From positions 1,488,001-1,552,000 of the forward strand of contig NZ_CP077107.1 of NCBI RefSeq assembly GCF_019263745.1: 64,000 nucleotides of DNA, read 5' to 3'. This DNA comes from Methanospirillum hungatei. Its GTDB lineage: Archaea > Halobacteriota > Methanomicrobia > Methanomicrobiales > Methanospirillaceae. How positions within the stretch are numbered: the first letter of the stretch is position 1; each line of letters begins with the position of its first letter. The translations under genes were made by a program, and so were the position numbers. This document shows positions 1 through 64,000 of the stretch, piece after piece. The notes beneath the pieces were generated by a model that made no database searches, was not told the DNA's origin, and saw nothing but the letters and a program-made list of their open reading frames with translations.

Positions 1-453
<453 letters not shown>

Positions 454-454
<1 letters not shown>

Positions 455-1074
455 TGTTGGAACAGGCAGATCTGTCCCGGCTGCTGGATATTCTCGGTAA
501 CCGGAACCGTAGGAGAATCATTGAACTTCTCCGGGAAAAGCCCTGTTTTGTAACTGAGATATCTGAACGGCTGATGATATCACCAAAGGCCGTTATTGAT
601 CATCTCCAGATGCTTGAAGATGCACGAATACTTGCGTTCCGAAGTGATGAACGGAGAAGAAAGTATTACTATCTTGAGCATGACATCAGTATTCAGGTAC
701 ATCTGGATGTCCAGAGCCATGATTTGGTCCCGGTAATTCTCTCAGGTGAACAACGGCTCCTGATCTCCTTACAGAAACTCAGGCAGATGATCAAGGAACG
801 TGATGAAATTGCCCAGAAACTTGAAGAGATGGAACGGGAGATAGATCATCAGATCAGTGAAGTTCTCCATGAAGGAAAACGTGCTGGTAGTGGAGAAGAA
901 AGCATGCTGGTTTCAGTTGCCCTGGCACATGGGGCAAAAAGTACTGAAGAAATACGGGATCTGACCAGCCTTCCTCCGGAAATGGTGGATAGGACCCTCC
1001 AGAATTTGATGGATGAAGGCATAGTTTGTAAGAAAGGAACAGGATTAGAAATTCGAGGTATTTATGCCGAATAA
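454..1074 (+). CDS. ArsR-family winged-helix transcriptional regulator (possible heat-shock regulator)
   Basis: A predicted DNA-binding repressor or activator. Residues about 8-75 form a winged helix-turn-helix: LLDILGNRNRRRIIELL, then the recognition-helix region TEISERLMISPKAVIDHLQML, then the wing with RSDERRRKYYYL. The middle (about 105-140) is a charged coiled coil probably used for dimerisation, and the last 55 residues look like a second small helical domain (SLPPEMVDRTLQNLMDEGIV). The frame is also open from GTG at 451, but ATG at 454 is preferred. No Shine-Dalgarno is visible, so the mRNA may be leaderless. It overlaps the downstream Hsp20-like gene by 11 nt. The pairing recalls the archaeal heat-shock regulator Phr, an ArsR-type repressor of hsp20 in Pyrococcus; the equivalence is inferred. 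Confidence 0.85.
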
Positions 1075-1534
1075 TCCCTATGATGATCTACTCAAAAACC
1101 TGGTAAAACTACTTGAGCAGATCACATCACTGGAACAGAATATGAAAAAAATGCAGGACGGACCTTCGATGAAACCAGGGATCATCGGGTGTGCAATCAT
1201 CACCGGGAGCCTGCCCCACCAGGGATCCCAAAACCAGGATCCAGAAGGAAAAACCGGGCTCTCCTATGAGATGGTTGATGCAGGAAAGACTGCATACCTG
1301 ACCGTTCAACTCCCTGCCCACCTTTCAGAAGATCCATTGGTTGAATTTTCTGAACGAAGCTGTCACATCAGTACTCAGGGCCTTTCGGGAAACATCGAAC
1401 TGCAATTTCCAATTGTTCCGCAGACATCCACATGGACATTCTGCAATGGGATACTGGATGTAGTTCTTGAAAAAGTCCCGCCAGAGCTACCGGGTGTTGA
1501 TCCGGAATATATCTCTGAAGCAGAGTTTTCCTAA
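1064..1534 (+). CDS. Hsp20/alpha-crystallin-like small heat-shock protein
   Basis: A 156-residue protein with an N-terminal coiled coil (about 6-32, LLKNLVKLLEQITSLEQNMK), a variable Gly/Gln-rich middle, and a C-terminal beta-rich part (about 75-145) resembling the CS/alpha-crystallin fold: alternating strands AYLTVQLPAHL, LVEFSERSCHIST, GNIELQFPIV, and the family-typical NGILDVVLEKV near the end. Members act as ATP-independent holdases or as small adaptor proteins. The start overlaps the end of the ArsR gene, so the two are almost certainly co-transcribed. The sequence is divergent, and a GvpH-like or regulator-partner role is equally possible. Confidence 0.6.
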   Translation: MPNNPYDDLLKNLVKLLEQITSLEQNMKKMQDGPSMKPGIIGCAIITGSLPHQGSQNQDPEGKTGLSYEMVDAGKTAYLTVQLPAHLSEDPLVEFSERSCHISTQGLSGNIELQFPIVPQTSTWTFCNGILDVVLEKVPPELPGVDPEYISEAEFS

Positions 1535-1603
1535 AAACCACATTTCACTTTTTTCCGATATCAATTCATTGCATATATTATCACCGGTGTCTGATACTCC
1601 TTT

Positions 1604-2926
1604 ATGATTGTCGTGATAGGCGGCGGACCAGCGGGGCGGTACGCGGCTATGCGGCTTTCCGGAGCAGGAAAGAAAGTCAGACTGGTAGAAAAACGGTCAG
1701 CGGGAGTCGGAGGACAGTGTCTGCACCAGGGATGTATGACCATTTGTGCTCTCAATGATGTTGCGAGGCTCATGGATCAGGCAAGGGGCTTTCAGGGTTT
1801 AGGAATATTGGGTCCAATTTCTGAATTTTCATATGAATCCCTGATTCATCGGATGCAGGAGACAATACGGATAATTGCCGGTGTTCTCGAGCAGGAGACT
1901 GTGCAGGCAGGAGTTGAAATAATACATGGATCAGCTGATATTCAGGGATCATCACTTCTTATTGACGGGGTAGAAACACCAGCTGATGCCATTATTATTG
2001 CATCCGGTGCCCATCCAAAAATACCTGAGATTTCTGGGTGCTGTCTTCCAGGGGTGTATACTGCTCATACTCTGCTCTCAATGCCAGACCTTCCAAAGAA
2101 GATGGTCATTATCGGGAGCGGTGTCATTGCAGCAGAATTTGCATACATCTTTCGTGTTTTTGGATCAGAGGTTACAATTCTTGCGAGAAGCTCACTACTC
2201 AGAACATTTCCTGATAAACTCGTTCATGAAGCACGAAAGGATCTCGCACAGGTAACTATTGAAGAAGAGGTTACTGTTGCAGGTATTACCGGTCAGAATC
2301 ATGTTACCGGGGTAATCATCAGAGATAAAGAAGGGATACGGGAGATACCTGCAGATGTTGTTCTGCTTGCAGCAGGGATGGTCCCAAATACCGGATTTAT
2401 TTCAGGAATCACATGTGATCCAAACGGTGCACTGATTGTCAATGATCGAATGGAAACCTCAGCTCCCGGAGTATATGCAGCAGGTGATGTGACAGGAACA
2501 GGATATCTGACCCCAGTTGCCCGTCATCAGGGAAGAAAAGCAGCAGATGCAATTCTTGGAAATTCATTCGAACCAGAACCAGTAGCAGTCCCACAAGCAA
2601 TAAAACTCAAGCATGATCTTGCATATTGCAGAAAACCAGGAAATGGAAGTAAAGGTATTTCAATTCCTGGTCCGGCAGGTCCAGGGACGTTCTGGGAGGT
2701 ACAGAATAAAAGAACCGGATCATCCAGCATTGAATTCGATGAAAACGGAGATGTAATGGGACTATCTGAAGCATCTCCGGCAGCATCGGTTGCCATGGCC
2801 TATCTTGGATGGATGATGAATAGTGATATCAGGATTGAAGAATTTGACCGGTTCATTGAAGTTCACCCATCCGCAGACGGAATTCCATGGCTTTTAAAAT
2901 ATCTGAATGGAAAACGAAAATCATAA
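1604..2926 (+). CDS. FAD-dependent pyridine nucleotide-disulfide oxidoreductase
   Basis: A flavoprotein of the dihydrolipoamide dehydrogenase/mercuric reductase family. Residues 1-30 give the FAD-binding GGGPAGRYAA. The redox-active disulfide motif GGQCLHQGCM (about 37-46) has the Cys-x4-Cys spacing of the family. A second Rossmann motif IGSGVIAAEFA (about 170) binds NAD(P)H, and AAGDVTGTGYLTPVARHQG (about 297) is the second FAD motif. At 440 residues it is slightly short and its C-terminal interface domain lacks the family His-x4-Glu pair in recognisable form, so the substrate is probably not lipoamide. No 2-oxoacid dehydrogenase genes are nearby. A role in CoA-disulfide, thiol or electron transfer is possible but not shown. 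Confidence 0.85.
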   Translation: MIVVIGGGPAGRYAAMRLSGAGKKVRLVEKRSAGVGGQCLHQGCMTICALNDVARLMDQARGFQGLGILGPISEFSYESLIHRMQETIRIIAGVLEQETVQAGVEIIHGSADIQGSSLLIDGVETPADAIIIASGAHPKIPEISGCCLPGVYTAHTLLSMPDLPKKMVIIGSGVIAAEFAYIFRVFGSEVTILARSSLLRTFPDKLVHEARKDLAQVTIEEEVTVAGITGQNHVTGVIIRDKEGIREIPADVVLLAAGMVPNTGFISGITCDPNGALIVNDRMETSAPGVYAAGDVTGTGYLTPVARHQGRKAADAILGNSFEPEPVAVPQAIKLKHDLAYCRKPGNGSKGISIPGPAGPGTFWEVQNKRTGSSSIEFDENGDVMGLSEASPAASVAMAYLGWMMNSDIRIEEFDRFIEVHPSADGIPWLLKYLNGKRKS

Positions 2927-3030
2927 AAATCCCAAAAAGGTGATACAATAGAGTATAATTTTTTTCACTCCATCTAAAATCAACACCTTTTTTAGTTTTA
3001 AAAAAAATCTTTCTTCATCAGGAAAGTCCA

Positions 3031-6000
3031 ATGATCAAAATCATTGCCGTGGATGATGAACCTGCTTTTGGTGAACTTCTCAGCATCTATCTGGAAGGGT
3101 TCGGTGATTTTGAGATAACCGCCTATACATCACCTGAAGATGCAATTGATAAAATCATTGCAGGTGAGGCTGATGCTGTCATTACCGATTATCGAATGGA
3201 GGATATGGACGGTATTACCCTCATCCGTAAAGTAAAAGCACTTGTCCCGGATATTCCATTTGTTTTACTGACCGGACAGGATGAAAAGGAAGTTATATTA
3301 AACGCAATGAATGCCGGTGCTGATTTCATCCAGTTCAAAACAGAGGAGCCAGCCAGGCTTTTTACAGATATTGCTCAAAAAATTACCAATTCTGTTGAGA
3401 AATATCGCGCAAGAAAGGAGTCTGAAGAAGGAAGCAGGACACGTGAAATTCTGATGCGGGCACAACGTGACCTGATGGAGAGGCTTTCAGTTGCATCAAC
3501 ATCCAACCAGGCTCTAGATGCCACCCTTACCGCAATCCGATCACTTTCCGGATGTACATCCGGGAGTATTCACCTCATCAATGAGAAGACGGATAAAATA
3601 GAACTGGCTATCTCACATAATCTGCCAAATGAACTCATCAAACAGTTCACCTTCGGAGATCTTCACCAGGTTGTCCATTTGAAATCTCCGCTCTACTTTT
3701 CAGATGGGAATGAGCAATCTGATGTAATAGAATCTATATCAGGCGGGCAGATCCCGGTCATGGCAGGAGGGGAGGTAACTGGCGTTTTGTCTTTTATCAT
3801 GGGTTACCCCAGGATTGTTCCAATAGAACACCGGGATACCATCGAACTTCTCACGAGTCAGCTTGGGAATACGTTAGTCAGAATTCGATCAGAGGAGATG
3901 GTTCGCCATCGTGAAAAGGAACTGAGTGAACTGTACCGGGCGATGCAGGAACTGGTTATTGTTATCGACATGGATGGGACCATCCTTAGTGTAAACCATG
4001 CAACAACCCGGGTACTTGGATACACCGAAGAAGAACTGGTCGGAATGCCGATCCAAATCCTGTATACCCCGGAAATACGGGATGAGATCATTTTCCAGTT
4101 TATGGATCTGACAGGAGAGGGAGGAGCCATAAAAAATTCGTTTCCATTTCTGGACAGTAAAGGCAGAGAAGTACCGGTAGAAACCAGAGGGACGGTAGGT
4201 GTCTGGAGCGGGAGACATGTTCTTTTTTGTATCTCAAGGGAGATTCGTGAGCGACTTGAAGCAGAACGTCATATTCATGAGTATTATGAGAGGATATCAG
4301 CAATTCTTGCTTCATCTACTGCTCAAATCTACATGAAAGATAACAAGCTCAGGTACCTGATGGCCAATGAACCATTTCTTTCATTTGTGGGGGCAAATCC
4401 GGAGAACCTGAAGGACAAATCGGACGCTGATTTTTTTCCGGTCCAGATATCTGAAAAGAGACAGGAATCTGATTTTTATGTCCTTTCAAGAAACTTACCC
4501 ATCTATAATCTGGAAGAAGAGGTTATCAATGAAGATGGGATATCACGGTGGTTTGTTTCATCCAAGGTTCCGGTCCATGACCAGTCAGGTGATGTCACCG
4601 GTCTTGTTGGAACAACCCTTGATATTACCGACCTGGTAAAAACAAGAGAAGAATTAGAGAGACGAGACAGAATTTTAAGTTCAGTGAGTACCGTTGCCCA
4701 GACTCTTGTTAGAAATAATGAATGGGAACCGATAATCCCAGAGTGTCTAGAACTTCTTGGTCAGGCTGCAGGAGTAGAACAGGCTATCCTGATGGGGATG
4801 AATCTGAATAACCGGGCGGGATTTGAAGAGTATTACTGTGAATGGTTATCTCCTGATGTTCATCACCAAAATGGCGAGTATGATAAAATATGTTCTGAAA
4901 TTATCCCTTCGTTTTACAAGTACCTTGAAAATAACCGGTTTTACCTTGCTGAAAAAAAAGCAATCAATGTTGAGATAGGTACTCCTGGAGGGTGTAAAAT
5001 TCCATCATTTCTCCTTCTCCTCCCTGTTTTTTCATTTGACACCTTGTGGGGAGTTTTGGGATTTGTCACCCTTAATAAGGAACATTCTTGTCCGATTGCA
5101 GAGATTGAGGCTCTGATAATGGCATCAGAGGTAATCGGATCTGCAATCAGCAGGTATCAGACCGAAGAATTATTCCATAAACCAGTCGAGCGATCCCTGG
5201 TTGGTGTATATCTTATACAGGATTATCGGTTTATTTATACCAATCCCCGGATGGCTGAGATACTTGGTTGTTCACGAGAAGAACTGGATAATTCACCAAT
5301 AATACACTATATTCATCCGGATGATACCGGGATGGTATTTGAACACCATAAACGGATCATTGAAAACCAAGATGCAACTGATGACTATGAATTTCGGGGA
5401 ATTACAGCTGACGGTAGAGTAATTCGAATCGAAAATCTCATTTCCGGGATATTATATAAAGGAAAACCAGCCGTCATCGGAAGCATCATGGATATCACGG
5501 TGAGAAAACAGGCAGAAGAGGATATTCGTCTCTCACTTAAGGAAAAGGATATTCTCCTCCGTGAAGTTCATCATCGAGTTAAAAATAATATGCAGATTAT
5601 TGTCAGTATGCTCAGGATTCAAAGCAGCATGGTTGACAATCCGATAGTGTTTGATGTGCTTCAGGAGAGTAAAAACAGAATCATATCCATGGCAATTGTC
5701 CATGAAAAACTCTACCGGACCGACAACCTGGTAAGTATTAACCTCCTTGAATACATCAATTCCCTGGCAAACACGTTAATATCAGACTATTCTCCTGATG
5801 AGTCATTAATAACTCTCAACCTTATCTGTGATCCATCCATTGAGATGACGATTGATGCAGGAATCCCACTCGGTCTTATCATGAATGAACTCATTACCAA
5901 TTCATTTAAGCATGGATTTGCTCCGGGGAAAAAAGGGACAATTTCAATCAGCATTGTTCCCAACGATCATCAATATCTCGATATTACGTACCAGGATACC

Positions 6001-6192
6001 GGGAAAGGACTCCCAATGAATTTTGATATAGAGACGAGCGATACACTTGGTATGCAGATTATTGCAAATCTCATATTTCAGTCAAGTGGAGAAATTTCTT
6101 TTCATTCGGATAACGGAGCTGTTGTAAAGATGAAAATTCCAGTCAAAGAAGGATTTATTATGGGAGGTGGATCTGATGCCACAAGGGAGTAA
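3031..6192 (+). CDS. Hybrid sensor histidine kinase, REC-GAF-PAS-PAS-GAF-PAS-HisKA_2-HATPase
   Basis: A 1053-residue cytoplasmic signalling protein with no membrane segment. Residues 1-120 are a receiver with acidic pocket VDDE, phospho-Asp in ITDYRM and a Lys in the QFKTE segment. Two GAF-like regions (about 140-290 and 555-705) and three PAS domains (about 297-415, 420-545, 715-835) follow. The kinase core is HisKA_2 type: REVHHRVKNNMQIIVSML (about 848), then an N box (IMNELITNSFKHGF) and a G box (DTGKGLP, DTLGMQII). The family autophosphorylates on the first His of HHRVKNN. The next gene begins only about 16 nt upstream of this stop, so the two are co-translated. The N-terminal receiver suggests input from another kinase. 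Confidence 0.9.
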   Translation: MIKIIAVDDEPAFGELLSIYLEGFGDFEITAYTSPEDAIDKIIAGEADAVITDYRMEDMDGITLIRKVKALVPDIPFVLLTGQDEKEVILNAMNAGADFIQFKTEEPARLFTDIAQKITNSVEKYRARKESEEGSRTREILMRAQRDLMERLSVASTSNQALDATLTAIRSLSGCTSGSIHLINEKTDKIELAISHNLPNELIKQFTFGDLHQVVHLKSPLYFSDGNEQSDVIESISGGQIPVMAGGEVTGVLSFIMGYPRIVPIEHRDTIELLTSQLGNTLVRIRSEEMVRHREKELSELYRAMQELVIVIDMDGTILSVNHATTRVLGYTEEELVGMPIQILYTPEIRDEIIFQFMDLTGEGGAIKNSFPFLDSKGREVPVETRGTVGVWSGRHVLFCISREIRERLEAERHIHEYYERISAILASSTAQIYMKDNKLRYLMANEPFLSFVGANPENLKDKSDADFFPVQISEKRQESDFYVLSRNLPIYNLEEEVINEDGISRWFVSSKVPVHDQSGDVTGLVGTTLDITDLVKTREELERRDRILSSVSTVAQTLVRNNEWEPIIPECLELLGQAAGVEQAILMGMNLNNRAGFEEYYCEWLSPDVHHQNGEYDKICSEIIPSFYKYLENNRFYLAEKKAINVEIGTPGGCKIPSFLLLLPVFSFDTLWGVLGFVTLNKEHSCPIAEIEALIMASEVIGSAISRYQTEELFHKPVERSLVGVYLIQDYRFIYTNPRMAEILGCSREELDNSPIIHYIHPDDTGMVFEHHKRIIENQDATDDYEFRGITADGRVIRIENLISGILYKGKPAVIGSIMDITVRKQAEEDIRLSLKEKDILLREVHHRVKNNMQIIVSMLRIQSSMVDNPIVFDVLQESKNRIISMAIVHEKLYRTDNLVSINLLEYINSLANTLISDYSPDESLITLNLICDPSIEMTIDAGIPLGLIMNELITNSFKHGFAPGKKGTISISIVPNDHQYLDITYQDTGKGLPMNFDIETSDTLGMQIIANLIFQSSGEISFHSDNGAVVKMKIPVKEGFIMGGGSDATRE

Positions 6193-7576
6193 AATTCTGA
6201 TAGTTGAAGATGAGATGATCATTTCGATGGAGATCAAACAAAAACTTCGAGGGATGGGTTACGAGGTTGTTGGTCAAGCCATTACTGGAGAGTCTGCAAT
6301 TTTAAAGGCAGGAGAAACAAACCCGGATCTTGTTCTTATGGATATCAGACTCAAAGGCGAGATGGATGGAATTACCGCTGCTAAACGTATCATTGAACTG
6401 TATGATCTTCCCATAATTTTCCTGACCGCTCATTCAGACAAGGCAACTCTTGAACGGGCAATTGCTGTGTCCCCTTCAGGTTATCTCCTCAAACCGTTCA
6501 AAGAGCGGGAACTTATGACAAATATCGAGATGAGTCTGCATAAACACCGGATAAAAAAGAAGGTCAGGGAAGAGATTCATCCGGAAACCATATCAGAACT
6601 GGGGAAAAAAATAGCAACTCTCTCATTACCTGCAATTGTCCTCTCAAAGTCCGGGATCATTGAGGAGATAAATCAAAAAGCAGCTGATATTGCAGGATTT
6701 ATCAAACAGGAACTTATTGGAAAACCTGCCAGTGTTTTTTTCACTTCACAAAAAACGAATGAAATTCCTGATCCATCCGTTTCATCAGACACGGAGATGA
6801 TCCTCCCTGATCAGGTAGCAGTCAGAAAAAAAGACGGCAGTATTATACCGGTGACTCTGACCAGCGGTTTTGTCTTTCAGGGATCAGAAAAAACACCATA
6901 TTCCCTGATGATTCTTGAAACCGGGGACGACACAGAAGATGGATCAATTCTTGTCGGCCCTGATATCATCAGGCATCTGGTTGCTCTTACAACTACCCTT
7001 CGTCTTCCTGCATTTGTCATTGACAAAGGAATGATGCTGGCAGGATATAATCCAATGTTTGCAGAACTTGCCAAAAAAGCGGGGATTAGTCAATATATGC
7101 TCAACAGACCCTTGTATGAAACTCCGAGGTTCTCATTCTTTGGAGATCTCCAGGATATGCAGGAGATGTTCCGGGGAGGAGAGACTGAACGAAGAATTCG
7201 TAAATATACCTTTGGAGAGGTCATAAAGTTCATCGAGTTTACAAGAATCCCCTTAAAAAAAGATGGTGTAACAACTCACATCGCTACAATCATGGATGAT
7301 GTTACGAATGAGCGTCATGCATTATTTGAAGCTGAAAAATTTAAAAAAGAATATGCTGATCTATATGCAGCACTTGAGCATATACGTGGAATTTCTTCTG
7401 AAATGCGAATTCCAATTCAGGATCTTCTTTTAAAAATATCAGATAGAGATTCACTGGATCAGGGATACATTTTCGAAATGACTGAGAGGATATCTGATCT
7501 AATTGCAAAACTAGATACGGCCTGGATACACTATGCAGAATTGAAAGATCAAATGTCTAAAGATGAAAAAAGTTAA
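6176..7576 (+). CDS. Response regulator REC-PAS-PAS with a His-less dimerisation-like tail
   Basis: Receiver at about 5-125 (LIVEDE, phospho-Asp in VLMDIRL, Lys in YLLKPF), then two PAS-like regions (about 145-250 and 270-390). The C-terminal part (about 395-455) resembles a kinase dimerisation hairpin (ISSEMRIPIQDLLLKISD) but has Ser where the phospho-accepting His of HELRTPL would be, and no HATPase domain follows. The frame is open from GTG at 6167, but GGGAGGTGG at 6162-6170 is well placed for the ATG at 6176, so that start is chosen. It overlaps the upstream hybrid kinase and is its likely phosphotransfer partner. It ends 3 bp from the end of a convergent gene. Confidence 0.85.
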   Translation: MPQGSKILIVEDEMIISMEIKQKLRGMGYEVVGQAITGESAILKAGETNPDLVLMDIRLKGEMDGITAAKRIIELYDLPIIFLTAHSDKATLERAIAVSPSGYLLKPFKERELMTNIEMSLHKHRIKKKVREEIHPETISELGKKIATLSLPAIVLSKSGIIEEINQKAADIAGFIKQELIGKPASVFFTSQKTNEIPDPSVSSDTEMILPDQVAVRKKDGSIIPVTLTSGFVFQGSEKTPYSLMILETGDDTEDGSILVGPDIIRHLVALTTTLRLPAFVIDKGMMLAGYNPMFAELAKKAGISQYMLNRPLYETPRFSFFGDLQDMQEMFRGGETERRIRKYTFGEVIKFIEFTRIPLKKDGVTTHIATIMDDVTNERHALFEAEKFKKEYADLYAALEHIRGISSEMRIPIQDLLLKISDRDSLDQGYIFEMTERISDLIAKLDTAWIHYAELKDQMSKDEKS

Positions 7577-7579
7577 CGT

Positions 7580-8194
7580 TCAGGGACAGTTTTCAGTAAT
7601 AAGGGTGATCTTCTGAAACTCTTGAGTAATCATGGTTCTCAGATCATCCAGGCTATGAAGAATCTCATCATTTTGTTCTGCCTCCTTTTTCAGGAGTGTC
7701 TCCTGTTTTGTCAGGGTATCCCGTAAAAAGAGGAGTATTTTTTTGGTTTTAACTGCCCTTTTACACGCGATTGCCTTTTCCGGAGAAAGCCCAGATAACA
7801 GAGCTCGAGAATAACATGCATCACTTTCGTCAATAAGATCTTTTGCTTCGTCTATAGCTGCAAGAAGCATAGTCCTTTCCAGAGGTTTCATAACAAATCC
7901 TTCTATCTTAAGACCATATTGCAATGCTTCCTGTGCAGTCAGAACCTTTCCGGTCAGGATAATGACAGGCAACTCTGAAAATTCTTCTGAACTTCGTATC
8001 TGCTCCAAGACTTCCCATCCCGATACCGGTTCCATCATGATATCAAGGAGAATTAGGTCTGGAGGTGACTCTCGTATTGTATCCAGTGCCTTTGCAGAGT
8101 CGGTCAGGATCCGGGTTTCATGACCTCCGCGTATCAGAAGTTGTTGATATAGCTTGCACAGTTTTTCATTATCATCAATGAGCAGAATCTGCAT
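7580..8194 (-). CDS. Stand-alone response regulator with helical C-terminus
   Basis: Residues 1-120 are a receiver: ILLIDDNEKL, phospho-Asp in LILLDIMM, Thr in IILTGK, and Lys in GFVMKPLE. The remaining about 80 residues are helical and charged (TKKILLFLRDTLTKQETLLKK) with no recognisable DNA-binding or enzymatic domain. It therefore probably works through protein contacts, as a phosphorelay intermediate or a partner of a PAS kinase. It is convergent with the REC-PAS gene before it. Confidence 0.85.
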   Translation of the reverse strand: MQILLIDDNEKLCKLYQQLLIRGGHETRILTDSAKALDTIRESPPDLILLDIMMEPVSGWEVLEQIRSSEEFSELPVIILTGKVLTAQEALQYGLKIEGFVMKPLERTMLLAAIDEAKDLIDESDACYSRALLSGLSPEKAIACKRAVKTKKILLFLRDTLTKQETLLKKEAEQNDEILHSLDDLRTMITQEFQKITLITENCP

Positions 8195-8298
8195 TTTTTT
8201 TACATTATAATATGAAAAATTCTATAACGATAAATTTATTCTTTTTTTTATAGTATCAGTCATGCAAAACGGGAGATGAACCATACCTCTTCCAGGGA

Positions 8299-8356
8299 AG
8301 ATATAAATTGTACAAAGAAGATGGAAATGATATAACTGGTGCTCATATGGGGAGGA
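8299..8356 (+). promoter_or_regulatory. TATA box and Shine-Dalgarno of the helical hypothetical gene
   Basis: AGATATAAATT around 8299-8309 is a good archaeal TATA box. GGGGAGG at 8350-8356 lies about 7 nt before the GTG at 8364 and decides that start codon. Confidence 0.5.
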
Positions 8357-8363
8357 AAATCCA

Positions 8364-8831
8364 GTGGATGAACAAAAACTGATACAATCTGCACAGAAAT
8401 TAAAACAACCATCAGAAGATTCAACAAACGCGTACTATGACAAGATTGATGAAATCGCAGAAGAACTGAACCGGATAATGCTGGCCCGTCCAGATATTGG
8501 ACGGCTCATTGGGAAAGGGAATGCCGAAATGATGGAAAATAACTCACGAAATTACCTCAGGTTCATGGGTGCAATTTTTCATAGTTATGATCCTATGGTT
8601 CTTGTGCAGACATCCCTCTGGGCATTCAGAGCATATCGATCTCATGGGTTTTTTGTTGAATACTGGCCTGCAAACCTGGACACAACAGTTCAAATATTAA
8701 AGAAAAAACTACCTGAACCAGTATATAAAGAAGTTTATCCATTCTTTGAATGGTTAATCGTAAATATTCCTGCATTTGTCCTGATTACAGAAGCTATGGT
8801 TAAGGAGGGTACTGATCCTTCCCGATATTAA
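8364..8831 (+). CDS. Conserved-looking all-helical protein of unknown function
   Basis: A 155-residue soluble protein starting at GTG, supported by a GGGGAGG ribosome site. I do not recognise it with certainty. It looks entirely helical, without Cys clusters or membrane segments. The central stretch, with WAFRAYRSHGFFVEYWP followed by KKKLPEPVYKEVYPFFEW, gives a weak impression of the helical sensor modules found in front of STAS (RsbR-like) or B12-binding domains; that is only an impression. It lies between a response regulator and a membrane kinase, which would fit a small signalling partner. Confidence 0.7.
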   Translation: MDEQKLIQSAQKLKQPSEDSTNAYYDKIDEIAEELNRIMLARPDIGRLIGKGNAEMMENNSRNYLRFMGAIFHSYDPMVLVQTSLWAFRAYRSHGFFVEYWPANLDTTVQILKKKLPEPVYKEVYPFFEWLIVNIPAFVLITEAMVKEGTDPSRY

Positions 8832-8895
8832 AAAATGGATCACACTACCGAATGAGGATTTCTGGTTTGTCATCGCGGATTTATTTCATCACCAG

Positions 8896-10704
8896 TCATC
8901 CATTATTCATCGATCCTGGAACCACATACCCACCTTTAGGAATCTGAAGAACAAATCGAACCCCTCTTCCATCTTTTCCGTCCTCATAAATCCCGATTCC
9001 GGTAAGAAGAAGGATCTCTTTGATAAGGAATAGTCCGAATCCATGGGTTGCACCATAACCGGGCTCGAATAAAGAAACCCGACTCTTCGGACTAATACCT
9101 ACCCCGTTATCCTCATAATAGATATTGCATCCGGTTTCAGATACCTCATATGAGAGTGAAATTGATGTTACTGTCTCTCCATGCCTGACAGAATTGTCCA
9201 TCAAATTTGCAAAGACCTTCTGAAGCATCATGTCTGCAAATATCTTAAGATCTCCGAGATTATTGTTGAGTTTTATATTTGAAAAACGGGGATTTGATAC
9301 ATGAACATCGTCTACAACTTTTCTGACAAGATGCCAGGTTGGTTTTTGTGTTCCCATCTGCTCATAATTCCTGGTAAAAGATATCTTCGAGTTGATGGCA
9401 TCGATTGATTCACGAAGATAAATGAAGTATTGATCTACTTCGGGTTCTTCAGGTAATCTGTTTTTGATGAGATCAATTGAAGCATAGGCAAGAGAGAGGT
9501 CATTATTAATGTCATGGCGGGTTATCTGGGATAATAACTGTAATTTCTGGTTTGCACGAATAAGTGCCCCTTCTGAAACTTTCATTGCGGTAATGTCCGC
9601 TACAACTGTTGCGATAGTATTCTTGCCCATGCTGAATGCCGAGATGGCATAATATTTCAGTTCTGGTTTATAAAAGACAATAAACCGTTCCGAGATCCCA
9701 TCTCGTGCAATTTTTTCAAACTGTTGAATGTGGGGAGGAGGAGCAGTATTGTAGATTTCTTTTCCTGTTTTTCCAATCAGTTGATCAGGGTCTGTTCCCA
9801 TTATCTGGGCGTACTGAAGATTTAGATCAGAGAACAGGTAATCAACCGCCTTGTTGTCCTGAAAGATCAATGAAAATACTGCAATTCCTTCATCCATGTT
9901 TTCAAACAATCCACGATACTTCTTTTCACTCTCTGAAAGATTTCGAAAAATCATTTCAAATGGTTTTCGAATACCAGTGACAACAATTGCCTGATAAATA
10001 AGGGCAAATGCAACTATTTTTAATATGTGACCTAGGAAATTCGCGGGTCCATATACACTGATATACGATGTAAAAGCAAGTTCGGAACCAATGGTCGCTA
10101 TCAATGCTCCATATAGGAGGATGAGTACATCTTTTGAGAAAGCATGTTTGTTCTTATAAAGCAGGAAAATTGCCAGGGCAAGGATCAGGCAGATGATATA
10201 TTCACTGATGATTTTAAAGGATGTAAGGCCGGAACCCTCAATATAACAATCAGGAAAATATCTCCTGAAAATAAGAATAAACAATGATGTTGTTATAATG
10301 AAATATCCCCAGAAAAAGCCCCCTGCATGAACCCTTCTTACAATAAAAAAGGGAGCAATCAGGAACGACATGGCCTCCATATATCTGGCTGCTATCCAGA
10401 GTTGTGTGGGGAGATTTGCATCATATCCGGTAAATATTCCCATCCCTTTATACGCAAGGGTGTGAACTAGATCGAATGTCCCGATGAAGAAAAAAGATAT
10501 TCCGATTACCAGGAAAAAGCCATTGTCCAGTTTGTCCCGACTATTCCAGGCGATGACAAAGATAACACCGGCGATGATGATACTGAAAAATTCAGAAATG
10601 ACATGAAAAAGAAGATAACTATACTGCATCGTAAGGGAGATTGCGAGAATGAATACTAGAACGGTCAGAATGAAAATTTTTTTCTGATCATTTGTCAATC
10701 GCAT
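8896..10704 (-). CDS. Membrane sensor histidine kinase, MASE3-PAS-HATPase
   Basis: The N-terminal about 240 residues hold seven or so hydrophobic helices of the MASE3 type, with the signature FIGTFDLVHTLAYKGMG and LWIAARYMEAMSF. A PAS domain follows (about 255-375), then the archaeal H box SQITRHDINNDLSLAY (about 395), an N box (LMDNSVRHG), and G boxes (EDNGVGI, GYGATHGFGLFL). The open frame extends upstream to 11007, but that part overlaps the divergent chemoreceptor and is not membrane-like, so ATG at 10704 is chosen. GGGAGG sits only 3 nt before it. A TTG at 10698 has ideal spacing to the same ribosome site and may be the true start. Confidence 0.9.
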   Translation of the reverse strand: MRLTNDQKKIFILTVLVFILAISLTMQYSYLLFHVISEFFSIIIAGVIFVIAWNSRDKLDNGFFLVIGISFFFIGTFDLVHTLAYKGMGIFTGYDANLPTQLWIAARYMEAMSFLIAPFFIVRRVHAGGFFWGYFIITTSLFILIFRRYFPDCYIEGSGLTSFKIISEYIICLILALAIFLLYKNKHAFSKDVLILLYGALIATIGSELAFTSYISVYGPANFLGHILKIVAFALIYQAIVVTGIRKPFEMIFRNLSESEKKYRGLFENMDEGIAVFSLIFQDNKAVDYLFSDLNLQYAQIMGTDPDQLIGKTGKEIYNTAPPPHIQQFEKIARDGISERFIVFYKPELKYYAISAFSMGKNTIATVVADITAMKVSEGALIRANQKLQLLSQITRHDINNDLSLAYASIDLIKNRLPEEPEVDQYFIYLRESIDAINSKISFTRNYEQMGTQKPTWHLVRKVVDDVHVSNPRFSNIKLNNNLGDLKIFADMMLQKVFANLMDNSVRHGETVTSISLSYEVSETGCNIYYEDNGVGISPKSRVSLFEPGYGATHGFGLFLIKEILLLTGIGIYEDGKDGRGVRFVLQIPKGGYVVPGSMNNG

Positions 10705-10787
10705 GACCTCCCTGTTAAATATACTATCTAATAATGAGCTTTTCTCATCATCCCTTAATAAGTGTACGGGTAGAGGAAGAACCGAAC

Positions 10788-10830
10788 ATCTTTTAAATTC
10801 ATTAACCAGAGTACCATATATTGGTGGGAA
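10788..10830 (+). promoter_or_regulatory. Promoter of the chemoreceptor gene
   Basis: CTTTTAAATT around 10790-10799 resembles an archaeal TATA box. GGTGGGA just before the ATG at 10834 is the ribosome site. The opposite-strand MASE3 kinase starts at 10704, so the 129 bp between them is a divergent promoter region. Confidence 0.4.
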
Positions 10831-10833
10831 CCG

Positions 10834-13263
10834 ATGGAGTTTGGAAGTAGAGTAACGAAGTGGTTTGATAATGCCACAATTGGGAAGAAGATCACCATAA
10901 TCTGCCTTATTCTGGTGATTATTCCTACTTTGGTGCTGGGGATTGTTGCATATACCAGCGCAGAAGCGGCTATTAAAGATAATATAAAGACCAACCTTGA
11001 AACACAAAGTAAAGATCTACAGGAAGAGACAATAACCGTATATGGCCTCACACAGGCAAAGGTGAACAGTGACCTGAATGTATTGAGGCAGAGTTTTTAC
11101 TCAAAAGGAAAACCGGAGATAGTTACCGGGAACATGATGCTGGGCTCATCATACAAAGTGAATGACAATTTTGAGATCGTTGATGGTGTCCAGGAATTAA
11201 TTGGTGGTACAGCAACCGTATTTCAAAAGAAAGGTGACCAGGCGATCCGGATTTCAACAAATGTAATCGGAGAGGATGGAAAACGAGCTGTTGGAACTCC
11301 TGTATCTGCTGCAGTGTATGATGCTGTCATTAATAAAGGCCAGACGTATTACGGGACTGCAACCGTTGTAGGAAAGAAATATAACACCGCCTATGAACCA
11401 ATTAAAAACCAGGCGAATGATATCATAGGAATTCTCTATGTCGGTGTAGATGAAGCAGAAACGATTGGTCTGTTACAGGAACAGATAAAAAGCAAAAAAA
11501 TTGGTGAGAATGGATATGTCTTCGTCCTTGATAGTACTGGTCTTGCCCTTATTCATCCGACCAGGGAAGGAAAAAATGATTCGGATCTTCCGTTCATCAA
11601 GGAAATAGTCACCCAAAAAGAAGGATATCTGGAATATACATATAATGGCATTCCTAAAATAGCGGTCTTTACTTATTTTGAACCATTCGACTGGATCATC
11701 GTTGCAAATGCAGACATAACGGATTTTACCGGGCCAATAGATAACATTCGTAATACCATTATCATCGTGATGATTCTTGGAATTATCGGCGGATTTATTG
11801 TTGCCACACTCTTTGGCCGCTCTATTTCGAACCGGATGGATAACCTTGTAAAACTTGCAAACCGTGTTCGAGATGGTGATCTCTCCGGAGATATGGAAAC
11901 TATACATCACAAAGATGAGATTGGAATTCTTGGTCGTGCATTTGCAGATGTGGTTGTAACGTTCCAGCTCTTCCGGGATGAAATTCGGACTATCAGTACC
12001 GCTGCTGCATCAGGCAATCTGAATGTCAGGGGTGATGTCAGGAAATTCCAGGGTGATTATGCCGTAATCATTGATGGAGTAAATGACACCGTGGATGCTA
12101 TGGCAGTCCCCTTACAGGAAGCTATGAAATTAGCCGGTAAGTATGCAGCCGGGGACTTTACCGCGAGAATGAACCCAGACATACATCTTGAAGGAGAGTT
12201 TGTCACATTTCAAAAAGCCTTTGATACAATTGGCATTGACGTTTCACAGGCTCTTGCTGCAGTGAAGATCCAGATGGAGAACCTTGCAAAAGAGATGATT
12301 GAAGTCAGTGGACGGGTTGATGAAGTTACAGAGGAAACTGAAGAGGCTCATACGAGTATTGAAGACGTATCAGAAGGTGTCGGTCAGGTTGCACAGATTG
12401 CATCAGCAGTAAGCGATCTTGCTGATAAGAGTGGAATGACTACGCAGCAGATATTGGCAGCCATGCAAGATCTTGCCACAACCGTCTCATCTGTTGCAGC
12501 AAAAATGGAACATGTTTCAGTTCTCACAAACACGGCATCTGAACTTTCTGAAAAAGGGAAAGAAGCTGCTGGTCAGGCAGAATCAGGGATGCATGGTATC
12601 ATGCAGTCATCTTCTGCAATTGACCAGATGAACCAGGAGATCGCAAACCAGATGCAGGAGATTGGCCGGATCGTTGATATCATCGGCTCCATTGCTGAAG
12701 AAACAAATCTCCTTGCATTAAATGCAGCAATAGAGGCAGCTCGTGCAGGAGAAGCAGGTCTTGGATTTGCTGTTGTTGCATCTGAAGTAAAAGAACTGGC
12801 AAATGAATCACAAAAATCTGCAGAGAACATTGCCGGAATCATCTCAGGACTTCAGAAAAAATCAATTGCGATGGCAGATGCAGTGAAGAAATCCATAACC
12901 GAGGTTGAGATAGGAAATAACTCAGTCAGTGAGACTCTTGCAGTTTTCAACGAAATCGTCGGATCTATTGCGGTCATTAATGCAAATATGAGCGAAGTGG
13001 CTGCAGCAAGTGAAGAACAGGCAGCATCTGTTGAGGAAGTAACAGCAACGGTGAATGAGTTTAGTGACATGGTTCAGCAGACAGCAAAAGAATCGGTTGG
13101 ACTTGCTGCTGCAAGTGAAGAGTCATCTGCTGCAGTTGAACAGATTACCCAGATGGTCTCGCAAGTGAATGAGTCAATGGAGAAGATTAGAAACACAACC
13201 GAACTTGCCGAAGAGGCAGTGCAGAGAATAGAACAAGAGATGATGCAGTTTAAATATTATTAA
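10834..13263 (+). CDS. Methyl-accepting chemotaxis protein (Cache-HAMP-MCP)
   Basis: An 809-residue transmembrane chemoreceptor. TM1 is about 20-43 ([19 protein letters not shown]). An extracytoplasmic Cache-type sensor (about 45-305) contains [18 protein letters not shown] and [12 protein letters not shown]2 is about 308-330. HAMP follows, with further HAMP-like repeats to about 470, then the long antiparallel signalling coil whose tip reads [19 protein letters not shown], the CheA/CheW contact region. Methylation-type Glu/Gln pairs flank it. There is no C-terminal CheR tether. It would control archaellum rotation through CheA/CheY. No che core genes are next to it, but CheC-like genes lie about 8 kb downstream. 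Confidence 0.95.
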
Positions 13264-13297
13264 ATTTTTTTATACATATATATATTTTTATATTAAT
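13264..13297 (+). terminator. T-rich terminator after the chemoreceptor
   Basis: Immediately after the stop codon the + strand carries runs of seven and five T separated by a TATATATA tract. This is typical of intrinsic archaeal termination on U-rich tracts. Confidence 0.4.
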
Positions 13298-13465
13298 GAG
13301 ATTATTAAACATGGATGATATGCTGATAAGCATCCGGTTTCTTTTTATAACTCTGGTAAAATAAGGAGAACTTGAGAATCGTTTCTATTATAATGGCCAT
13401 TAAAGTGAGAGGAATCATCAATCCGATTACAAAACCCTCTCTATCATCATGAAAGTAAGATATTA

Positions 13466-13483
13466 ATTGCACACATGTGCAAT
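13466..13483. promoter_or_regulatory. Palindromic operator in front of the toxin-antitoxin operon
   Basis: ATTGCACA at 13466-13473, two bases, TGTGCAAT at 13476-13483 form a perfect 8-2-8 inverted repeat ending 9 bp before the antitoxin ATG at 13493. Type II antitoxins normally repress their own operon by binding such sites. The upstream in-frame ATG at 13475 lies inside this repeat, which argues for the start at 13493. Confidence 0.6.
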
Positions 13484-13492
13484 GTGTATAAC

Positions 13493-13708
13493 ATGTCCAG
13501 TACTCAGACATATAAACGGATCCCGGTCACACCTGCAACCTGGGAAAAACTCTCAATCCTTAAAAAACCTGGTGAAACCTTTGATCATCTCATTGTAGAT
13601 TTGATTGAAGAACGAGAAAAACTAGATATCATTCAACATGTAAAAAAAATTGCAGAAGAGGGAGAATTTCTTTCACTGGATGAGGCCGAGGAAGTCTGGA
13701 AAGAATGA
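13493..13708 (+). CDS. Antitoxin of a RelE-type toxin-antitoxin pair
   Basis: A 71-residue acidic protein. The N-terminal half (SSTQTYKRIPVTPATWEKLSIL, quoted in part) looks like a short ribbon-helix DNA-binding segment of the kind in small archaeal antitoxins. The C-terminal half (LIEEREKLDIIQHVKKIAEE) is a charged helix that would wrap the toxin. It overlaps the toxin gene by ATGA and carries a palindrome just upstream. The assignment rests on size, position and partner more than on a specific family match. Confidence 0.75.
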   Translation: MSSTQTYKRIPVTPATWEKLSILKKPGETFDHLIVDLIEEREKLDIIQHVKKIAEEGEFLSLDEAEEVWKE

Positions 13709-13971
13709 AAGTTGAGATAGAATTATCGGCGTGTAATTTTGTGAAAGAATTACCTTTAAAAAGTCGACGTATTATTCTCAAACAATTACGCAGGCTCGAA
13801 GATCCATTTCAGGCTTCTGAAATTGAAAAGATCGGTAATGATGTTTACCGTCTACATATTGGGAGAACCTATACTGTGTTCTTTATGATCTATCCGGAAC
13901 ATGATCTTGTCAGAGTAACAGATATATTGCCAATAGGAATAGCACATAAACGATATAACCGATTTATATAA
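13705..13971 (+). CDS. RelE/ParE-superfamily toxin
   Basis: An 88-residue basic protein with the RelE/ParE plan: N-terminal helices (FVKELPLKSRRIILKQLRRL), then the beta-sheet core with VYRLHIGRTYTVFFMI and a C-terminal strand VRVTDILPIGIAHKRYN. The Arg in YRLHIGR and the His-Lys-Arg-Tyr at the end correspond to the basic surface that contacts the ribosome/mRNA in RelE homologues. Whether it is an mRNA interferase or a gyrase-type ParE cannot be decided here. The ATGA overlap with the antitoxin implies translational coupling. Confidence 0.8.
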   Translation: MKVEIELSACNFVKELPLKSRRIILKQLRRLEDPFQASEIEKIGNDVYRLHIGRTYTVFFMIYPEHDLVRVTDILPIGIAHKRYNRFI

Positions 13972-14050
13972 AAAATCCCTTATTAAAAAAGCAATTGATA
14001 CTACTGGAAACTTAGAAAATACCGTATTTCGTGCGATTAATAGTACCGTA

Positions 14051-14066
14051 CCAGATAACTATCTGG
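14051..14066. promoter_or_regulatory. Inverted repeat upstream of the amidohydrolase gene
   Basis: CCAGATA, two bases, TATCTGG form a perfect 7-2-7 inverted repeat about 60 bp before the ATG at 14126. It could be an operator for the amidohydrolase, or a hairpin after the toxin gene. No regulator is identified. Confidence 0.3.
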
Positions 14067-14125
14067 ATCATTATGCTCCTTCCTCTACTAAATTATTAAT
14101 TCTCACACAGGGTAACAGGTATCAT

Positions 14126-16015
14126 ATGCTAATATGCACCCGGTTTCTTCTTATCACTCTTATTTGCCTCGTCTCACCATGCCTGCTCATCACATCAGTC
14201 TTTTCAGAAGGATTACCAGTATCTGAACATGCAGATATTGTCCTCATGAACGGAACAGTGTATACCGTTCAATATGGGACAGACTGGCCTGATACCCCAC
14301 AGGAAGCGATTGCCATACACGGCAGAACCATCCTTGCAGTCGATTCAAACAACGGAATAGAACCGTATATCGGTCCTGAAACACAGGTACATGACCTGAA
14401 GGGGAAGATGGTCTTACCAGGATTCATTGATACCCACATTCATCTTGGTGCAGCTGCCCAGATAATGGCCGGTGTCGATCTGCTCCCCTGTACATCCCCT
14501 TCAGAAATTCAGAGTACCATCAGAGATTATGCAGAGAAAAATAAGGATATCCCGGTAATCAGAGGATTTGGATGGAACTATTTTCTTTTTAATGAATCAG
14601 GACCACATAAGGAGATGCTGGATCAGGTAATCAGCGACAAACCGGTCATTCTGACATCGTTTGACGGTCATGCAACCTGGGTCAATTCCAGGGCTCTTGA
14701 GATTGCCGGAATAACCGGGTCAACTCCTGAACCGACGGGAGGTAAAATTGAGCGGGATTCAGATGGTAATCCTACAGGTGTTTTGCGGGAAATGGCCGCA
14801 TCAAATCTGGTGACAAACAAAGTTCCTCCTCTGACGATTGCCCAGATAAAAGAAATGCTGGAAAAAATACTCCCCAGAGCGGCCGAGGCAGGGATTACCA
14901 CAGCCGATGATGCTGCAGTCTCACCAGAGATCATCTCCGCATTTTCAGATCTTGAAGATGAAGGGAAATTACCGGTCAGGGTATTTGGTGAGATCGTTGC
15001 CCTTCCTGAACTGGGAGTAGAAGAGATACCTCTCATGGAAGCGGAAAGAAGTATCTTTTATCCGGGATATCCGGCGATAGAGGAGGGATATTCCTACATA
15101 GACGATCTTCCCGGACTTCTGGATGGAGAGTCACAGTATAATGTTACTCTCAGCACTATTCCTGATTATTCGGATGATGAAGGATTATTCAGAATTCAAA
15201 CAGGTAAATTATTCCTTGACGGGGTTGTTGAGGGACATACCGGTTATCTTATCGAGCCATATGCTGACGAACCATCAACCTATGGAACAATAAACTGGGA
15301 TGTCAATAAATTCCAGGATATGATTGAAGCTCTTGATTCCTTAGGGTTTCAGATAGATATCCATGCAATCGGGGACGGAGCAGTCAGGATGTGCCTTGAT
15401 GCATATCAGAATGCACAGGAAAAGAATGGAGTCAGGGATTCAAGGCATAAAATATCTCATATCCAGCTCATTGATCCATCAGATGTTCACCGGATCCATG
15501 ACTTGGGAATAATCGCCGCATTACAACCGAACTGGTTCTATTATGATGAAAACTTTGAACATGTGTCTCTTCCCTATCTTGGAGAAGAACGGGCTCACCG
15601 GATGTACTCGCTCAAAACAATCCTGGATAGCGGGGCAATGGTTGCATTTGGTACTGATTATCCGGTGGGAACTGATTATCTGACCTATAATCCACTCGAC
15701 GGCATCCGAACCGCAGTAACCCGACTTCCCCTGCCTCCGGACTCACCCATTACCGAACCATACCATCCGGAAGAACTGATTGATCTAAAAACGGCGATTG
15801 AAGCATATACCTACTGGGGAGCATATACCAATTTTATGGAAAACAGTACAGGAACTCTTGAGAAGGGAAAATTAGCAGATATAGTTGTTCTGGATAAGGA
15901 TCTCTTCTCGATGCCTCTCACAGATATCAACAAGGCCCGGGTTGCTGCTACCTATCTGGAAGGAAAAAAGGTATATGCAGATGCAGATTTTTCTGCTGAT
16001 ACTGCAAAAAATTGA
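14126..16015 (+). CDS. Secreted or membrane-anchored amidohydrolase (YtcJ-like)
   Basis: A 629-residue metal-dependent hydrolase of the amidohydrolase superfamily. Residues 1-27 are a hydrophobic signal or anchor (FLLITLICLVSPCLLITSVF). The metal motif GFIDTHIHLG (about 98-107) follows a short N-terminal beta domain. Later landmarks are SFDGHATWVNSRALEIAGI, FLDGVVEGHTGYL, the metal-His region IDIHAIGDGAV, ISHIQLIDPSDV and the catalytic-Asp strand AFGTDYPV. The C-terminal GTLEKGKLADIVVLDKD is the standard end of the family. Substrates are usually amides or N-acyl amino acids, unknown here. Export is unusual for the family. It is probably monocistronic; a convergent gene ends 28 bp on. Confidence 0.9.
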   Translation: MLICTRFLLITLICLVSPCLLITSVFSEGLPVSEHADIVLMNGTVYTVQYGTDWPDTPQEAIAIHGRTILAVDSNNGIEPYIGPETQVHDLKGKMVLPGFIDTHIHLGAAAQIMAGVDLLPCTSPSEIQSTIRDYAEKNKDIPVIRGFGWNYFLFNESGPHKEMLDQVISDKPVILTSFDGHATWVNSRALEIAGITGSTPEPTGGKIERDSDGNPTGVLREMAASNLVTNKVPPLTIAQIKEMLEKILPRAAEAGITTADDAAVSPEIISAFSDLEDEGKLPVRVFGEIVALPELGVEEIPLMEAERSIFYPGYPAIEEGYSYIDDLPGLLDGESQYNVTLSTIPDYSDDEGLFRIQTGKLFLDGVVEGHTGYLIEPYADEPSTYGTINWDVNKFQDMIEALDSLGFQIDIHAIGDGAVRMCLDAYQNAQEKNGVRDSRHKISHIQLIDPSDVHRIHDLGIIAALQPNWFYYDENFEHVSLPYLGEERAHRMYSLKTILDSGAMVAFGTDYPVGTDYLTYNPLDGIRTAVTRLPLPPDSPITEPYHPEELIDLKTAIEAYTYWGAYTNFMENSTGTLEKGKLADIVVLDKDLFSMPLTDINKARVAATYLEGKKVYADADFSADTAKN

Positions 16016-16043
16016 ATATTACTTTTTTTAAAAAACCAATCAA

Positions 16044-16751
16044 TTACAGGATATCCAGTTCCCTGAGTAAGTCCCGACTGGTTACAGTTCGAAGTTGGTC
16101 AGGGAGATATTTCAGGTACTGGCATTCTCCGAGCACAAAAAACGTCTCTTTATGGATCCCTTTGGTAAGATCCTCCACGATAGTCACCTTTGCCCCTCGT
16201 CTCAGCCACCCTTCCATCGCAAACCGGTTGCAGAAATCAGATGCAACGCCAAACAAAGTTACCTCGATATTAGCCGGATCCTGTTTCGGTGCGATGGAAT
16301 GGATAAATGAATCACGGGGGATTGCCTGCCTGGGATGACGGGGATCATCAACAAAATGAAATAAGGATTCATATGCAATTCTCCTATCAGGATTTGTGAA
16401 GGATATCACCTGTCCTTTCAGCTCACTCCACATGGGAAACTGGTTCTTCATCAGATACCACGTTTCAGGCAGACCAGAGACATCAAGGGAGAGTTCCCAG
16501 TCGTCGGTCTGGTATTCACAGTGAAGTGGAAACTCTTTCGCCTCTACGCTCTCTGCATACTCTTCAGAAAAATGAGTATCCAGGATGACAAAGGTATAGT
16601 CAAATGCTGATTTGGGAATTTTTTTCAGAAATTCCTGTGCAGGTCCGAGGATGTCTTCTGCCCCGCTTACATAAAGATTTCCGGATTTTTTTGTAAAACC
16701 CTTTTGCATATCACCGATCTGCAATATCCGGATAGGTTGTATGTTGTTCAT
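16044..16751 (-). CDS. Isochorismatase/nicotinamidase-like cysteine hydrolase
   Basis: A 235-residue hydrolase of the isochorismatase-like fold. The proposed triad is visible: Asp14 in GDMQKGF, a Lys near 102 and Cys174 in GVASDFCNRFA. DTHF (58-61) followed by HCEYQTDDWEL matches the nicotinamidase layout of a metal-site Asp/His plus a His-Cys-x-x-Gly-Thr-like loop, although the Gly-Thr is replaced. It is longer than pure nicotinamidases because of an insertion around 85-140. Nicotinamide deamidation for NAD salvage is the best guess, but the altered loop leaves other amide substrates open. Confidence 0.75.
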   Translation of the reverse strand: MNNIQPIRILQIGDMQKGFTKKSGNLYVSGAEDILGPAQEFLKKIPKSAFDYTFVILDTHFSEEYAESVEAKEFPLHCEYQTDDWELSLDVSGLPETWYLMKNQFPMWSELKGQVISFTNPDRRIAYESLFHFVDDPRHPRQAIPRDSFIHSIAPKQDPANIEVTLFGVASDFCNRFAMEGWLRRGAKVTIVEDLTKGIHKETFFVLGECQYLKYLPDQLRTVTSRDLLRELDIL

Positions 16752-16966
16752 ATGATCTCGAATGTGGGATGTTGAATTCCATTGGGTACTCAGTTGGAGG
16801 AAAAGGTATCATCGTATTCGTATATAGAGGCCCCGAAATATCATGGAGGGGATCGCTGTGGTTACCCAGGAAGAGCATACCGATACCCTCCAAGAGTTAT
16901 TTTTTCTCATCATATCCATCAATACAATTATCACAAATTGATGAGTAGTATTCATACCACATATCA

Positions 16967-19573
16967 ATGAACACCATATCGCCCAATTCTATTTCACCAT
17001 CGATTATTCTTCTCATAGTTGATGATGAGAAAGATGTTCTCCAGGCAACAAAATCGTACCTTACCATAACTTTTCCGGTTGAGGTTGATACTGCCGAATC
17101 CGGCCAAATTGCTCTTCAAATGATTGCACAAAAAAAATATGACGCAATCATATCAGATTATGAGATGGATGAGATGAGCGGGATCGAACTTCTGAAAAAT
17201 ATTCGCAGTCAGGGTCTTGATACCCCGTTTATCATTTTTACCGGAAAAGGGCGTGAAGAGGTAGTAATAGCAGCATTTGAAAATGGAGCTGATGGATATG
17301 TCATGAAAGGAGGTGAAATCCGCTCCCAATTTGTTGATCTATATCATAAAATAAAGACCATTGTCCAGAAAAGAGAAGCCGAAAAGACGATAAAAGAAGT
17401 TGAATGCAAGTTCCACGATATTTACAATAACTCACCGATAGCCATAGAACTGTTTGATGAGCAGGGGACAATCATTGAAATTAATCCAGCGGGATTACAA
17501 TTATTCGGTATTGATTCAATTGAAAGCGTAAAAGAGTATAACCTGTTTTCAGATACAAGTGCTACAAAAGAAAAATTAGAAGAGTTACGTTCAGGAAAAG
17601 TCATCAAGTATGTAACTGAATTTGACTTTGATCTTCAGAAGCAACAAAACCAATATGCATCCACACAATCTGGTAAAATAACTCTGTTCATTCAGATTAC
17701 TCCATTGTTCAAAGGGACATGTTTACTTTCAGGATACATTGCACACACAATTGATATTACTGAAGAGAAGACTGCACAGGAAGAACTTAAAGAAAAGAAA
17801 TTATTTCTGGATTACCTTCTTGAAACCATACCCAGCCCAGTTTTTTACAAGGATGCTGAAGGCAGATATACCGGATGCAATAGTGCATTTGAGAAATATA
17901 TCGGACTATCTAAAGATGATTTGATCGGAAAATCAGTATTTGATATTTCTCCAAGAGATCTTGCTGAGGTGTATCATGCGAAAGATAAGGAATTGTTTAC
18001 AAAGCCAGGAATGCAGGTGTATGAATCACAAGTCAGGTTCGCAGACGGAACGAATCATGATGTTATCTTTCAAAAAGCTACCCTTGTGGACCGTTCAGGA
18101 AAAGTACAGGGATTAATCGGAATTATCCTTGATATAACTGAGAGAAAAGGCATTGAACATGCCTTACAGGAAAGCGAGGATTATATCAGAACGGTTCTTG
18201 ATAATCTGCCAATCGGGGTCGCTGTGAATACAGTTGAACCAGAAGTTTCATTTGAATATTTTAATGATAATTTTCTGAAATTGTATCGTGTATCGGCTGA
18301 CGCTCTCAATACACCTGATGCATTCTGGGACCATGTATATGAAGACCCGGTTATGAGAGAATCTTTAAAAAAACGGGTTCTTGAAGATTGTATGAGCGGA
18401 GATACTTCACGAATGCATTGGGATGATATTCCAATTACCCGGACAGGAGAAGTAACAACCTACGTGAATGCGATGAATATCCCGATTCACGAAAAAAACC
18501 TGATGATTTCAGTGGTTTGGGATATTACCGACCGAAAACGGGCAGAAGATAGTCTTCGTGAAACAAACCGGCTGCTTGAAGGGATGCTTGATGGTATTCC
18601 GGACATTATCGGCATTCAGAATCCGGATCATACCCTTATAAGGTACAATCGGGCAGGATATGAAATTTTGGGACTGACTCCGGAAGAGGTTCGTGGCAAA
18701 CCCTGTTATTCGTTCATTGGAAGAACAAAGCCATGTGATATTTGTGCTTCAATGAAAGCGCTATCAAGTAAAAAAATCTGCACTCTCGAAAAATATGTTC
18801 CAGAACTGAACCGATATCTTCTCTGCCGCAGCAATCCGATTCTTGATGATAACGGGAATGTACAACTCATCATTGAACAATTATCTGATATCACCGAAAG
18901 AAAACAGATGGAAGATGCGATAAGACAATCAAATCAGAAATTACGCCTGTTAACCGGCCTAACCAGACACGATATCCTCAATCTTCTCAATGCGATTTAT
19001 TTCTATCATGAGCTGGCTTTGGAGTCTCCGGATCTGAAAGCGAGCAGAGAGTACATCACCCGTGCAAAAGAAGCAGGTGAACGAATCGAAGCGACCATTG
19101 GATTTACCCGTGAATATGAAGAATTCGGAGTGGCAAGCTCAGGATGGCAACTGATTCATCCCATTATTGAGTCTGCAAAACAGGAGATTTCTCCAGGAAC
19201 AATACAGATTAATAATACTGTTCCTGAATCTATCGAGGTATATGCTGATCCCATTATTCGAAAAGTGTTTACCACTCTTCTTGAGAATGCAATCCGCCAT
19301 GGGAAGAAAGTAACACAGATTACATTTGGTGTTGATGAAAAACAAAAGGAACTGGTAATATTTTGTGAAGATGACGGTGCTGGGATTCCAGATGCAGAAA
19401 AAACCCAGATATTTGGTCATGGATTTGGCAAGAACACAGGAATAGGCCTCTTTCTCTCCAGAGAGATTCTCTCTATTACAGGACTATCAATTAGTGAAAC
19501 CGGAATATTTGGAAAAGGTGCCAGGTTTGAAATACGTGTTCCTGGTGAAAAATGGAGATCGAAAAAGATATAA
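16967..19573 (+). CDS. Hybrid sensor kinase REC-PAS(x4)-RHD-type HATPase
   Basis: A soluble 868-residue kinase. The receiver spans about 13-135 (LIVDDEKDV, phospho-Asp in IISDYEM, Thr in IFTGKG, Lys in GYVMKGG). PAS-like domains follow at about 150-270, 275-395, 400-525 and 530-655. The fourth carries a Cys-rich loop (GKPCYSFIGRTKPCDICASM) that could bind a metal or sense redox. The H box is LTGLTRHDILNLLNAIYFY (about 670), the N box LLENAIRHG, the G box DDGAGIP, and FGKNTGIGLFLSREIL closes the lid. No ribosome site is seen before the ATG. It is convergent with the UPF0210 gene, 5 bp apart. Confidence 0.9.
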   Translation: MNTISPNSISPSIILLIVDDEKDVLQATKSYLTITFPVEVDTAESGQIALQMIAQKKYDAIISDYEMDEMSGIELLKNIRSQGLDTPFIIFTGKGREEVVIAAFENGADGYVMKGGEIRSQFVDLYHKIKTIVQKREAEKTIKEVECKFHDIYNNSPIAIELFDEQGTIIEINPAGLQLFGIDSIESVKEYNLFSDTSATKEKLEELRSGKVIKYVTEFDFDLQKQQNQYASTQSGKITLFIQITPLFKGTCLLSGYIAHTIDITEEKTAQEELKEKKLFLDYLLETIPSPVFYKDAEGRYTGCNSAFEKYIGLSKDDLIGKSVFDISPRDLAEVYHAKDKELFTKPGMQVYESQVRFADGTNHDVIFQKATLVDRSGKVQGLIGIILDITERKGIEHALQESEDYIRTVLDNLPIGVAVNTVEPEVSFEYFNDNFLKLYRVSADALNTPDAFWDHVYEDPVMRESLKKRVLEDCMSGDTSRMHWDDIPITRTGEVTTYVNAMNIPIHEKNLMISVVWDITDRKRAEDSLRETNRLLEGMLDGIPDIIGIQNPDHTLIRYNRAGYEILGLTPEEVRGKPCYSFIGRTKPCDICASMKALSSKKICTLEKYVPELNRYLLCRSNPILDDNGNVQLIIEQLSDITERKQMEDAIRQSNQKLRLLTGLTRHDILNLLNAIYFYHELALESPDLKASREYITRAKEAGERIEATIGFTREYEEFGVASSGWQLIHPIIESAKQEISPGTIQINNTVPESIEVYADPIIRKVFTTLLENAIRHGKKVTQITFGVDEKQKELVIFCEDDGAGIPDAEKTQIFGHGFGKNTGIGLFLSREILSITGLSISETGIFGKGARFEIRVPGEKWRSKKI

Positions 19574-19578
19574 TCGGA

Positions 19579-20943
19579 TTAGTTTCTAAAACTGTGAATA
19601 GGTGCAGGAATCCGACCTCCACGATTGATGAAATCACTGCATCCAAATGGATTCACCTGTTGAACGGGTGCATGACCTAATAACCCGCCAAATTCTACTG
19701 CATCACCAACATCTTTTCCAATCACCGGGATCAGACGGACTGCAGTTGTCTTTTGGTTTATCATACCAATTGCTGCCTCATCGGCGATGATTCCGGATAT
19801 TGTTGATGCAGGTGTGTCACCAGGTATCGCAATCATGTCCAGACCAACAGAACAAACACAAGTCATCGCCTCAAGCTTTTCTATTGTTAAAGCACCCCGG
19901 TTCACCGCATCAATCATTCCCTGATCCTCACTCACCGGGATGAATGCACCACTCAAACCTCCAACAAAGGAGCTTGCCATCACCCCTCCTTTTTTTACCT
20001 GATCATTCAGAAGAGCAAGAGCTGCAGTCGTCCCTGGAGCTCCAACCGATTCTAGTCCCATTTCTTCCAAAATTTCAGCAACACTGTCCCCTACTGAAGG
20101 GGTTGGTGCAAGTGAGAGGTCAACAATCCCAAACGGTATACCAAGCCGCTCAGATGCAGCCTGGGCCACCAGTTGTCCTGCACGGGTGACTTTAAATGCT
20201 GTCTTTTTGATTGTTTCGGACAGAATCTCAAAATCTTTTCCTCTGACTTCTTCAAGTGCATGTTTGACAACTCCCGGACCACTGACTCCCACATGAATGA
20301 CGGCATCAGCTTCTGATATGCCATGAAACGCTCCGGCCATAAACGGATTATCATCAGGAGCGTTACAGAATACAACCAGTTTTGCACAACCAAGAGAACT
20401 ATTGTCTTTTGTTGCTTCTGCGGTCTCTTTGATTACCTCGCCCATGAGTTTTACTGCATCCATATTGATCCCGGTCTTTGTCGAACCAATATTGACTGAA
20501 CTACAAACCCGTTCGGTGGAAGACAACGCCTTTGGAATGGATCGGATCAGGTTTTCATCATTCCGGGTCATCCCCTTTGAAACAATAGCTGAGTACCCTC
20601 CGATAAAATTTACCCCCATATCACGGGCAGCCGTATCCAGAGTATGTGCAACAGACACAAAATCATCACATGTTGTGCATGCTTTTCCGGTGACAAGAGC
20701 GATAGGAGTAACCGATATTCGTTTGTTTACAATTGGAATCCCGTATTCCAGTTCTATCTCCCTTCCGGTTGATACAAGATCTCGTGAAAGCCGGGTAATC
20801 TTACTATATATGTTCTGGTTTAAGGTATCGAGATCAGCATCAGAACAGTCAAGCAGGCTGATTCCAAGTGTGATGGTCCGGACATCGAGTTTCTCCTGCT
20901 CGATCATCTTGTTGGTCTCGTTTACCTCAAGAATATTAATCAT
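19579..20943 (-). CDS. UPF0210 (DUF711) family protein
   Basis: A 454-residue conserved protein widespread in methanogens and some bacteria, function not established. Recognisable family stretches are [12 protein letters not shown] at the N-terminus, GFGN-like Gly-rich segments, [25 protein letters not shown] and FGLLGHAP-like [14 protein letters not shown] near the C-terminus. It is cytoplasmic with no signal peptide. It lies 10 bp downstream of an ACT-domain gene on the same strand; this two-gene arrangement is conserved in many genomes and suggests that the ACT protein senses a small molecule, perhaps an amino acid, for the UPF0210 protein. Confidence 0.9.
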
Positions 20944-20953
20944 AGTAAATCCA

Positions 20954-21226
20954 TCAGATACGATGCATTTTCGTGAAAATGTCTTCTCGTTGGCACCGGA
21001 TCTTAACTCCTATCTCATCTCCAAGATGTTCCAGGTCAGTGACCATTTCAGCATAGGGCTTTGAACATGCATCGGTATCAACTATCATCATCATATTAAA
21101 GTACCCTTGAACAATAGTCTGAGAAATATCCTCGACATTGACCTGATTTTGAGCAAGGTACGTGCAAACCCGTGCGATGATTCCCACGGTATCTTTTCCG
21201 ACGACGGTAATGATTGATTTTTTCAT
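20954..21226 (-). CDS. ACT-domain protein, UPF0237 type
   Basis: A 90-residue single ACT domain: the first strand and helix read [22 protein letters not shown], then [20 protein letters not shown], the ligand-loop and second strand typical of GcvR-like and UPF0237 ACT proteins. Stand-alone ACT proteins dimerise and bind amino acids between subunits. It is the first gene of an operon with the UPF0210 gene. Divergent promoters separate it from the CheC-like operon. Confidence 0.9.
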
Positions 21227-21323
21227 GATCTGTCAGGCCATAATTATTGGTGTTCATAAGGGATTATAGTGTAAGTGCCTGACATACCTGAATACCGGTA
21301 TTTTTGCCGACAAAAAATGACTT

Positions 21324-21341
21324 ATACTATCCTCATAGTAT
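21324..21341. promoter_or_regulatory. Inverted repeat in the promoter of the CheC/kinase/CheY operon
   Basis: ATACTAT at 21324-21330, CCTC, ATAGTAT at 21335-21341 form a perfect 7-4-7 inverted repeat 18 bp before the ATG at 21360. The half-site TACTAT/ATAGTA also makes up the palindrome at 27033-27048. Confidence 0.4.
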
Positions 21342-21359
21342 ACTATCACGGAATCCTGA

Positions 21360-21974
21360 ATGGAAATATCAGAAGAAGTAATTGACGGAATACGAGAACT
21401 GGTAACCATAGGCGTCGGGCATTCGGCTGGTATGCTCAATGATCTGACAAATGCCCATATCACTCTGACGGTCCCGGATGTTCATATCTTTAAGATGGGA
21501 CAGGAGAATGCATTCACTCCCGTATTATACCCCATGACTCCTGAGGGTACATCCCAGGTAACCATGTCTTTTTTTGGTGAATGCACCGGTTCACTCCATC
21601 TTATCTTCCCAAATAAAAGTGCCATTAACCTTGTTATCATACTGACCAAAGAGGATGAATCACCGGATGAAATGGATGCCCTACGGGTAGAAACCCTCAT
21701 GGAAGTAGGAAATATCATTATGAGCTCGGTCATGAGTTCATTTTCAATCCTGCTCACTTCCCGACTCTCATTTCTGTTTCCCAGTTACCAGACAGGAATC
21801 AGGAATATGAATAATTCGGCATCTCAGGTCTCATCAGATATTGGTATCATGGCCAGAACAAGATTTGAGGTTCATGAGAAAGAAATAGAAGGATTACTAT
21901 TCTTTTTTCTGACAGAATCTTCTTTCAAACACATACAAAAACGAATTCTGGAGATCATGGAGTGTGGCCTGTAA
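21360..21974 (+). CDS. CheC-family phosphatase (first copy)
   Basis: A 204-residue CheC-like protein. CheC and CheX dephosphorylate CheY-P through a conserved Glu/Asn pair in the signature D/S-x3-E-x2-N-x22-P. Both halves are present with exact spacing. The first motif is Asp9, Glu13, Thr16 (Asn replaced) and Pro39; the second is Glu111, Glu115, Asn118 and Pro141. So the first active site is probably lost and the second kept. It is the first gene of a tight operon: its stop overlaps the next start (TAATG), followed by a CheY-like gene and a second CheC-like gene. The likely target is that CheY-like protein. Confidence 0.85.
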   Translation: MEISEEVIDGIRELVTIGVGHSAGMLNDLTNAHITLTVPDVHIFKMGQENAFTPVLYPMTPEGTSQVTMSFFGECTGSLHLIFPNKSAINLVIILTKEDESPDEMDALRVETLMEVGNIIMSSVMSSFSILLTSRLSFLFPSYQTGIRNMNNSASQVSSDIGIMARTRFEVHEKEIEGLLFFFLTESSFKHIQKRILEIMECGL

Positions 21975-23086
21975 TGTGGGATGAACGAAAAAGAAGTGTC
22001 ATTTTAAATCTCAATGTTCTTCCGGTCGGAATATGCACAATCAGGAAGGATTATACCATCTCATTATGGAACAGGACCCTGGAGATTTGGACAGGTATTT
22101 TGCAGGATGATGCCATGGATAAACCATTGGAAGTCGTGGTGCCTCAGTTTGCAAATCCACTCGAGAAGGCACGGCTTAAAGTAGTGCTCCAGGGAGGAGG
22201 TCCGGTTATTCTCTCATCCAGGTTTCACCCACGGATATTTCCACTCAAAGATGAGAACCAGAATGAAGGGAAATATCAGCGAACATCCATCTCTCTGTTT
22301 GAACTTCCTGACAGTGAAGTGCGAGTGATGATTGCTGTTGAGGATGTAACCGCTATCACCGAACAGGTTCTGAAATACCGGCAGATAAAAGATCAGATTG
22401 CCTACGAACTGGAAGAGAAGAAAAAGACTGAACGTGCCCTTTCAATGGCTCTGAGTAAATTAAACACTCTGTCTTCCATTACCAGACATGATCTGAATAA
22501 TATCCTGACTGCATTTGAGGGATATCTGACCTTTTCAATACAGGAAAATCCAGGTGGAAAAGTGCAACAATACCTGGAAAAAATGAAAGAAGCAGCGGAT
22601 GTAATGAAACGTCACATTTCCTTTGCAAAAGATTATCAGGAGATGGGCAATGCACTTCCCACTTGGTTTGCTGTAGAGACGCTAGTCAGGTCATCGGGGT
22701 TAGGACCGGTGTTTCAACAGATAACCATAAAAAGTGATGTCGAAAACCTAGAGATTCTAGCAGATCCGCTCATTGTCAAAGCCATTTACAACCTGCTTGA
22801 GAATGCTGTCAGGCATGGTGAACATACCAGTACTATCTCAATTTCGTACAAAAAGGCAGACGACGGAATTGTCTTGCTTATCGAAGATGATGGAAAAGGA
22901 ATCCCCACAAATATCAAAGGTAGAATATTTAACAAAGGATTTGGATCAAATACCGGTCTTGGTCTTTTTCTCACACGTGAGATCCTTGGGATTACCGGAA
23001 TGCAGATTATTGAGACCGGAGTTGAAGGAAAAGGAGCCAGATTTGAGATCCGGGTTCCGGAGGGACATTTCAGGTTTCGGGAATAA
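21974..23086 (+). CDS. PAS sensor histidine kinase, RHD type
   Basis: A 370-residue cytoplasmic kinase, the smallest in the window. One PAS domain lies at about 10-130 (GICTIRKDYTISLWNRTLEIW), then a short coiled coil, the H box SSITRHDLNNILTAFEGYL (about 165), the N box LLENAVRHG and G boxes EDDGKGIP and GFGSNTGLGLFLTREIL. The frame opens at GTG 21962, but the ATG at 21974 overlapping the previous stop is the natural coupled start. Its operon position between a CheC-like and a CheY-like gene makes the CheY-like protein its probable phospho-acceptor. Confidence 0.9.
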   Translation: MWDERKRSVILNLNVLPVGICTIRKDYTISLWNRTLEIWTGILQDDAMDKPLEVVVPQFANPLEKARLKVVLQGGGPVILSSRFHPRIFPLKDENQNEGKYQRTSISLFELPDSEVRVMIAVEDVTAITEQVLKYRQIKDQIAYELEEKKKTERALSMALSKLNTLSSITRHDLNNILTAFEGYLTFSIQENPGGKVQQYLEKMKEAADVMKRHISFAKDYQEMGNALPTWFAVETLVRSSGLGPVFQQITIKSDVENLEILADPLIVKAIYNLLENAVRHGEHTSTISISYKKADDGIVLLIEDDGKGIPTNIKGRIFNKGFGSNTGLGLFLTREILGITGMQIIETGVEGKGARFEIRVPEGHFRFRE

Positions 23087-23130
23087 CAAGTCCACAATCT
23101 TTTTCTGAATATCCAGCTTTATGATTATCG

Positions 23131-23490
23131 ATGAGCAGGATTTTAATCGTGGATGATTCATTGTTTCAACGCAGGGTAGTCAGTGCTCCGTTAAAAGCAC
23201 AAGGATTTGAAACCTTTGAAGCAGTGAATGGAAAAGAAGGACTTGAAAAGATCCTGGAGGTCAAGCCGGATCTCATTCTCCTTGACATCCTCATGCCTGA
23301 AAAAAACGGAATTGAAGTACTCAAAGAGTTGAAAAAGGCACAAAATACAATTCCGGTAATTATGCTCACCTCCGACGTTCAGGAATCGACACGAGATGAA
23401 TGCCTGTCTCTTGGAGCACAGGCTTTTGTGAACAAACCGGTAAAAGCCGAAGAACTGTTACCGATCATTACGTCTCTTCTACAATCATAA
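23131..23490 (+). CDS. CheY-like single-domain response regulator
   Basis: A 119-residue receiver with all key residues: the DD pair in ILIVDDSLFQ, phospho-Asp in LILLDILMPE, Thr in VIMLTSD, Lys in AFVNKPVK. There is no output domain, so it acts by binding a partner. It sits 44 bp after the kinase and 2 bp before the second CheC-like gene, so kinase, receiver and phosphatase form a complete circuit. It may be a CheY feeding the archaellum or a local phosphate carrier. Confidence 0.92.
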   Translation: MSRILIVDDSLFQRRVVSAPLKAQGFETFEAVNGKEGLEKILEVKPDLILLDILMPEKNGIEVLKELKKAQNTIPVIMLTSDVQESTRDECLSLGAQAFVNKPVKAEELLPIITSLLQS

Positions 23491-23492
23491 TT

Positions 23493-24119
23493 ATGAAAGA
23501 GGTATCTCAACCGGTCCTTGACGGCATGGCAGAACTTGTCAACATTGGAATCGGTAGATCTGCAGGCTGTTTTAATACCCTGACCGGCCATCACGTCACG
23601 TTACATGTACCAAATATCCGGATATCCAGCATCCGGGAGCTCAAAGAACAGATGCCACACCCGGATCAACCTTTTACCGCCATAAACCAGGACTATAGTG
23701 GAGCTTTTGAGGGAACTGCAGTCCTTATGTTTCCTTTGAAGAGTGCTGAGGGACTATTCTACCTTATGACTGGCGAATCCGAAAAAAATCCGGAAAATGA
23801 AGAACTCTGGCAGGTGACCCTGACAGAAGTAGCAAATATAATCATTAATACAGTGATGGGTTCAGTCACAAATATCCTCGGAAAAAAGATTGAGTTTCAT
23901 ATTCCCCAATATCATGAGGATTCTCTGGATCATATATTAGGTCATACCAGATTTTCAGACTCTGCTTCAGTTGCAGTTGTACATGCAGAGTTTGAGGTGA
24001 AAGAAAAAGATATCTCAGGGGAGATTGTAATTCTTCTCACCGATCAATCTGTGGAGGTTTTAGAGAAATATATATCTGATGCATATCGCCTGGAATCAGG
24101 AGAGGACAAAACATTTTAA
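23493..24119 (+). CDS. CheC-family phosphatase (second copy)
   Basis: A 208-residue CheC-like protein. The first signature is complete: Asp10, Glu14, Asn17 and Pro40 with 22 residues between Asn and Pro. The second has Glu112, Asn115 and Pro138. Both active sites therefore look usable, unlike the first copy. The open frame extends upstream into the receiver gene (to 23400), but that part is out-of-frame overlap; ATG at 23493, 2 bp after the receiver stop, is the sensible start. It is the last gene of the operon. Confidence 0.87.
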   Translation: MKEVSQPVLDGMAELVNIGIGRSAGCFNTLTGHHVTLHVPNIRISSIRELKEQMPHPDQPFTAINQDYSGAFEGTAVLMFPLKSAEGLFYLMTGESEKNPENEELWQVTLTEVANIIINTVMGSVTNILGKKIEFHIPQYHEDSLDHILGHTRFSDSASVAVVHAEFEVKEKDISGEIVILLTDQSVEVLEKYISDAYRLESGEDKTF

Positions 24120-24233
24120 AAAAGGGTAGCAGGATGAAAACAAACGTTGTAGGCTAAAGCAACAACATATGAAAGGACTATAGGTCAATAACACCCGAAC
24201 GCATCGTCTCATCGTCGAAAAACCAGGATAATA

Positions 24234-26999
24234 TCACTCAAGGGTTGTTTTACTCTTCCATCCACCTTCAGGGACACGGATTTCAAACCTGGCTCCAGTC
24301 CCTTGTTTACCGGTCTCATGAATCGATATCCCAGTCAAAGAGAGGATTTCTCTGGCGAGAAACATCCCAAGACCCGTATTCTCACCAAATCCCCGGTCAA
24401 AGATCTGTTCTTTGTATTGATCGGCAACCCCAATGCCATTGTCTTCCCATGTTACCATCAGATCGTCATCAATGATTCTGGCAGATACGCGGATTTCTGT
24501 CACGTGCTGCCCATGCCGGATTGAATTATCAAGAAGGTTATGAAAAACTTTTTCAAGCATTGAATCGGCATAAATGAAATAATGATCCAGATCACTTACC
24601 AGAGTGACCGAAGTGGACACAAGAGGCTTTGGGATAACAGATCTCAGATTAATCCAGACAGGATCATGTGATCCAAGATCTTCGTATAATCGGGTAAACT
24701 CAATCTGATGTTGTATCTCTTTTGTGGCATTCTTCATGAGATGATTATATTTTAAGAGTTCAGAGTCAGAATAGTCCATCTCTACTAACTCAAGATACCC
24801 CAGAATCAGTGAGACTGCATTTAATATGTCATGTCTGGTGATGCTTGAAAGGAGATTCAGGCGTTTATTTGCCTGTCGAAGAGCTTCTTCTGCACGTTTT
24901 CTATCAGTTATGTCCTGGTTAGCACCCCTGGTTTTGATGGTTCTGCCTTCTGCATCCTTAATAATGCTGAACCTAACAGTAATGTATCGAATCTCTCCAT
25001 CTCTTCGGATTATCCGGTGCTCAAGTCGTGAGACGTAATTAGGATCCTGTGCAGTAATGGCTTTTTCTATCTCCTTTGCAACTACATCAAAATCTCCCGG
25101 ATGAACAAATTCCCGGGCATAGGTTCCGGATGACATAAACATGCCCCCCTCTTGGTCCACACTTGTTCCATACATGGCATAAAACCGGTCATCAAAGGAG
25201 AAGAGATCTTTATCAATGTCATATTCCCAGTTTACCAGCTGTGCCAGATCCATTGCTTCGAAAAGACGTTCCCGGCTATCACGAAGAGTGTCTTCGATGT
25301 GAGAACGCTCAATGTCTGCTGCTGCTTTTGCAGCAATAATCTCCAAAACCTGCCTGACATAGAGGGAGTTTTCTAAAGGATTTCGAAACAGAACACAGAG
25401 AATTCCAATTATATTCCCAGAAGAATCATGGAGAGGGGTTCCAATATATCCCCGGAACCTCATTTCAGACAAGAATTTACATCGTGGAAACGTGCAGGCA
25501 ACGTCATCCGGATATAATGAAAAACCAGTTTTTGTCACCTGTTCACATGGTGTACCCCTGAAATCATATGAAAAATCAGATGAGTAATTTCCATCAAGAA
25601 ACATCGAAAGAACATGAACAGTTTCATTCTCCTGAATTAATTCACCAATTATTACACAATCAGCACCCAGCCACGAACTGATAGTTTCGGTGATGATTCG
25701 AAGAGAATTCGCCCCGGTTGTCTCAACGACACTCATCATGAGTGCACGGGTCGCAAGTTCTGTTTTTCTTCGTTCCGTAATGTCCCGCATTGATGCCTGT
25801 GCACCCATAACATTTCCATTCTCCGTAATGGGGACCACATACACACTAACATACATCAGACTCCCATCTTTTCTACACAGGATCATATCCATATTTTCTA
25901 CAGGTTTGCCCTGCATAGTGAGCTCGACAGCCTGCATAAACTCCAAATAGTTCTTTGAAAAGATTGTTTCTGCAGCAAAACCCATAGATTTTCCAATCAA
26001 TTCATCAGGCTGGTACCCAAGATGTATGTACACTGAAGGAGAGACATATGCAGCACTCATCTTTTCATCCAGAATAAATATCAGGTCAGATGACCGTTCA
26101 GTCATTCCCCTGAATCGTTCTTCGCTCTCCCTGAGTTTCTGTTCAGTTTTTTTCATTTCAGAGATATCACGGATAGATTCTATCGCACCGATTATTTCTC
26201 CTGCCTGATTGTACAGTCGGGATACCTTGACAAGTGCTGATATCTGATTTCCTTTCGGATGAGAGAGATTTGTTTCTGCTGTTAATGTCGTCTCTGTCCG
26301 ATACACGATAGAATAATATTGCGCAATGATTTCATCTGCTGAGTCGATAAGATCAATAAGCAATGGTCGGTTTGTGCCATAAAACGGAATTGAATACTCA
26401 TAATTTCCTTTGCCGACCATTTTTTGCGCTGCTAATCCGGTCATCTCCTCAATGGCACGGTTCCAGACTGTTACATATCCATACCGGTCTATGGCAAAGG
26501 TTGCATCCGGAAGAAAATCAAGGATGTCTGAAAGAAATTTCTTTGAATCCTGAAGGGAAATGCGCTCATTTTTTCTTGCGACTGCCAGCTTTATTTTATG
26601 GATCAGCTCGGTAAATAGTGCATCCATGGAGATGCTTTTTTGGATGTAAAAATCAGCACCACTGTTAATTGCCTCGATGAGAACCTCTTCTCTACTCCGG
26701 ACAGTAAACAGAATAAAAGGAATATCTCCATATTGTTCCCGAATGGTTTTCAGAAAAGCAATTCCGTCCATGCCGGGCATGTAATAATCAGAAACAATTG
26801 CATCATAACCGGAAATATTGGAGTAATTCAGGGCATCCAAGGGGGTTGTGAGCGTGTCAACTCTGAACTCTTTCGTGTTTTCTAGATAACGCCGGGTAAT
26901 GAAGAGAAATGATTCATCATCGTCGACAAGAAGTACAGAGATCAGATCGCCTCCTGGATCATGACCAGTTGATGATGAATAGATATCCGGAGATGTCAT
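24234..26999 (-). CDS. Hybrid sensor kinase REC-PAS-PAS-GAF-PAS-RHD-type HATPase
   Basis: A soluble 921-residue kinase. Receiver at about 15-140 (VLLVDDDESF, phospho-Asp in IVSDYYMPGMDG, Lys in FYIQKS). PAS domains lie at about 155-275, 290-410 and 585-705, with a GAF-like region between (about 415-580) that includes several Cys (TPCEQVTK, VACTFPRCKFL). The H box is SSITRHDILNAVSLILGYLE (about 720), the N box LLDNSIRHG, and G boxes EDNGIGV and GFGENTGLGMFLAREIL. The frame begins at GTG 27005, but ATG 26999 lies better behind a GAGAAGAG ribosome-like site. A 16-bp palindrome overlaps its TATA box. Confidence 0.9.
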   Translation of the reverse strand: MTSPDIYSSSTGHDPGGDLISVLLVDDDESFLFITRRYLENTKEFRVDTLTTPLDALNYSNISGYDAIVSDYYMPGMDGIAFLKTIREQYGDIPFILFTVRSREEVLIEAINSGADFYIQKSISMDALFTELIHKIKLAVARKNERISLQDSKKFLSDILDFLPDATFAIDRYGYVTVWNRAIEEMTGLAAQKMVGKGNYEYSIPFYGTNRPLLIDLIDSADEIIAQYYSIVYRTETTLTAETNLSHPKGNQISALVKVSRLYNQAGEIIGAIESIRDISEMKKTEQKLRESEERFRGMTERSSDLIFILDEKMSAAYVSPSVYIHLGYQPDELIGKSMGFAAETIFSKNYLEFMQAVELTMQGKPVENMDMILCRKDGSLMYVSVYVVPITENGNVMGAQASMRDITERRKTELATRALMMSVVETTGANSLRIITETISSWLGADCVIIGELIQENETVHVLSMFLDGNYSSDFSYDFRGTPCEQVTKTGFSLYPDDVACTFPRCKFLSEMRFRGYIGTPLHDSSGNIIGILCVLFRNPLENSLYVRQVLEIIAAKAAADIERSHIEDTLRDSRERLFEAMDLAQLVNWEYDIDKDLFSFDDRFYAMYGTSVDQEGGMFMSSGTYAREFVHPGDFDVVAKEIEKAITAQDPNYVSRLEHRIIRRDGEIRYITVRFSIIKDAEGRTIKTRGANQDITDRKRAEEALRQANKRLNLLSSITRHDILNAVSLILGYLELVEMDYSDSELLKYNHLMKNATKEIQHQIEFTRLYEDLGSHDPVWINLRSVIPKPLVSTSVTLVSDLDHYFIYADSMLEKVFHNLLDNSIRHGQHVTEIRVSARIIDDDLMVTWEDNGIGVADQYKEQIFDRGFGENTGLGMFLAREILSLTGISIHETGKQGTGARFEIRVPEGGWKSKTTLE

Positions 27000-27032
27000 G
27001 AGCACTCTTCTCTTTAGTTAACCAGTACTGAT

Positions 27033-27048
27033 ATTACTATATAGTAAT
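27033..27048 (-). promoter_or_regulatory. 16-bp palindrome over the TATA box of the REC-PAS-GAF kinase
   Basis: ATTACTATATAGTAAT is a perfect 16-bp palindrome. Its centre, CTATATAG, is at the right distance (about 40 bp) from the ATG at 26999 to serve as TATA box of the minus-strand kinase. A dimer bound here would exclude TBP. Further weak hairpins lie at 27060-27074 (GAGATC, three G, GATCTC) and 27105-27121 (CCAGG, seven bases, CCTGG). Confidence 0.45.
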
Positions 27049-27204
27049 TGTTCTCGTGAGAGATCGGGGATCTCCCCTCTCTGCTGTGGTGGACATGTTT
27101 CCGCCCAGGATATGTACCTGGAAATCTGGAAAAATGAATCAGAATGCAATTAATTTTTCGTAGGAGACGGAAGTTAATTAATTCATCATATCAAAGAGCT
27201 GATA

Positions 27205-27633
27205 ATGAAAAAAATTTTGGTTCTGTTGTTTATGGTTTATATGACCAGCATGGTGCTCGCAGATGACACTTCTGGTCCATCACATCCAAACAGGCTGGTT
27301 GATTACTCCCTAGATAGGTTCAACAAGACTCCTGAATTAGTGGATACGGAACTGGACAGATTCAATAAGTCAGCCACTATTATTGATATTGAACTTGAAA
27401 GAATGAACAATACAACGAAACTCATTGATACGGAACTGGACAGATTTAATAAGTCACCCGCAATCATTGATATTGAACTTGAAAGAATGAACAATACAAC
27501 GAAACTCATTGACACGGAACTGGACAGATTCAATAAGTCACCCACTATTATTGATATTGAACTTGAAAGGATGAACAATACAACGAAACTCATTGATACG
27601 GAACTGGACAGATTCAATAAAACTCCATATTAA
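27205..27633 (+). CDS. Small secreted protein of eight 14-residue repeats, each with an N-glycosylation sequon
   Basis: I do not recognise a family. Residues 1-19 are a signal peptide (KKILVLLFMVYMTSMVLA). After an 11-residue linker the rest of the protein, residues 31-142, is exactly eight 14-residue repeats ending at the stop codon. Two alternating versions occur: LIDTELDRFNKSPA and IIDIELERMNNTTK. Each repeat has hydrophobics at positions 1, 2, 6 and 9, acidic residues at 3 and usually 5 or 7, and an Asn-x-Ser/Thr sequon at 10-12. It would be exported and probably glycosylated, forming an elongated rod or solenoid. It is monocistronic with an AGCTGAT-type ribosome site. Confidence 0.8.
   Translation: MKKILVLLFMVYMTSMVLADDTSGPSHPNRLVDYSLDRFNKTPELVDTELDRFNKSATIIDIELERMNNTTKLIDTELDRFNKSPAIIDIELERMNNTTKLIDTELDRFNKSPTIIDIELERMNNTTKLIDTELDRFNKTPY
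27295..27630 (+). repeat. Tandem coding repeat, 84-bp units (2 x 42 bp)
   Basis: The repeats are also nearly identical at DNA level with an 84-bp period from about 27340 on: the segments beginning GATACGGAACTGGACAGATT recur, with only a few substitutions. The first 42-bp unit is more diverged. Such near-identity indicates recent expansion or gene-conversion homogenisation, so copy number may vary between strains. Confidence 0.85.
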
Positions 27634-27720
27634 ACTGGACCTCTTCGGGATCATATGATGAACCGGGCATCATTTTTGCATATTAGTGAAAGAATGACAG
27701 GGCTTAAGGATTCAAGGTTA

Positions 27721-28152
27721 TCATCGATGATCTCGACCCCTCATCATTTTTTGGGGTGCCGGGTTATCTTTCAGCTCAAGCATTCGTTTGCTGACTCCAA
27801 GTGTCTGATGCACCCATGCTTTTGGATCCTCCAGATCTCCCGGATACCGGGGAATTAAATGTATATGAAGATGCATTACTGTCTGACCAGCCACTGATCC
27901 GTCATTTATCGCAATATTATACCCCTCTGGATGATAGGTTGTATCCAGGTACTTTCTTCCTACTCTCACCAGATCAAAGATCGCCACTTGTTCCTCTTCT
28001 GTCACTTCAAAGAAAGACGCGATGTGACGATAAGGAATGATGAGCAGATGGCCGGGTGTTACCGGATAATCATCTTTCCGGCAATATGCAACAGTATTTG
28101 TAAACAGTATTTCGCTCTTGGCTGGAGAACAGAAAACACAGGATATAGACAT
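27721..28152 (-). CDS. HIT-family nucleotide hydrolase/transferase
   Basis: A 143-residue HIT protein. The catalytic histidine triad is complete as HLHIHLIPR (about 93-101), preceded by the conserved NDGSVAGQTVMH. The N-terminus has the CVFC pair of zinc-binding HIT proteins and the typical PVTPGHLLIIPYRH. Members hydrolyse AMP-lysine, AMP-NH2 or dinucleoside polyphosphates. It is cytoplasmic and probably monocistronic, convergent with the repeat-protein gene. Confidence 0.93.
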   Translation of the reverse strand: MSISCVFCSPAKSEILFTNTVAYCRKDDYPVTPGHLLIIPYRHIASFFEVTEEEQVAIFDLVRVGRKYLDTTYHPEGYNIAINDGSVAGQTVMHLHIHLIPRYPGDLEDPKAWVHQTLGVSKRMLELKDNPAPQKMMRGRDHR

Positions 28153-28310
28153 GCCCGGATATATGTTGGTTCAGAAAATGATAAAAGTGAGAGATAACGA
28201 GTCAGAAAACATCTAACCAAAGGAATCCTGATATTGTGGAAGGATACGCCTCTATTCTCTGAATGTCGGCCCAAACTCAGTAAAAAAACTAACAATATGG
28301 CCAGGCGGAT

Positions 28311-30038
28311 TCAATTTTTCAGATCAAATACCCGAAATCCAATATTTCCAAAACAATATATGACATATTGTTCTATCTGTAATTCCGGATTTTCTTTTAT
28401 TAAACCCTCGACATATCCTGCTAATTGATTCTTATCTTCTTCCTGAAGGGAAAAATTCTCCAATTTATCATAATGTTTCCTGAACTCTGCATTTGATAAA
28501 TATTTAAATTCAATAATGATCCTGATATGAGCAAATTTTTCATTATATTTCCCAACAAACTCAAGATCAGATCTTCCTTTCGGATAAGACCTTTCAATGT
28601 TCCAGGTAAACCACTTTGACAAATACCTGCTGCAGAGTTCATAAAAAGTAGCCCTATAGAAATTCTCCCCAACCTGCATAAATAGAACTTCAGGTAGTTG
28701 TGAGACATACAACTCCCAGTAATCAGCAAAAAGTTTTGGAAGATCCGGATGAGAAACAAACTTTCTCATCATCTCTTCATATCTGGTTGACACATCAATG
28801 TGATACAGTTCGTTTAAATATTCGGTGATAATTTTTCTGACATTCAGGTTAGGGATGGTGAGTGAAAACTCATCTTTTCTAGTGAGAAGGCCCAGGTAAA
28901 AAAAAGAAATGGGATAATATCCTTTCTGAAAGAACTGTAACAGATTAAATTTTGTAACCAGGTACTCTTCATCAAATGATATACTGTCTTGGAGAGTCAA
29001 ATCGCGGATAAAAACTTCAGTATCATCAGATCGCATACTGGTAATCCTTTTAATCCAACCAAGATCAGTTCGGAGATTCAAATCGGTGAGTTGGTTTGGA
29101 ATATTTCCCGAGGAGCAAAACAGTCTGAGGAAAAACATCACCATTGTGGGGTTATACAAAGCCTGACCATCTGTTCTGACTATGTGATATCCATCATACT
29201 GACTTTTAATCACATCCAAAACCATCGGCTTTGTTGAAATATCAAAACCATAATCATTATAGATACAATCAAGTAGATTGTTCACCTCTTTTTGAGTGAA
29301 CCCAATCATGTGCTCAAATTCAGGATCAAGTGTCAGAAATGTTCCAATATTGTATCCGGATGACAAATCATCAATGGTTATGGGAAATACCCCAGTTATA
29401 AAAATCTGTGCAATTGCACCGTTTTGTCTTCCTTGTTTTAAAACTTTGAAAAAAGTCCGAAGAAAACTATCCTCTGCAGTCAATTCTTCATACAATAAAT
29501 CCTGATAACTAGTAATGCACTGATTCGCAAAATTGTCATATTCATCAATTATCACATACAATTGAGAAATTCCAGTGGCTTTTAAATACTGAAGCATAAG
29601 GGCAAGATTCGTTGATGGTGATATATCTGGGTGAATATCCGGCAATGTTTCAAGAAGATCAGAATATTGTAATTTTAGCATTTTCAAACAATTATTACAA
29701 TATACTTCAAATTCTTCTTCTATGTCTGATACCAGATCAGATATATGAATAACAGAGAAATCAAGGCTCAGAACAATATATTGATTATGAGATGAAGTTG
29801 GGTACGTACCAATCCAAGACTCTCCAAAAATTTCCTCAAACGAATCCACATATGAACGGTCATAATAATACTGAAGCATGGAGCAGAAAAGCGATTTACC
29901 AAATCTCCTTGGCCGAAGGAATACCGGATTTTGAATCGTCTCTAATTTTTGAATATATGATGTCTTATCAATCAGATATGCCTTTTTCAGAATAGCTTCC
30001 TGATAATTACATATACCATACGGAATCCTTCGTTCCAT
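28311..30038 (-). CDS. AAA-ATPase-like protein with C-terminal PD-(D/E)XK domain (first copy)
   Basis: A 575-residue protein of the AAA-ATPase-like/DUF1703 family, often present in many copies per genome. RPRRFGKSLFCSML (about 42-55) is the Walker A-like loop, LYVIIDEYDNFAN the Walker B, and ITGVFPITIDDLSSGYNI the sensor-like motif. The C-terminus has a nuclease-like core: Asp in RSDLEFVGKYN, then Glu-x-Lys in IIEFKYL. The role is unknown; defence or DNA-end processing has been suggested for relatives. The frame runs upstream to 30224 through the kinase 3' end, but ATG 30038 matches the paralogue at 47696-49425. It lies 40 bp downstream of the kinase gene on the same strand. Confidence 0.88.
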   Translation of the reverse strand: MERRIPYGICNYQEAILKKAYLIDKTSYIQKLETIQNPVFLRPRRFGKSLFCSMLQYYYDRSYVDSFEEIFGESWIGTYPTSSHNQYIVLSLDFSVIHISDLVSDIEEEFEVYCNNCLKMLKLQYSDLLETLPDIHPDISPSTNLALMLQYLKATGISQLYVIIDEYDNFANQCITSYQDLLYEELTAEDSFLRTFFKVLKQGRQNGAIAQIFITGVFPITIDDLSSGYNIGTFLTLDPEFEHMIGFTQKEVNNLLDCIYNDYGFDISTKPMVLDVIKSQYDGYHIVRTDGQALYNPTMVMFFLRLFCSSGNIPNQLTDLNLRTDLGWIKRITSMRSDDTEVFIRDLTLQDSISFDEEYLVTKFNLLQFFQKGYYPISFFYLGLLTRKDEFSLTIPNLNVRKIITEYLNELYHIDVSTRYEEMMRKFVSHPDLPKLFADYWELYVSQLPEVLFMQVGENFYRATFYELCSRYLSKWFTWNIERSYPKGRSDLEFVGKYNEKFAHIRIIIEFKYLSNAEFRKHYDKLENFSLQEEDKNQLAGYVEGLIKENPELQIEQYVIYCFGNIGFRVFDLKN

Positions 30039-30078
30039 GAGATAGTATGGGAAGTATAAAGATATTTTTCTCTGTTTT

Positions 30079-33000
30079 TTATGGGAATTTAACTCGATAC
30101 CCGGTCCCGCAATTCCTGATAATCTCCATCTTCCCCCCAAGTTGTCCGATAAGACCTTTAATAAGCTGCATTCCCAGAGATGAACTTCTCTCCAGGATAA
30201 AACCATCCGGAAGGCCAATTCCATTATCTGAATAATTCAGGTGATACATATCTGAATCAAAGAACATTTCTATTGTTATTTCTCCTTTTTGTCCATCTGG
30301 AAATGCATGTTTTAAAGAGTTGGAGATCATCTCATTGATGATCAGGCTGCATGGCATGGCCTTATCAATATGCAAATAGATCTCTGAAATGTCTAATTTC
30401 ACCGAGATATTATGAGAAGTTGCCTTATAAGATTGGAACAGGTAATCAATGATCTTTTTGATGTAATCACCATAATCTATCCGGTCTAAATCATCAGACT
30501 GGTACAATTTTTCATGGATAAGGGCTAAAGATTTGATCCGGTTCTGACTTTCGTTAAAAATTTCTATCATTTCCGGATCTTTCAGGGCTCTTGCTTGCAT
30601 AAAAAGAAGGCTGGATATAACCTGCATATTATTTTTGACACGATGATGAATTTCCTTAAGCAATGTTTCTTTTTCTTTCAGTGATCGTGACAACTGCTCA
30701 TCAAACTGTTTTTGTTCGGTTATGTCTACTACGATTGATCGGGACATTACAAAGGATCCAGTTTTGTCATAGATAGCTGAAGCATTAACCCGGACCGGGA
30801 AGGTTGTCCCATCTTGTCGTATCATCTCGATTTCAATCCCAGACAACTCTCCTTTTTTAATGAAATCATGAAAATTGGCGATGAAAATTTTCTTACTGTC
30901 AGAAGGAAGAAGATCTGTGATATGTTTTTTGCCTACCACTTCATCAGATGAATATCCAAGCCAGGAGAGTTCTGTGTCATTCATCCTGACAATCAATCCC
31001 TCAGAATTCAGAGAATGGTATCCACATGGAGCATTATTATACAGATCATGAATCTCATTTGCAGTTTTCACCCGGTCATCCTCAGCACGGACTATTTCAG
31101 TAATATCCTGGGAAGATCCGACCAATCGGATTTTATTTTCACTTTCATCATGTAATACTTTCATCTGGGCATGAACAAATCTGACATCTCCATTGGGGAG
31201 AAGCAGCCGGTGATACACTGTTCCGGATGACTGATTGTCAATGATTCTTTGAATTTCATGATGGGCTCGGTCACGATCCTCAGGATGCATTCTGCTCATG
31301 ACCATATCATACGACGGCTGAACTGAATCCGGCTCATAGCCCATTATTCTATACTGTTCTTTGGACCAGAATACATGTCCGGTATTCATATTCATCTCCC
31401 AGGTTCCATAATGAGCGATAGCCTCGGCAACATCAAGTCGTTCCAGGTTTTCTTCAAGAACATGCTGGATGTACGTGAGTTCGTTATTTTTTTCGGTTAA
31501 TTCCAGAGTCCGTTCCTGAACACGATTCTCAAGCTCTTCATATGATCGAATAAGTTCATCTTCAACCAGTTTTTTATCGGTTATATCACGGTTTGTTCCT
31601 CTTCTTCCTAGAAAATTCCCGTCTGAATCAAAAATAGGGACACAGGTATGAGCTATCCATTTTATCTGGTTATGACGGGTGATAATCCTGAAGATAATCT
31701 CTTCTTTATCTTTTTTCTCATCCAGGGAGACATGGTTATTATAGATCTGAAGATCTGACGGATGAATCAACTGTTCTATGGTAATTTTTTGCTGATAGAA
31801 ATCATCAGAACGGTACCCGCAGATATGCTCGACAGAAGGGGTGACATATACATATCTATTATCAACTGAAAGCCAGTATTCCCAGTTATAGGTATAATCT
31901 GCAAGTATTCGGAATTTTTCTTCGCTTTTTATAAGATCGTTCCGTTGGGCTTCAAGTTCTTCATAATTCTGCCTGAGCTCTTCTTCTGATGCTGCAAGTT
32001 CTTCAAATGTTGCTCCAAGCTCCTGATTTTTGATTTCAAGTTCTGTCTGATATAACTTTTGATCAGTAATATTGATTGAGAGAATCGCAATCCCTTCAGG
32101 AACAGGTTGAATTTTCAAATTATACCATGAACGTTTCCCATCAGGAAAGACAAACTCACTCTCGATGTTCTGGGGAACTCTCTCTTGCATTGATTTTTTC
32201 AGCGATTGAAACATACTGGTGTGTTCTACGCCAGGATACATCACGGGCAATGAACTCTTCAGCAGCTCATTCCTTGAATATCCACTCTGCTGCACGGCAA
32301 CATCATTCAAATAAATATATTGGAACTCATGATCAAGTATTTGAAAACCTTCCAACATGGAGTCAAGAATCCGACGATATCGCTCTTCACTCTCATAGAG
32401 TGCATTTTCTGCTTTTTTCCGTTCACTGATATCCCTCGTTACACCAACCATTCCAGTAACACGGCCATTATTATCCGTGATGAGAGTTGTCACCGTTTCT
32501 GTTGGGAAGTATGTATTATCTTTGCGTACGAGATCCATCTCATGAGTCTGAACCCGGACTGATTCAATACCCCTTTCCATAGCACGAATTCTCTCAGGAT
32601 ACTCTTTTTTGAATACCTGAAGTGATTGTGGAGTAAGCATTGATTCAAGTGACTGGTTTGTGGCATCTTTCGGATCATATCCCAGGAGTACAGAAACTGA
32701 CGGACTGATATATGTGAATTTTTGCGACGGAAGGTCCATCTTCCAGATGATGTCTCCAACATTTTCCGCAAGCAGCCGATATCGTCGTTCGGTATATGCA
32801 AGAACAGAAGACATCTCATCAGCATGGTGCATCGAGTAGATTACAGCAGCACATAACCCTGCAAGAAAAAGAAACGTAAAACCAAGCGTCAAAATTATGA
32901 GATCTTCCCAATGTTTTGTATGGGATGTTAAAGATTCCCTAAATTTCAGGTCAAGAAGATCAGCCTGCTGTTCAAGATCGTATAAAGCGACTCTCAATCG

Positions 33001-33438
33001 GATCTGTAGATTTTGATCATCTCCAGGTAATTCCATCTGTTGATGTAAAAGATTTTTAAATGCCTCTACCTTTTCACTGAACTGATTTACAAGAGCTTCT
33101 CCCTCCGCATCAGAGAGATAACTTTTATTATGCAACTTTGTAATTGACTGTTCAAAAGACTTAACAGCCTGATCAAGAAGAGCATACCCGGAAGATGCAT
33201 CATACGGAGTACCAAACTCTTTTGAAAGCGAATAATGTAAAAATCCCTTTACTAAATCGATGCGTGCTGATCCAATGATGTTAAGGGTATCAATCGCTTG
33301 ATTCACATCATATTGTTGTTGATAATGAAGCCCTGCAATTCCTATGCACATCAGGAGTGTGAACAATATTGCACCCCAAATCCAGATACGGGGATTTTTA
33401 AGCAGCGAAATAAAATCAGAATATGAATAACCAGTCAT
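30079..33438 (-). CDS. Membrane sensor kinase, helical sensor-PAS(x5)-HisKA_2-HATPase
   Basis: An 1119-residue kinase. TM1 is at about 17-36 and TM2 at 185-208, enclosing a helical extracytoplasmic region of about 145 residues. About five PAS domains follow (roughly 220-345, 350-465, 500-640, 690-800, 810-915) with a coiled coil rich in Glu between the second and third (SEEELRQNYEELEAQRNDL). The HisKA_2 core is KEIHHRVKNNMQVISSLLFM (about 930); N box INEMISNSLKHAF; G boxes DNGIGLP and SLGMQLIKGL. Its start overlaps the stop of a solute-binding protein gene by 4 nt, so ligand sensing through that protein is likely. Confidence 0.9.
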   Translation of the reverse strand: MTGYSYSDFISLLKNPRIWIWGAILFTLLMCIGIAGLHYQQQYDVNQAIDTLNIIGSARIDLVKGFLHYSLSKEFGTPYDASSGYALLDQAVKSFEQSITKLHNKSYLSDAEGEALVNQFSEKVEAFKNLLHQQMELPGDDQNLQIRLRVALYDLEQQADLLDLKFRESLTSHTKHWEDLIILTLGFTFLFLAGLCAAVIYSMHHADEMSSVLAYTERRYRLLAENVGDIIWKMDLPSQKFTYISPSVSVLLGYDPKDATNQSLESMLTPQSLQVFKKEYPERIRAMERGIESVRVQTHEMDLVRKDNTYFPTETVTTLITDNNGRVTGMVGVTRDISERKKAENALYESEERYRRILDSMLEGFQILDHEFQYIYLNDVAVQQSGYSRNELLKSSLPVMYPGVEHTSMFQSLKKSMQERVPQNIESEFVFPDGKRSWYNLKIQPVPEGIAILSINITDQKLYQTELEIKNQELGATFEELAASEEELRQNYEELEAQRNDLIKSEEKFRILADYTYNWEYWLSVDNRYVYVTPSVEHICGYRSDDFYQQKITIEQLIHPSDLQIYNNHVSLDEKKDKEEIIFRIITRHNQIKWIAHTCVPIFDSDGNFLGRRGTNRDITDKKLVEDELIRSYEELENRVQERTLELTEKNNELTYIQHVLEENLERLDVAEAIAHYGTWEMNMNTGHVFWSKEQYRIMGYEPDSVQPSYDMVMSRMHPEDRDRAHHEIQRIIDNQSSGTVYHRLLLPNGDVRFVHAQMKVLHDESENKIRLVGSSQDITEIVRAEDDRVKTANEIHDLYNNAPCGYHSLNSEGLIVRMNDTELSWLGYSSDEVVGKKHITDLLPSDSKKIFIANFHDFIKKGELSGIEIEMIRQDGTTFPVRVNASAIYDKTGSFVMSRSIVVDITEQKQFDEQLSRSLKEKETLLKEIHHRVKNNMQVISSLLFMQARALKDPEMIEIFNESQNRIKSLALIHEKLYQSDDLDRIDYGDYIKKIIDYLFQSYKATSHNISVKLDISEIYLHIDKAMPCSLIINEMISNSLKHAFPDGQKGEITIEMFFDSDMYHLNYSDNGIGLPDGFILERSSSLGMQLIKGLIGQLGGKMEIIRNCGTGYRVKFP

Positions 33439-34310
33439 AATAATGTTTTCTCACTGCAATTTTGCTGTGTATGATAGTCTGGCAATTCTTCTTTCATAAT
33501 TCCAAACCGCCTTACAAGTTCCTGATGTTCCTCACTCCCAATATATAAGATCATCTGGTCGTTCCAGGCATCCAATAATTTTTTATCAGATTTTCGAAAC
33601 CCGAAGGCTCCATTTCCGGAGATGATGCTCTTTGAGATATCGGTTTGATCAAACGGGTATGCTTGTTCTACCATACGAGAGGGATTGTGTTTTTCAATCC
33701 ATCGAATCGGAGGTGAAGATAGTGCAAATCCATCAATTTTTCCGGTTTCAACACTTGCCAGTCCAGAAATCGCGTCGGGAACATGAATCAGTCTATCTTC
33801 AGACATTCCAAGTTCCCTGAAAATTAATTCTTCCACAGAGCCTGAAAGAACAGCAATACTGACATCCTTATTTTGAAACGCCTGTCGATATGAATGAATA
33901 TTATGAGGATTTCCCTTTTTTACTAGTAATCCCTGCAAAACATGAATAGAAGGCAGGGAAAATGCAATCTGTTCTTTACGAGCCTCAGTAATAAACATAC
34001 CTGAGGCAATAACATCAATCTTCCCAGCTTCTAATTCAGATATCAGGGATCCAAATTCTGTCTGACGCCAGGTAATATTTGAAATGCCTAATCGACGAAC
34101 AATTTCCCGTGCGACTTCAGGAGATTCTCCAGTTATTTCACTATTATCAATATACGCATATGGAGGTTCGATGGAATAGCCAATGATGATATAACCCTGG
34201 TCAATACACCGAGTAAGCGAAGAATCAAAATGTGGATGAAAGTATGAAAATGATAAAAAAATACCTGCAAAAATGAGCAAAATAATTGGTATTACATACC
34301 TTTGGTTCAT
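33435..34310 (-). CDS. Extracytoplasmic solute-binding protein, family 3
   Basis: A 291-residue protein with an N-terminal hydrophobic segment (about 5-23) and no lipobox Cys, so it is probably anchored by that helix. The binding-protein fold is clear: IIGYSIEPPYAYIDNSEITG, VAREIVRRLGI, LISELEAGKIDVIASGMFIT, RKEQIAFSLPS, then the second lobe DVSIAVLSGSVEELIF. Relatives bind amino acids or ectoine-like solutes. No ABC permease or ATPase is nearby; instead the stop overlaps a membrane kinase start, so it most likely presents ligand to that kinase. GTG at 34313 is an alternative start. Confidence 0.88.
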   Translation of the reverse strand: MNQRYVIPIILLIFAGIFLSFSYFHPHFDSSLTRCIDQGYIIIGYSIEPPYAYIDNSEITGESPEVAREIVRRLGISNITWRQTEFGSLISELEAGKIDVIASGMFITEARKEQIAFSLPSIHVLQGLLVKKGNPHNIHSYRQAFQNKDVSIAVLSGSVEELIFRELGMSEDRLIHVPDAISGLASVETGKIDGFALSSPPIRWIEKHNPSRMVEQAYPFDQTDISKSIISGNGAFGFRKSDKKLLDAWNDQMILYIGSEEHQELVRRFGIMKEELPDYHTQQNCSEKTLL

Positions 34311-34416
34311 CACGTATGTGTATATTGTATAATTCAGGTGTTATAGATTATCAATCATTTCTCACAGCACGATCAAAAAAAGAGATTCAAACAAGAATCA
34401 CCAAATTACTCGTATA

Positions 34417-35430
34417 TTACTCGGCAATTTTTCCATGCCCATAGTGCTTGAGCAAAAAGTTCCGAACCGCATCAGATTGGATCCATCCCTGATCTAACTG
34501 GGTTACAAGATTGTCAATCCGTTTGACCTGTTCGATAATTTCATCACCCTCTTTTGTTTCGAACATAGATGCAAGTGACATGATAATTGCCAGAGGATTC
34601 CGGATACGGTCATTTAAGATCTGGAACTGTTCCATATTGTGTTCTATCTGAACAAGTCCTTTTTTCTCTACCTCTTTTTCTATCCGGATCATCATGGATA
34701 TATCATGAAGCTGACCAATCACCTGGATAACTCCATCCGGGGTAGTAACTGGAACTATTGTAGAATCTAGCCAGATTTCCTCATCATGATAAGTAAAATT
34801 ATGTGTGACACGAAGAGAATTTCCAAATTCAAAGACTGTTTTTATCTGTTCCTGCAGAGTATCAAGGAGACTGGCCGGAATAAATGAACCAATGGGTACA
34901 GGAGATACAAGATCTTGCTCCTGACCGAAAAATTTCTTTGCATGGGTATTTAAAAAAAGGATATTGTGATTATTATCTAAAACGAATATCGAATCTTCAG
35001 CTAATTCTGCAATGGCTCTGTACCTTCTTTCACTCTCAATCAGAGCTTTATCCATCTCATGTTTATAAAGAGCCATCCGGATAGTTGTATGTAATGCCCG
35101 TTCTTCCAGTGGTTTGATGAGGTATCCAAATGGTTCTGAATGAACAGCCTTTTGCACTGTTGCTTCATCAGAATGAGCGGTTAGGTAAATGATTGGAATA
35201 CGATACTGCCTTCGGATAAGATCTGCCGCTTCAATCCCGGTCATCACACCTTTCAGGGTAATATCCATGATCATGATATCAGGATGCATTACCCCTGCTT
35301 TTTCCACCGCCTCTTCACCGGTATCCAAGATATCGAGAACTTCGTATCCCAGATCTTCAAGACGTGCACGTATCTCAAGTCCTGTAACAAACTCATCCTC
35401 AACAACCAGAATTTTAACTTTGTCCATCAT
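34417..35430 (-). CDS. Response regulator REC-PAS with a His-less dimerisation-like tail
   Basis: A 337-residue protein. Receiver at 1-122 (ILVVEDEFVT, phospho-Asp in IMIMDITL, Thr in IYLTAH, Lys in YLIKPLE), PAS at about 130-245. The tail (about 262-325) reads LNDRIRNPLAIIMSLASMF and later QVKRIDNLVTQLDQGWI: a helical hairpin like a kinase DHp domain but with Asp in place of the phospho-His and no HATPase. The same tail closes the 44272 gene and, more diverged, the 6176 gene. It is separated by about 100 bp from the solute-binding protein gene downstream on the same strand. Confidence 0.85.
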   Translation of the reverse strand: MMDKVKILVVEDEFVTGLEIRARLEDLGYEVLDILDTGEEAVEKAGVMHPDIMIMDITLKGVMTGIEAADLIRRQYRIPIIYLTAHSDEATVQKAVHSEPFGYLIKPLEERALHTTIRMALYKHEMDKALIESERRYRAIAELAEDSIFVLDNNHNILFLNTHAKKFFGQEQDLVSPVPIGSFIPASLLDTLQEQIKTVFEFGNSLRVTHNFTYHDEEIWLDSTIVPVTTPDGVIQVIGQLHDISMMIRIEKEVEKKGLVQIEHNMEQFQILNDRIRNPLAIIMSLASMFETKEGDEIIEQVKRIDNLVTQLDQGWIQSDAVRNFLLKHYGHGKIAE

Positions 35431-35594
35431 AGAGCAGATTTACAGAGCATTTTTGATTACAATGAAATACCGTTTTATCTCCTAGTATAAGAATTCCATG
35501 AATCGGATATTACCGGGTTATGAGCAAACAATTAAGGATACATCATCATGAGAGATAGATGTTTTCATTTGTGAAGTATAACCAAACAAGAACG

Positions 35595-38330
35595 TTATGC
35601 AGAAAACCGAAGAGTATATTTTGTTCCATTCGACCTATCTAATGTCATTGTTCCATTTAACTGATGAACAAGACCTTGTATGAGTTCAAGTCCCAGTGTT
35701 TTTGTTTTACCCGGCTCAATAGATTCAGGAATTCCAATCCCATTATCCGTATAGATCAGTTCATATTCATTTTCCAAAAGAGAGAAATCAATTTGAATCT
35801 CTCCAGGTCTGTTATCAGGAAAAGCATACTTGAGAGAATTTGAAACCAATTCACTTACGATTAAACTACAGGGAACAGCCTTGTCAATTGAGAGATAAAC
35901 CGTGTCATTATTTACTATGATCCTAACCTGGTTTTGTCCGGCCTTGTACGATTCGGCGATTTGCTTTGTAATTCGAATCAAATAATCAGGATAATCAATT
36001 CTATCAAAATCTTTTGACTGATATAACTTTTCATGAACAAGGGCAATAGATTTAATCCGATTCTGACTTTCAAGAAGTATATCCCGGACCTCCTTTTGCT
36101 CTGCATTTCTTGCCTGCATAAACAAAAGACTGGAAATAACCTGCATGTTATTTTTTACTCGATGGTGAATTTCTTTAAGCAGCACTTCCTTTTCTGCAAG
36201 AGAGGTCTGAAGTTCTTCAGTCCGGTTTTTCACTTCTATTTCAAGTTTTTCATTAAAATCTCGAAGTTGATCCTCGATAATCTTTCGTTCAGTTATATCA
36301 GTAAGGACATTGAGTGATGCAGGTTCCCCCTGATACTGGATAGTGCACCCTCTGACAACAACCCGTTTTCTTTCTCCACTTTTTGATAAAATTTCTAACT
36401 CATATGGTTCAATATCCTGACTATCCATCCTGCGCTTTATTGCATCAATGAGTATTCCGTGATATTCAGGAGAGACATGAAAGATAAGCAAGGTATCATA
36501 CAGTTCCTGGATTGTGTATCCCATCATGGAAGCAGCCGCTGGATTAACATATAAAAGCACTCCATTCCGATGAACAAGAATTATATCAGGAACATTATCA
36601 ACCAGCATCCTGTACCGTTCTTCACTCTCCCGGAGTGCATTTTCTATATCTTTTCGGCTGGTAATGTCGATGCATACCCCAGACATCCCGATTCCGACAC
36701 CATAGTGATCATATTCAGTTCTTCCTGCTGCTGCTATCCATCGAATCTCTCCGGATGGGAGAATAATTCGATATTCATTCCAGAGTTCTTTTTTCTCGCT
36801 CACAGACCTGAGAGTTCTCTCGTATGCAGCATCCCTATCGTCAGGATGGATTGTTTTCAGCCAGGAGTCAAATGAAGGGATGGTCCCGGGGGGAAGGCCA
36901 AACATCACGAAAAACTCATCTGACCAGGTAAGTGTATCAGATTGTATATCCCATGTCCACAGCCCTATCTTTGCGACGGTCTGGGTGAACTCAAGCCAGT
37001 TTTTCGCATATACAAGTTCTTTTTTTACCTCTTTTTCTTCTGTGACGTCCTCATAAACAGCAACGATTTCACCACCAGGTAACTTGAATACAAAATTATC
37101 CCGCCAGCCAGAGTGACGGTTATCCACATAGTAAGAGACCGGGAAATGTTTCGTTATCCCGGTTTTACTGACTTCCTGGAAGACCTGAAAAAGTCCAAAA
37201 TTTTCAACACCTGGAAAGACATCTTTGACAGAACGGCCAACAATATCCTCTCTTTTAAGCCCTTCAATCTTTTCAACGGCCGGGTTTACTTCCTCTATAA
37301 TAAAATCTGTCTCATCATGAGTTGGCCGATAGACTACAACACCGGAACGCATTGCATTAACAAGTTCTGAAAACCTGGTTTCACGTTCTCGTATCGTAAG
37401 ACTTTGATTTGCTACCCGATCCTCAAGTTCGCGTTTGGCAGCCTGAAGTTCATTCATCACCTTTTTTCGTTCATGTAATGCAGATATCAGAAAAAGGCCG
37501 GTAATAGACGTAATGGTTATAAAAGACTGAATAGAGAAGAGGGTATCATGAACAGAAGATCCAAAAAAAACACTCTGACTGAAATATACCGACCATATTG
37601 CGATCAGATCTCCAATGAGAACCGTAAGTGTTCCATGACGGGCAGAAAACCGAAAAGCAGCATATATTACAAAGATTAAAAACACATAGGGAGTGCTATA
37701 AGAAAATATGAGCATGCTTCCGATGATAAGCAGAAAATAAAAGAATACATGCTCAATCCTAATATATGTTGCAAGAGATGCTTTCGTCAGTGTTGACCAG
37801 GTAAAGATTACCGGGGCAATTATCAACATTCCTGCAACATCCCCAAGCCACCAGGTAAGGCTGTTTATCAGTATGTCAGGAACCTGAACATATCCGGATA
37901 GAATAAGTGAACTAACTCCAATTCCTGCAGCAATGAGAGACGAACCTGCACTTATGATACAAAACTTAAAAATAAGTCCTGGTGAGCTTAGGAACATTTT
38001 TTCTTTAATCAAATGTTGAAATGATAAACAAAAAACAGAAATTGCCAAGAAATTTCCAATGCCCAAAGATATTGCGACAGGAAGAGTGACCCCGGTTGTT
38101 GCGACCGAGAATACTGTTCCAAAAAAAACACCGGGAAGCAGATAAATTCTGGAAAATAATATGGCAGATACCGCAATTCCAGCAGGAATCCAGAAGGGGG
38201 ACACATTTCCATAACTGATCCCAAAAAACATGGAGATCTTTGCAAAAATGAAATAGATCAAGATAAAAAGGAGAATATGACCTGATTTTTTCAGATTAGT
38301 CACTAAATCTAATTTCATACGATGTCCCAT
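35595..38330 (-). CDS. Membrane sensor kinase, MASE1-PAS(x3)-HisKA_2-HATPase
   Basis: A 911-residue kinase. The N-terminal about 295 residues form an eight-helix MASE1-type sensor (FGISYGNVSPFWIPAGIAVS is the family hallmark). PAS domains follow at about 315-430, 440-570 and 575-690, then a coiled coil, the H box KEIHHRVKNNMQVISSLLFM, the N box VSELVSNSLKYAF and the G boxes DNGIGIP and TLGLELIQGL. The start is either ATG 38330 or ATG 38318; both overlap the end of the upstream dCache kinase, so the two kinases form an operon. Confidence 0.9.
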   Translation of the reverse strand: MGHRMKLDLVTNLKKSGHILLFILIYFIFAKISMFFGISYGNVSPFWIPAGIAVSAILFSRIYLLPGVFFGTVFSVATTGVTLPVAISLGIGNFLAISVFCLSFQHLIKEKMFLSSPGLIFKFCIISAGSSLIAAGIGVSSLILSGYVQVPDILINSLTWWLGDVAGMLIIAPVIFTWSTLTKASLATYIRIEHVFFYFLLIIGSMLIFSYSTPYVFLIFVIYAAFRFSARHGTLTVLIGDLIAIWSVYFSQSVFFGSSVHDTLFSIQSFITITSITGLFLISALHERKKVMNELQAAKRELEDRVANQSLTIRERETRFSELVNAMRSGVVVYRPTHDETDFIIEEVNPAVEKIEGLKREDIVGRSVKDVFPGVENFGLFQVFQEVSKTGITKHFPVSYYVDNRHSGWRDNFVFKLPGGEIVAVYEDVTEEKEVKKELVYAKNWLEFTQTVAKIGLWTWDIQSDTLTWSDEFFVMFGLPPGTIPSFDSWLKTIHPDDRDAAYERTLRSVSEKKELWNEYRIILPSGEIRWIAAAGRTEYDHYGVGIGMSGVCIDITSRKDIENALRESEERYRMLVDNVPDIILVHRNGVLLYVNPAAASMMGYTIQELYDTLLIFHVSPEYHGILIDAIKRRMDSQDIEPYELEILSKSGERKRVVVRGCTIQYQGEPASLNVLTDITERKIIEDQLRDFNEKLEIEVKNRTEELQTSLAEKEVLLKEIHHRVKNNMQVISSLLFMQARNAEQKEVRDILLESQNRIKSIALVHEKLYQSKDFDRIDYPDYLIRITKQIAESYKAGQNQVRIIVNNDTVYLSIDKAVPCSLIVSELVSNSLKYAFPDNRPGEIQIDFSLLENEYELIYTDNGIGIPESIEPGKTKTLGLELIQGLVHQLNGTMTLDRSNGTKYTLRFSA

Positions 38331-41300
38331 TTTCTACTGTCCGGGTAATAGTCCCGTTGAGTTGTTTAACAAGCCCATGGATAAGCTCCATACCAAGAGT
38401 TTTTGGTATAAGATGTAACTCTGTCTCTGGCATTCCTATACCATCATCAGCATAATTCAGGATATACATCCCATTTTCAAGAACAAAATCTATAGATATC
38501 GAACCTTCCCGCATATCCGGGAAAGCATGTTTCAAAGAGTTGGATATCAGCTCATTTACAACCAGGCTGCAGGGAACTGCTTTTGAAATGGGGATATATA
38601 CCGGAGTATCAGGAAGTTTCAGTGTTACCCTGCTACTGGTCTCTTTATAGGACTCAAAGATGTTACGGGTAATCTTTCGAAGGTATGATGAGTAATCAAT
38701 TCGTTCGAGATCTGATGACTGATAGAGTTCTTCATGGACAAGAGCAATGGACTTGACCCGGTTCTGACTTTCAACCATGAGTTCTTTTATCTTCTGATCT
38801 GTCGCAATCCGGGACTGCATGTAAAGCAGACTTGAGACTACCTGCATATTGTTTTTTACCCGGTGATGGATCTCCTTCAGTAAAATTTCCTTTTCGCGAA
38901 GAGATTTCTCAATAGTCTCTTCCATTCGCTTTCGTTCGGTAATATCTCGAAAACTCCAGACTCTTCCAGCGATAGTATACCCGATATGCTGTGGTTTTGA
39001 ATATCGCTCAATAATCCGGTTATCTTTAAGGGTGATGATATCACTCGTTTCAATGTCAGGGTTTTTTTCAACCTTTCTGATAGTATCGAAAAATGCATCT
39101 GAGTCTGAAACCTGATCTGAAAGGATATAAAAGAGTTCCTGTTCATGCATCCCCTGTATCTCATAATTTTCAATATTCCAAATTTGTTGAAAGATATGAT
39201 TAAAAACAGACACAATGTGAGAGTTATGAATTACAAGCAGTCCGTCAGGAGTCGATTCAATCGTGGCAGAGAGAATAGAAAGGATCTCTTGTAAATGTTT
39301 TTCAGCAGATACTCGCTCCTGCACTTCTGAAAGAAGTTCTTCATTCACAAATTTTATCTGATCAGTCCGTTCAGTTACCTTTTCCTCAAGAGTCTGGTTG
39401 AGGGTTTGCAACTCTTCTTCAATTCTTTTTTGGTTTGAAATATCAAGGATAAATGCAACTGCTTCTTCCCGCTCCTGCCCCAGCAGCACAAATCCAACAA
39501 GAACCCAGATTCTGGTCCCATCAGACCTGATATACTGTTTTTCAAACGGAGTACAACTACCACGTTCTTTTGCTACTGTAATAGCATATTCATCAAGAGC
39601 GGAAAATTCAACAGGAGTTATTTCATTCCATTTTATTCTGCCTGAATGGAGATCATCTTCTGAATACCCAATGATCCGGAGATATTCAGAATTCGCAAGG
39701 GAGATAGTACCATGTATATCCCCAATAATGATACCAATAATTGGCGAATCAAAAAATGCAGATATCTTTTCATTCGTCTTTCTGATATCTTCTTCAAGTT
39801 TTCTTTTGTCGGTAATGTCCTGAATGATGCCAACAATTTTTTCCGAACTGGTACCTGATCCCTGTCGGATATTTCCGGTCGAGACAACAATCCGTTCTGG
39901 TGAACCATCAACAGGGATGATGGTCGTTTCAATATTATATGGGATCTTATGCTCCATCAGATCAGCCATTTTTTTCATAACCTGATCGCGATGAGGAACA
40001 CAACTCAAAAAAGTCTCGAGGTCTACAAATCCATCAGGTGTTGGCTCCATTCGGAAAATTCGAAAGCCTTCATCCGTCGCCCATAACGTGTTCGCATCAA
40101 CATCATACTCCCATGTACCAATATGAGCAACTCGTTGTGCTTCATATAACCGTTCCCGAACCTCCTGAAGTGCATGCTCCGATGCAGATATTCTCTCCAT
40201 CTGAACCCGAAGTTCATCCTGCTGAGTTGCTAACTCTTCATTTGAGGCATGTAGCTCCTCATTCATTGACTGAAGTTCTACATTTTTTTCCAGGAGTTCA
40301 GTCTCATAGGCTTTCCGGGTAGTAATATCCCGAACAATCACCTGCCAAAATATCTTACCCTGATATTCAATTAGCCGGATGCTATTTTCGACTGGAAAAA
40401 CCGTTCCGTCTTTTTTCTGATGCTCAGTCTCAACTACACGAGTTTTTGTTTGAATCAGGTATTCTTTTTCATTTGTTAGTTTTTCTCGTGATATTGCAGA
40501 ATGGAGATCAAACAATCTTCTTTTCTGAAACTCTTCAGGACTATATCCGTACATCACAACCGCACGGTCATTGACATCAAGAATGTGCCAATCAGTATCC
40601 AGTATGAAGATTGCATCATTCGCCTGCTCCATAAGAAGGCGTATCCGATCAGAAAGGAAAAGTTCATGCTGTTTTTGGTCGAGTTCCTGGCGAATGTAGT
40701 TATTTTCCCGGATTTTATAGAAGGCAATAAAGACAAGAGATGCAATAATGATTAAAAGGAGCATGAGGCCAATTATAAAAAATGAAAATTGTTTGAACGG
40801 AGTATATATTTCATCCTGATCTATTTTTGCAACAATAAACCATGGTGTTCCGTTAATATCTGTAATGGATGCTACAACCGGCACACTCCGATAGTCATTC
40901 CCTTTGACAATTCCCCGGATTCCTTTCACTGCCATTACAGCCGGAACATTTTCATTTTCCAATGGAATTTGAAGATTAAGACCGGCATTCTGAATATGCC
41001 TGAGATCATTTAAAAATAGAACCTCATTCCCAACCTGCCGGAGAATCAGTGACTCTGCAGTTTTTGTAGATTTCGGCCATGATTGAATCATGGGATAGAG
41101 GTATTGTTCAGGATTCATCTCAAGAACCAGGACCCCTATTGCTGGATCACCTGTTCTTGCCCGTATAGGAATCCAGAATTCCATTGTTCTCTTCCCGGTT
41201 TCTGGATCTAAAAAGAGATCAGTAAAAACAGGGTTTGCAGAATTCAGTGCTTTAAAAAACGTTTCATTCTTACTAAATGTGCTGATTGATGCATCATCCG

Positions 41301-41688
41301 GGACAGTAAGCACCACATCTCCCGTTTCATTCAGGAGAACAGCACCCTGATAATGATAACTTGTTACTAGACTAAAAAGCCACTCAATAAGACCGGCTCT
41401 TGTAATATCAAACCTTCCAGGGTTTTTGAGATTACTCAGATATCCAAAGAGCATCTGGTTTTTCATCGAAACTTCAGCATCTGATTTTCGCTCAAAGAAC
41501 CAGTCAGAAATGGATGCTGCTTTCAGTTCTGCTATAGTAGTAAGTTCGGAGTGAATCTCCTGTTCTGCAATCTTCTGTTGGTCCAGGATTTCTAAATAGC
41601 CTGTAAGTATAATGATAAAAAATATGAGAATAATTCCTGCGATTGTATAAAAATGTGGTTTTTTTACGAATGACAGGTCTATGGACAT
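38296..41688 (-). CDS. Membrane sensor kinase, dCache-PAS(x4)-HisKA_2-HATPase
   Basis: An 1130-residue kinase. TM1 (about 15-33) and TM2 (about 310-332) enclose a double-Cache sensor with YHYQGAVLLNETGDVVLTV-type and TGDPAIGVLVLEMNP stretches, suited to small organic ligands. PAS domains lie at about 350-475, 520-645, 650-770 and 815-925, with Glu-rich coiled coils between (NEELHASNEELATQQDELR). Kinase core: KEIHHRVKNNMQVVSSLLYM, N box VNELISNSLKHAF, G box DDGIGMP. It is the first gene of an operon with the MASE1 kinase, divergent from the 41963 kinase. Confidence 0.9.
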   Translation of the reverse strand: MSIDLSFVKKPHFYTIAGIILIFFIIILTGYLEILDQQKIAEQEIHSELTTIAELKAASISDWFFERKSDAEVSMKNQMLFGYLSNLKNPGRFDITRAGLIEWLFSLVTSYHYQGAVLLNETGDVVLTVPDDASISTFSKNETFFKALNSANPVFTDLFLDPETGKRTMEFWIPIRARTGDPAIGVLVLEMNPEQYLYPMIQSWPKSTKTAESLILRQVGNEVLFLNDLRHIQNAGLNLQIPLENENVPAVMAVKGIRGIVKGNDYRSVPVVASITDINGTPWFIVAKIDQDEIYTPFKQFSFFIIGLMLLLIIIASLVFIAFYKIRENNYIRQELDQKQHELFLSDRIRLLMEQANDAIFILDTDWHILDVNDRAVVMYGYSPEEFQKRRLFDLHSAISREKLTNEKEYLIQTKTRVVETEHQKKDGTVFPVENSIRLIEYQGKIFWQVIVRDITTRKAYETELLEKNVELQSMNEELHASNEELATQQDELRVQMERISASEHALQEVRERLYEAQRVAHIGTWEYDVDANTLWATDEGFRIFRMEPTPDGFVDLETFLSCVPHRDQVMKKMADLMEHKIPYNIETTIIPVDGSPERIVVSTGNIRQGSGTSSEKIVGIIQDITDKRKLEEDIRKTNEKISAFFDSPIIGIIIGDIHGTISLANSEYLRIIGYSEDDLHSGRIKWNEITPVEFSALDEYAITVAKERGSCTPFEKQYIRSDGTRIWVLVGFVLLGQEREEAVAFILDISNQKRIEEELQTLNQTLEEKVTERTDQIKFVNEELLSEVQERVSAEKHLQEILSILSATIESTPDGLLVIHNSHIVSVFNHIFQQIWNIENYEIQGMHEQELFYILSDQVSDSDAFFDTIRKVEKNPDIETSDIITLKDNRIIERYSKPQHIGYTIAGRVWSFRDITERKRMEETIEKSLREKEILLKEIHHRVKNNMQVVSSLLYMQSRIATDQKIKELMVESQNRVKSIALVHEELYQSSDLERIDYSSYLRKITRNIFESYKETSSRVTLKLPDTPVYIPISKAVPCSLVVNELISNSLKHAFPDMREGSISIDFVLENGMYILNYADDGIGMPETELHLIPKTLGMELIHGLVKQLNGTITRTVENGTSYEIRFSD

Positions 41689-41930
41689 TTATCTCCACCA
41701 CATGATTTGTTCTATCCTCATGCCAGATGATATGAATAACCACAAATTCGGATAAGATTGTAATATTCTGGAGATATGGTGAAGGGGCGATACATGAAAG
41801 GATAAACCTGGCAGCATCATTACTCCGGTAATATCCAATAAGTGCTCTGAGTATATGAGATCTTCTTAGAAAGAACTGACGTTGGATCTATTAAAATCGA
41901 AAATATGAAGGGCTTTTTTCCTGTGATCTC

Positions 41931-41940
41931 TTTATATAAC
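41931..41940 (+). promoter_or_regulatory. TATA box of the dCache-HAMP kinase operon
   Basis: TTTATATAAC is a near-consensus archaeal TATA box whose centre lies about 28 bp before the ATG at 41963. Transcription would start within a few bases of the ATG, so the mRNA should be leaderless or nearly so. The preceding 230 bp back to the divergent kinase hold no gene. Confidence 0.6.
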
Positions 41941-41962
41941 ATAAAATGAAATATTCACGTTT

Positions 41963-43897
41963 ATGAAACTCCGAACCCGGGTTCTTCTCTTATACTTATG
42001 TATAATCACTCTTGTCCTGGTCTGTATCGGAGTAATCATGCCTTCATCATTGCATGATAAGAATCTAGAGACTACGTTAAAAGATTCACAAAACCAGCTG
42101 AAACACATTGATTTTGCATTATCTACCTATATCATGGAGGTGGAACAGGACATTTCAGAACTCCTCATGCATAAAAATGTCATAGATCCTGATGATACCG
42201 GATTTACCAATTTTGTTAATGTCTCAGAGGAGACATTCCGGTATTCAATCGGTGATCGTGAAGCAGCAATCATATCTGTCCTGAATGCATTCCGTCTGAC
42301 TCATCCGGCGGTCAATTCCGTGTATATGGGCAGGGAATCAGGGACATTTGTGAGATCTCATCCCCGTGCCAGACCGACGAACTATGATCCACGGACAAGA
42401 CCCTGGTATATCCTTGCCAAAGAACATCCTGATCAGGTGATGAGAACCGAGCCGTACCAGTCTATTACTTCTCCGGATGTAAATATCGGAATCGTGAAAG
42501 CCATCACCTATCCTAACGGAACGGTTTATGGAGTGCTGGGAGCAGACGTAACCCTCGTAAATCTGACGGATTATATTTCATCAATTGATGTCGGAGACTC
42601 AGGCCAGATAATGCTGGTCAGTAAAAGCGGAATGATTCTTGCATCCAAAGATGCATCACTTCAGTTTACAAATATTTCAGATATTGTAGGGGAGCGTCAG
42701 GCAGATTACCTGTTAAACGAACAGAAGGGAATGATTACCCTTCAATCATCATATCTTATATTTTACACGTCTGAAATGCTTGGATGGAAACTCCTTATTA
42801 CTATACCTTTTTCACAATTTGAAACAGAAATCAGAGAGTCAATATATTTTATCCTGGTATTTGTCATCATTGCCCTTATCCTTCTTAGTGTTATTACTCT
42901 CATTATTCTGGATCAGACCATAATCAGGCCATTATCGAAACTTACAGAGATCACAAAAAAAATATCTGAAACCGGGGATGTAAGCCACCCGGTTGATCTG
43001 AATACCAAAGGAGAGATAGGTGACCTGGCTCATTCCTTTTCACTTATGATTCAAACCATCAAAGAGCAGGAGGGCCAGAAAAAGAAAGCTTTTGAAGAGG
43101 TATCATCCTATCGGGACCGTCTGGAAGACCTGGTCAGGGAGAGAACCCTCCAGCTAGAAAAAACAAACCAGGAACTTATTATTGCACGGGATCATGCTGA
43201 AGCAGCTGATCAGCTCAAATCGGCATTCCTGGCAACCATGTCTCACGAACTTCGGACTCCGCTCAATTCAATCATCGGTTTTACCGGTATTTTATTGCAG
43301 GGTCTTGCTGGTCCGCTCAATCAAGAGCAGGATAAACAACTCACCATGGTCCAGCAGAGTGCCAGACATTTACTTGCACTCATTAACGATGTCCTAGATA
43401 TATCTAAGATTGAAGCAGGTGAGCTAAATATTTCAAAGGGCACCGTTCACGTCAACCAGTGCATAGAATCAGTCCTAACAACCCTGAAAAAAAGTGCCGA
43501 AGACAAAGGGCTTCACCTTATTTCAGACCTGGGACCTGAAATAGGCATTATCATCGGTGACCAGAGAAGAATTGAACAAATTCTCATCAATCTCATAAAT
43601 AATGCAATTAAATTTACCGACAATGGGACGGTGACTGTGACCAGCAGACGAGAAGGAGATTCCATCAGAATTTCTGTATCAGATACCGGTATCGGGATCT
43701 CAAAAGAGCAGATGGAAAAATTATTCAGGCCATTTCATCAGATTGATACCGGGACAACCAGGAAACATGAAGGTACGGGATTAGGGCTTTCAATCAGCAA
43801 AAAATTAGTGGAACTTCATGGAGGCACTATTTCAGTTACCAGTACAGAAGGAATAGGAAGTGAATTTATCATACATATGCCATCAGGAGAGGAGTAA
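41963..43897 (+). CDS. Classical membrane histidine kinase, dCache-HAMP-HisKA-HATPase
   Basis: A 644-residue kinase of the bacterial-like class. TM1 is at 8-27. A double-Cache sensor (about 35-280) has the signature [18 protein letters not shown] and GAD-type [16 protein letters not shown]2 is at about 288-310, HAMP at 311-363, then a coiled coil. The HisKA core reads [20 protein letters not shown] (about 420), N box [11 protein letters not shown] boxes [10 protein letters not shown] and [18 protein letters not shown]. It is the only HELRTPL kinase in the window, pointing to a different evolutionary source from the RHD and HisKA_2 kinases. Two receiver genes follow within 2-3 bp. Confidence 0.95.
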
Positions 43898-43899
43898 TC

Positions 43900-44268
43900 A
43901 TGGGGAAAAAAATTCTGGTTATTGAAGATAATGAGCAAAATATGTACCTTATGCATTTTCTGCTTGAATCAAACGGATATACCGTGATTGAGGCATTAAA
44001 TGGGCAGGTTGGAATACAAAAAGCGATCGACGAACACCCGGATGTCATTCTCCTTGATATACAACTGCCAGAGATGGATGGGTATCAGATTGCAAAGATT
44101 CTCAGAAAAACTCCTGATATTGATACAATCCCAATTATTGCCGTTACTTCATATGCCATGGCAGGTGACCGGGAAAAGATACTGACAGCTGGTGCTACAG
44201 ATTACATTGAGAAACCAATTAATCCGGCTACCTTTGTAGACGAGATAAAAATTCACTTGAAGGAATAG
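43900..44268 (+). CDS. DivK/CheY-like single-domain response regulator
   Basis: A 122-residue receiver: ILVIEDNEQN, phospho-Asp in VILLDIQLPEMDG, Thr in IIAVTSYAM, Lys in DYIEKPINP. The sequence YAMAGDREKILTAGATDYIEKP is typical of receivers paired with HisKA hybrid systems. It starts 2 bp after the HELRTPL kinase stop and is its obvious cognate partner. It has no output domain. Confidence 0.93.
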   Translation: MGKKILVIEDNEQNMYLMHFLLESNGYTVIEALNGQVGIQKAIDEHPDVILLDIQLPEMDGYQIAKILRKTPDIDTIPIIAVTSYAMAGDREKILTAGATDYIEKPINPATFVDEIKIHLKE

Positions 44269-44271
44269 GGG

Positions 44272-45435
44272 ATGAATAAGATGAATGTACTGGTTATTGA
44301 TGATCAATATATAAACCGATATCTTCTCGAAAAACTTCTTATCGGATATGGATTTTCTGTAATATCAGCAGTTGACGGAGTAGAAGCACTTGAAAAGCTG
44401 AAAGAAGGACCAGTTGATCTCATCATTTCTGATATCCTCCTCCCAAGGATGGACGGATTTCAACTCTGCAGAGAAGTGAAGACGAATCCTGACTATGCAC
44501 AAATTCCATTTATATTCTACACTGCAGCCTATACTGAGCAGAAAGATCGTGAATTTGCAGAAAGCCTTGGAGCGGATCGGTTTATCGTAAAACCAACCGA
44601 TCCGGCAGAATTTATCAACATAATCCGTGACTTTGTAAAAAATATCCCGCAAGAAGAGATTGCTGTCCCCAAAACAATCGTACTTGGTGAAAACGAATAT
44701 CTCTCCGAACATAATAAACGCCTCATTCATCAGCTTGAAAAGAAACTTACTGAACTTGAAGAAATGAATAAATCCCTTCGAATATCAGAGAAAAGATATA
44801 AAAATCTCTTTGATAATGCAAACGATGCAATCATCCTGCATGAAATTACTCCAACCGGTGAGTTTGGTCGTATACTAGAAGCAAACGGAGTTACATCAGC
44901 TCTTCTTGGGTACTCACATGATGAGCTTCTTAGTAAAAATATGACTGATATCGATAATGCGAAGAGTTCTGAATATTACCAGGAGCTTATGGCAACCCTT
45001 CTTGAGAGAAAGCATCAGACATTCGAAGCGGAACATCTGACAAAATTTGGAAAAATTGTCCCTGTTGAGATAAGTGCCCATCTCTTTGAAGAGAACGGAA
45101 CACGATTCTGTCTGGTTATCTGTCGGGATATTACGTACAGAAAAGCGGCAATAAAAGAATTACACCAGGCTTTTACCCAGATAAATGAGAATCTTCACCA
45201 TATTGCAGTTATCGGAGACCAGATACGAAATCCTTTATCGGTTATTATGTCATGTTGCGAAGAGTGTGAGAGTGGATATAAGAATAAAGTCGCGACTGCG
45301 GTAAACGATATTGATTCATTCATCCGGAAACTTGACATCCGTATGATTGAATCTGAAAAGGTCAGAAACGTGCTCTCAGGATCTCAGGGAAAACATACAA
45401 TGGGGAGTATTCAAGATCTGAATGACCGGGTTTAA
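44272..45435 (+). CDS. Response regulator REC-PAS with a His-less dimerisation-like tail
   Basis: A 387-residue protein, third gene of the operon. Receiver at 1-120 (VLVIDDQYIN, phospho-Asp in LIISDILLPRMDG, Lys in FIVKPTDP), a coiled coil, and a PAS domain at about 165-290 (NLFDNANDAIILHEITP). The tail (about 300-375) contains GDQIRNPLSVIMSCCEEC and IDSFIRKLDIRMIESEKVRN, closely matching the tail of the 34417-35430 protein: Asp replaces the phospho-His and no HATPase follows. It may dimerise with kinases as a regulatory subunit. Confidence 0.87.
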   Translation: MNKMNVLVIDDQYINRYLLEKLLIGYGFSVISAVDGVEALEKLKEGPVDLIISDILLPRMDGFQLCREVKTNPDYAQIPFIFYTAAYTEQKDREFAESLGADRFIVKPTDPAEFINIIRDFVKNIPQEEIAVPKTIVLGENEYLSEHNKRLIHQLEKKLTELEEMNKSLRISEKRYKNLFDNANDAIILHEITPTGEFGRILEANGVTSALLGYSHDELLSKNMTDIDNAKSSEYYQELMATLLERKHQTFEAEHLTKFGKIVPVEISAHLFEENGTRFCLVICRDITYRKAAIKELHQAFTQINENLHHIAVIGDQIRNPLSVIMSCCEECESGYKNKVATAVNDIDSFIRKLDIRMIESEKVRNVLSGSQGKHTMGSIQDLNDRV

Positions 45436-45516
45436 GATATGGACTAACTGCGGCTGATGAATGGATATTTTCTGGGGAGTATTTGTTTTTAATTATTACA
45501 ACAGAGGGGGGGCAAT

Positions 45517-47673
45517 ATGTGTCACATTTTATACCTTGATGATGAACGTATCATTCTTGATTTGGGGAGAGAATACCTGGAGACAGAGCTTGGTTGCAAA
45601 GTTGATACAACCACTTCGCCTGATGAAGCAATTGCCTTGTTTACTCAAAACGATTACGATTGCATCATTTCTGATTATATGATGCCTGATTTGTCTGGTG
45701 TAGAGTTTCTAAAAATTGTCAGAGAAAAAAATTCGAAGATCCCATTTGTTTTTTTCACTGGAAAAGCAGAACTGAATGTTGCAATTGATGCAGTAAATCT
45801 TGGGGCCGACTTTTTCCTACAAAAAGATCCAGACCCATTACTCAGGTTATTTGAACTCAGCCGGTTTATCACTCAAAGTACAACCAGGTACAGAAAAGAG
45901 ATTGAATTAGAAAAACGTGAACAATTATTTCGCACGGTTGCTGATTATACCTATGACTGGGAGTACTGGACCGGTATAGATGGCCGGTTCATTTACACCT
46001 CTCCATCATGTGAGCGGATAACCGGGTATTCTGCCCAGGAATTTTATAACAATCCTGATCTCCTCATCTCGATCATTGATCCAGAAGATCGGGAAATCTG
46101 GAAGAACCATATCATAGAAAGTGAAGCAGATAATCACCCATACTCATTGGATATCCGGGTAATCCATAAAAAAGGGACAACCATCTGGATAAACCATCTC
46201 TGTTCTGCGATTTATGATGAACAGGGACAATTCCTTGGCAGAAGGGGAAGTAATCGTGATATTACCGAGAAAAAACTAGCTGAGGTGGAAATCTGTGAAA
46301 GTGAAAAAGCATTGAAGACAATCTTTGACAATCAGCAGGCAATGATGATTATCGATGCCAGTAATCATACGATTGTCAGGGCAAATCAGGAGGCATTAAA
46401 CCTTATCGGCCTTCCTGAAAACGATGTGATTGGAAAAGAGTGCCATACATTTATTTGTCCGGAAGGACGGGGGAAATGTCCGATTCATGATTTGAACCAG
46501 GAGATTGACCATGCTGAGCGAATCCTTATCAGTCATACCCGCGGAGAGATCCCGGTAATCAAAACGGTTAAACCGGTAACCATCCATGGAAAGGAGTATC
46601 TCCTCGAGAGTTTTTCAGACATATCAAAATTAAAAGAATACCATAAAAAAATCGAACTGATAAGTTATGAAAACCAGGTAATTCTTGACCATATGCCTGC
46701 CATGGTATGGTATAAAGATACGAAAAATGGAATTATTCGTGTAAATCAATCAGCGGCAACTACGGTCGGATTACCAATTGAAGAGATTGAAGGTAAAAAT
46801 GCCTATGATCTATTCCCGGATTTTGCTGACAAATACTATGCCGATGATCTTGAGGTCATTACTTCAAAGGAGCCAAAACGAGGAATAGTAGAGGTTTTGA
46901 CACTCCTAAATGGCGAACATCTGTGGGTTCAGTCAGATAAAATCCCGCTCTTTGATACTCAGGGGGATGTGATAAGTCTCCTCATCTTTGTAGTCGACAT
47001 CACCAATCTGAAAAATACACAAGATGCATTAAAAATTGCGAACAATAAACTACATCTCCTGTCAGATATCACCAGGCATGATATTTTAAACCAAATACAA
47101 GCTTTACTCTTCTACATCGAAGGCCTGAGAAGTACTACTGAAGATCCACAAGCTCAAACAAATATATCTAAAATACTTGCCTCGGTTGAAAATATCGAAC
47201 GGCAGATAAAATTCACCCGTGATTATCAGGATATTGGTATTCGTGAACCGATGTGGCAGGACATTCAGATGACGATAATGAAGGCAGTCCGCCCATTGAA
47301 ACTGGATCCAATAACGGTTATTATTGAGATGTCAGAGATGCTTGTGTACGCCGATCCTCTCCTTGAAAAGGTATTTTACAACCTGGCAGAGAATGCCAGA
47401 AGATATGGAGAGAAGATTACCAAAATTTCCTTTACTGATACCTTCATCAATGATTCGTATGTTATCGTATGTGAAGATGATGGAGTAGGTATTCCGACAG
47501 AGTATAAAAAGGCGATTTTTAAAAGAGAATATTTTAGAAATACCGGGTTTGGTCTGAACCTATCACAGGAAATATTAGGAATTACTGAACTTACAATATC
47601 AGAGACCGGACAACCAGGTTTGGGAGCCAGGTTTGAGATTCTGGTTCCAAAGGGGAAGTTCAGGAAGAAGTAA
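45517..47673 (+). CDS. Hybrid sensor kinase REC-PAS(x3)-RHD-type HATPase
   Basis: A soluble 718-residue kinase preceded by a GGGGGGG ribosome site. Receiver at 1-120 (ILYLDDERII, phospho-Asp in IISDYMMPDLSG, Lys in FFLQKDP). PAS at about 135-260, 265-385 and 390-510; the second carries Cys residues (KECHTFICPEGRGKCPIHD) resembling the Cys loop in the 16967 kinase. H box SDITRHDILNQIQALLFYIE (about 522), N box LAENARRYG, G box EDDGVGIP. The lid FKREYFRNTGFGLNLSQEIL is altered compared with its relatives. It is convergent with the AAA-ATPase gene. Confidence 0.9.
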   Translation: MCHILYLDDERIILDLGREYLETELGCKVDTTTSPDEAIALFTQNDYDCIISDYMMPDLSGVEFLKIVREKNSKIPFVFFTGKAELNVAIDAVNLGADFFLQKDPDPLLRLFELSRFITQSTTRYRKEIELEKREQLFRTVADYTYDWEYWTGIDGRFIYTSPSCERITGYSAQEFYNNPDLLISIIDPEDREIWKNHIIESEADNHPYSLDIRVIHKKGTTIWINHLCSAIYDEQGQFLGRRGSNRDITEKKLAEVEICESEKALKTIFDNQQAMMIIDASNHTIVRANQEALNLIGLPENDVIGKECHTFICPEGRGKCPIHDLNQEIDHAERILISHTRGEIPVIKTVKPVTIHGKEYLLESFSDISKLKEYHKKIELISYENQVILDHMPAMVWYKDTKNGIIRVNQSAATTVGLPIEEIEGKNAYDLFPDFADKYYADDLEVITSKEPKRGIVEVLTLLNGEHLWVQSDKIPLFDTQGDVISLLIFVVDITNLKNTQDALKIANNKLHLLSDITRHDILNQIQALLFYIEGLRSTTEDPQAQTNISKILASVENIERQIKFTRDYQDIGIREPMWQDIQMTIMKAVRPLKLDPITVIIEMSEMLVYADPLLEKVFYNLAENARRYGEKITKISFTDTFINDSYVIVCEDDGVGIPTEYKKAIFKREYFRNTGFGLNLSQEILGITELTISETGQPGLGARFEILVPKGKFRKK

Positions 47674-49425
47674 TTTCAATATGAAACGGATTTTTCTATG
47701 TGGAATGCAGATCATAGATTCGAAACCCGTGATTTCCAATACAATAAATAACGTATTTTTTAAAGTAGCTTCAGGATATTCCCTGATAGGATCTCGGGCA
47801 TACCCGGTTTTCTGGAGTGTATCTTTCTGCTTGAGAGGAAAGTTTTCAATTGGACAGTGATAGGATTGAAAATTTGTATTCGAGATATACTTGAACTCAA
47901 TTAATATTCGAAGATGTGCAAATTTTTCATTATATTTCCCCACAAACTCAAGATCTGTTCTTCCCCCCGGATATGAACGCTCAACATTCCAGGTAAACCA
48001 CTTCGATAAGTACCTGCTACAGAGCTCATAAAAAGTTGTCCGATAGAAATTTTCCTGTATATGTGTGAAGATCGCTTCAGGTAGTTGGGAGACATATAAC
48101 TGCCAGTAATCTGCAAAAAGCCTGGGAAGATCCGGGTGTTGAACGAACCGTCTCATCGCATCTTCATATCGTGTTGAGACATCAATATGGTAGAGTTCAT
48201 TCAGATACTCAGTAATGATCTTTCGGATATTCAGGTTTGGGATACTTAAAGAAAACTCATCCTTCCTTGTTAATAGACCCAGATAGAAAAATGAAATCGG
48301 ATAATAACTTTTTTGGAAAAACTGAGACATATTAAATTTCGTTACAAGAAAATCCTCATCATATGGCACAGTATCATGGAGGGTTAAATCCCGGATGAAG
48401 GTTTCGGTATCTTCTGACTGCATCCCGGTTATCCATTTTACCCACCCCAGATCCGTTCTGATATTCAAATCTGTGAGTTGATTCGGGATTGTCCCGTTCA
48501 AACAAAATTGTCTGAGAAAAAACATCAGCATTGTGGGATTAAATAATGCCATCCCATCGGCAGTAGCCAGATGATATCCATCATACTGGCTTTTTATAAC
48601 TTCCATAACCATCGGTTTTGTAGCAGTATCAAATCCATAATCCTGGTAAATATTATCCAGGAGATGAACAACTTCATCCGGGGTAAAACCCACCATATGT
48701 TCGAATTCAGGATCAAGTGTCAGAAATGTGCCGATATTATATCCTGATGCAAGATCGTCAATAGTAATTGGAAGAACCCCGGTGATGAATATATTTGCGA
48801 TTGCTCCTGTTTGTCTTCCCTGTTTCAGTACTTTAAAAAAGGTTCTCAGGTAACTATCTCCAGCGGTGAGTTCTTCGTATATCCGGTCCTGGTAATTTGT
48901 TATTAATTGATTTGCAAAATTATCATATTCATCAATAATTACATAAACCTGGGGACCACCGCTCATAAGAAGATAATTCAACCAGGTATCAAGATTATCC
49001 GATGCAGCTATATCAAGTGATATCTTTTCCAATCCTTCACCAAATATTGGATAATTTTGTTGAATCGTACGCAATCGGGTATTACAGTGTTTATTGAAGG
49101 ATTCTTCTATAGTTTTACTCGAATCATCTACCCGAACAACAGAAAAGTCTAACTTCAAAACAATGTACTGGTTATGTGATGGAGTAGGATGGGCACCGAT
49201 CCAGGTAGATCCAAACAGAGTAGAAAATTCATCCAGGTAGGAGAGATCATAATAATACTGGAGCATAGAGCAGAAGAGTGATTTTCCAAATCTTCTTGGC
49301 CTGAGGAAAACCGGATTTTGAATGAATTCAAGTTTTTGAATATATGGCGTTTTATCAACCAGATAAGCCTGCTTTTGAATTACTTCCTGGTAGTTAATAA
49401 TACCATACGGAATCCTCCGCTGCAT
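47599..49425 (-). CDS. AAA-ATPase-like/PD-(D/E)XK protein (second copy), frameshifted near the 3' end
   Basis: A close paralogue of the 28311-30038 gene along its whole length: RPRRFGKSLFCSML Walker A-like loop, YVIIDEYDNFAN Walker B, ITGVLPITIDDLASGYNI, and the nuclease-like RTDLEFVGKYN ... ILIEFKYI. The open frame as it stands runs to 47599, inside the convergent kinase, and its last about 45 residues do not match the paralogue. Adding one A in the run of six at 47756-47761 (T on the + strand) restores YVIYCIGNHGFRIYDLHST and a stop at 47696-47698. That gives 576 residues against 575 in the paralogue, clear of the kinase gene. So the gene is a slightly broken copy, or the base is a sequencing error. 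Confidence 0.85.
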   Translation of the reverse strand: MQRRIPYGIINYQEVIQKQAYLVDKTPYIQKLEFIQNPVFLRPRRFGKSLFCSMLQYYYDLSYLDEFSTLFGSTWIGAHPTPSHNQYIVLKLDFSVVRVDDSSKTIEESFNKHCNTRLRTIQQNYPIFGEGLEKISLDIAASDNLDTWLNYLLMSGGPQVYVIIDEYDNFANQLITNYQDRIYEELTAGDSYLRTFFKVLKQGRQTGAIANIFITGVLPITIDDLASGYNIGTFLTLDPEFEHMVGFTPDEVVHLLDNIYQDYGFDTATKPMVMEVIKSQYDGYHLATADGMALFNPTMLMFFLRQFCLNGTIPNQLTDLNIRTDLGWVKWITGMQSEDTETFIRDLTLHDTVPYDEDFLVTKFNMSQFFQKSYYPISFFYLGLLTRKDEFSLSIPNLNIRKIITEYLNELYHIDVSTRYEDAMRRFVQHPDLPRLFADYWQLYVSQLPEAIFTHIQENFYRTTFYELCSRYLSKWFTWNVERSYPGGRTDLEFVGKYNEKFAHLRILIEFKYISNTNFQSYHCPIENFPLKQKDTLQKTGYARDPIREYPEATLKNTLFIVLEITGFESMICIPHRKIRFILKLLLPELPLWNQNLKPGSQTWLSGL

Positions 49426-49444
49426 GGATATTATTGGAGGTTAA

Positions 49445-49470
49445 ATCATATGATATCATCCATATCATCC
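49445..49470. promoter_or_regulatory. ATCAT-rich palindromic region between divergent genes
   Basis: ATCATATGAT (49445-49454) is a perfect 10-bp palindrome followed by two direct copies of ATATCATCC. It lies just upstream of the AAA-ATPase start (49425) and about 140 bp before the kinase at 49593. A TATA-like CTTTATAATC lies around 49547-49556 for the kinase. A regulatory role is only suggested. Confidence 0.25.
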
Positions 49471-49592
49471 TATCATTTTATGTATTTCAGCTTTCACGAG
49501 ACATCTTCAAATCCAAATACAACCTGACGGAGTGTAAAACCTATATCTTTATAATCCAATTATGAAGGGTACGGGTTCTTTCCCACATATAC

Positions 49593-51779
49593 ATGAATGA
49601 ATATCTAAGACCTATTCGGGTATGCATATTACATTCTTCAGATGATTTCACAGCATTCATACGGGCAGGTCTGTCAACTGAATCTATTATCATTTTTTCA
49701 GAAGATGATAACCGGTGTCAAAGGGATAAAGAAAACATTTCAACAGATTGCTTCCTTGTCGAATTCATAGGAGATGCACCAGAAATACCTGACAAGATTC
49801 AGATAATGAGAAAACAATACCCGGATGTTCCAATCATCGGGTGCACGTATTCCTGCTCATTACTCTCTCAAAAAGTTCTATTATCATATCTTGACGGATT
49901 TTACTGCATAGATAAAACATCCTCTGCATGGGCAATAAACCTTGAACTGTTAATTATCAAGACAACAGAGAACAGGATCAAACAGAAAAACTTCAATAAA
50001 CGATTCAGGTTTTACCGACAGGTGTTTAAAGAAAATCCCATCCCAATGGCTCTCACTCACCCGGACACAGGTGTATTTATTGTTGTAAATCCGGCATTTT
50101 TAAAGACTCTCGGATATACAAAAGAAGAGGTCATCGGAAAGAGTTCAACAGAACTTCAGATTTTTTTTGATCCAACCGTGAGAGATTCAATTATTGCAGA
50201 ATATGATCCAGATGCTCCCCCACGGGATAAAGAGATTATAATACGGAAAAAGAATGGTGAACTTATTACCGGGCTATTTTCTGTTGATACGTTACTCTGG
50301 GATAACAAAGAGGTTCTCCTGACCACGATGATTGATATAACCTATCTCAAAGAGGTTGAATTATCCCTGTCTACCAGAACCAGATGTATCCAGCAGGTGC
50401 TTTCAAATGTCAGTGAAGGAATCATTGTCTATGATACCGAGCTCAATTACCGGGTATGGAACCGGTTCATGGAAACGATTACTGGCATTTCGGAAAATGA
50501 ATTGCTTGGAAAGCCCTCATTAAACTTTATACCTGAACTCATAGGAGATGATCTTCAGAGCCATATGAAAAAGGCCCTGGAAGGAAAAACTTCTACATCA
50601 CAAGATGTCTGGTACCATATTCCAAAAACAGGAAAAAGCGGATGGGTATCATTAATATATACTCCGTACCAGAATTCTGATGGTACTATTATTGGTGTTA
50701 TTGCATCAGTCAGGGATATTAGCGAGCGAAAGAAAGCAGAAGATGAGATACGGTCACATAAAGGACTTCTGAGATCTATTATTGACACCGTTCCGGTCTC
50801 AATTATCTGTTTTGACGAGAAAGGAACGATCCTTCTTGCAAATAAGAACTTCAGTTCATCATTCGGACTCATCCCGGAGGCAATTGAGGGTCATTCATAC
50901 GAAAATTTCTGCAGGGATTCAAGATTTGAGCGACACCTATCTCTCATAAAGCAGGCACTCACCGGTCGGGAGGTACCCTTTCAAGAAGAGATGGAATTTG
51001 AACATGAGAAACCGAAAAAACGATTCCTCCGTGGGCGATACTCACCGTTACGAGGGACAGACGGGGAGATTAACGGAGTAGTTGCTGTTATCATTGATAT
51101 CACTGACCTTAAGATCGCCCAGGCATCAGTCGAACTGGTCAATTCAAAATTAAATCTCCTCTCATCCATAACACGGCATGATATCTTAAACAGCCTGACA
51201 GGAATACTAGGATACCTGACATATGCAGAGATGGAACAAAGCCCTGAACAAATCGGAACATATATTAAAAAAGCTCACCAGGTTGCCTATCTTATTCAGG
51301 AACAGATAGAATTTACCAGGGATTACCAGGATCTTGGTGTGAAGGAACCATTATGGCAGAATGCAAAAGAGACCTTTTTAACTGCTATTTCTAGTCTAAA
51401 GATGGGAGATATTACACTCAACCTGGATCTTGATGGATTTTCTATTTTTGCAGATCCTCTTCTGGAACGGGTAATCTATAATATCTGTGATAATGCCCTT
51501 CGATATGGAGGCACAATTACCAGGATAACCTCTTATTGGTACAAGAATGGTACTGATGCAATCTGGGTAATAAGAGACGATGGAGTCGGTATTCCGGAAC
51601 CGATGAAGGAGAGAATATTTCGGAAAGGGGTAGGGAATAATACCGGGCTTGGATTATTTTTGACCAGAGAAATACTTGATATTACCGGTTTATCGATTTC
51701 TGAAACAGGGAAGGAAGGCGATGGAGCGATGTTTGAGATCCGGATCCCAGACGGTGAATGGAAAACAGCAAACCAGTAA
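49593..51779 (+). CDS. Sensor kinase pseudoreceiver-PAS(x3)-RHD-type HATPase
   Basis: A soluble 728-residue kinase. Residues 1-125 look like a decayed receiver: VCILHSSDDF for the acidic pocket, YCIDKTSS with the Lys kept, but the phospho-Asp strand reads CFLVEFIGD, Glu in place of Asp. PAS domains lie at about 145-260, 270-385 and 390-505. H box SSITRHDILNSLTGILGYL (about 522), N box ICDNALRYG, G boxes RDDGVGIP and GVGNNTGLGLFLTREIL. The kinase core appears intact. It is preceded by a divergent promoter region. Confidence 0.88.
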   Translation: MNEYLRPIRVCILHSSDDFTAFIRAGLSTESIIIFSEDDNRCQRDKENISTDCFLVEFIGDAPEIPDKIQIMRKQYPDVPIIGCTYSCSLLSQKVLLSYLDGFYCIDKTSSAWAINLELLIIKTTENRIKQKNFNKRFRFYRQVFKENPIPMALTHPDTGVFIVVNPAFLKTLGYTKEEVIGKSSTELQIFFDPTVRDSIIAEYDPDAPPRDKEIIIRKKNGELITGLFSVDTLLWDNKEVLLTTMIDITYLKEVELSLSTRTRCIQQVLSNVSEGIIVYDTELNYRVWNRFMETITGISENELLGKPSLNFIPELIGDDLQSHMKKALEGKTSTSQDVWYHIPKTGKSGWVSLIYTPYQNSDGTIIGVIASVRDISERKKAEDEIRSHKGLLRSIIDTVPVSIICFDEKGTILLANKNFSSSFGLIPEAIEGHSYENFCRDSRFERHLSLIKQALTGREVPFQEEMEFEHEKPKKRFLRGRYSPLRGTDGEINGVVAVIIDITDLKIAQASVELVNSKLNLLSSITRHDILNSLTGILGYLTYAEMEQSPEQIGTYIKKAHQVAYLIQEQIEFTRDYQDLGVKEPLWQNAKETFLTAISSLKMGDITLNLDLDGFSIFADPLLERVIYNICDNALRYGGTITRITSYWYKNGTDAIWVIRDDGVGIPEPMKERIFRKGVGNNTGLGLFLTREILDITGLSISETGKEGDGAMFEIRIPDGEWKTANQ

Positions 51780-51916
51780 TAGCGGGTTGTTTTTTCGGTT
51801 TATAACGTAGATTTCTTTTTTTAAGAATTGGTGCGAATCAATAGGGAACAGCCTCTGATAGTACCTACCAGACATTTGGCAAAATATGTTCTGAAGTCAA
51901 TAACTTCAAAAACTTA

Positions 51917-51934
51917 AAGATAGATAAGTATCTT
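51917..51934. promoter_or_regulatory. Inverted repeat before the pilin cluster
   Basis: AAGATA, six bases, TATCTT form an inverted repeat about 16 bp before the GTG at 51950, next to the GGGGTGGGGG ribosome site. It could be an operator or an mRNA hairpin. No clear TATA box is seen in the 170 bp upstream. Confidence 0.25.
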
Positions 51935-51949
51935 ATTTGGGGTGGGGGA

Positions 51950-53713
51950 GTGAAACGGGAGCAGGCGCTATCTGAAGTAATCGGGTTTTTAATGATCGTT
52001 TCTCTATTAGCGATACTGTTCTCTATGTACCTTTTGTATGTTGTTCCCATTCAGGGAAGAGATGCAGAAATCTCTCATATGAAATATATTACCCAGGAGT
52101 TTATCGGCCTCAAAGCTGATATCGACGGGTTAATAATTAATGATAAAATTAACCTCCCTATTGCTCGTTCCTTTGAATTGGGAACATTATCATCTGTGGG
52201 ATCTGGATCCTTGAGTGTCATGCCAATGAGTTCATATATCGAAGCGTCAGGAACACTGATGGTTAATGAACAGAATGATTTTCTAGAAGTTGTTGTTAAT
52301 GGCGATATGACAGATCTCTCATCATTATCAACTACAGAGTATTTTTCGTCTAATTATTCAAAGTATTATGCAGAATCCTATTTAAATTTCTATCCAAAAT
52401 TGTCAACTATATCGTGTAAAGATTATAATAAATGCCCACCCAGCCCAATAAATTTTACAATATTTGATCGATTCTACAATATCACACTAAAAAAACGTCC
52501 AGTATTGGAGAATGTATTCGTAACTATTAATTTAAGCAATATTACATATTCTCCAACCCCAACTCCTATTCCATCTCCCACCCCTCAGTACATGAATGCT
52601 ACAGCTACTATCACCTTCCCAATTACTCGTGAAATTCATGATTTGATATTAGAAATCTGGGATAATAGAACATACCCAAACAGAATATTGACAGGAGAAA
52701 GAACAATTATCGAGAATATCACTTTGGATACATCATATGGAACTAACTACACAGTTAACATTTTAAATGACCTCATTGTAAATAATTCATCCCAATATTA
52801 TGATAATTATTTTTCAAATGTTCAAGAATTAAAACAAGACACAAATAATTACGCAAGTGCTGCAATCTCAAATAAAATTAATTATTATCCCCCAAGAATC
52901 GGATCATTACAATATGAATCTGCTAACAGATACTGGGTAAATCAGAATTTACTATATGAAATGGGAGGTTTATTTTTAAACCAGCCCTCAGATCAGGGAT
53001 CATCAGTTATGCTGGTTCCATCTATTGCAATAACGCCAATTAAAAATATTGACGATGAATATACGTTAAAAGTGAGCATTAACAATATTCGGATAACTGA
53101 TACAGAAGACATAAGCGGATCAGTGAGTGCACAAATTTTTACAAAAATTGATCAAATTAATCATAATTTATTTGATGGAACTACAGAATTAACAAATTTT
53201 GGGGATGAATTCCCCAGTAGTGGCTCGATTAAAAAATACAAGTTGAAGGAAGCAAACACCCCTAATGCATATGCAATTTGGTTAAGGTTTATTCCGGACG
53301 ATCCAAGAGTAACTAGTTCAACATCCCCTCTTTCTGGAACATTAGGCACGGATGAGATTGAAAGGATGAAAACTTCTACCGAATTATGGAAAAGAGGCTT
53401 TGATCAAGTAAAAACAATAACAAATAAAACAATATCAGATAATCCAGATAAACCAGATGTTGGATCTTATAGTGGGTATTTATATTCATTTCGGATAGAA
53501 GACGAACCAAAACGGATATTTTCTTCTAATTTGCTAATAGGCCAAGGTGTTGGAAAATTAGCTGGTGATTGTAAAGCCATTACGTATAACAGCTCCAAAT
53601 GTCTTCCTTCAGTTGAAAAATATATAAAGAATGATTCTAGATATGACGAACCGTTTATCCTAGATTACACTGAATCTGAAGTATCCCTTGTTATGCAGAG
53701 TGGGGCACTCTGA
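51950..53713 (+). CDS. Large type IV pilin-like secreted protein
   Basis: A 587-residue protein with an archaeal class III (pilin) signal: KREQA followed by LSEVIGFLMIVSLLAILFSM, the processing site and hydrophobic helix used for pilus assembly. It is far larger than an ordinary archaeal pilin. The mature part has several Asn-x-Ser/Thr sequons and a PTPTPIPSPTP linker at about residue 203, splitting it into two beta-rich regions. Base composition is markedly AT-rich compared with the kinases around it. The start is GTG behind GGGGTGGGGG. It overlaps the next gene by one base (TGATG). Probably a minor pilin or tip adhesin; function inferred. Confidence 0.75.
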   Translation: MKREQALSEVIGFLMIVSLLAILFSMYLLYVVPIQGRDAEISHMKYITQEFIGLKADIDGLIINDKINLPIARSFELGTLSSVGSGSLSVMPMSSYIEASGTLMVNEQNDFLEVVVNGDMTDLSSLSTTEYFSSNYSKYYAESYLNFYPKLSTISCKDYNKCPPSPINFTIFDRFYNITLKKRPVLENVFVTINLSNITYSPTPTPIPSPTPQYMNATATITFPITREIHDLILEIWDNRTYPNRILTGERTIIENITLDTSYGTNYTVNILNDLIVNNSSQYYDNYFSNVQELKQDTNNYASAAISNKINYYPPRIGSLQYESANRYWVNQNLLYEMGGLFLNQPSDQGSSVMLVPSIAITPIKNIDDEYTLKVSINNIRITDTEDISGSVSAQIFTKIDQINHNLFDGTTELTNFGDEFPSSGSIKKYKLKEANTPNAYAIWLRFIPDDPRVTSSTSPLSGTLGTDEIERMKTSTELWKRGFDQVKTITNKTISDNPDKPDVGSYSGYLYSFRIEDEPKRIFSSNLLIGQGVGKLAGDCKAITYNSSKCLPSVEKYIKNDSRYDEPFILDYTESEVSLVMQSGAL

Positions 53714-54378
53714 TGAATTGCAATGAAGGAGTATCTGAAATAGTTGGTGCCATTGCATTAATCGGAATTATCGTTGCTGTGTTTGGTATTTATTCATCAA
53801 TATATCTACCTATGGTTAAACCACAATCAATTCCACAGGTAAAAATTAGTATGGCATGTAGTGATACAATCGATAATTTTGATACAGAATTTCCCTGTAC
53901 TCAAGGATCATTTAGTTGTCATCCTTCAAGTGATCCTTTTAATTACAAAATGTGTGAGGAGAATTGCAAATATAAAAAATATCCGGATAAGGAACAATTT
54001 TACGCTGATGATTCTTCTGTTGATATTTTAAGATGCATGGAGCATTGTATCGCCCCAATGTGTTCGAATCTTAAAGAATGTAATGTAATTTACTTCTGTC
54101 ATAATGGTGGGGACACTCTAGATATAGATTTGATGAAAATTATTATTAACGAAGAAAAATTTGATAAGACGGATTTTGAAAAAAAATCATACAATAGTGA
54201 AAGTTTTAAAGAATATAACGACATAGGGTCAGACAAATATTTTAGCATCGGCTCCTCATTACGGATCCAAAATCCACCTAAACCGGTTGATAAAGTAATG
54301 ATTATTTATACAACACCATCAGGAAGTGATGTAACATTAGTTTTGAATCAATTCGGAACTGACGTGATTTCAAAATAA
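53713..54378 (+). CDS. Cys-rich type IV pilin-like protein
   Basis: A 221-residue protein with the pilin signal MNCNEG followed by VSEIVGAIALIGIIVAVFGI. The mature part is Cys-rich between about 48 and 135, with pairs such as CMEHCIAPMCSNLKEC, likely disulfide bonded outside the cell. The archaeal pilin motif is present as YFCHNGGDTLDIDLMKIII (about 136-154). It is translationally coupled to the large pilin-like gene before it. Probably a minor pilin. Confidence 0.75.
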   Translation: MNCNEGVSEIVGAIALIGIIVAVFGIYSSIYLPMVKPQSIPQVKISMACSDTIDNFDTEFPCTQGSFSCHPSSDPFNYKMCEENCKYKKYPDKEQFYADDSSVDILRCMEHCIAPMCSNLKECNVIYFCHNGGDTLDIDLMKIIINEEKFDKTDFEKKSYNSESFKEYNDIGSDKYFSIGSSLRIQNPPKPVDKVMIIYTTPSGSDVTLVLNQFGTDVISK

Positions 54379-54566
54379 TCTTTTCAATCAATTGGTATTT
54401 AAATATTAAAAAATCGCTTCTATTTCCAAATTTGAGTGTGCGTATTGTATAATTATCATTTACTATGAGAGAAAATATCATCAAATTTTTTTAATTTAGA
54501 CTTTTTTTTCCCGTTTTAGTAATAATTTGCAAAAATGTATTACTGATAATTAATGGTTGTTATAAA

Positions 54567-54613
54567 CCTATATATTCTCAAATGATAACAAAATTGTTTG
54601 TCATATTGGGGGT
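54567..54613 (+). promoter_or_regulatory. Internal promoter of the pilin cluster
   Basis: CCTATATATT at 54567-54576 is a good TATA box in the 235-bp AT-rich gap. GGGGGT at 54608-54613 is the ribosome site, spaced best for the ATG at 54620. The second half of the cluster thus has its own promoter. The rest of the gap has T-rich tracts that could end the upstream transcript. Confidence 0.5.
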
Positions 54614-54619
54614 ATGACA

Positions 54620-55471
54620 ATGAGGCACGAAACTGCAGTATCAGAAGTTATTGGAGCAGTTCTTCTGATAAGTATCGTTATGTTGAGCATGGCAATTATT
54701 GGAGTGATCATGCTTTCAACTCCACCACCAGATAAAACACCGAAAGCTTCACTTACGTCATATTGCATTCGGTGTAATTTAACAGGAGATTATGAAATAA
54801 TCCTATATCATGGAGGTGGTGAATCCATGACTCAGGATCAAATTAAGTTCATTCTTTATCTTGAAGATGGAAGTTCAAAAGAGATTATTCCCTGGTGGGT
54901 TTACGAAGGGACACCTGAAGATTGTATGTTTTCCGATATTGGTGATAGTAGTCTTTCATCCAGAGAATATTGGAATACTGTTAAAGAATGGAAAAGTGGG
55001 CAAACTTTAAGGTTTAGAGAAAATTTCTCTTCAAAACCAATCGGGATGGATATTCAATATTATCCATTTAAGTCCCCCATGGTAAAAGTTAATTTTAAGG
55101 AGCAGATTAAAGACGCTCCCTGCGTTAAAGATTCTAATTCATGTAAAGATCCTACACACGAACTAATTCCAGTTTTAGTTAATCCAAGGAAAAAAGGTGA
55201 TCCGGGATGTAATCCAGCTGGATGTGATGATGGCTCATGTTATGCACAATTTAAGTACCAGTTACATGCAGACTCAGATACAGATAACTATCACATTCCC
55301 GTTCAACAACGAGAAAAGCCATGGAATTATTTTATTGGAAATATGAGTGTAGTGGTTCACGAAGATTTTAATAATACTGGAAATATGTCAGATATAATTA
55401 CTGTATATTTCTTCAATGAAGTTCAGTGGTGGCTTGGAAGAACAAAAAGTGAGATTGCACGATGTGAGTAA
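54620..55471 (+). CDS. Type IV pilin-like protein with a Cys-rich C-terminal module
   Basis: A 283-residue protein with the pilin signal MRHETA followed by VSEVIGAVLLISIVMLSMAI, then STPPPDK and CIRCN. The pilin motif YHGGGESMTQDQIKFIL lies at about 67-83. The last about 100 residues form a separate module (IPVLVNPRKKGDPGCN, SCYAQFKY, PWNYFIGN, WWLGRTKSEIARCE) that recurs at the end of the 55926 protein. ATG 54614 is an alternative start, but GGGGGT is spaced for 54620. The gene is AT-rich and followed within 2 bp by another pilin-like gene. Confidence 0.75.
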   Translation: MRHETAVSEVIGAVLLISIVMLSMAIIGVIMLSTPPPDKTPKASLTSYCIRCNLTGDYEIILYHGGGESMTQDQIKFILYLEDGSSKEIIPWWVYEGTPEDCMFSDIGDSSLSSREYWNTVKEWKSGQTLRFRENFSSKPIGMDIQYYPFKSPMVKVNFKEQIKDAPCVKDSNSCKDPTHELIPVLVNPRKKGDPGCNPAGCDDGSCYAQFKYQLHADSDTDNYHIPVQQREKPWNYFIGNMSVVVHEDFNNTGNMSDIITVYFFNEVQWWLGRTKSEIARCE

Positions 55472-55473
55472 AA

Positions 55474-55920
55474 ATGAGAAAAGAGAAAGCATTGTCTGAA
55501 ATTGTTGGAGCATTAATTCTTGTAGCTTTAGTCATTACGGGAATTGGAATAATTGGTGTGTTATTACTTTCAACCCCGCCTCCTGAAGCAAAAGAAAAAG
55601 TCGTGTTAAGTTCCTCATGTTTGCAATGTAATTCGAGTTCTTTTATTATTGTTACCCGACATGAAGGTGGGGATACAATCGATCCCCAGAAAATGAAATT
55701 TTACTTGTCTACTGAGTTTTTTAATCGGACCATAATGGAAAGAGTCATTGTTTATCCAACGTGGTTTTATCCTGCAGAGATATTTTCATCCTTGGATAAA
55801 ACTCAGATATGTTCTCCTTCTTATGAAGATTCAGAAAAATTTGCATTTAAAAGAAATACTAACATAATGAAAAATGGAGATGTCATTGTGATTTGGTATC
55901 AAATGAAAAATAACGGGTGA
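55474..55920 (+). CDS. Type IV pilin-like protein
   Basis: A 148-residue protein, the size of a usual archaeal pilin. Pilin signal MRKEKA followed by LSEIVGALILVALVITGIGI; then STPPPEA, a CLQC pair and the pilin motif TRHEGGDTIDPQKMKFYL (about 65-82). Its N-terminal half is clearly related to the preceding protein. It may be the major or a minor subunit of the filament made by this cluster. The gene ends at TGA 55918-55920, 5 bp before the next ATG. Confidence 0.78.
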   Translation: MRKEKALSEIVGALILVALVITGIGIIGVLLLSTPPPEAKEKVVLSSSCLQCNSSSFIIVTRHEGGDTIDPQKMKFYLSTEFFNRTIMERVIVYPTWFYPAEIFSSLDKTQICSPSYEDSEKFAFKRNTNIMKNGDVIVIWYQMKNNG

Positions 55921-55925
55921 TTAAT

Positions 55926-57101
55926 ATGAAATTTAACAAAATTTTAAAGATTGCAGGTTTTTTTTTTGTAGCAATTTTGATTGGATGTTGGACAATTGTT
56001 GTTGCAGAGGAAGGTGTGATAAATGAAGGCCTTGGAAAGCCAAGAGCCTTAGACATTTACATCGGTGATTTTCCTTATAGTTCATCAATTGGGGGTAATA
56101 TCAGCTCTGGAAAAGAAGAAGTACCAAATGATTTTAAAGTTATTAAAGATGATAAAAACTTTGATGAGCCGGAATGGTTTTATCCCACAGAAACCCCGAT
56201 TGTCCCTACACCAACTGCAACTGCAGTAATTCCCGTTGATCTCGGAGGTGTTGGGGCGTCAGTATGTGTAATGGACAATACAACTGATGTTATTGTAGAC
56301 TTTGCTTATTCTTCTGCTGGATACAAAAATGAATTCAGATTATCAAAACCGCGAACCGAAACGTTAGGTTGGTCTGAAGGAGAAATGCCAAATGATCGGA
56401 AGGGAACGTCATTCGGAACAACGTGGAACTTAGGTAAATTCCCTGCAGGAACAGAATTGATCTTCTCCGATACTGCTAACGGAAAAACATACTATACCGG
56501 CCCAAGCTCAAGAAATCCAGATAAATTAGCTCATGCTGCAATTACATTTAAAAATAGTGGAACACATCATAGGTATCTGGTTAGCTTTGAAGATTTTTGG
56601 AATGGGGGCGATAAAGATTACAATGATTTAGAATTCTATTTAAGTGGTGAGTTATCAACGGGATGTGCTGCAGATGATGATACTGGAAGCGGCGTGATTA
56701 TCCCAATTTATGTAAATGGGACAGTCTGTAAATGTAAATCTCCAAAATATAATGATCCAATGTGGAATTCAAAAGGGAAAGTAACATGTGTCGCACAATT
56801 TACATATGAAAGTTCATCAGATGGCTTGGAAATTCCAATCCATGTATCAAGTCTTCCATGGAATGAATTTACAGGATCAGGAATGGTCAAGCAATACCGA
56901 TGTCAGCCCAAGAAATTTTACATTGATGTTCGTAATGCACCATTTTGGACGAATAGATTCTCGAACAATATAATGTGGAAATTAGGTCATGACCAGAGTA
57001 TTTTAGTCAAATGTGAGAAAAATACCCCATGGTGTGATGATATTAGCCCAGGACTTAGTGACACTATCTGTAATTATTGTAGTGATGGATACCACTATTA
57101 G
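55926..57101 (+). CDS. Secreted DUF4114-like protein with the shared Cys-rich C-terminal module
   Basis: A 391-residue exported protein with a conventional signal peptide (ILKIAGFFFVAILIGCW). A Pro/Thr linker (TPIVPTPTATAVIP) precedes a beta-sandwich whose end, VSFEDFWNGGDKDYNDLEFYL, is the acidic calcium-site-like hallmark of DUF4114. The final about 110 residues (IIPIYVNG, CKCKSPKYND, TCVAQFTY, PWNEFTG, MWKLGHDQSILVKCE) match the C-terminal module of the 54620 pilin. ATG 55926 is preferred over GTG 55917 because GGGTGATT lies just before it. It may be a surface ligand or cap for the pilus. Confidence 0.75.
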   Translation: MKFNKILKIAGFFFVAILIGCWTIVVAEEGVINEGLGKPRALDIYIGDFPYSSSIGGNISSGKEEVPNDFKVIKDDKNFDEPEWFYPTETPIVPTPTATAVIPVDLGGVGASVCVMDNTTDVIVDFAYSSAGYKNEFRLSKPRTETLGWSEGEMPNDRKGTSFGTTWNLGKFPAGTELIFSDTANGKTYYTGPSSRNPDKLAHAAITFKNSGTHHRYLVSFEDFWNGGDKDYNDLEFYLSGELSTGCAADDDTGSGVIIPIYVNGTVCKCKSPKYNDPMWNSKGKVTCVAQFTYESSSDGLEIPIHVSSLPWNEFTGSGMVKQYRCQPKKFYIDVRNAPFWTNRFSNNIMWKLGHDQSILVKCEKNTPWCDDISPGLSDTICNYCSDGYHY

Positions 57102-57556
57102 TACGTAATCAATAAAAATCAAAATATATATTTTTATAATTGATGAACATATAAACGTGTTATTATTGCGTTGCTATGACACATATTATTCATCCACTGA
57201 AATCATAATCCCACCATAAGATCTATCAATACCGTCAATCTACAGCATCCGTTTTTGGCCTCCTTTTCTCAACACCACCGGATGAAGACCAATCCGACCC
57301 CAAAAGAAGCACGATATACATCCGAATCAACCAAATTAGTCCAAATGTACTCATTTCAGTCAATTAGTCCACAAATAACTGCATAAATCTAGTTTTAACC
57401 CCATATAAACCGATTTATCTTTCCATACCCCCCAAAAATACTGGCAAAACTCACCTTCAGTTATTCTCACCTCCAGGTACAATAATCCCTCTGCTAAAAA
57501 CATCAAAAATTAACCTATATCCAATTATAACCAAATTTAAGGCACTAATAGAAATA
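57102..57556. other. 455-bp gap: T-rich terminator, pilin remnant, otherwise empty
   Basis: The first about 50 bp contain AT and T tracts (AAAATATATATTTTTATAAT) that could end the pilin transcript. A pilin-like fragment follows at about 57249-57367. The remainder is AT-rich with no convincing open frame, tRNA or repeat apart from two copies of AATTAGTCCA. Confidence 0.5.
57249..57367 (+). pseudogene. Probable pilin gene remnant
   Basis: In one + frame this stretch reads SVFGLLFSTPPDEDQSDPK and continues to a TAG at 57365-57367. This resembles the end of the hydrophobic helix and the STPPPE/STPPPD motif of the two pilin-like proteins at 54620 and 55474. No start codon or intact signal sequence precedes it. 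It is best read as the decayed end of another pilin gene. Confidence 0.35.
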
Positions 57557-59341
57557 TCAACCAATTTGCCTTGAGGAAGAGATATCTATCCGAAATCCCC
57601 CTTCCGGAATCAGGATCTCAAACCTGGCACCTTCTCCAAACACTCCACATTCTTTGATACTAATACCGGTTATATCCAAAATCTCCCGGATTAAAAACAA
57701 CCCCAGGCCGGTGTTCTTCCCATGCCCTTGTTTAAACACCAATTCTTTTTCATTATCCGGTATCCCACACCCATTGTCCTCATAGACCAGACAATAATTC
57801 TGACCTGAATGGAAACCGGATATCCGGACCTGTGATGCTCCACCACCATGGCGGATGGAATTATCAAGAAGATTGTAAAAAACCTTGGAGAACATTAGGT
57901 CTGCATACACAAAAAGACCGGAAACGTCACGGGTAACAGAAATCTTTGAAGACAACTGGGTGATATCAGGCTCCACAAATATCATGTCAATAGAAATCCA
58001 TTGGGGAGCCTGACTTCCCATCTCTTCATACACACCAGTAAAAGAAATAATCTCACCGATGGATTCTCCTGCCTGTAATATTTTCTTGAGGTACGCAGGA
58101 TCACTTTCAGGATACGAATCTTCAAGCATCCGGGAATATCCATTCACTACCGTTACCCAGTTTAAAATATCGTGCCTGGTAATACTCGTAAGCAGATTGA
58201 GCTTTTTATTAACCAGACGAAGGCTTTGTTCTGCAGCACGCCGCTCAGTTACTTCATGTTCAAGCTGGAGATTCATAGTTTCGAGCTGCTCATTTCGAGA
58301 TTGAAGATCGAGTTTGGAGAGTTCACGCTCGGTAACATCGATGCAAAGAAGAATCCTGCCTTCGCCTTTTGCCAGTGATTTGTCCGTTTGAATCGGGTAG
58401 ACCCTGAACTCAATCCACCGGTCACCTATATGGGAGATCTGGTTTTCCGGAAGAGAACAATCCTGGCCTTCCGTAACACAACTGGGAAGGAAAGGAGAGA
58501 GCACGGATATATGACTCCCGATGACATCCATCGAGAGTGAAAGCATGGTTCCAGCAGCAGGATTAATCTCTACGATCCGGTCCCGTTCATCAATTACAAT
58601 GACTCCCTCCTGCATATCAATCAGGATCTGCTCATGGGCAACCGGAATCAGATCAAAGAGAAGATACCTGGTTATTGCATAGATGAAAATGAGTCCGGTC
58701 ACGGTAAATGAGATCGGAGTAAAATCAATTCCGAGAAATATCGGAGAAGCAAGTGCATAGAGCAGGCTTGAAATAAAAGGAAAGAGTGAACTTACGAAAA
58801 TAAGCCACATCTGAACGGCATACACCGGTGGTGATCGAATAACAGAGTGTAGGAGCACTCCGGCTGCTGCAAAGTAGAGCAGAAAACTATAGACAATCTC
58901 TACCCAGTACCAGGCACCATGGATATAGATGAGAGATATCCCGGCAAGCATTGATTGGACAACATATATCTCCGGCCAGACAAGCCCATGAAATGGAAAT
59001 GTTACTGCCAGAAGAAAACTTATCGCTGGGATAATCATCAACAAAGCAAGAGCAACTGGGGGAATCCGGTTGCCAAGACGAGAGAACTGCAACACAAAAT
59101 TGAGGAACAGCACCGGAACAATAAGATCTGTTACCGATAAAACTGCCCAGACCAGTTTATATTCAATTGACGTTGAAACTGCTTCCAGAAGATAGGTAAA
59201 TGACCAGAGAAAAACTCCGAGCATCAGGAATAAAAATGCCCGCATCACCTTGTCAGAAGTCCGGTGAGACGCATAACCGGCTAAGGCTATGGAAACGAGA
59301 CAGGAGAGGAGAAGAAGGCCGGCATAAAGTGAGAACTGCAT
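57557..59341 (-). CDS. Membrane sensor kinase, HisKA_7TM-PAS-RHD-type HATPase
   Basis: A 594-residue kinase. The N-terminal about 225 residues form seven hydrophobic helices of the histidine-kinase 7TM type (LLEAVSTSIEYKLVWAVLSV, FPFHGLVWPEIYVVQ). A PAS domain is at about 235-350, then a coiled coil, the H box TSITRHDILNWVTVVNGYS (about 395), the N box LLDNSIRHGG and G boxes EDNGCGIP and GHGKNTGLGLFLIREIL. The frame opens at GTG 59350; ATG 59341 is preferred. It is divergent from the MntA/HepT pair. Confidence 0.9.
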   Translation of the reverse strand: MQFSLYAGLLLLSCLVSIALAGYASHRTSDKVMRAFLFLMLGVFLWSFTYLLEAVSTSIEYKLVWAVLSVTDLIVPVLFLNFVLQFSRLGNRIPPVALALLMIIPAISFLLAVTFPFHGLVWPEIYVVQSMLAGISLIYIHGAWYWVEIVYSFLLYFAAAGVLLHSVIRSPPVYAVQMWLIFVSSLFPFISSLLYALASPIFLGIDFTPISFTVTGLIFIYAITRYLLFDLIPVAHEQILIDMQEGVIVIDERDRIVEINPAAGTMLSLSMDVIGSHISVLSPFLPSCVTEGQDCSLPENQISHIGDRWIEFRVYPIQTDKSLAKGEGRILLCIDVTERELSKLDLQSRNEQLETMNLQLEHEVTERRAAEQSLRLVNKKLNLLTSITRHDILNWVTVVNGYSRMLEDSYPESDPAYLKKILQAGESIGEIISFTGVYEEMGSQAPQWISIDMIFVEPDITQLSSKISVTRDVSGLFVYADLMFSKVFYNLLDNSIRHGGGASQVRISGFHSGQNYCLVYEDNGCGIPDNEKELVFKQGHGKNTGLGLFLIREILDITGISIKECGVFGEGARFEILIPEGGFRIDISSSRQIG

Positions 59342-59513
59342 ATCAGTCACAAATTTTTCGGGGAATGAGAGATGGTTCAGTGCTTATGAGTATATCCGGA
59401 GGGTATAAACAGGTTTCTCATTTCCCTACGGCTATCGAAAAGAAAAACCATCATCACATCTTTTTTCATATTTATCCGAATTAATTTTAGAGAGAATGTA
59501 CATATCTATGTGA

Positions 59514-59795
59514 ATGCGACTCTCTGATGGGGAAGTTTCATCAATAAAAAATACCATTCATCACCGTGATCCAAAAGCCAGAATAATCCTGTTTGGTTCG
59601 AGAACTGATGATACAAAAAAAGGAGGAGATATTGATATTTTTATTTTATCTCATATTCTGACAGAAAAAGATAAAAGAGATCTAAAAATTGCATTATATG
59701 AAAGCCTTGGAGAACAAAAAATTGACATTCTCATTGAACCTGAGCCGATGACTGCTCTCGGGAAAATAGCCATGAAAGGGGGGATCGAATTATGA
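59514..59795 (+). CDS. MNT-type minimal nucleotidyltransferase (MntA-like antitoxin)
   Basis: A 93-residue nucleotidyltransferase-fold protein. The catalytic signature is complete: Gly28-Ser29 in LFGSRTDD, then Asp39-x-Asp41 in GGDIDIF (GS-x9-D-x-D), and a third acidic position in KIDILIE. In characterised pairs MntA-type enzymes AMPylate the HepT toxin at its Tyr and neutralise it. ATGA overlap with the HEPN gene confirms co-translation. No ribosome site is seen, so the mRNA may be leaderless. Confidence 0.88.
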   Translation: MRLSDGEVSSIKNTIHHRDPKARIILFGSRTDDTKKGGDIDIFILSHILTEKDKRDLKIALYESLGEQKIDILIEPEPMTALGKIAMKGGIEL

Positions 59796-60247
59796 ATTTG
59801 GGAGAAACAAAAGAAATTCTGATTCAAAATGATGAATTTTTATTGAAAAGCAAAACATGGCTTGTGCACTCTTATGAAATATGCAATCAGATCGGAAAAA
59901 AAACAGATTACTCGCTCGATGAGATGGATGCATTTGAAGCATTAAACAGCAGATTTGCCAGAGCAAGCGATTTACTTATCCAGCAGATGTTCAGGACTAT
60001 CCAGATAATTGAACTTGAACCAGGTGGAACCATTCTTGATCGGATAAACAGGGCCGAAAAACTTGGATATATTAATTCTGCAGAGGATATGAAACGAATA
60101 CGAGAGATAAGAAATACCATCGTTCACGAGTATAATCAGAAAGATGTTATTAGGCTTTTTCATGATATCCTTGATGAAACACCTATCCTCATTGAATCTA
60201 TAGAAATGACTCATTCGTATATCGAGAAATACCTCACTATCTCATGA
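59792..60247 (+). CDS. HEPN-domain toxin (HepT-like)
   Basis: A 151-residue helical protein with the HEPN active-site motif R-x4-H-x-Y as RNTIVHEY (Arg107, His112, Tyr114) near the end of a long helix. HepT toxins of this type are RNases whose motif Tyr is AMPylated by the partner. It is longer than many HepT proteins by an N-terminal helix (LIQNDEFLLKSKTWLVHSYE). The motif is intact, so the toxin should be active when unmodified. Confidence 0.85.
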   Translation: MNLGETKEILIQNDEFLLKSKTWLVHSYEICNQIGKKTDYSLDEMDAFEALNSRFARASDLLIQQMFRTIQIIELEPGGTILDRINRAEKLGYINSAEDMKRIREIRNTIVHEYNQKDVIRLFHDILDETPILIESIEMTHSYIEKYLTIS

Positions 60248-60446
60248 TACCTGAAGTAATGGTATCACGACGGGCCTGATCGGGGAAAGCCTGACAGAGC
60301 CAGGCATCCCAATTTTCATTAGGATCAGGAGAATATCCATAGGTTTTGGAAAATATCTTTTTTTTCAGGGATACGGAGCTGTCATATCCGGTTACCAAAG
60401 CCGGAATAAGTATCCGGGAAATAAGATCAGAAAACCGGAATAAAAA
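60237..60446 (-). pseudogene. Coding-like segment after the kinase stop codon
   Basis: Directly after the TAA of the kinase, the same minus-strand frame stays open for 69 codons to a TAG at 60237-60239. The second half reads KTYGYSPDPNENWDAWLCQA and then FPDQARRDTITSGIMR, with ordinary codon choice for this genome. No ATG or GTG opens it; only a TTG near the middle could. It may be a lost extension of the kinase, a remnant of another gene, or a small TTG-started gene. It overlaps the HepT 3' end by 11 bp. Confidence 0.3.
60245..60267. promoter_or_regulatory. Inverted repeat at the end of the HEPN gene
   Basis: TGATACC, nine bases, GGTATCA form a perfect 7-bp inverted repeat beginning at the HEPN stop codon. 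It could be a transcript-end hairpin. No T tract follows directly. Confidence 0.25.
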
Positions 60447-63400
60447 TTAACCAAAATACTCTTCAATGAAATCAGATAATTTTTTGGTGAGTTTTCCGCC
60501 CTTTTTCCCCGATTTAGCACTTTTTGACTTTTCCTTTATCTCCTTCTTTCGTTTCTTCGGTTTTTCCATAGAGGGTTTTTCTAATGATCCAAAAAATCCT
60601 GGGTAAATCATAACCGAATAGTTCTTTCTCACATACTGGCGTCTGTTGCGTTTGGGGACAATAAGCCGGGGTAGGAAGAGTGCCTTCATCTGTTCAAGTG
60701 ATGCAACCCATCGCATCTCATCAATCAGGGATATGTCCAAAAGAACATGAATTACATCAGGAAGTGGCCGTGGAGGGGGAATTACAACCAATGCAGTTGA
60801 TGTAACTGGAATGATTGCAGGCAAAAATCTCTGCCAACGAACCGGAATAAAACTGGCTGGACTATTACGTGAAACTAACTGGAAAATCCTGGTTCCGGGT
60901 AACAAATAAGGTAGTTTTACACATGAGGGGAGGAAGATGATCGGTATTGACAATCGTTCAGGTCGTACCCTTCTATGTTTAACATACCGGACTGTCTGAA
61001 CAGGAGCTGATAATAGAAACACAGGTGAACAGGATATCTGGTAAAAAACAGGCCCGGATGAAAGTTGTAACACATCATGCTGGTTTCTCTGGCAGAAAGG
61101 ACAGGTACCGGGAAGGATACAAAACCAGTGATCCAAATCAACCGGACACGAAACAAGGGAGTAGAGAGCCATTTCAGCACATGAAAACCAATCATGCAGA
61201 GATGTCTCAATTGAGTGAAATGATGGTTGTAATTCGGTCAATCTGGTCGAAAAAACCCTTCTCATCGGATAGGGAATGACTCCGGAATGCGGAATATATG
61301 ACAGATGATGTTTGGATGATTTGGATTTGTCCAGGTGATAGAGCATGCATCCGTCCATAAGCATCATACAAAGTAGGTTCAGAATATGCAAAATCCAGGT
61401 ATCATCCGGATGATCAAAGGATTGGGATCTCTTTGGAACTGCAAAAACCCTGACCGAACTATCCGGACCCACAAAAACTGACCGGGGTGACAGGCTGAAT
61501 GGGACTAGTCCTGCCCGAAAGATTGAGATCAGTGTTGATAGAAGGTTTCGACAAACTGCAACCCGGTGACGGAAGGAGAATTTTTTCCCTTTCCATTTCA
61601 TCCGACTGGTAGGATCTGCTGCATCATGCCAGTGAACGAATCGTGAAAAGTCAATATCCGGGATCAGATACCGAATGGCTTTTCCGGCTTTCGTGTTCTG
61701 ATGCACCATCATAACCGGAACAATGACCGAAGGAGGGAGTTTCATATCCTTTAAGGAGGAGAGAGGAGAGTATGATTCCCATCCGACAAGAAGTGAGTAA
61801 CCCGGTCGATTGGTTTGTCGAATTTCCCCATGATGAATTCTGACAAGCCGATCTTTGGCTTCCAAAACAGAACCAAGTTCATCCACAAATTCCGGGGGCT
61901 TTGATATTTCCTGAACCGGAAAAACAAGTGCAGAAGGTTGTGTAACGGCAAAAACCACCGGTGAGTTATGATGAGGGAGACATGTATCAAGGACTGAAAT
62001 CCATCGTGATGGTTCAGGTCTGGCCTGTGGATGCTGGTGACCGGTGACAAAGGCTTCACGAAACAAAGCCCTGATAGGTCCGGGAATTCGATCATAGGGA
62101 GGAGCATACTCAGGAGAATACAACCCGGGAATCTTCTTTTCATATGCAAATAACCCTCGAAGGATCTTATCAGGGGTTGTTGGTGCATCTTCAATGAGCG
62201 GGCCACGTGCCTGATATGGATGGGCCCCCTGCATTAAAAACCGAAAGATGAGAACCGCAAGAGCAAACCGATCTGCAAAGAGCCGGTCAATATCCTCCTT
62301 TTCAAAAGATCCGTCGATTAGTTCAGGGGGGAGATATTCACCAGTTCCAACCCTGCAAAACCATGTTTTCGAAGAAAGAGGATCCGTTATCTGAAATGAA
62401 TCGGTATCAATCAGGCAGATATCTCCTGACGCACTGATGAACACATTGTTCTCCCGAAGATCCCCAATACAATGTCCGGAGGAATGAACAACATCAACAA
62501 TCCTGGCAAGACGTCCGGCAGATTTCAGACAAAACGAAAAGTCCTGCACCGGCTTATCGTACCAGGTATGAACCGGAGTATACCGCTCATCCAGCCGGGT
62601 CATCAAATATCCCATAAACCGTGACTGGGATGATGCCGAAGTGATAACTCCGGTCGGCCAGCACATCCCTGTTCCAGGAGGAGTCTTGAGTGGACTGTTC
62701 TGCATTGCCCGAATCTTCTCTTCCATCTCCGGACAACTCCGATGTGGATGAAAAACCTTGACACATCGGTGATCATCCCCCTCAACATACCAGATCTCAC
62801 CTTCTCCTCCGGATTTTCCAGATGAGATGATCTGGAGAGGGGAGCCCTTCTCATCAAGGACCGTCATCCGGGACCTGGTTTTTATTCTGGGCAGGTGTAT
62901 TCGCGGTTTGACCGGAGTTTGTAAAGCCTTGGTAATCTCGAGATTTATCGTATACAAACCGGCATTTGTAACAATACCAAGAGGGACAGATGCCGGGACT
63001 GTGCCAGGTAATAACCTGGTATCTGCCCTGATGGTAATGATCGCCACGTCCTGGACAGAGAAAATTGATGGTATTGCAGAAATCCAGGGATATTTTGATG
63101 GGATGGTCCCCCGGAGTGTACCGGTCCCGATATTGCGTATAACAAGCCGTTCTTCAATGATACCCCGCACAGACCAGGATATTCGGATAGATGACGGGGT
63201 AAATTTTGCAATCGGTCCTTTCTCCGGTGAACGATGCAAAGAAACCTCAACCGTTTCTTCCCCGCCATTGGTCCTGATCTGAATTCTCCCAATCGGATGT
63301 CTTGCCTGAGGTGCTTTGGACGAATGAACAACAATTTGGATGACCTGCACAGTTTTTGTCCATATACCCCTGACCGGAACCTCGATCCAGTCATTGAGCG

Positions 63401-63845
63401 GTACAGCAGTTCCGGATAAAAATCCAGGTCCGGAATTTCGTATCGTCAGCGAAAAAGAGAGGGTCTCATCTTTAGTAATTCCACAAAACTGAAAATTCTT
63501 TTCATCAAGTTTCAGTGCAGATACCGGAACAGGGGAACGTTTTAGTTTTACTTTCACCCGGACAATTCCACCAGTTGACAGAATATGAACCCATGACTCT
63601 CCTCCGGATGGTGCTTTCTCAGGCCTAATCTGAAGAATGATCCGCTGAACCAGGGGAGTGTTCAGATTCGTATCAAGAACAGTAACCCAGGGAGCATCAG
63701 ATCGGATATTCCCATAAAGCCGGCCCTTTCCTTCATTCATAATAAGGATTTCTTCCCTGACAGGACCGGACGCCAGGGGAGATACATCTATTTCTGTACG
63801 GTCAACCCGGATTTTTGGTTGTGATCCGGATGACACGGCACTCAT
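60447..63845 (-). CDS. Eukaryote-like protein kinase with three beta domains and a second pseudokinase domain
   Basis: An 1132-residue protein without membrane segments. Three Ig/HSP-like beta repeats (about 12-104, 112-206, 214-306) share the EEILIMNEGKGRLYG / RLVIRNIGTGTLRG pattern. The kinase domain (about 334-620) has a Gly loop GKSGGEGEIWYV, Lys363 in CVKVF, the catalytic loop GDLRENN (Asp462, Asn467) and Asp480 in LIDTDSF, as in kinases of TerY-P type triads. A second, kinase-like region (about 650-890) reads PFSLSPRSVFVG where the catalytic loop should be, so it is inactive. Cys915 and Cys918 (CPFC) suggest a zinc ribbon half, and the tail is Lys-rich. The start overlaps the stop of a PP2C-like gene (TGATG). 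Confidence 0.82.
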   Translation of the reverse strand: MSAVSSGSQPKIRVDRTEIDVSPLASGPVREEILIMNEGKGRLYGNIRSDAPWVTVLDTNLNTPLVQRIILQIRPEKAPSGGESWVHILSTGGIVRVKVKLKRSPVPVSALKLDEKNFQFCGITKDETLSFSLTIRNSGPGFLSGTAVPLNDWIEVPVRGIWTKTVQVIQIVVHSSKAPQARHPIGRIQIRTNGGEETVEVSLHRSPEKGPIAKFTPSSIRISWSVRGIIEERLVIRNIGTGTLRGTIPSKYPWISAIPSIFSVQDVAIITIRADTRLLPGTVPASVPLGIVTNAGLYTINLEITKALQTPVKPRIHLPRIKTRSRMTVLDEKGSPLQIISSGKSGGEGEIWYVEGDDHRCVKVFHPHRSCPEMEEKIRAMQNSPLKTPPGTGMCWPTGVITSASSQSRFMGYLMTRLDERYTPVHTWYDKPVQDFSFCLKSAGRLARIVDVVHSSGHCIGDLRENNVFISASGDICLIDTDSFQITDPLSSKTWFCRVGTGEYLPPELIDGSFEKEDIDRLFADRFALAVLIFRFLMQGAHPYQARGPLIEDAPTTPDKILRGLFAYEKKIPGLYSPEYAPPYDRIPGPIRALFREAFVTGHQHPQARPEPSRWISVLDTCLPHHNSPVVFAVTQPSALVFPVQEISKPPEFVDELGSVLEAKDRLVRIHHGEIRQTNRPGYSLLVGWESYSPLSSLKDMKLPPSVIVPVMMVHQNTKAGKAIRYLIPDIDFSRFVHWHDAADPTSRMKWKGKKFSFRHRVAVCRNLLSTLISIFRAGLVPFSLSPRSVFVGPDSSVRVFAVPKRSQSFDHPDDTWILHILNLLCMMLMDGCMLYHLDKSKSSKHHLSYIPHSGVIPYPMRRVFSTRLTELQPSFHSIETSLHDWFSCAEMALYSLVSCPVDLDHWFCILPGTCPFCQRNQHDVLQLSSGPVFYQISCSPVFLLSAPVQTVRYVKHRRVRPERLSIPIIFLPSCVKLPYLLPGTRIFQLVSRNSPASFIPVRWQRFLPAIIPVTSTALVVIPPPRPLPDVIHVLLDISLIDEMRWVASLEQMKALFLPRLIVPKRNRRQYVRKNYSVMIYPGFFGSLEKPSMEKPKKRKKEIKEKSKSAKSGKKGGKLTKKLSDFIEEYFG

Positions 63846-64000
63846 CAGGCAGACTCACCAGAAATCAAAAAGCCAACCGCAAGCGTTAGATCATCTGAAG
63901 ATAATGCCCGCATCCGTGAAGATGACAAAAGATCCTCAATCTCAACATTACAGTCCCGACCTTCCTGATAAAACCGCTCAAGGGATCGTACCAGAGAAGA
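63845..64000 (-). CDS. PP2C-like phosphatase, C-terminal part (5' end outside window)
   Basis: The minus-strand frame entering from the window edge encodes 51 residues ending SSDDLTLAVGFLISGESA. DDLTLAV is the metal-binding Asp motif near the C-terminus of PP2C-type Ser/Thr phosphatases, and the preceding VRSLERFYQEGRDCNVEIED fits their last helices. TGA at 63845-63847 overlaps the kinase ATG by one base, so phosphatase and kinase are co-translated, as in TerY-phosphorylation-type triads. Short length limits certainty. Confidence 0.6.
   Translation of the reverse strand, partial: SSLVRSLERFYQEGRDCNVEIEDLLSSSRMRALSSDDLTLAVGFLISGESA

Follow-up and report, generated by a model that had tools for sequence, protein, structure and literature searches.

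A Methanospirillum-restricted exported protein of tandem 14-residue repeats, a candidate helical rod of the cell envelope

INTRODUCTION

Among archaeal envelope proteins, the closest described likeness in form to the protein studied here is SlaB, the membrane anchor of the Sulfolobus acidocaldarius S-layer, which contains an alpha-helix of 132 amino acids that was modelled as a coiled-coil rod (PMC10903991). Within Methanospirillum, two exported envelope proteins have been described, MspA/SH (Mhun_2271), an amyloid-like protein with internal imperfect repeats of ~80 residues, and SLP (Mhun_2263), which has Ig-like domains (PMC6242892, PMC11641113). The envelope of Methanospirillum hungatei shows uniform gaps of ~12 nm between the membrane and the S-layer and of 4 nm between the S-layer and the sheath, the S-layer itself measuring 9.5 nm, and the connecting densities in these gaps have been attributed to proteins that were not resolved (PMC11641113). 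The components of the end plugs are also unidentified (PMC11641113).

Here, we describe an M. hungatei gene for an exported protein made almost entirely of 14-residue repeats. It shares with SlaB the export signal, a predicted long helix, a putative place in the envelope and a host whose envelope is N-glycosylated (PMC10903991), which is an analogy of form and not of membership, as SlaB has three beta-sandwich domains, a transmembrane anchor and no 14-residue repeats, whereas the present protein consists of repeats only and has no anchor. Although exported in the same genus, it resembles neither MspA nor SLP. Coiled coils of the tropomyosin type have a comparable two-heptad unit and are likewise charged and helical, with weak PDB matches (E 0.12-0.97); however, the present protein is exported, has proline in most units and is built of near-identical tandem units, so that this match is compositional.

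RESULTS

Architecture and genomic setting of the repeat gene

The gene lies in a window of 64,000 nucleotides, the whole stretch of DNA analyzed, which spans bases 1488001-1552000 of a genome that consists of one contig of 3,393,136 bp; positions are given within this window (Table 1). Translation of the reading frame agreed with the first-pass annotation in giving a signal peptide, an 11-residue linker and exactly eight repeats of 14 residues (residues 31-142), which run to the last residue. The signal peptide, up to about residue 19, reads MKKILVLLFMVYMTSMVLA. The N-termini of all homologues start with MKK or MMKT followed by a hydrophobic stretch, and an export signal is present in every complete one. 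The window protein has a net charge of -8, and its sequence contains no membrane anchor, PGF-CTERM or S-layer domain. The two repeat versions had been described as mostly alternating; this is strictly so in repeats 3-8, but at the start the LVDxxLDRFNK type occurs twice in succession, as repeats 1 and 2. The recent expansion of near-identical 84-bp units, also proposed from the sequence, is supported, with Tandem Repeats Finder reporting an 84-bp period (3.3 copies, 93% matches, 27343-27620), 89-94% identity among the three 84-bp dimers and 95-98% DNA identity among the three IIDIELERMNNTTK units.

Table 1. Position of the repeat gene, its parts and its upstream elements within the window
Feature	Position	Strand	Basis or remark
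Conserved upstream element GAAGTTAATTAATT, 14 bp	27170..27183	+	Probable BRE/TATA-like promoter core; promoter function putative
Putative ribosome-binding stretch AGAGCTGAT, just 5' of the ATG	27193..27201	+	Near-identical in G006
Whole gene, exported 14-residue-repeat protein, 142 aa	27205..27633	+	Translation; homologues in 5/12 genus genomes; G001-G003 repeats dN/dS 0.02/0.31
Sec-type signal peptide, residues 1-19, ...VLA|DD, without lipobox	27205..27261	+	Sequence; cleavage site read by eye
11-residue linker, residues 20-30	27262..27294	+	Differs between species; lowest pLDDT of the AlphaFold model
Repeats 1-2, N-terminal pair	27295..27378	+	(R)LVDYxLDRFNK start kept in three other genomes; LVDYESDRFNK in G006
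Repeats 3-7, 84-bp (28-residue) dimers from recent duplication, IIDIELERMNNTTK + LIDTELDRFNKSPx	27379..27588	+	Third dimer continues into repeat 8
Repeat 8, C-terminal, LIDTELDRFNKTPY	27589..27630	+	Aromatic last residue (Y or F) common to all homologues

The flanking genes encode PAS-domain histidine kinases, a HIT-domain protein and an AAA-ATPase_like/PDDEXK_9 protein, and none of them suggests an envelope role. A predicted AAA-ATPase with a C-terminal PD-(D/E)XK nuclease-like domain (PF09820 + PF08011) is encoded at 28311-30224 on the reverse strand; genes of this combination are often multi-copy and mobile. The window also holds a small signalling cluster, composed of a PAS histidine kinase (21962-23086), a short receiver-like ORF (23131-23490) and then a CheX-like domain protein (PF13690, 23400-24119, forward strand).

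Distribution, selection and growth of the array

Of the 12 Methanospirillum genomes, 5 have a homologue, and the 220 further genomes of the order have none. Neither 393 sampled genomes of the phylum nor a degenerate-pattern scan of 84,980 species, which finds close relatives only, yielded any more. A viral origin was rejected, given that IMG/VR held no relative. Distant matches from other genera and families (G153, G193 and G510) proved to be low-complexity repeats of unrelated proteins. One of these genomes offers a curiosity of its own: on the reverse strand of L049 (G193:C7), an ORF resembling phenylalanyl-tRNA synthetase alpha, an identity judged by eye, contains an internal tandem stretch of NLQKLNAPTLKAIE repeats, each of 14 residues, which is an unusual insertion for an apparent housekeeping enzyme.

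The absence of a named family, as first noted, held in the curated databases, where the best match of the window protein reached 22.5 bits against a cut-off of 29.3 in Pfam and 18.1 against 226 in NCBIfam. The Pfam matches (Qua1, BCAS2, TMP_N) were discarded as sub-threshold and typical of helical repeats. PHROGs returned only short weak stretches, to families without function, and Rfam returned no RNA match.

The array has 8 repeats in the window, 10 in G011, 11 in G003 and 13 in G001, while the G006 gene is interrupted by contig ends and split between contigs. Across the four full-length homologues, including the arrays of 10 and 13 repeats, the 14-residue register is strict and free of indels. 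Between G001 and G003 the repeats differ with a dN of 0.020 and a dS of 0.309 (dN/dS about 0.065), and are thus under strong purifying selection. The reading frame is a real gene, encoding an orphan repeat protein restricted to the genus. As the gene is absent from G004 and G010, genus genomes at 99% completeness, it is not an essential part of the envelope. In G011 and G006 it is found ~5-8 kb from a HIT gene 70% identical to the HIT neighbour in the window; therefore, these three copies probably share an ancestral locus. The neighbours in G001 and G003 differ from those in the window.

A different 28-residue dimer has been amplified in each of three lineages: IIDIELERMNNTTK-LIDTELDRFNKSPx in the window, PIDIEMERMNxSPx-FIDTELEILNKTPK in G011, and LVNTELDRFNKTPQ-LIDTELDRLNKAxE in G001 and G003. 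The ends of the array are common to the homologues, with a first repeat starting LVDYxLDRFNK (LVDYESDRFNK in G006) and an aromatic C-terminus FNxTPY (FNKMPF in G006). Based on these conserved ends and the separate dimer of each lineage, the family reads as a capped array whose middle expands independently. Array length would be altered by recombination between near-identical 84-bp units.

In each of the four full-length homologues, the spacing between the end of the element GAAG[AT]TAATTAATT and the ATG is exactly 21 nt, and the genes upstream differ between the loci. The element probably serves as promoter core for a leaderless or nearly leaderless transcript. Closer to the start codon, the window and G006 share CAAAGAGCTGAT[AG]ATG. 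Elsewhere in the 12 genus genomes, the pattern GRAGWTAATTAATT is matched exactly at only four more sites, three of which share flanking sequence resembling a gene end. A shared regulon motif was rejected, as these four matches all begin with GGAG and no similar protein follows any of them. A scan for bacterial-type promoters was uninformative for an archaeon.

A proposed helical rod

Each 14-residue unit has hydrophobic residues at positions 2, 6 and 9, and position 13 is mostly proline. When hydrophobicity is averaged modulo 7, just two positions stand out, spaced as a and d of a heptad; modulo-7 positions 2 and 6 are hydrophobic in all members. In G001 the 103-degree harmonic dominates (1.31 versus 0.89), and it does so in no other member; in the window protein it amounts to 1.09, barely above those at 154 and 129 degrees, so that the coiled-coil signal of this protein is weak. 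PDB sequence matches were weak as well and fell on coiled coils (dynein axonemal heavy chain 6, tropomyosin and Beclin-1, E 0.04-0.97). From the single sequence, AlphaFold predicted helices at residues 28-83, 85-111 and 114-139 (mean pLDDT 66), and from a two-sequence alignment one helix at 43-139 (mean pLDDT 76.7, pTM 0.27). Since this pTM is low and only two sequences were aligned, the model is read as predicting helix and nothing beyond it. The helical reading of the mature chain is fair; assembly into a coiled coil, a place in the envelope and a spacer role are inferred.

As 14 residues equal two heptads, we favor an alpha-helical, probably coiled-coil, envelope rod. More precisely, the protein would be a genus-specific exported rod whose repeat number sets its length and which acts as a spacer or fibre between envelope layers, a reading to which we give a probability of roughly 0.5. 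Coiled coils do not usually contain proline in each or every other repeat, which speaks against that part of the reading.

The sequon ladder

The first-pass annotation had placed Asn-x-Ser/Thr at positions 10-12 of every repeat and suggested a heavily N-glycosylated surface rod. For the window protein the count is exact, with Asn at position 10 and a sequon in 8 of 8 repeats; none of 20,000 shuffles of the chain reached eight sequons, although duplicated units are not independent events. If AglB glycosylated Asn-10 of every repeat, the protein would be a sugar-coated surface rod with the glycans as its main function. The export signal agrees with this, as do the three STT3/AglB homologues of the genome (PF02516 matches over the cut-off), the glycoprotein staining of the M. 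hungatei S-layer protein (PMC11641113) and the G011 array, where all 10 repeats keep the sequon while Ser and Thr exchange at +2. However, across the five genomes Asn-10 is invariant (48/48 repeats), whereas Ser/Thr-12, and with it the full sequon, is found in 36 of 48 and hence not in every repeat. Only 7 of 13 repeats in G001 and 6 of 11 in G003 retain it, and in the remaining 6 and 5 position 12 is Ala, Lys or Asn. Given that Asn is conserved without Ser/Thr, another reason for its conservation is needed.

The second difficulty is proline, which occupies +3 in 28 of the 36 sequons and never +1, so that most of the set has a form that AglB disfavours. With Pro at +3, glycosylation is rare or of very low occupancy, as explained by the archaeal AglB structure (PMC8342417). 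In G011 all ten sequons are of this kind, and in the window four of eight (repeats 1, 4, 6 and 8). Ser/Thr-12 tends to accompany Pro-13, which follows it in 28 of 36 repeats versus 5 of 12 without Ser/Thr (Fisher p 0.03 over all repeats and 0.08 over distinct units, the repeats not being independent). Such pairing would be expected of a helix N-cap rather than of a glycosylation site. Judged from these alignments, the ladder is not supported as a conserved trait of the family. While a rod is plausible from the AlphaFold helix, the heavy glycosylation proposed for it is weakened, and we regard a rod that works mainly through its glycans as rather unlikely. Given the three STT3/AglB homologues, some sites may nevertheless be glycosylated, chiefly the four Pro-free sequons of the window protein.

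Disorder or a spurious frame

It is also conceivable that the exported chain is largely disordered, or folds only on a partner, as short helices hinged at Ser/Thr-Pro, and serves as a flexible linker, adhesin or matrix component. Proline is present in most repeats (in G011 at position 13 and often also at position 1), the pTM is low, and the chain is charged and has no anchor, all of which would suit such a protein. On the other hand, a register kept without indels, strong purifying selection within the repeats and a consistent helix prediction argue against it, and we consider it unlikely. A spurious repetitive ORF without protein function is very improbable: since the DNA repeat preserves frame, 27303-27617 also has an open antisense ORF of 104 aa, but the signal peptide, the conserved ends, the low dN/dS between G001 and G003 and the upstream element at a fixed distance from the ATG all stand against it.

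A second 14-residue repeat family

The profile search exposed a tandem pair of exported genes outside the window, here called family B (L023:7635-8627 and L023:8782-9351, in G000:C1:1973634-1975317; genes at 1973634-1974623 and 1974781-1975317). They contain 20 and 10 copies of 14-residue units (e.g., KFNSSEIGTMQNSQ and KFNSSEIASMHPAE) of the form (K/A/S)FN(S/T)S(E/M/D)(I/V)..., and relatives are present in 9 of the 12 genus genomes. Family B shares with the window protein the genus and genome, export, the 14-residue period, an invariant Phe-Asn core, a body made only of repeats and one sequon per repeat. Nevertheless, the termini are others, the unit differs outside FNxS and the hydrophobicity peak lies at 129 degrees and not at 103. 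Profile searches linked the two families with E values of 1.8e-4 and 2.6e-6. Homology is nevertheless not supported, since the reverse search scored similarly on the antisense strand of the gene in the window (three stops, E 1.9e-6) and a permutation of unit columns gave p 0.28. The FN core and the period common to both are possibly convergent. In family B, FN-x-S is found at every in-repeat site, Pro is never at +3 and there are up to 20 sequons; by its sequence, this family fits the sequon-ladder idea better than the gene in the window.

A bolder proposal, which we hold only as speculation, is that Methanospirillum makes two separate exported repeat-only sets, each with 14 residues and one Asn site per repeat, which would act as struts or brushes of adjustable length, glycosylated in part, in the spaces separating membrane, S-layer and sheath, with recombination between 42/84-bp units tuning the length.

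DISCUSSION

Under the helical-rod reading favored here, the mature chain would be almost entirely alpha-helical, with two heptads per 14-residue unit and neighbouring units stacking into a rod; such rods would probably associate with one another in a coiled coil. Ser/Thr-Pro at positions 12-13 would provide helix N-caps or hinges, and the number of repeats would set the length of the rod. At 0.15 nm per residue, the calculated length is 16.8 nm for the window protein and 27.3 nm for the 13 repeats of G001; these values are compatible with the published envelope gaps in a numerical sense only. The rod may thus be a spacer or fibre that spans or decorates the gaps between membrane, S-layer and sheath of Methanospirillum.

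The comparison also indicates that glycosylation is not necessarily conserved where a single sequence shows a complete sequon ladder; for testing whether repeats are glycosylated in a methanogen, family B is the better choice. A small rod family limited to one genus and with a species-specific length can be sought in envelope preparations. The repeat protein is a concrete candidate for one of the as yet unnamed components that keep membrane, S-layer and sheath of Methanospirillum at uniform distances.
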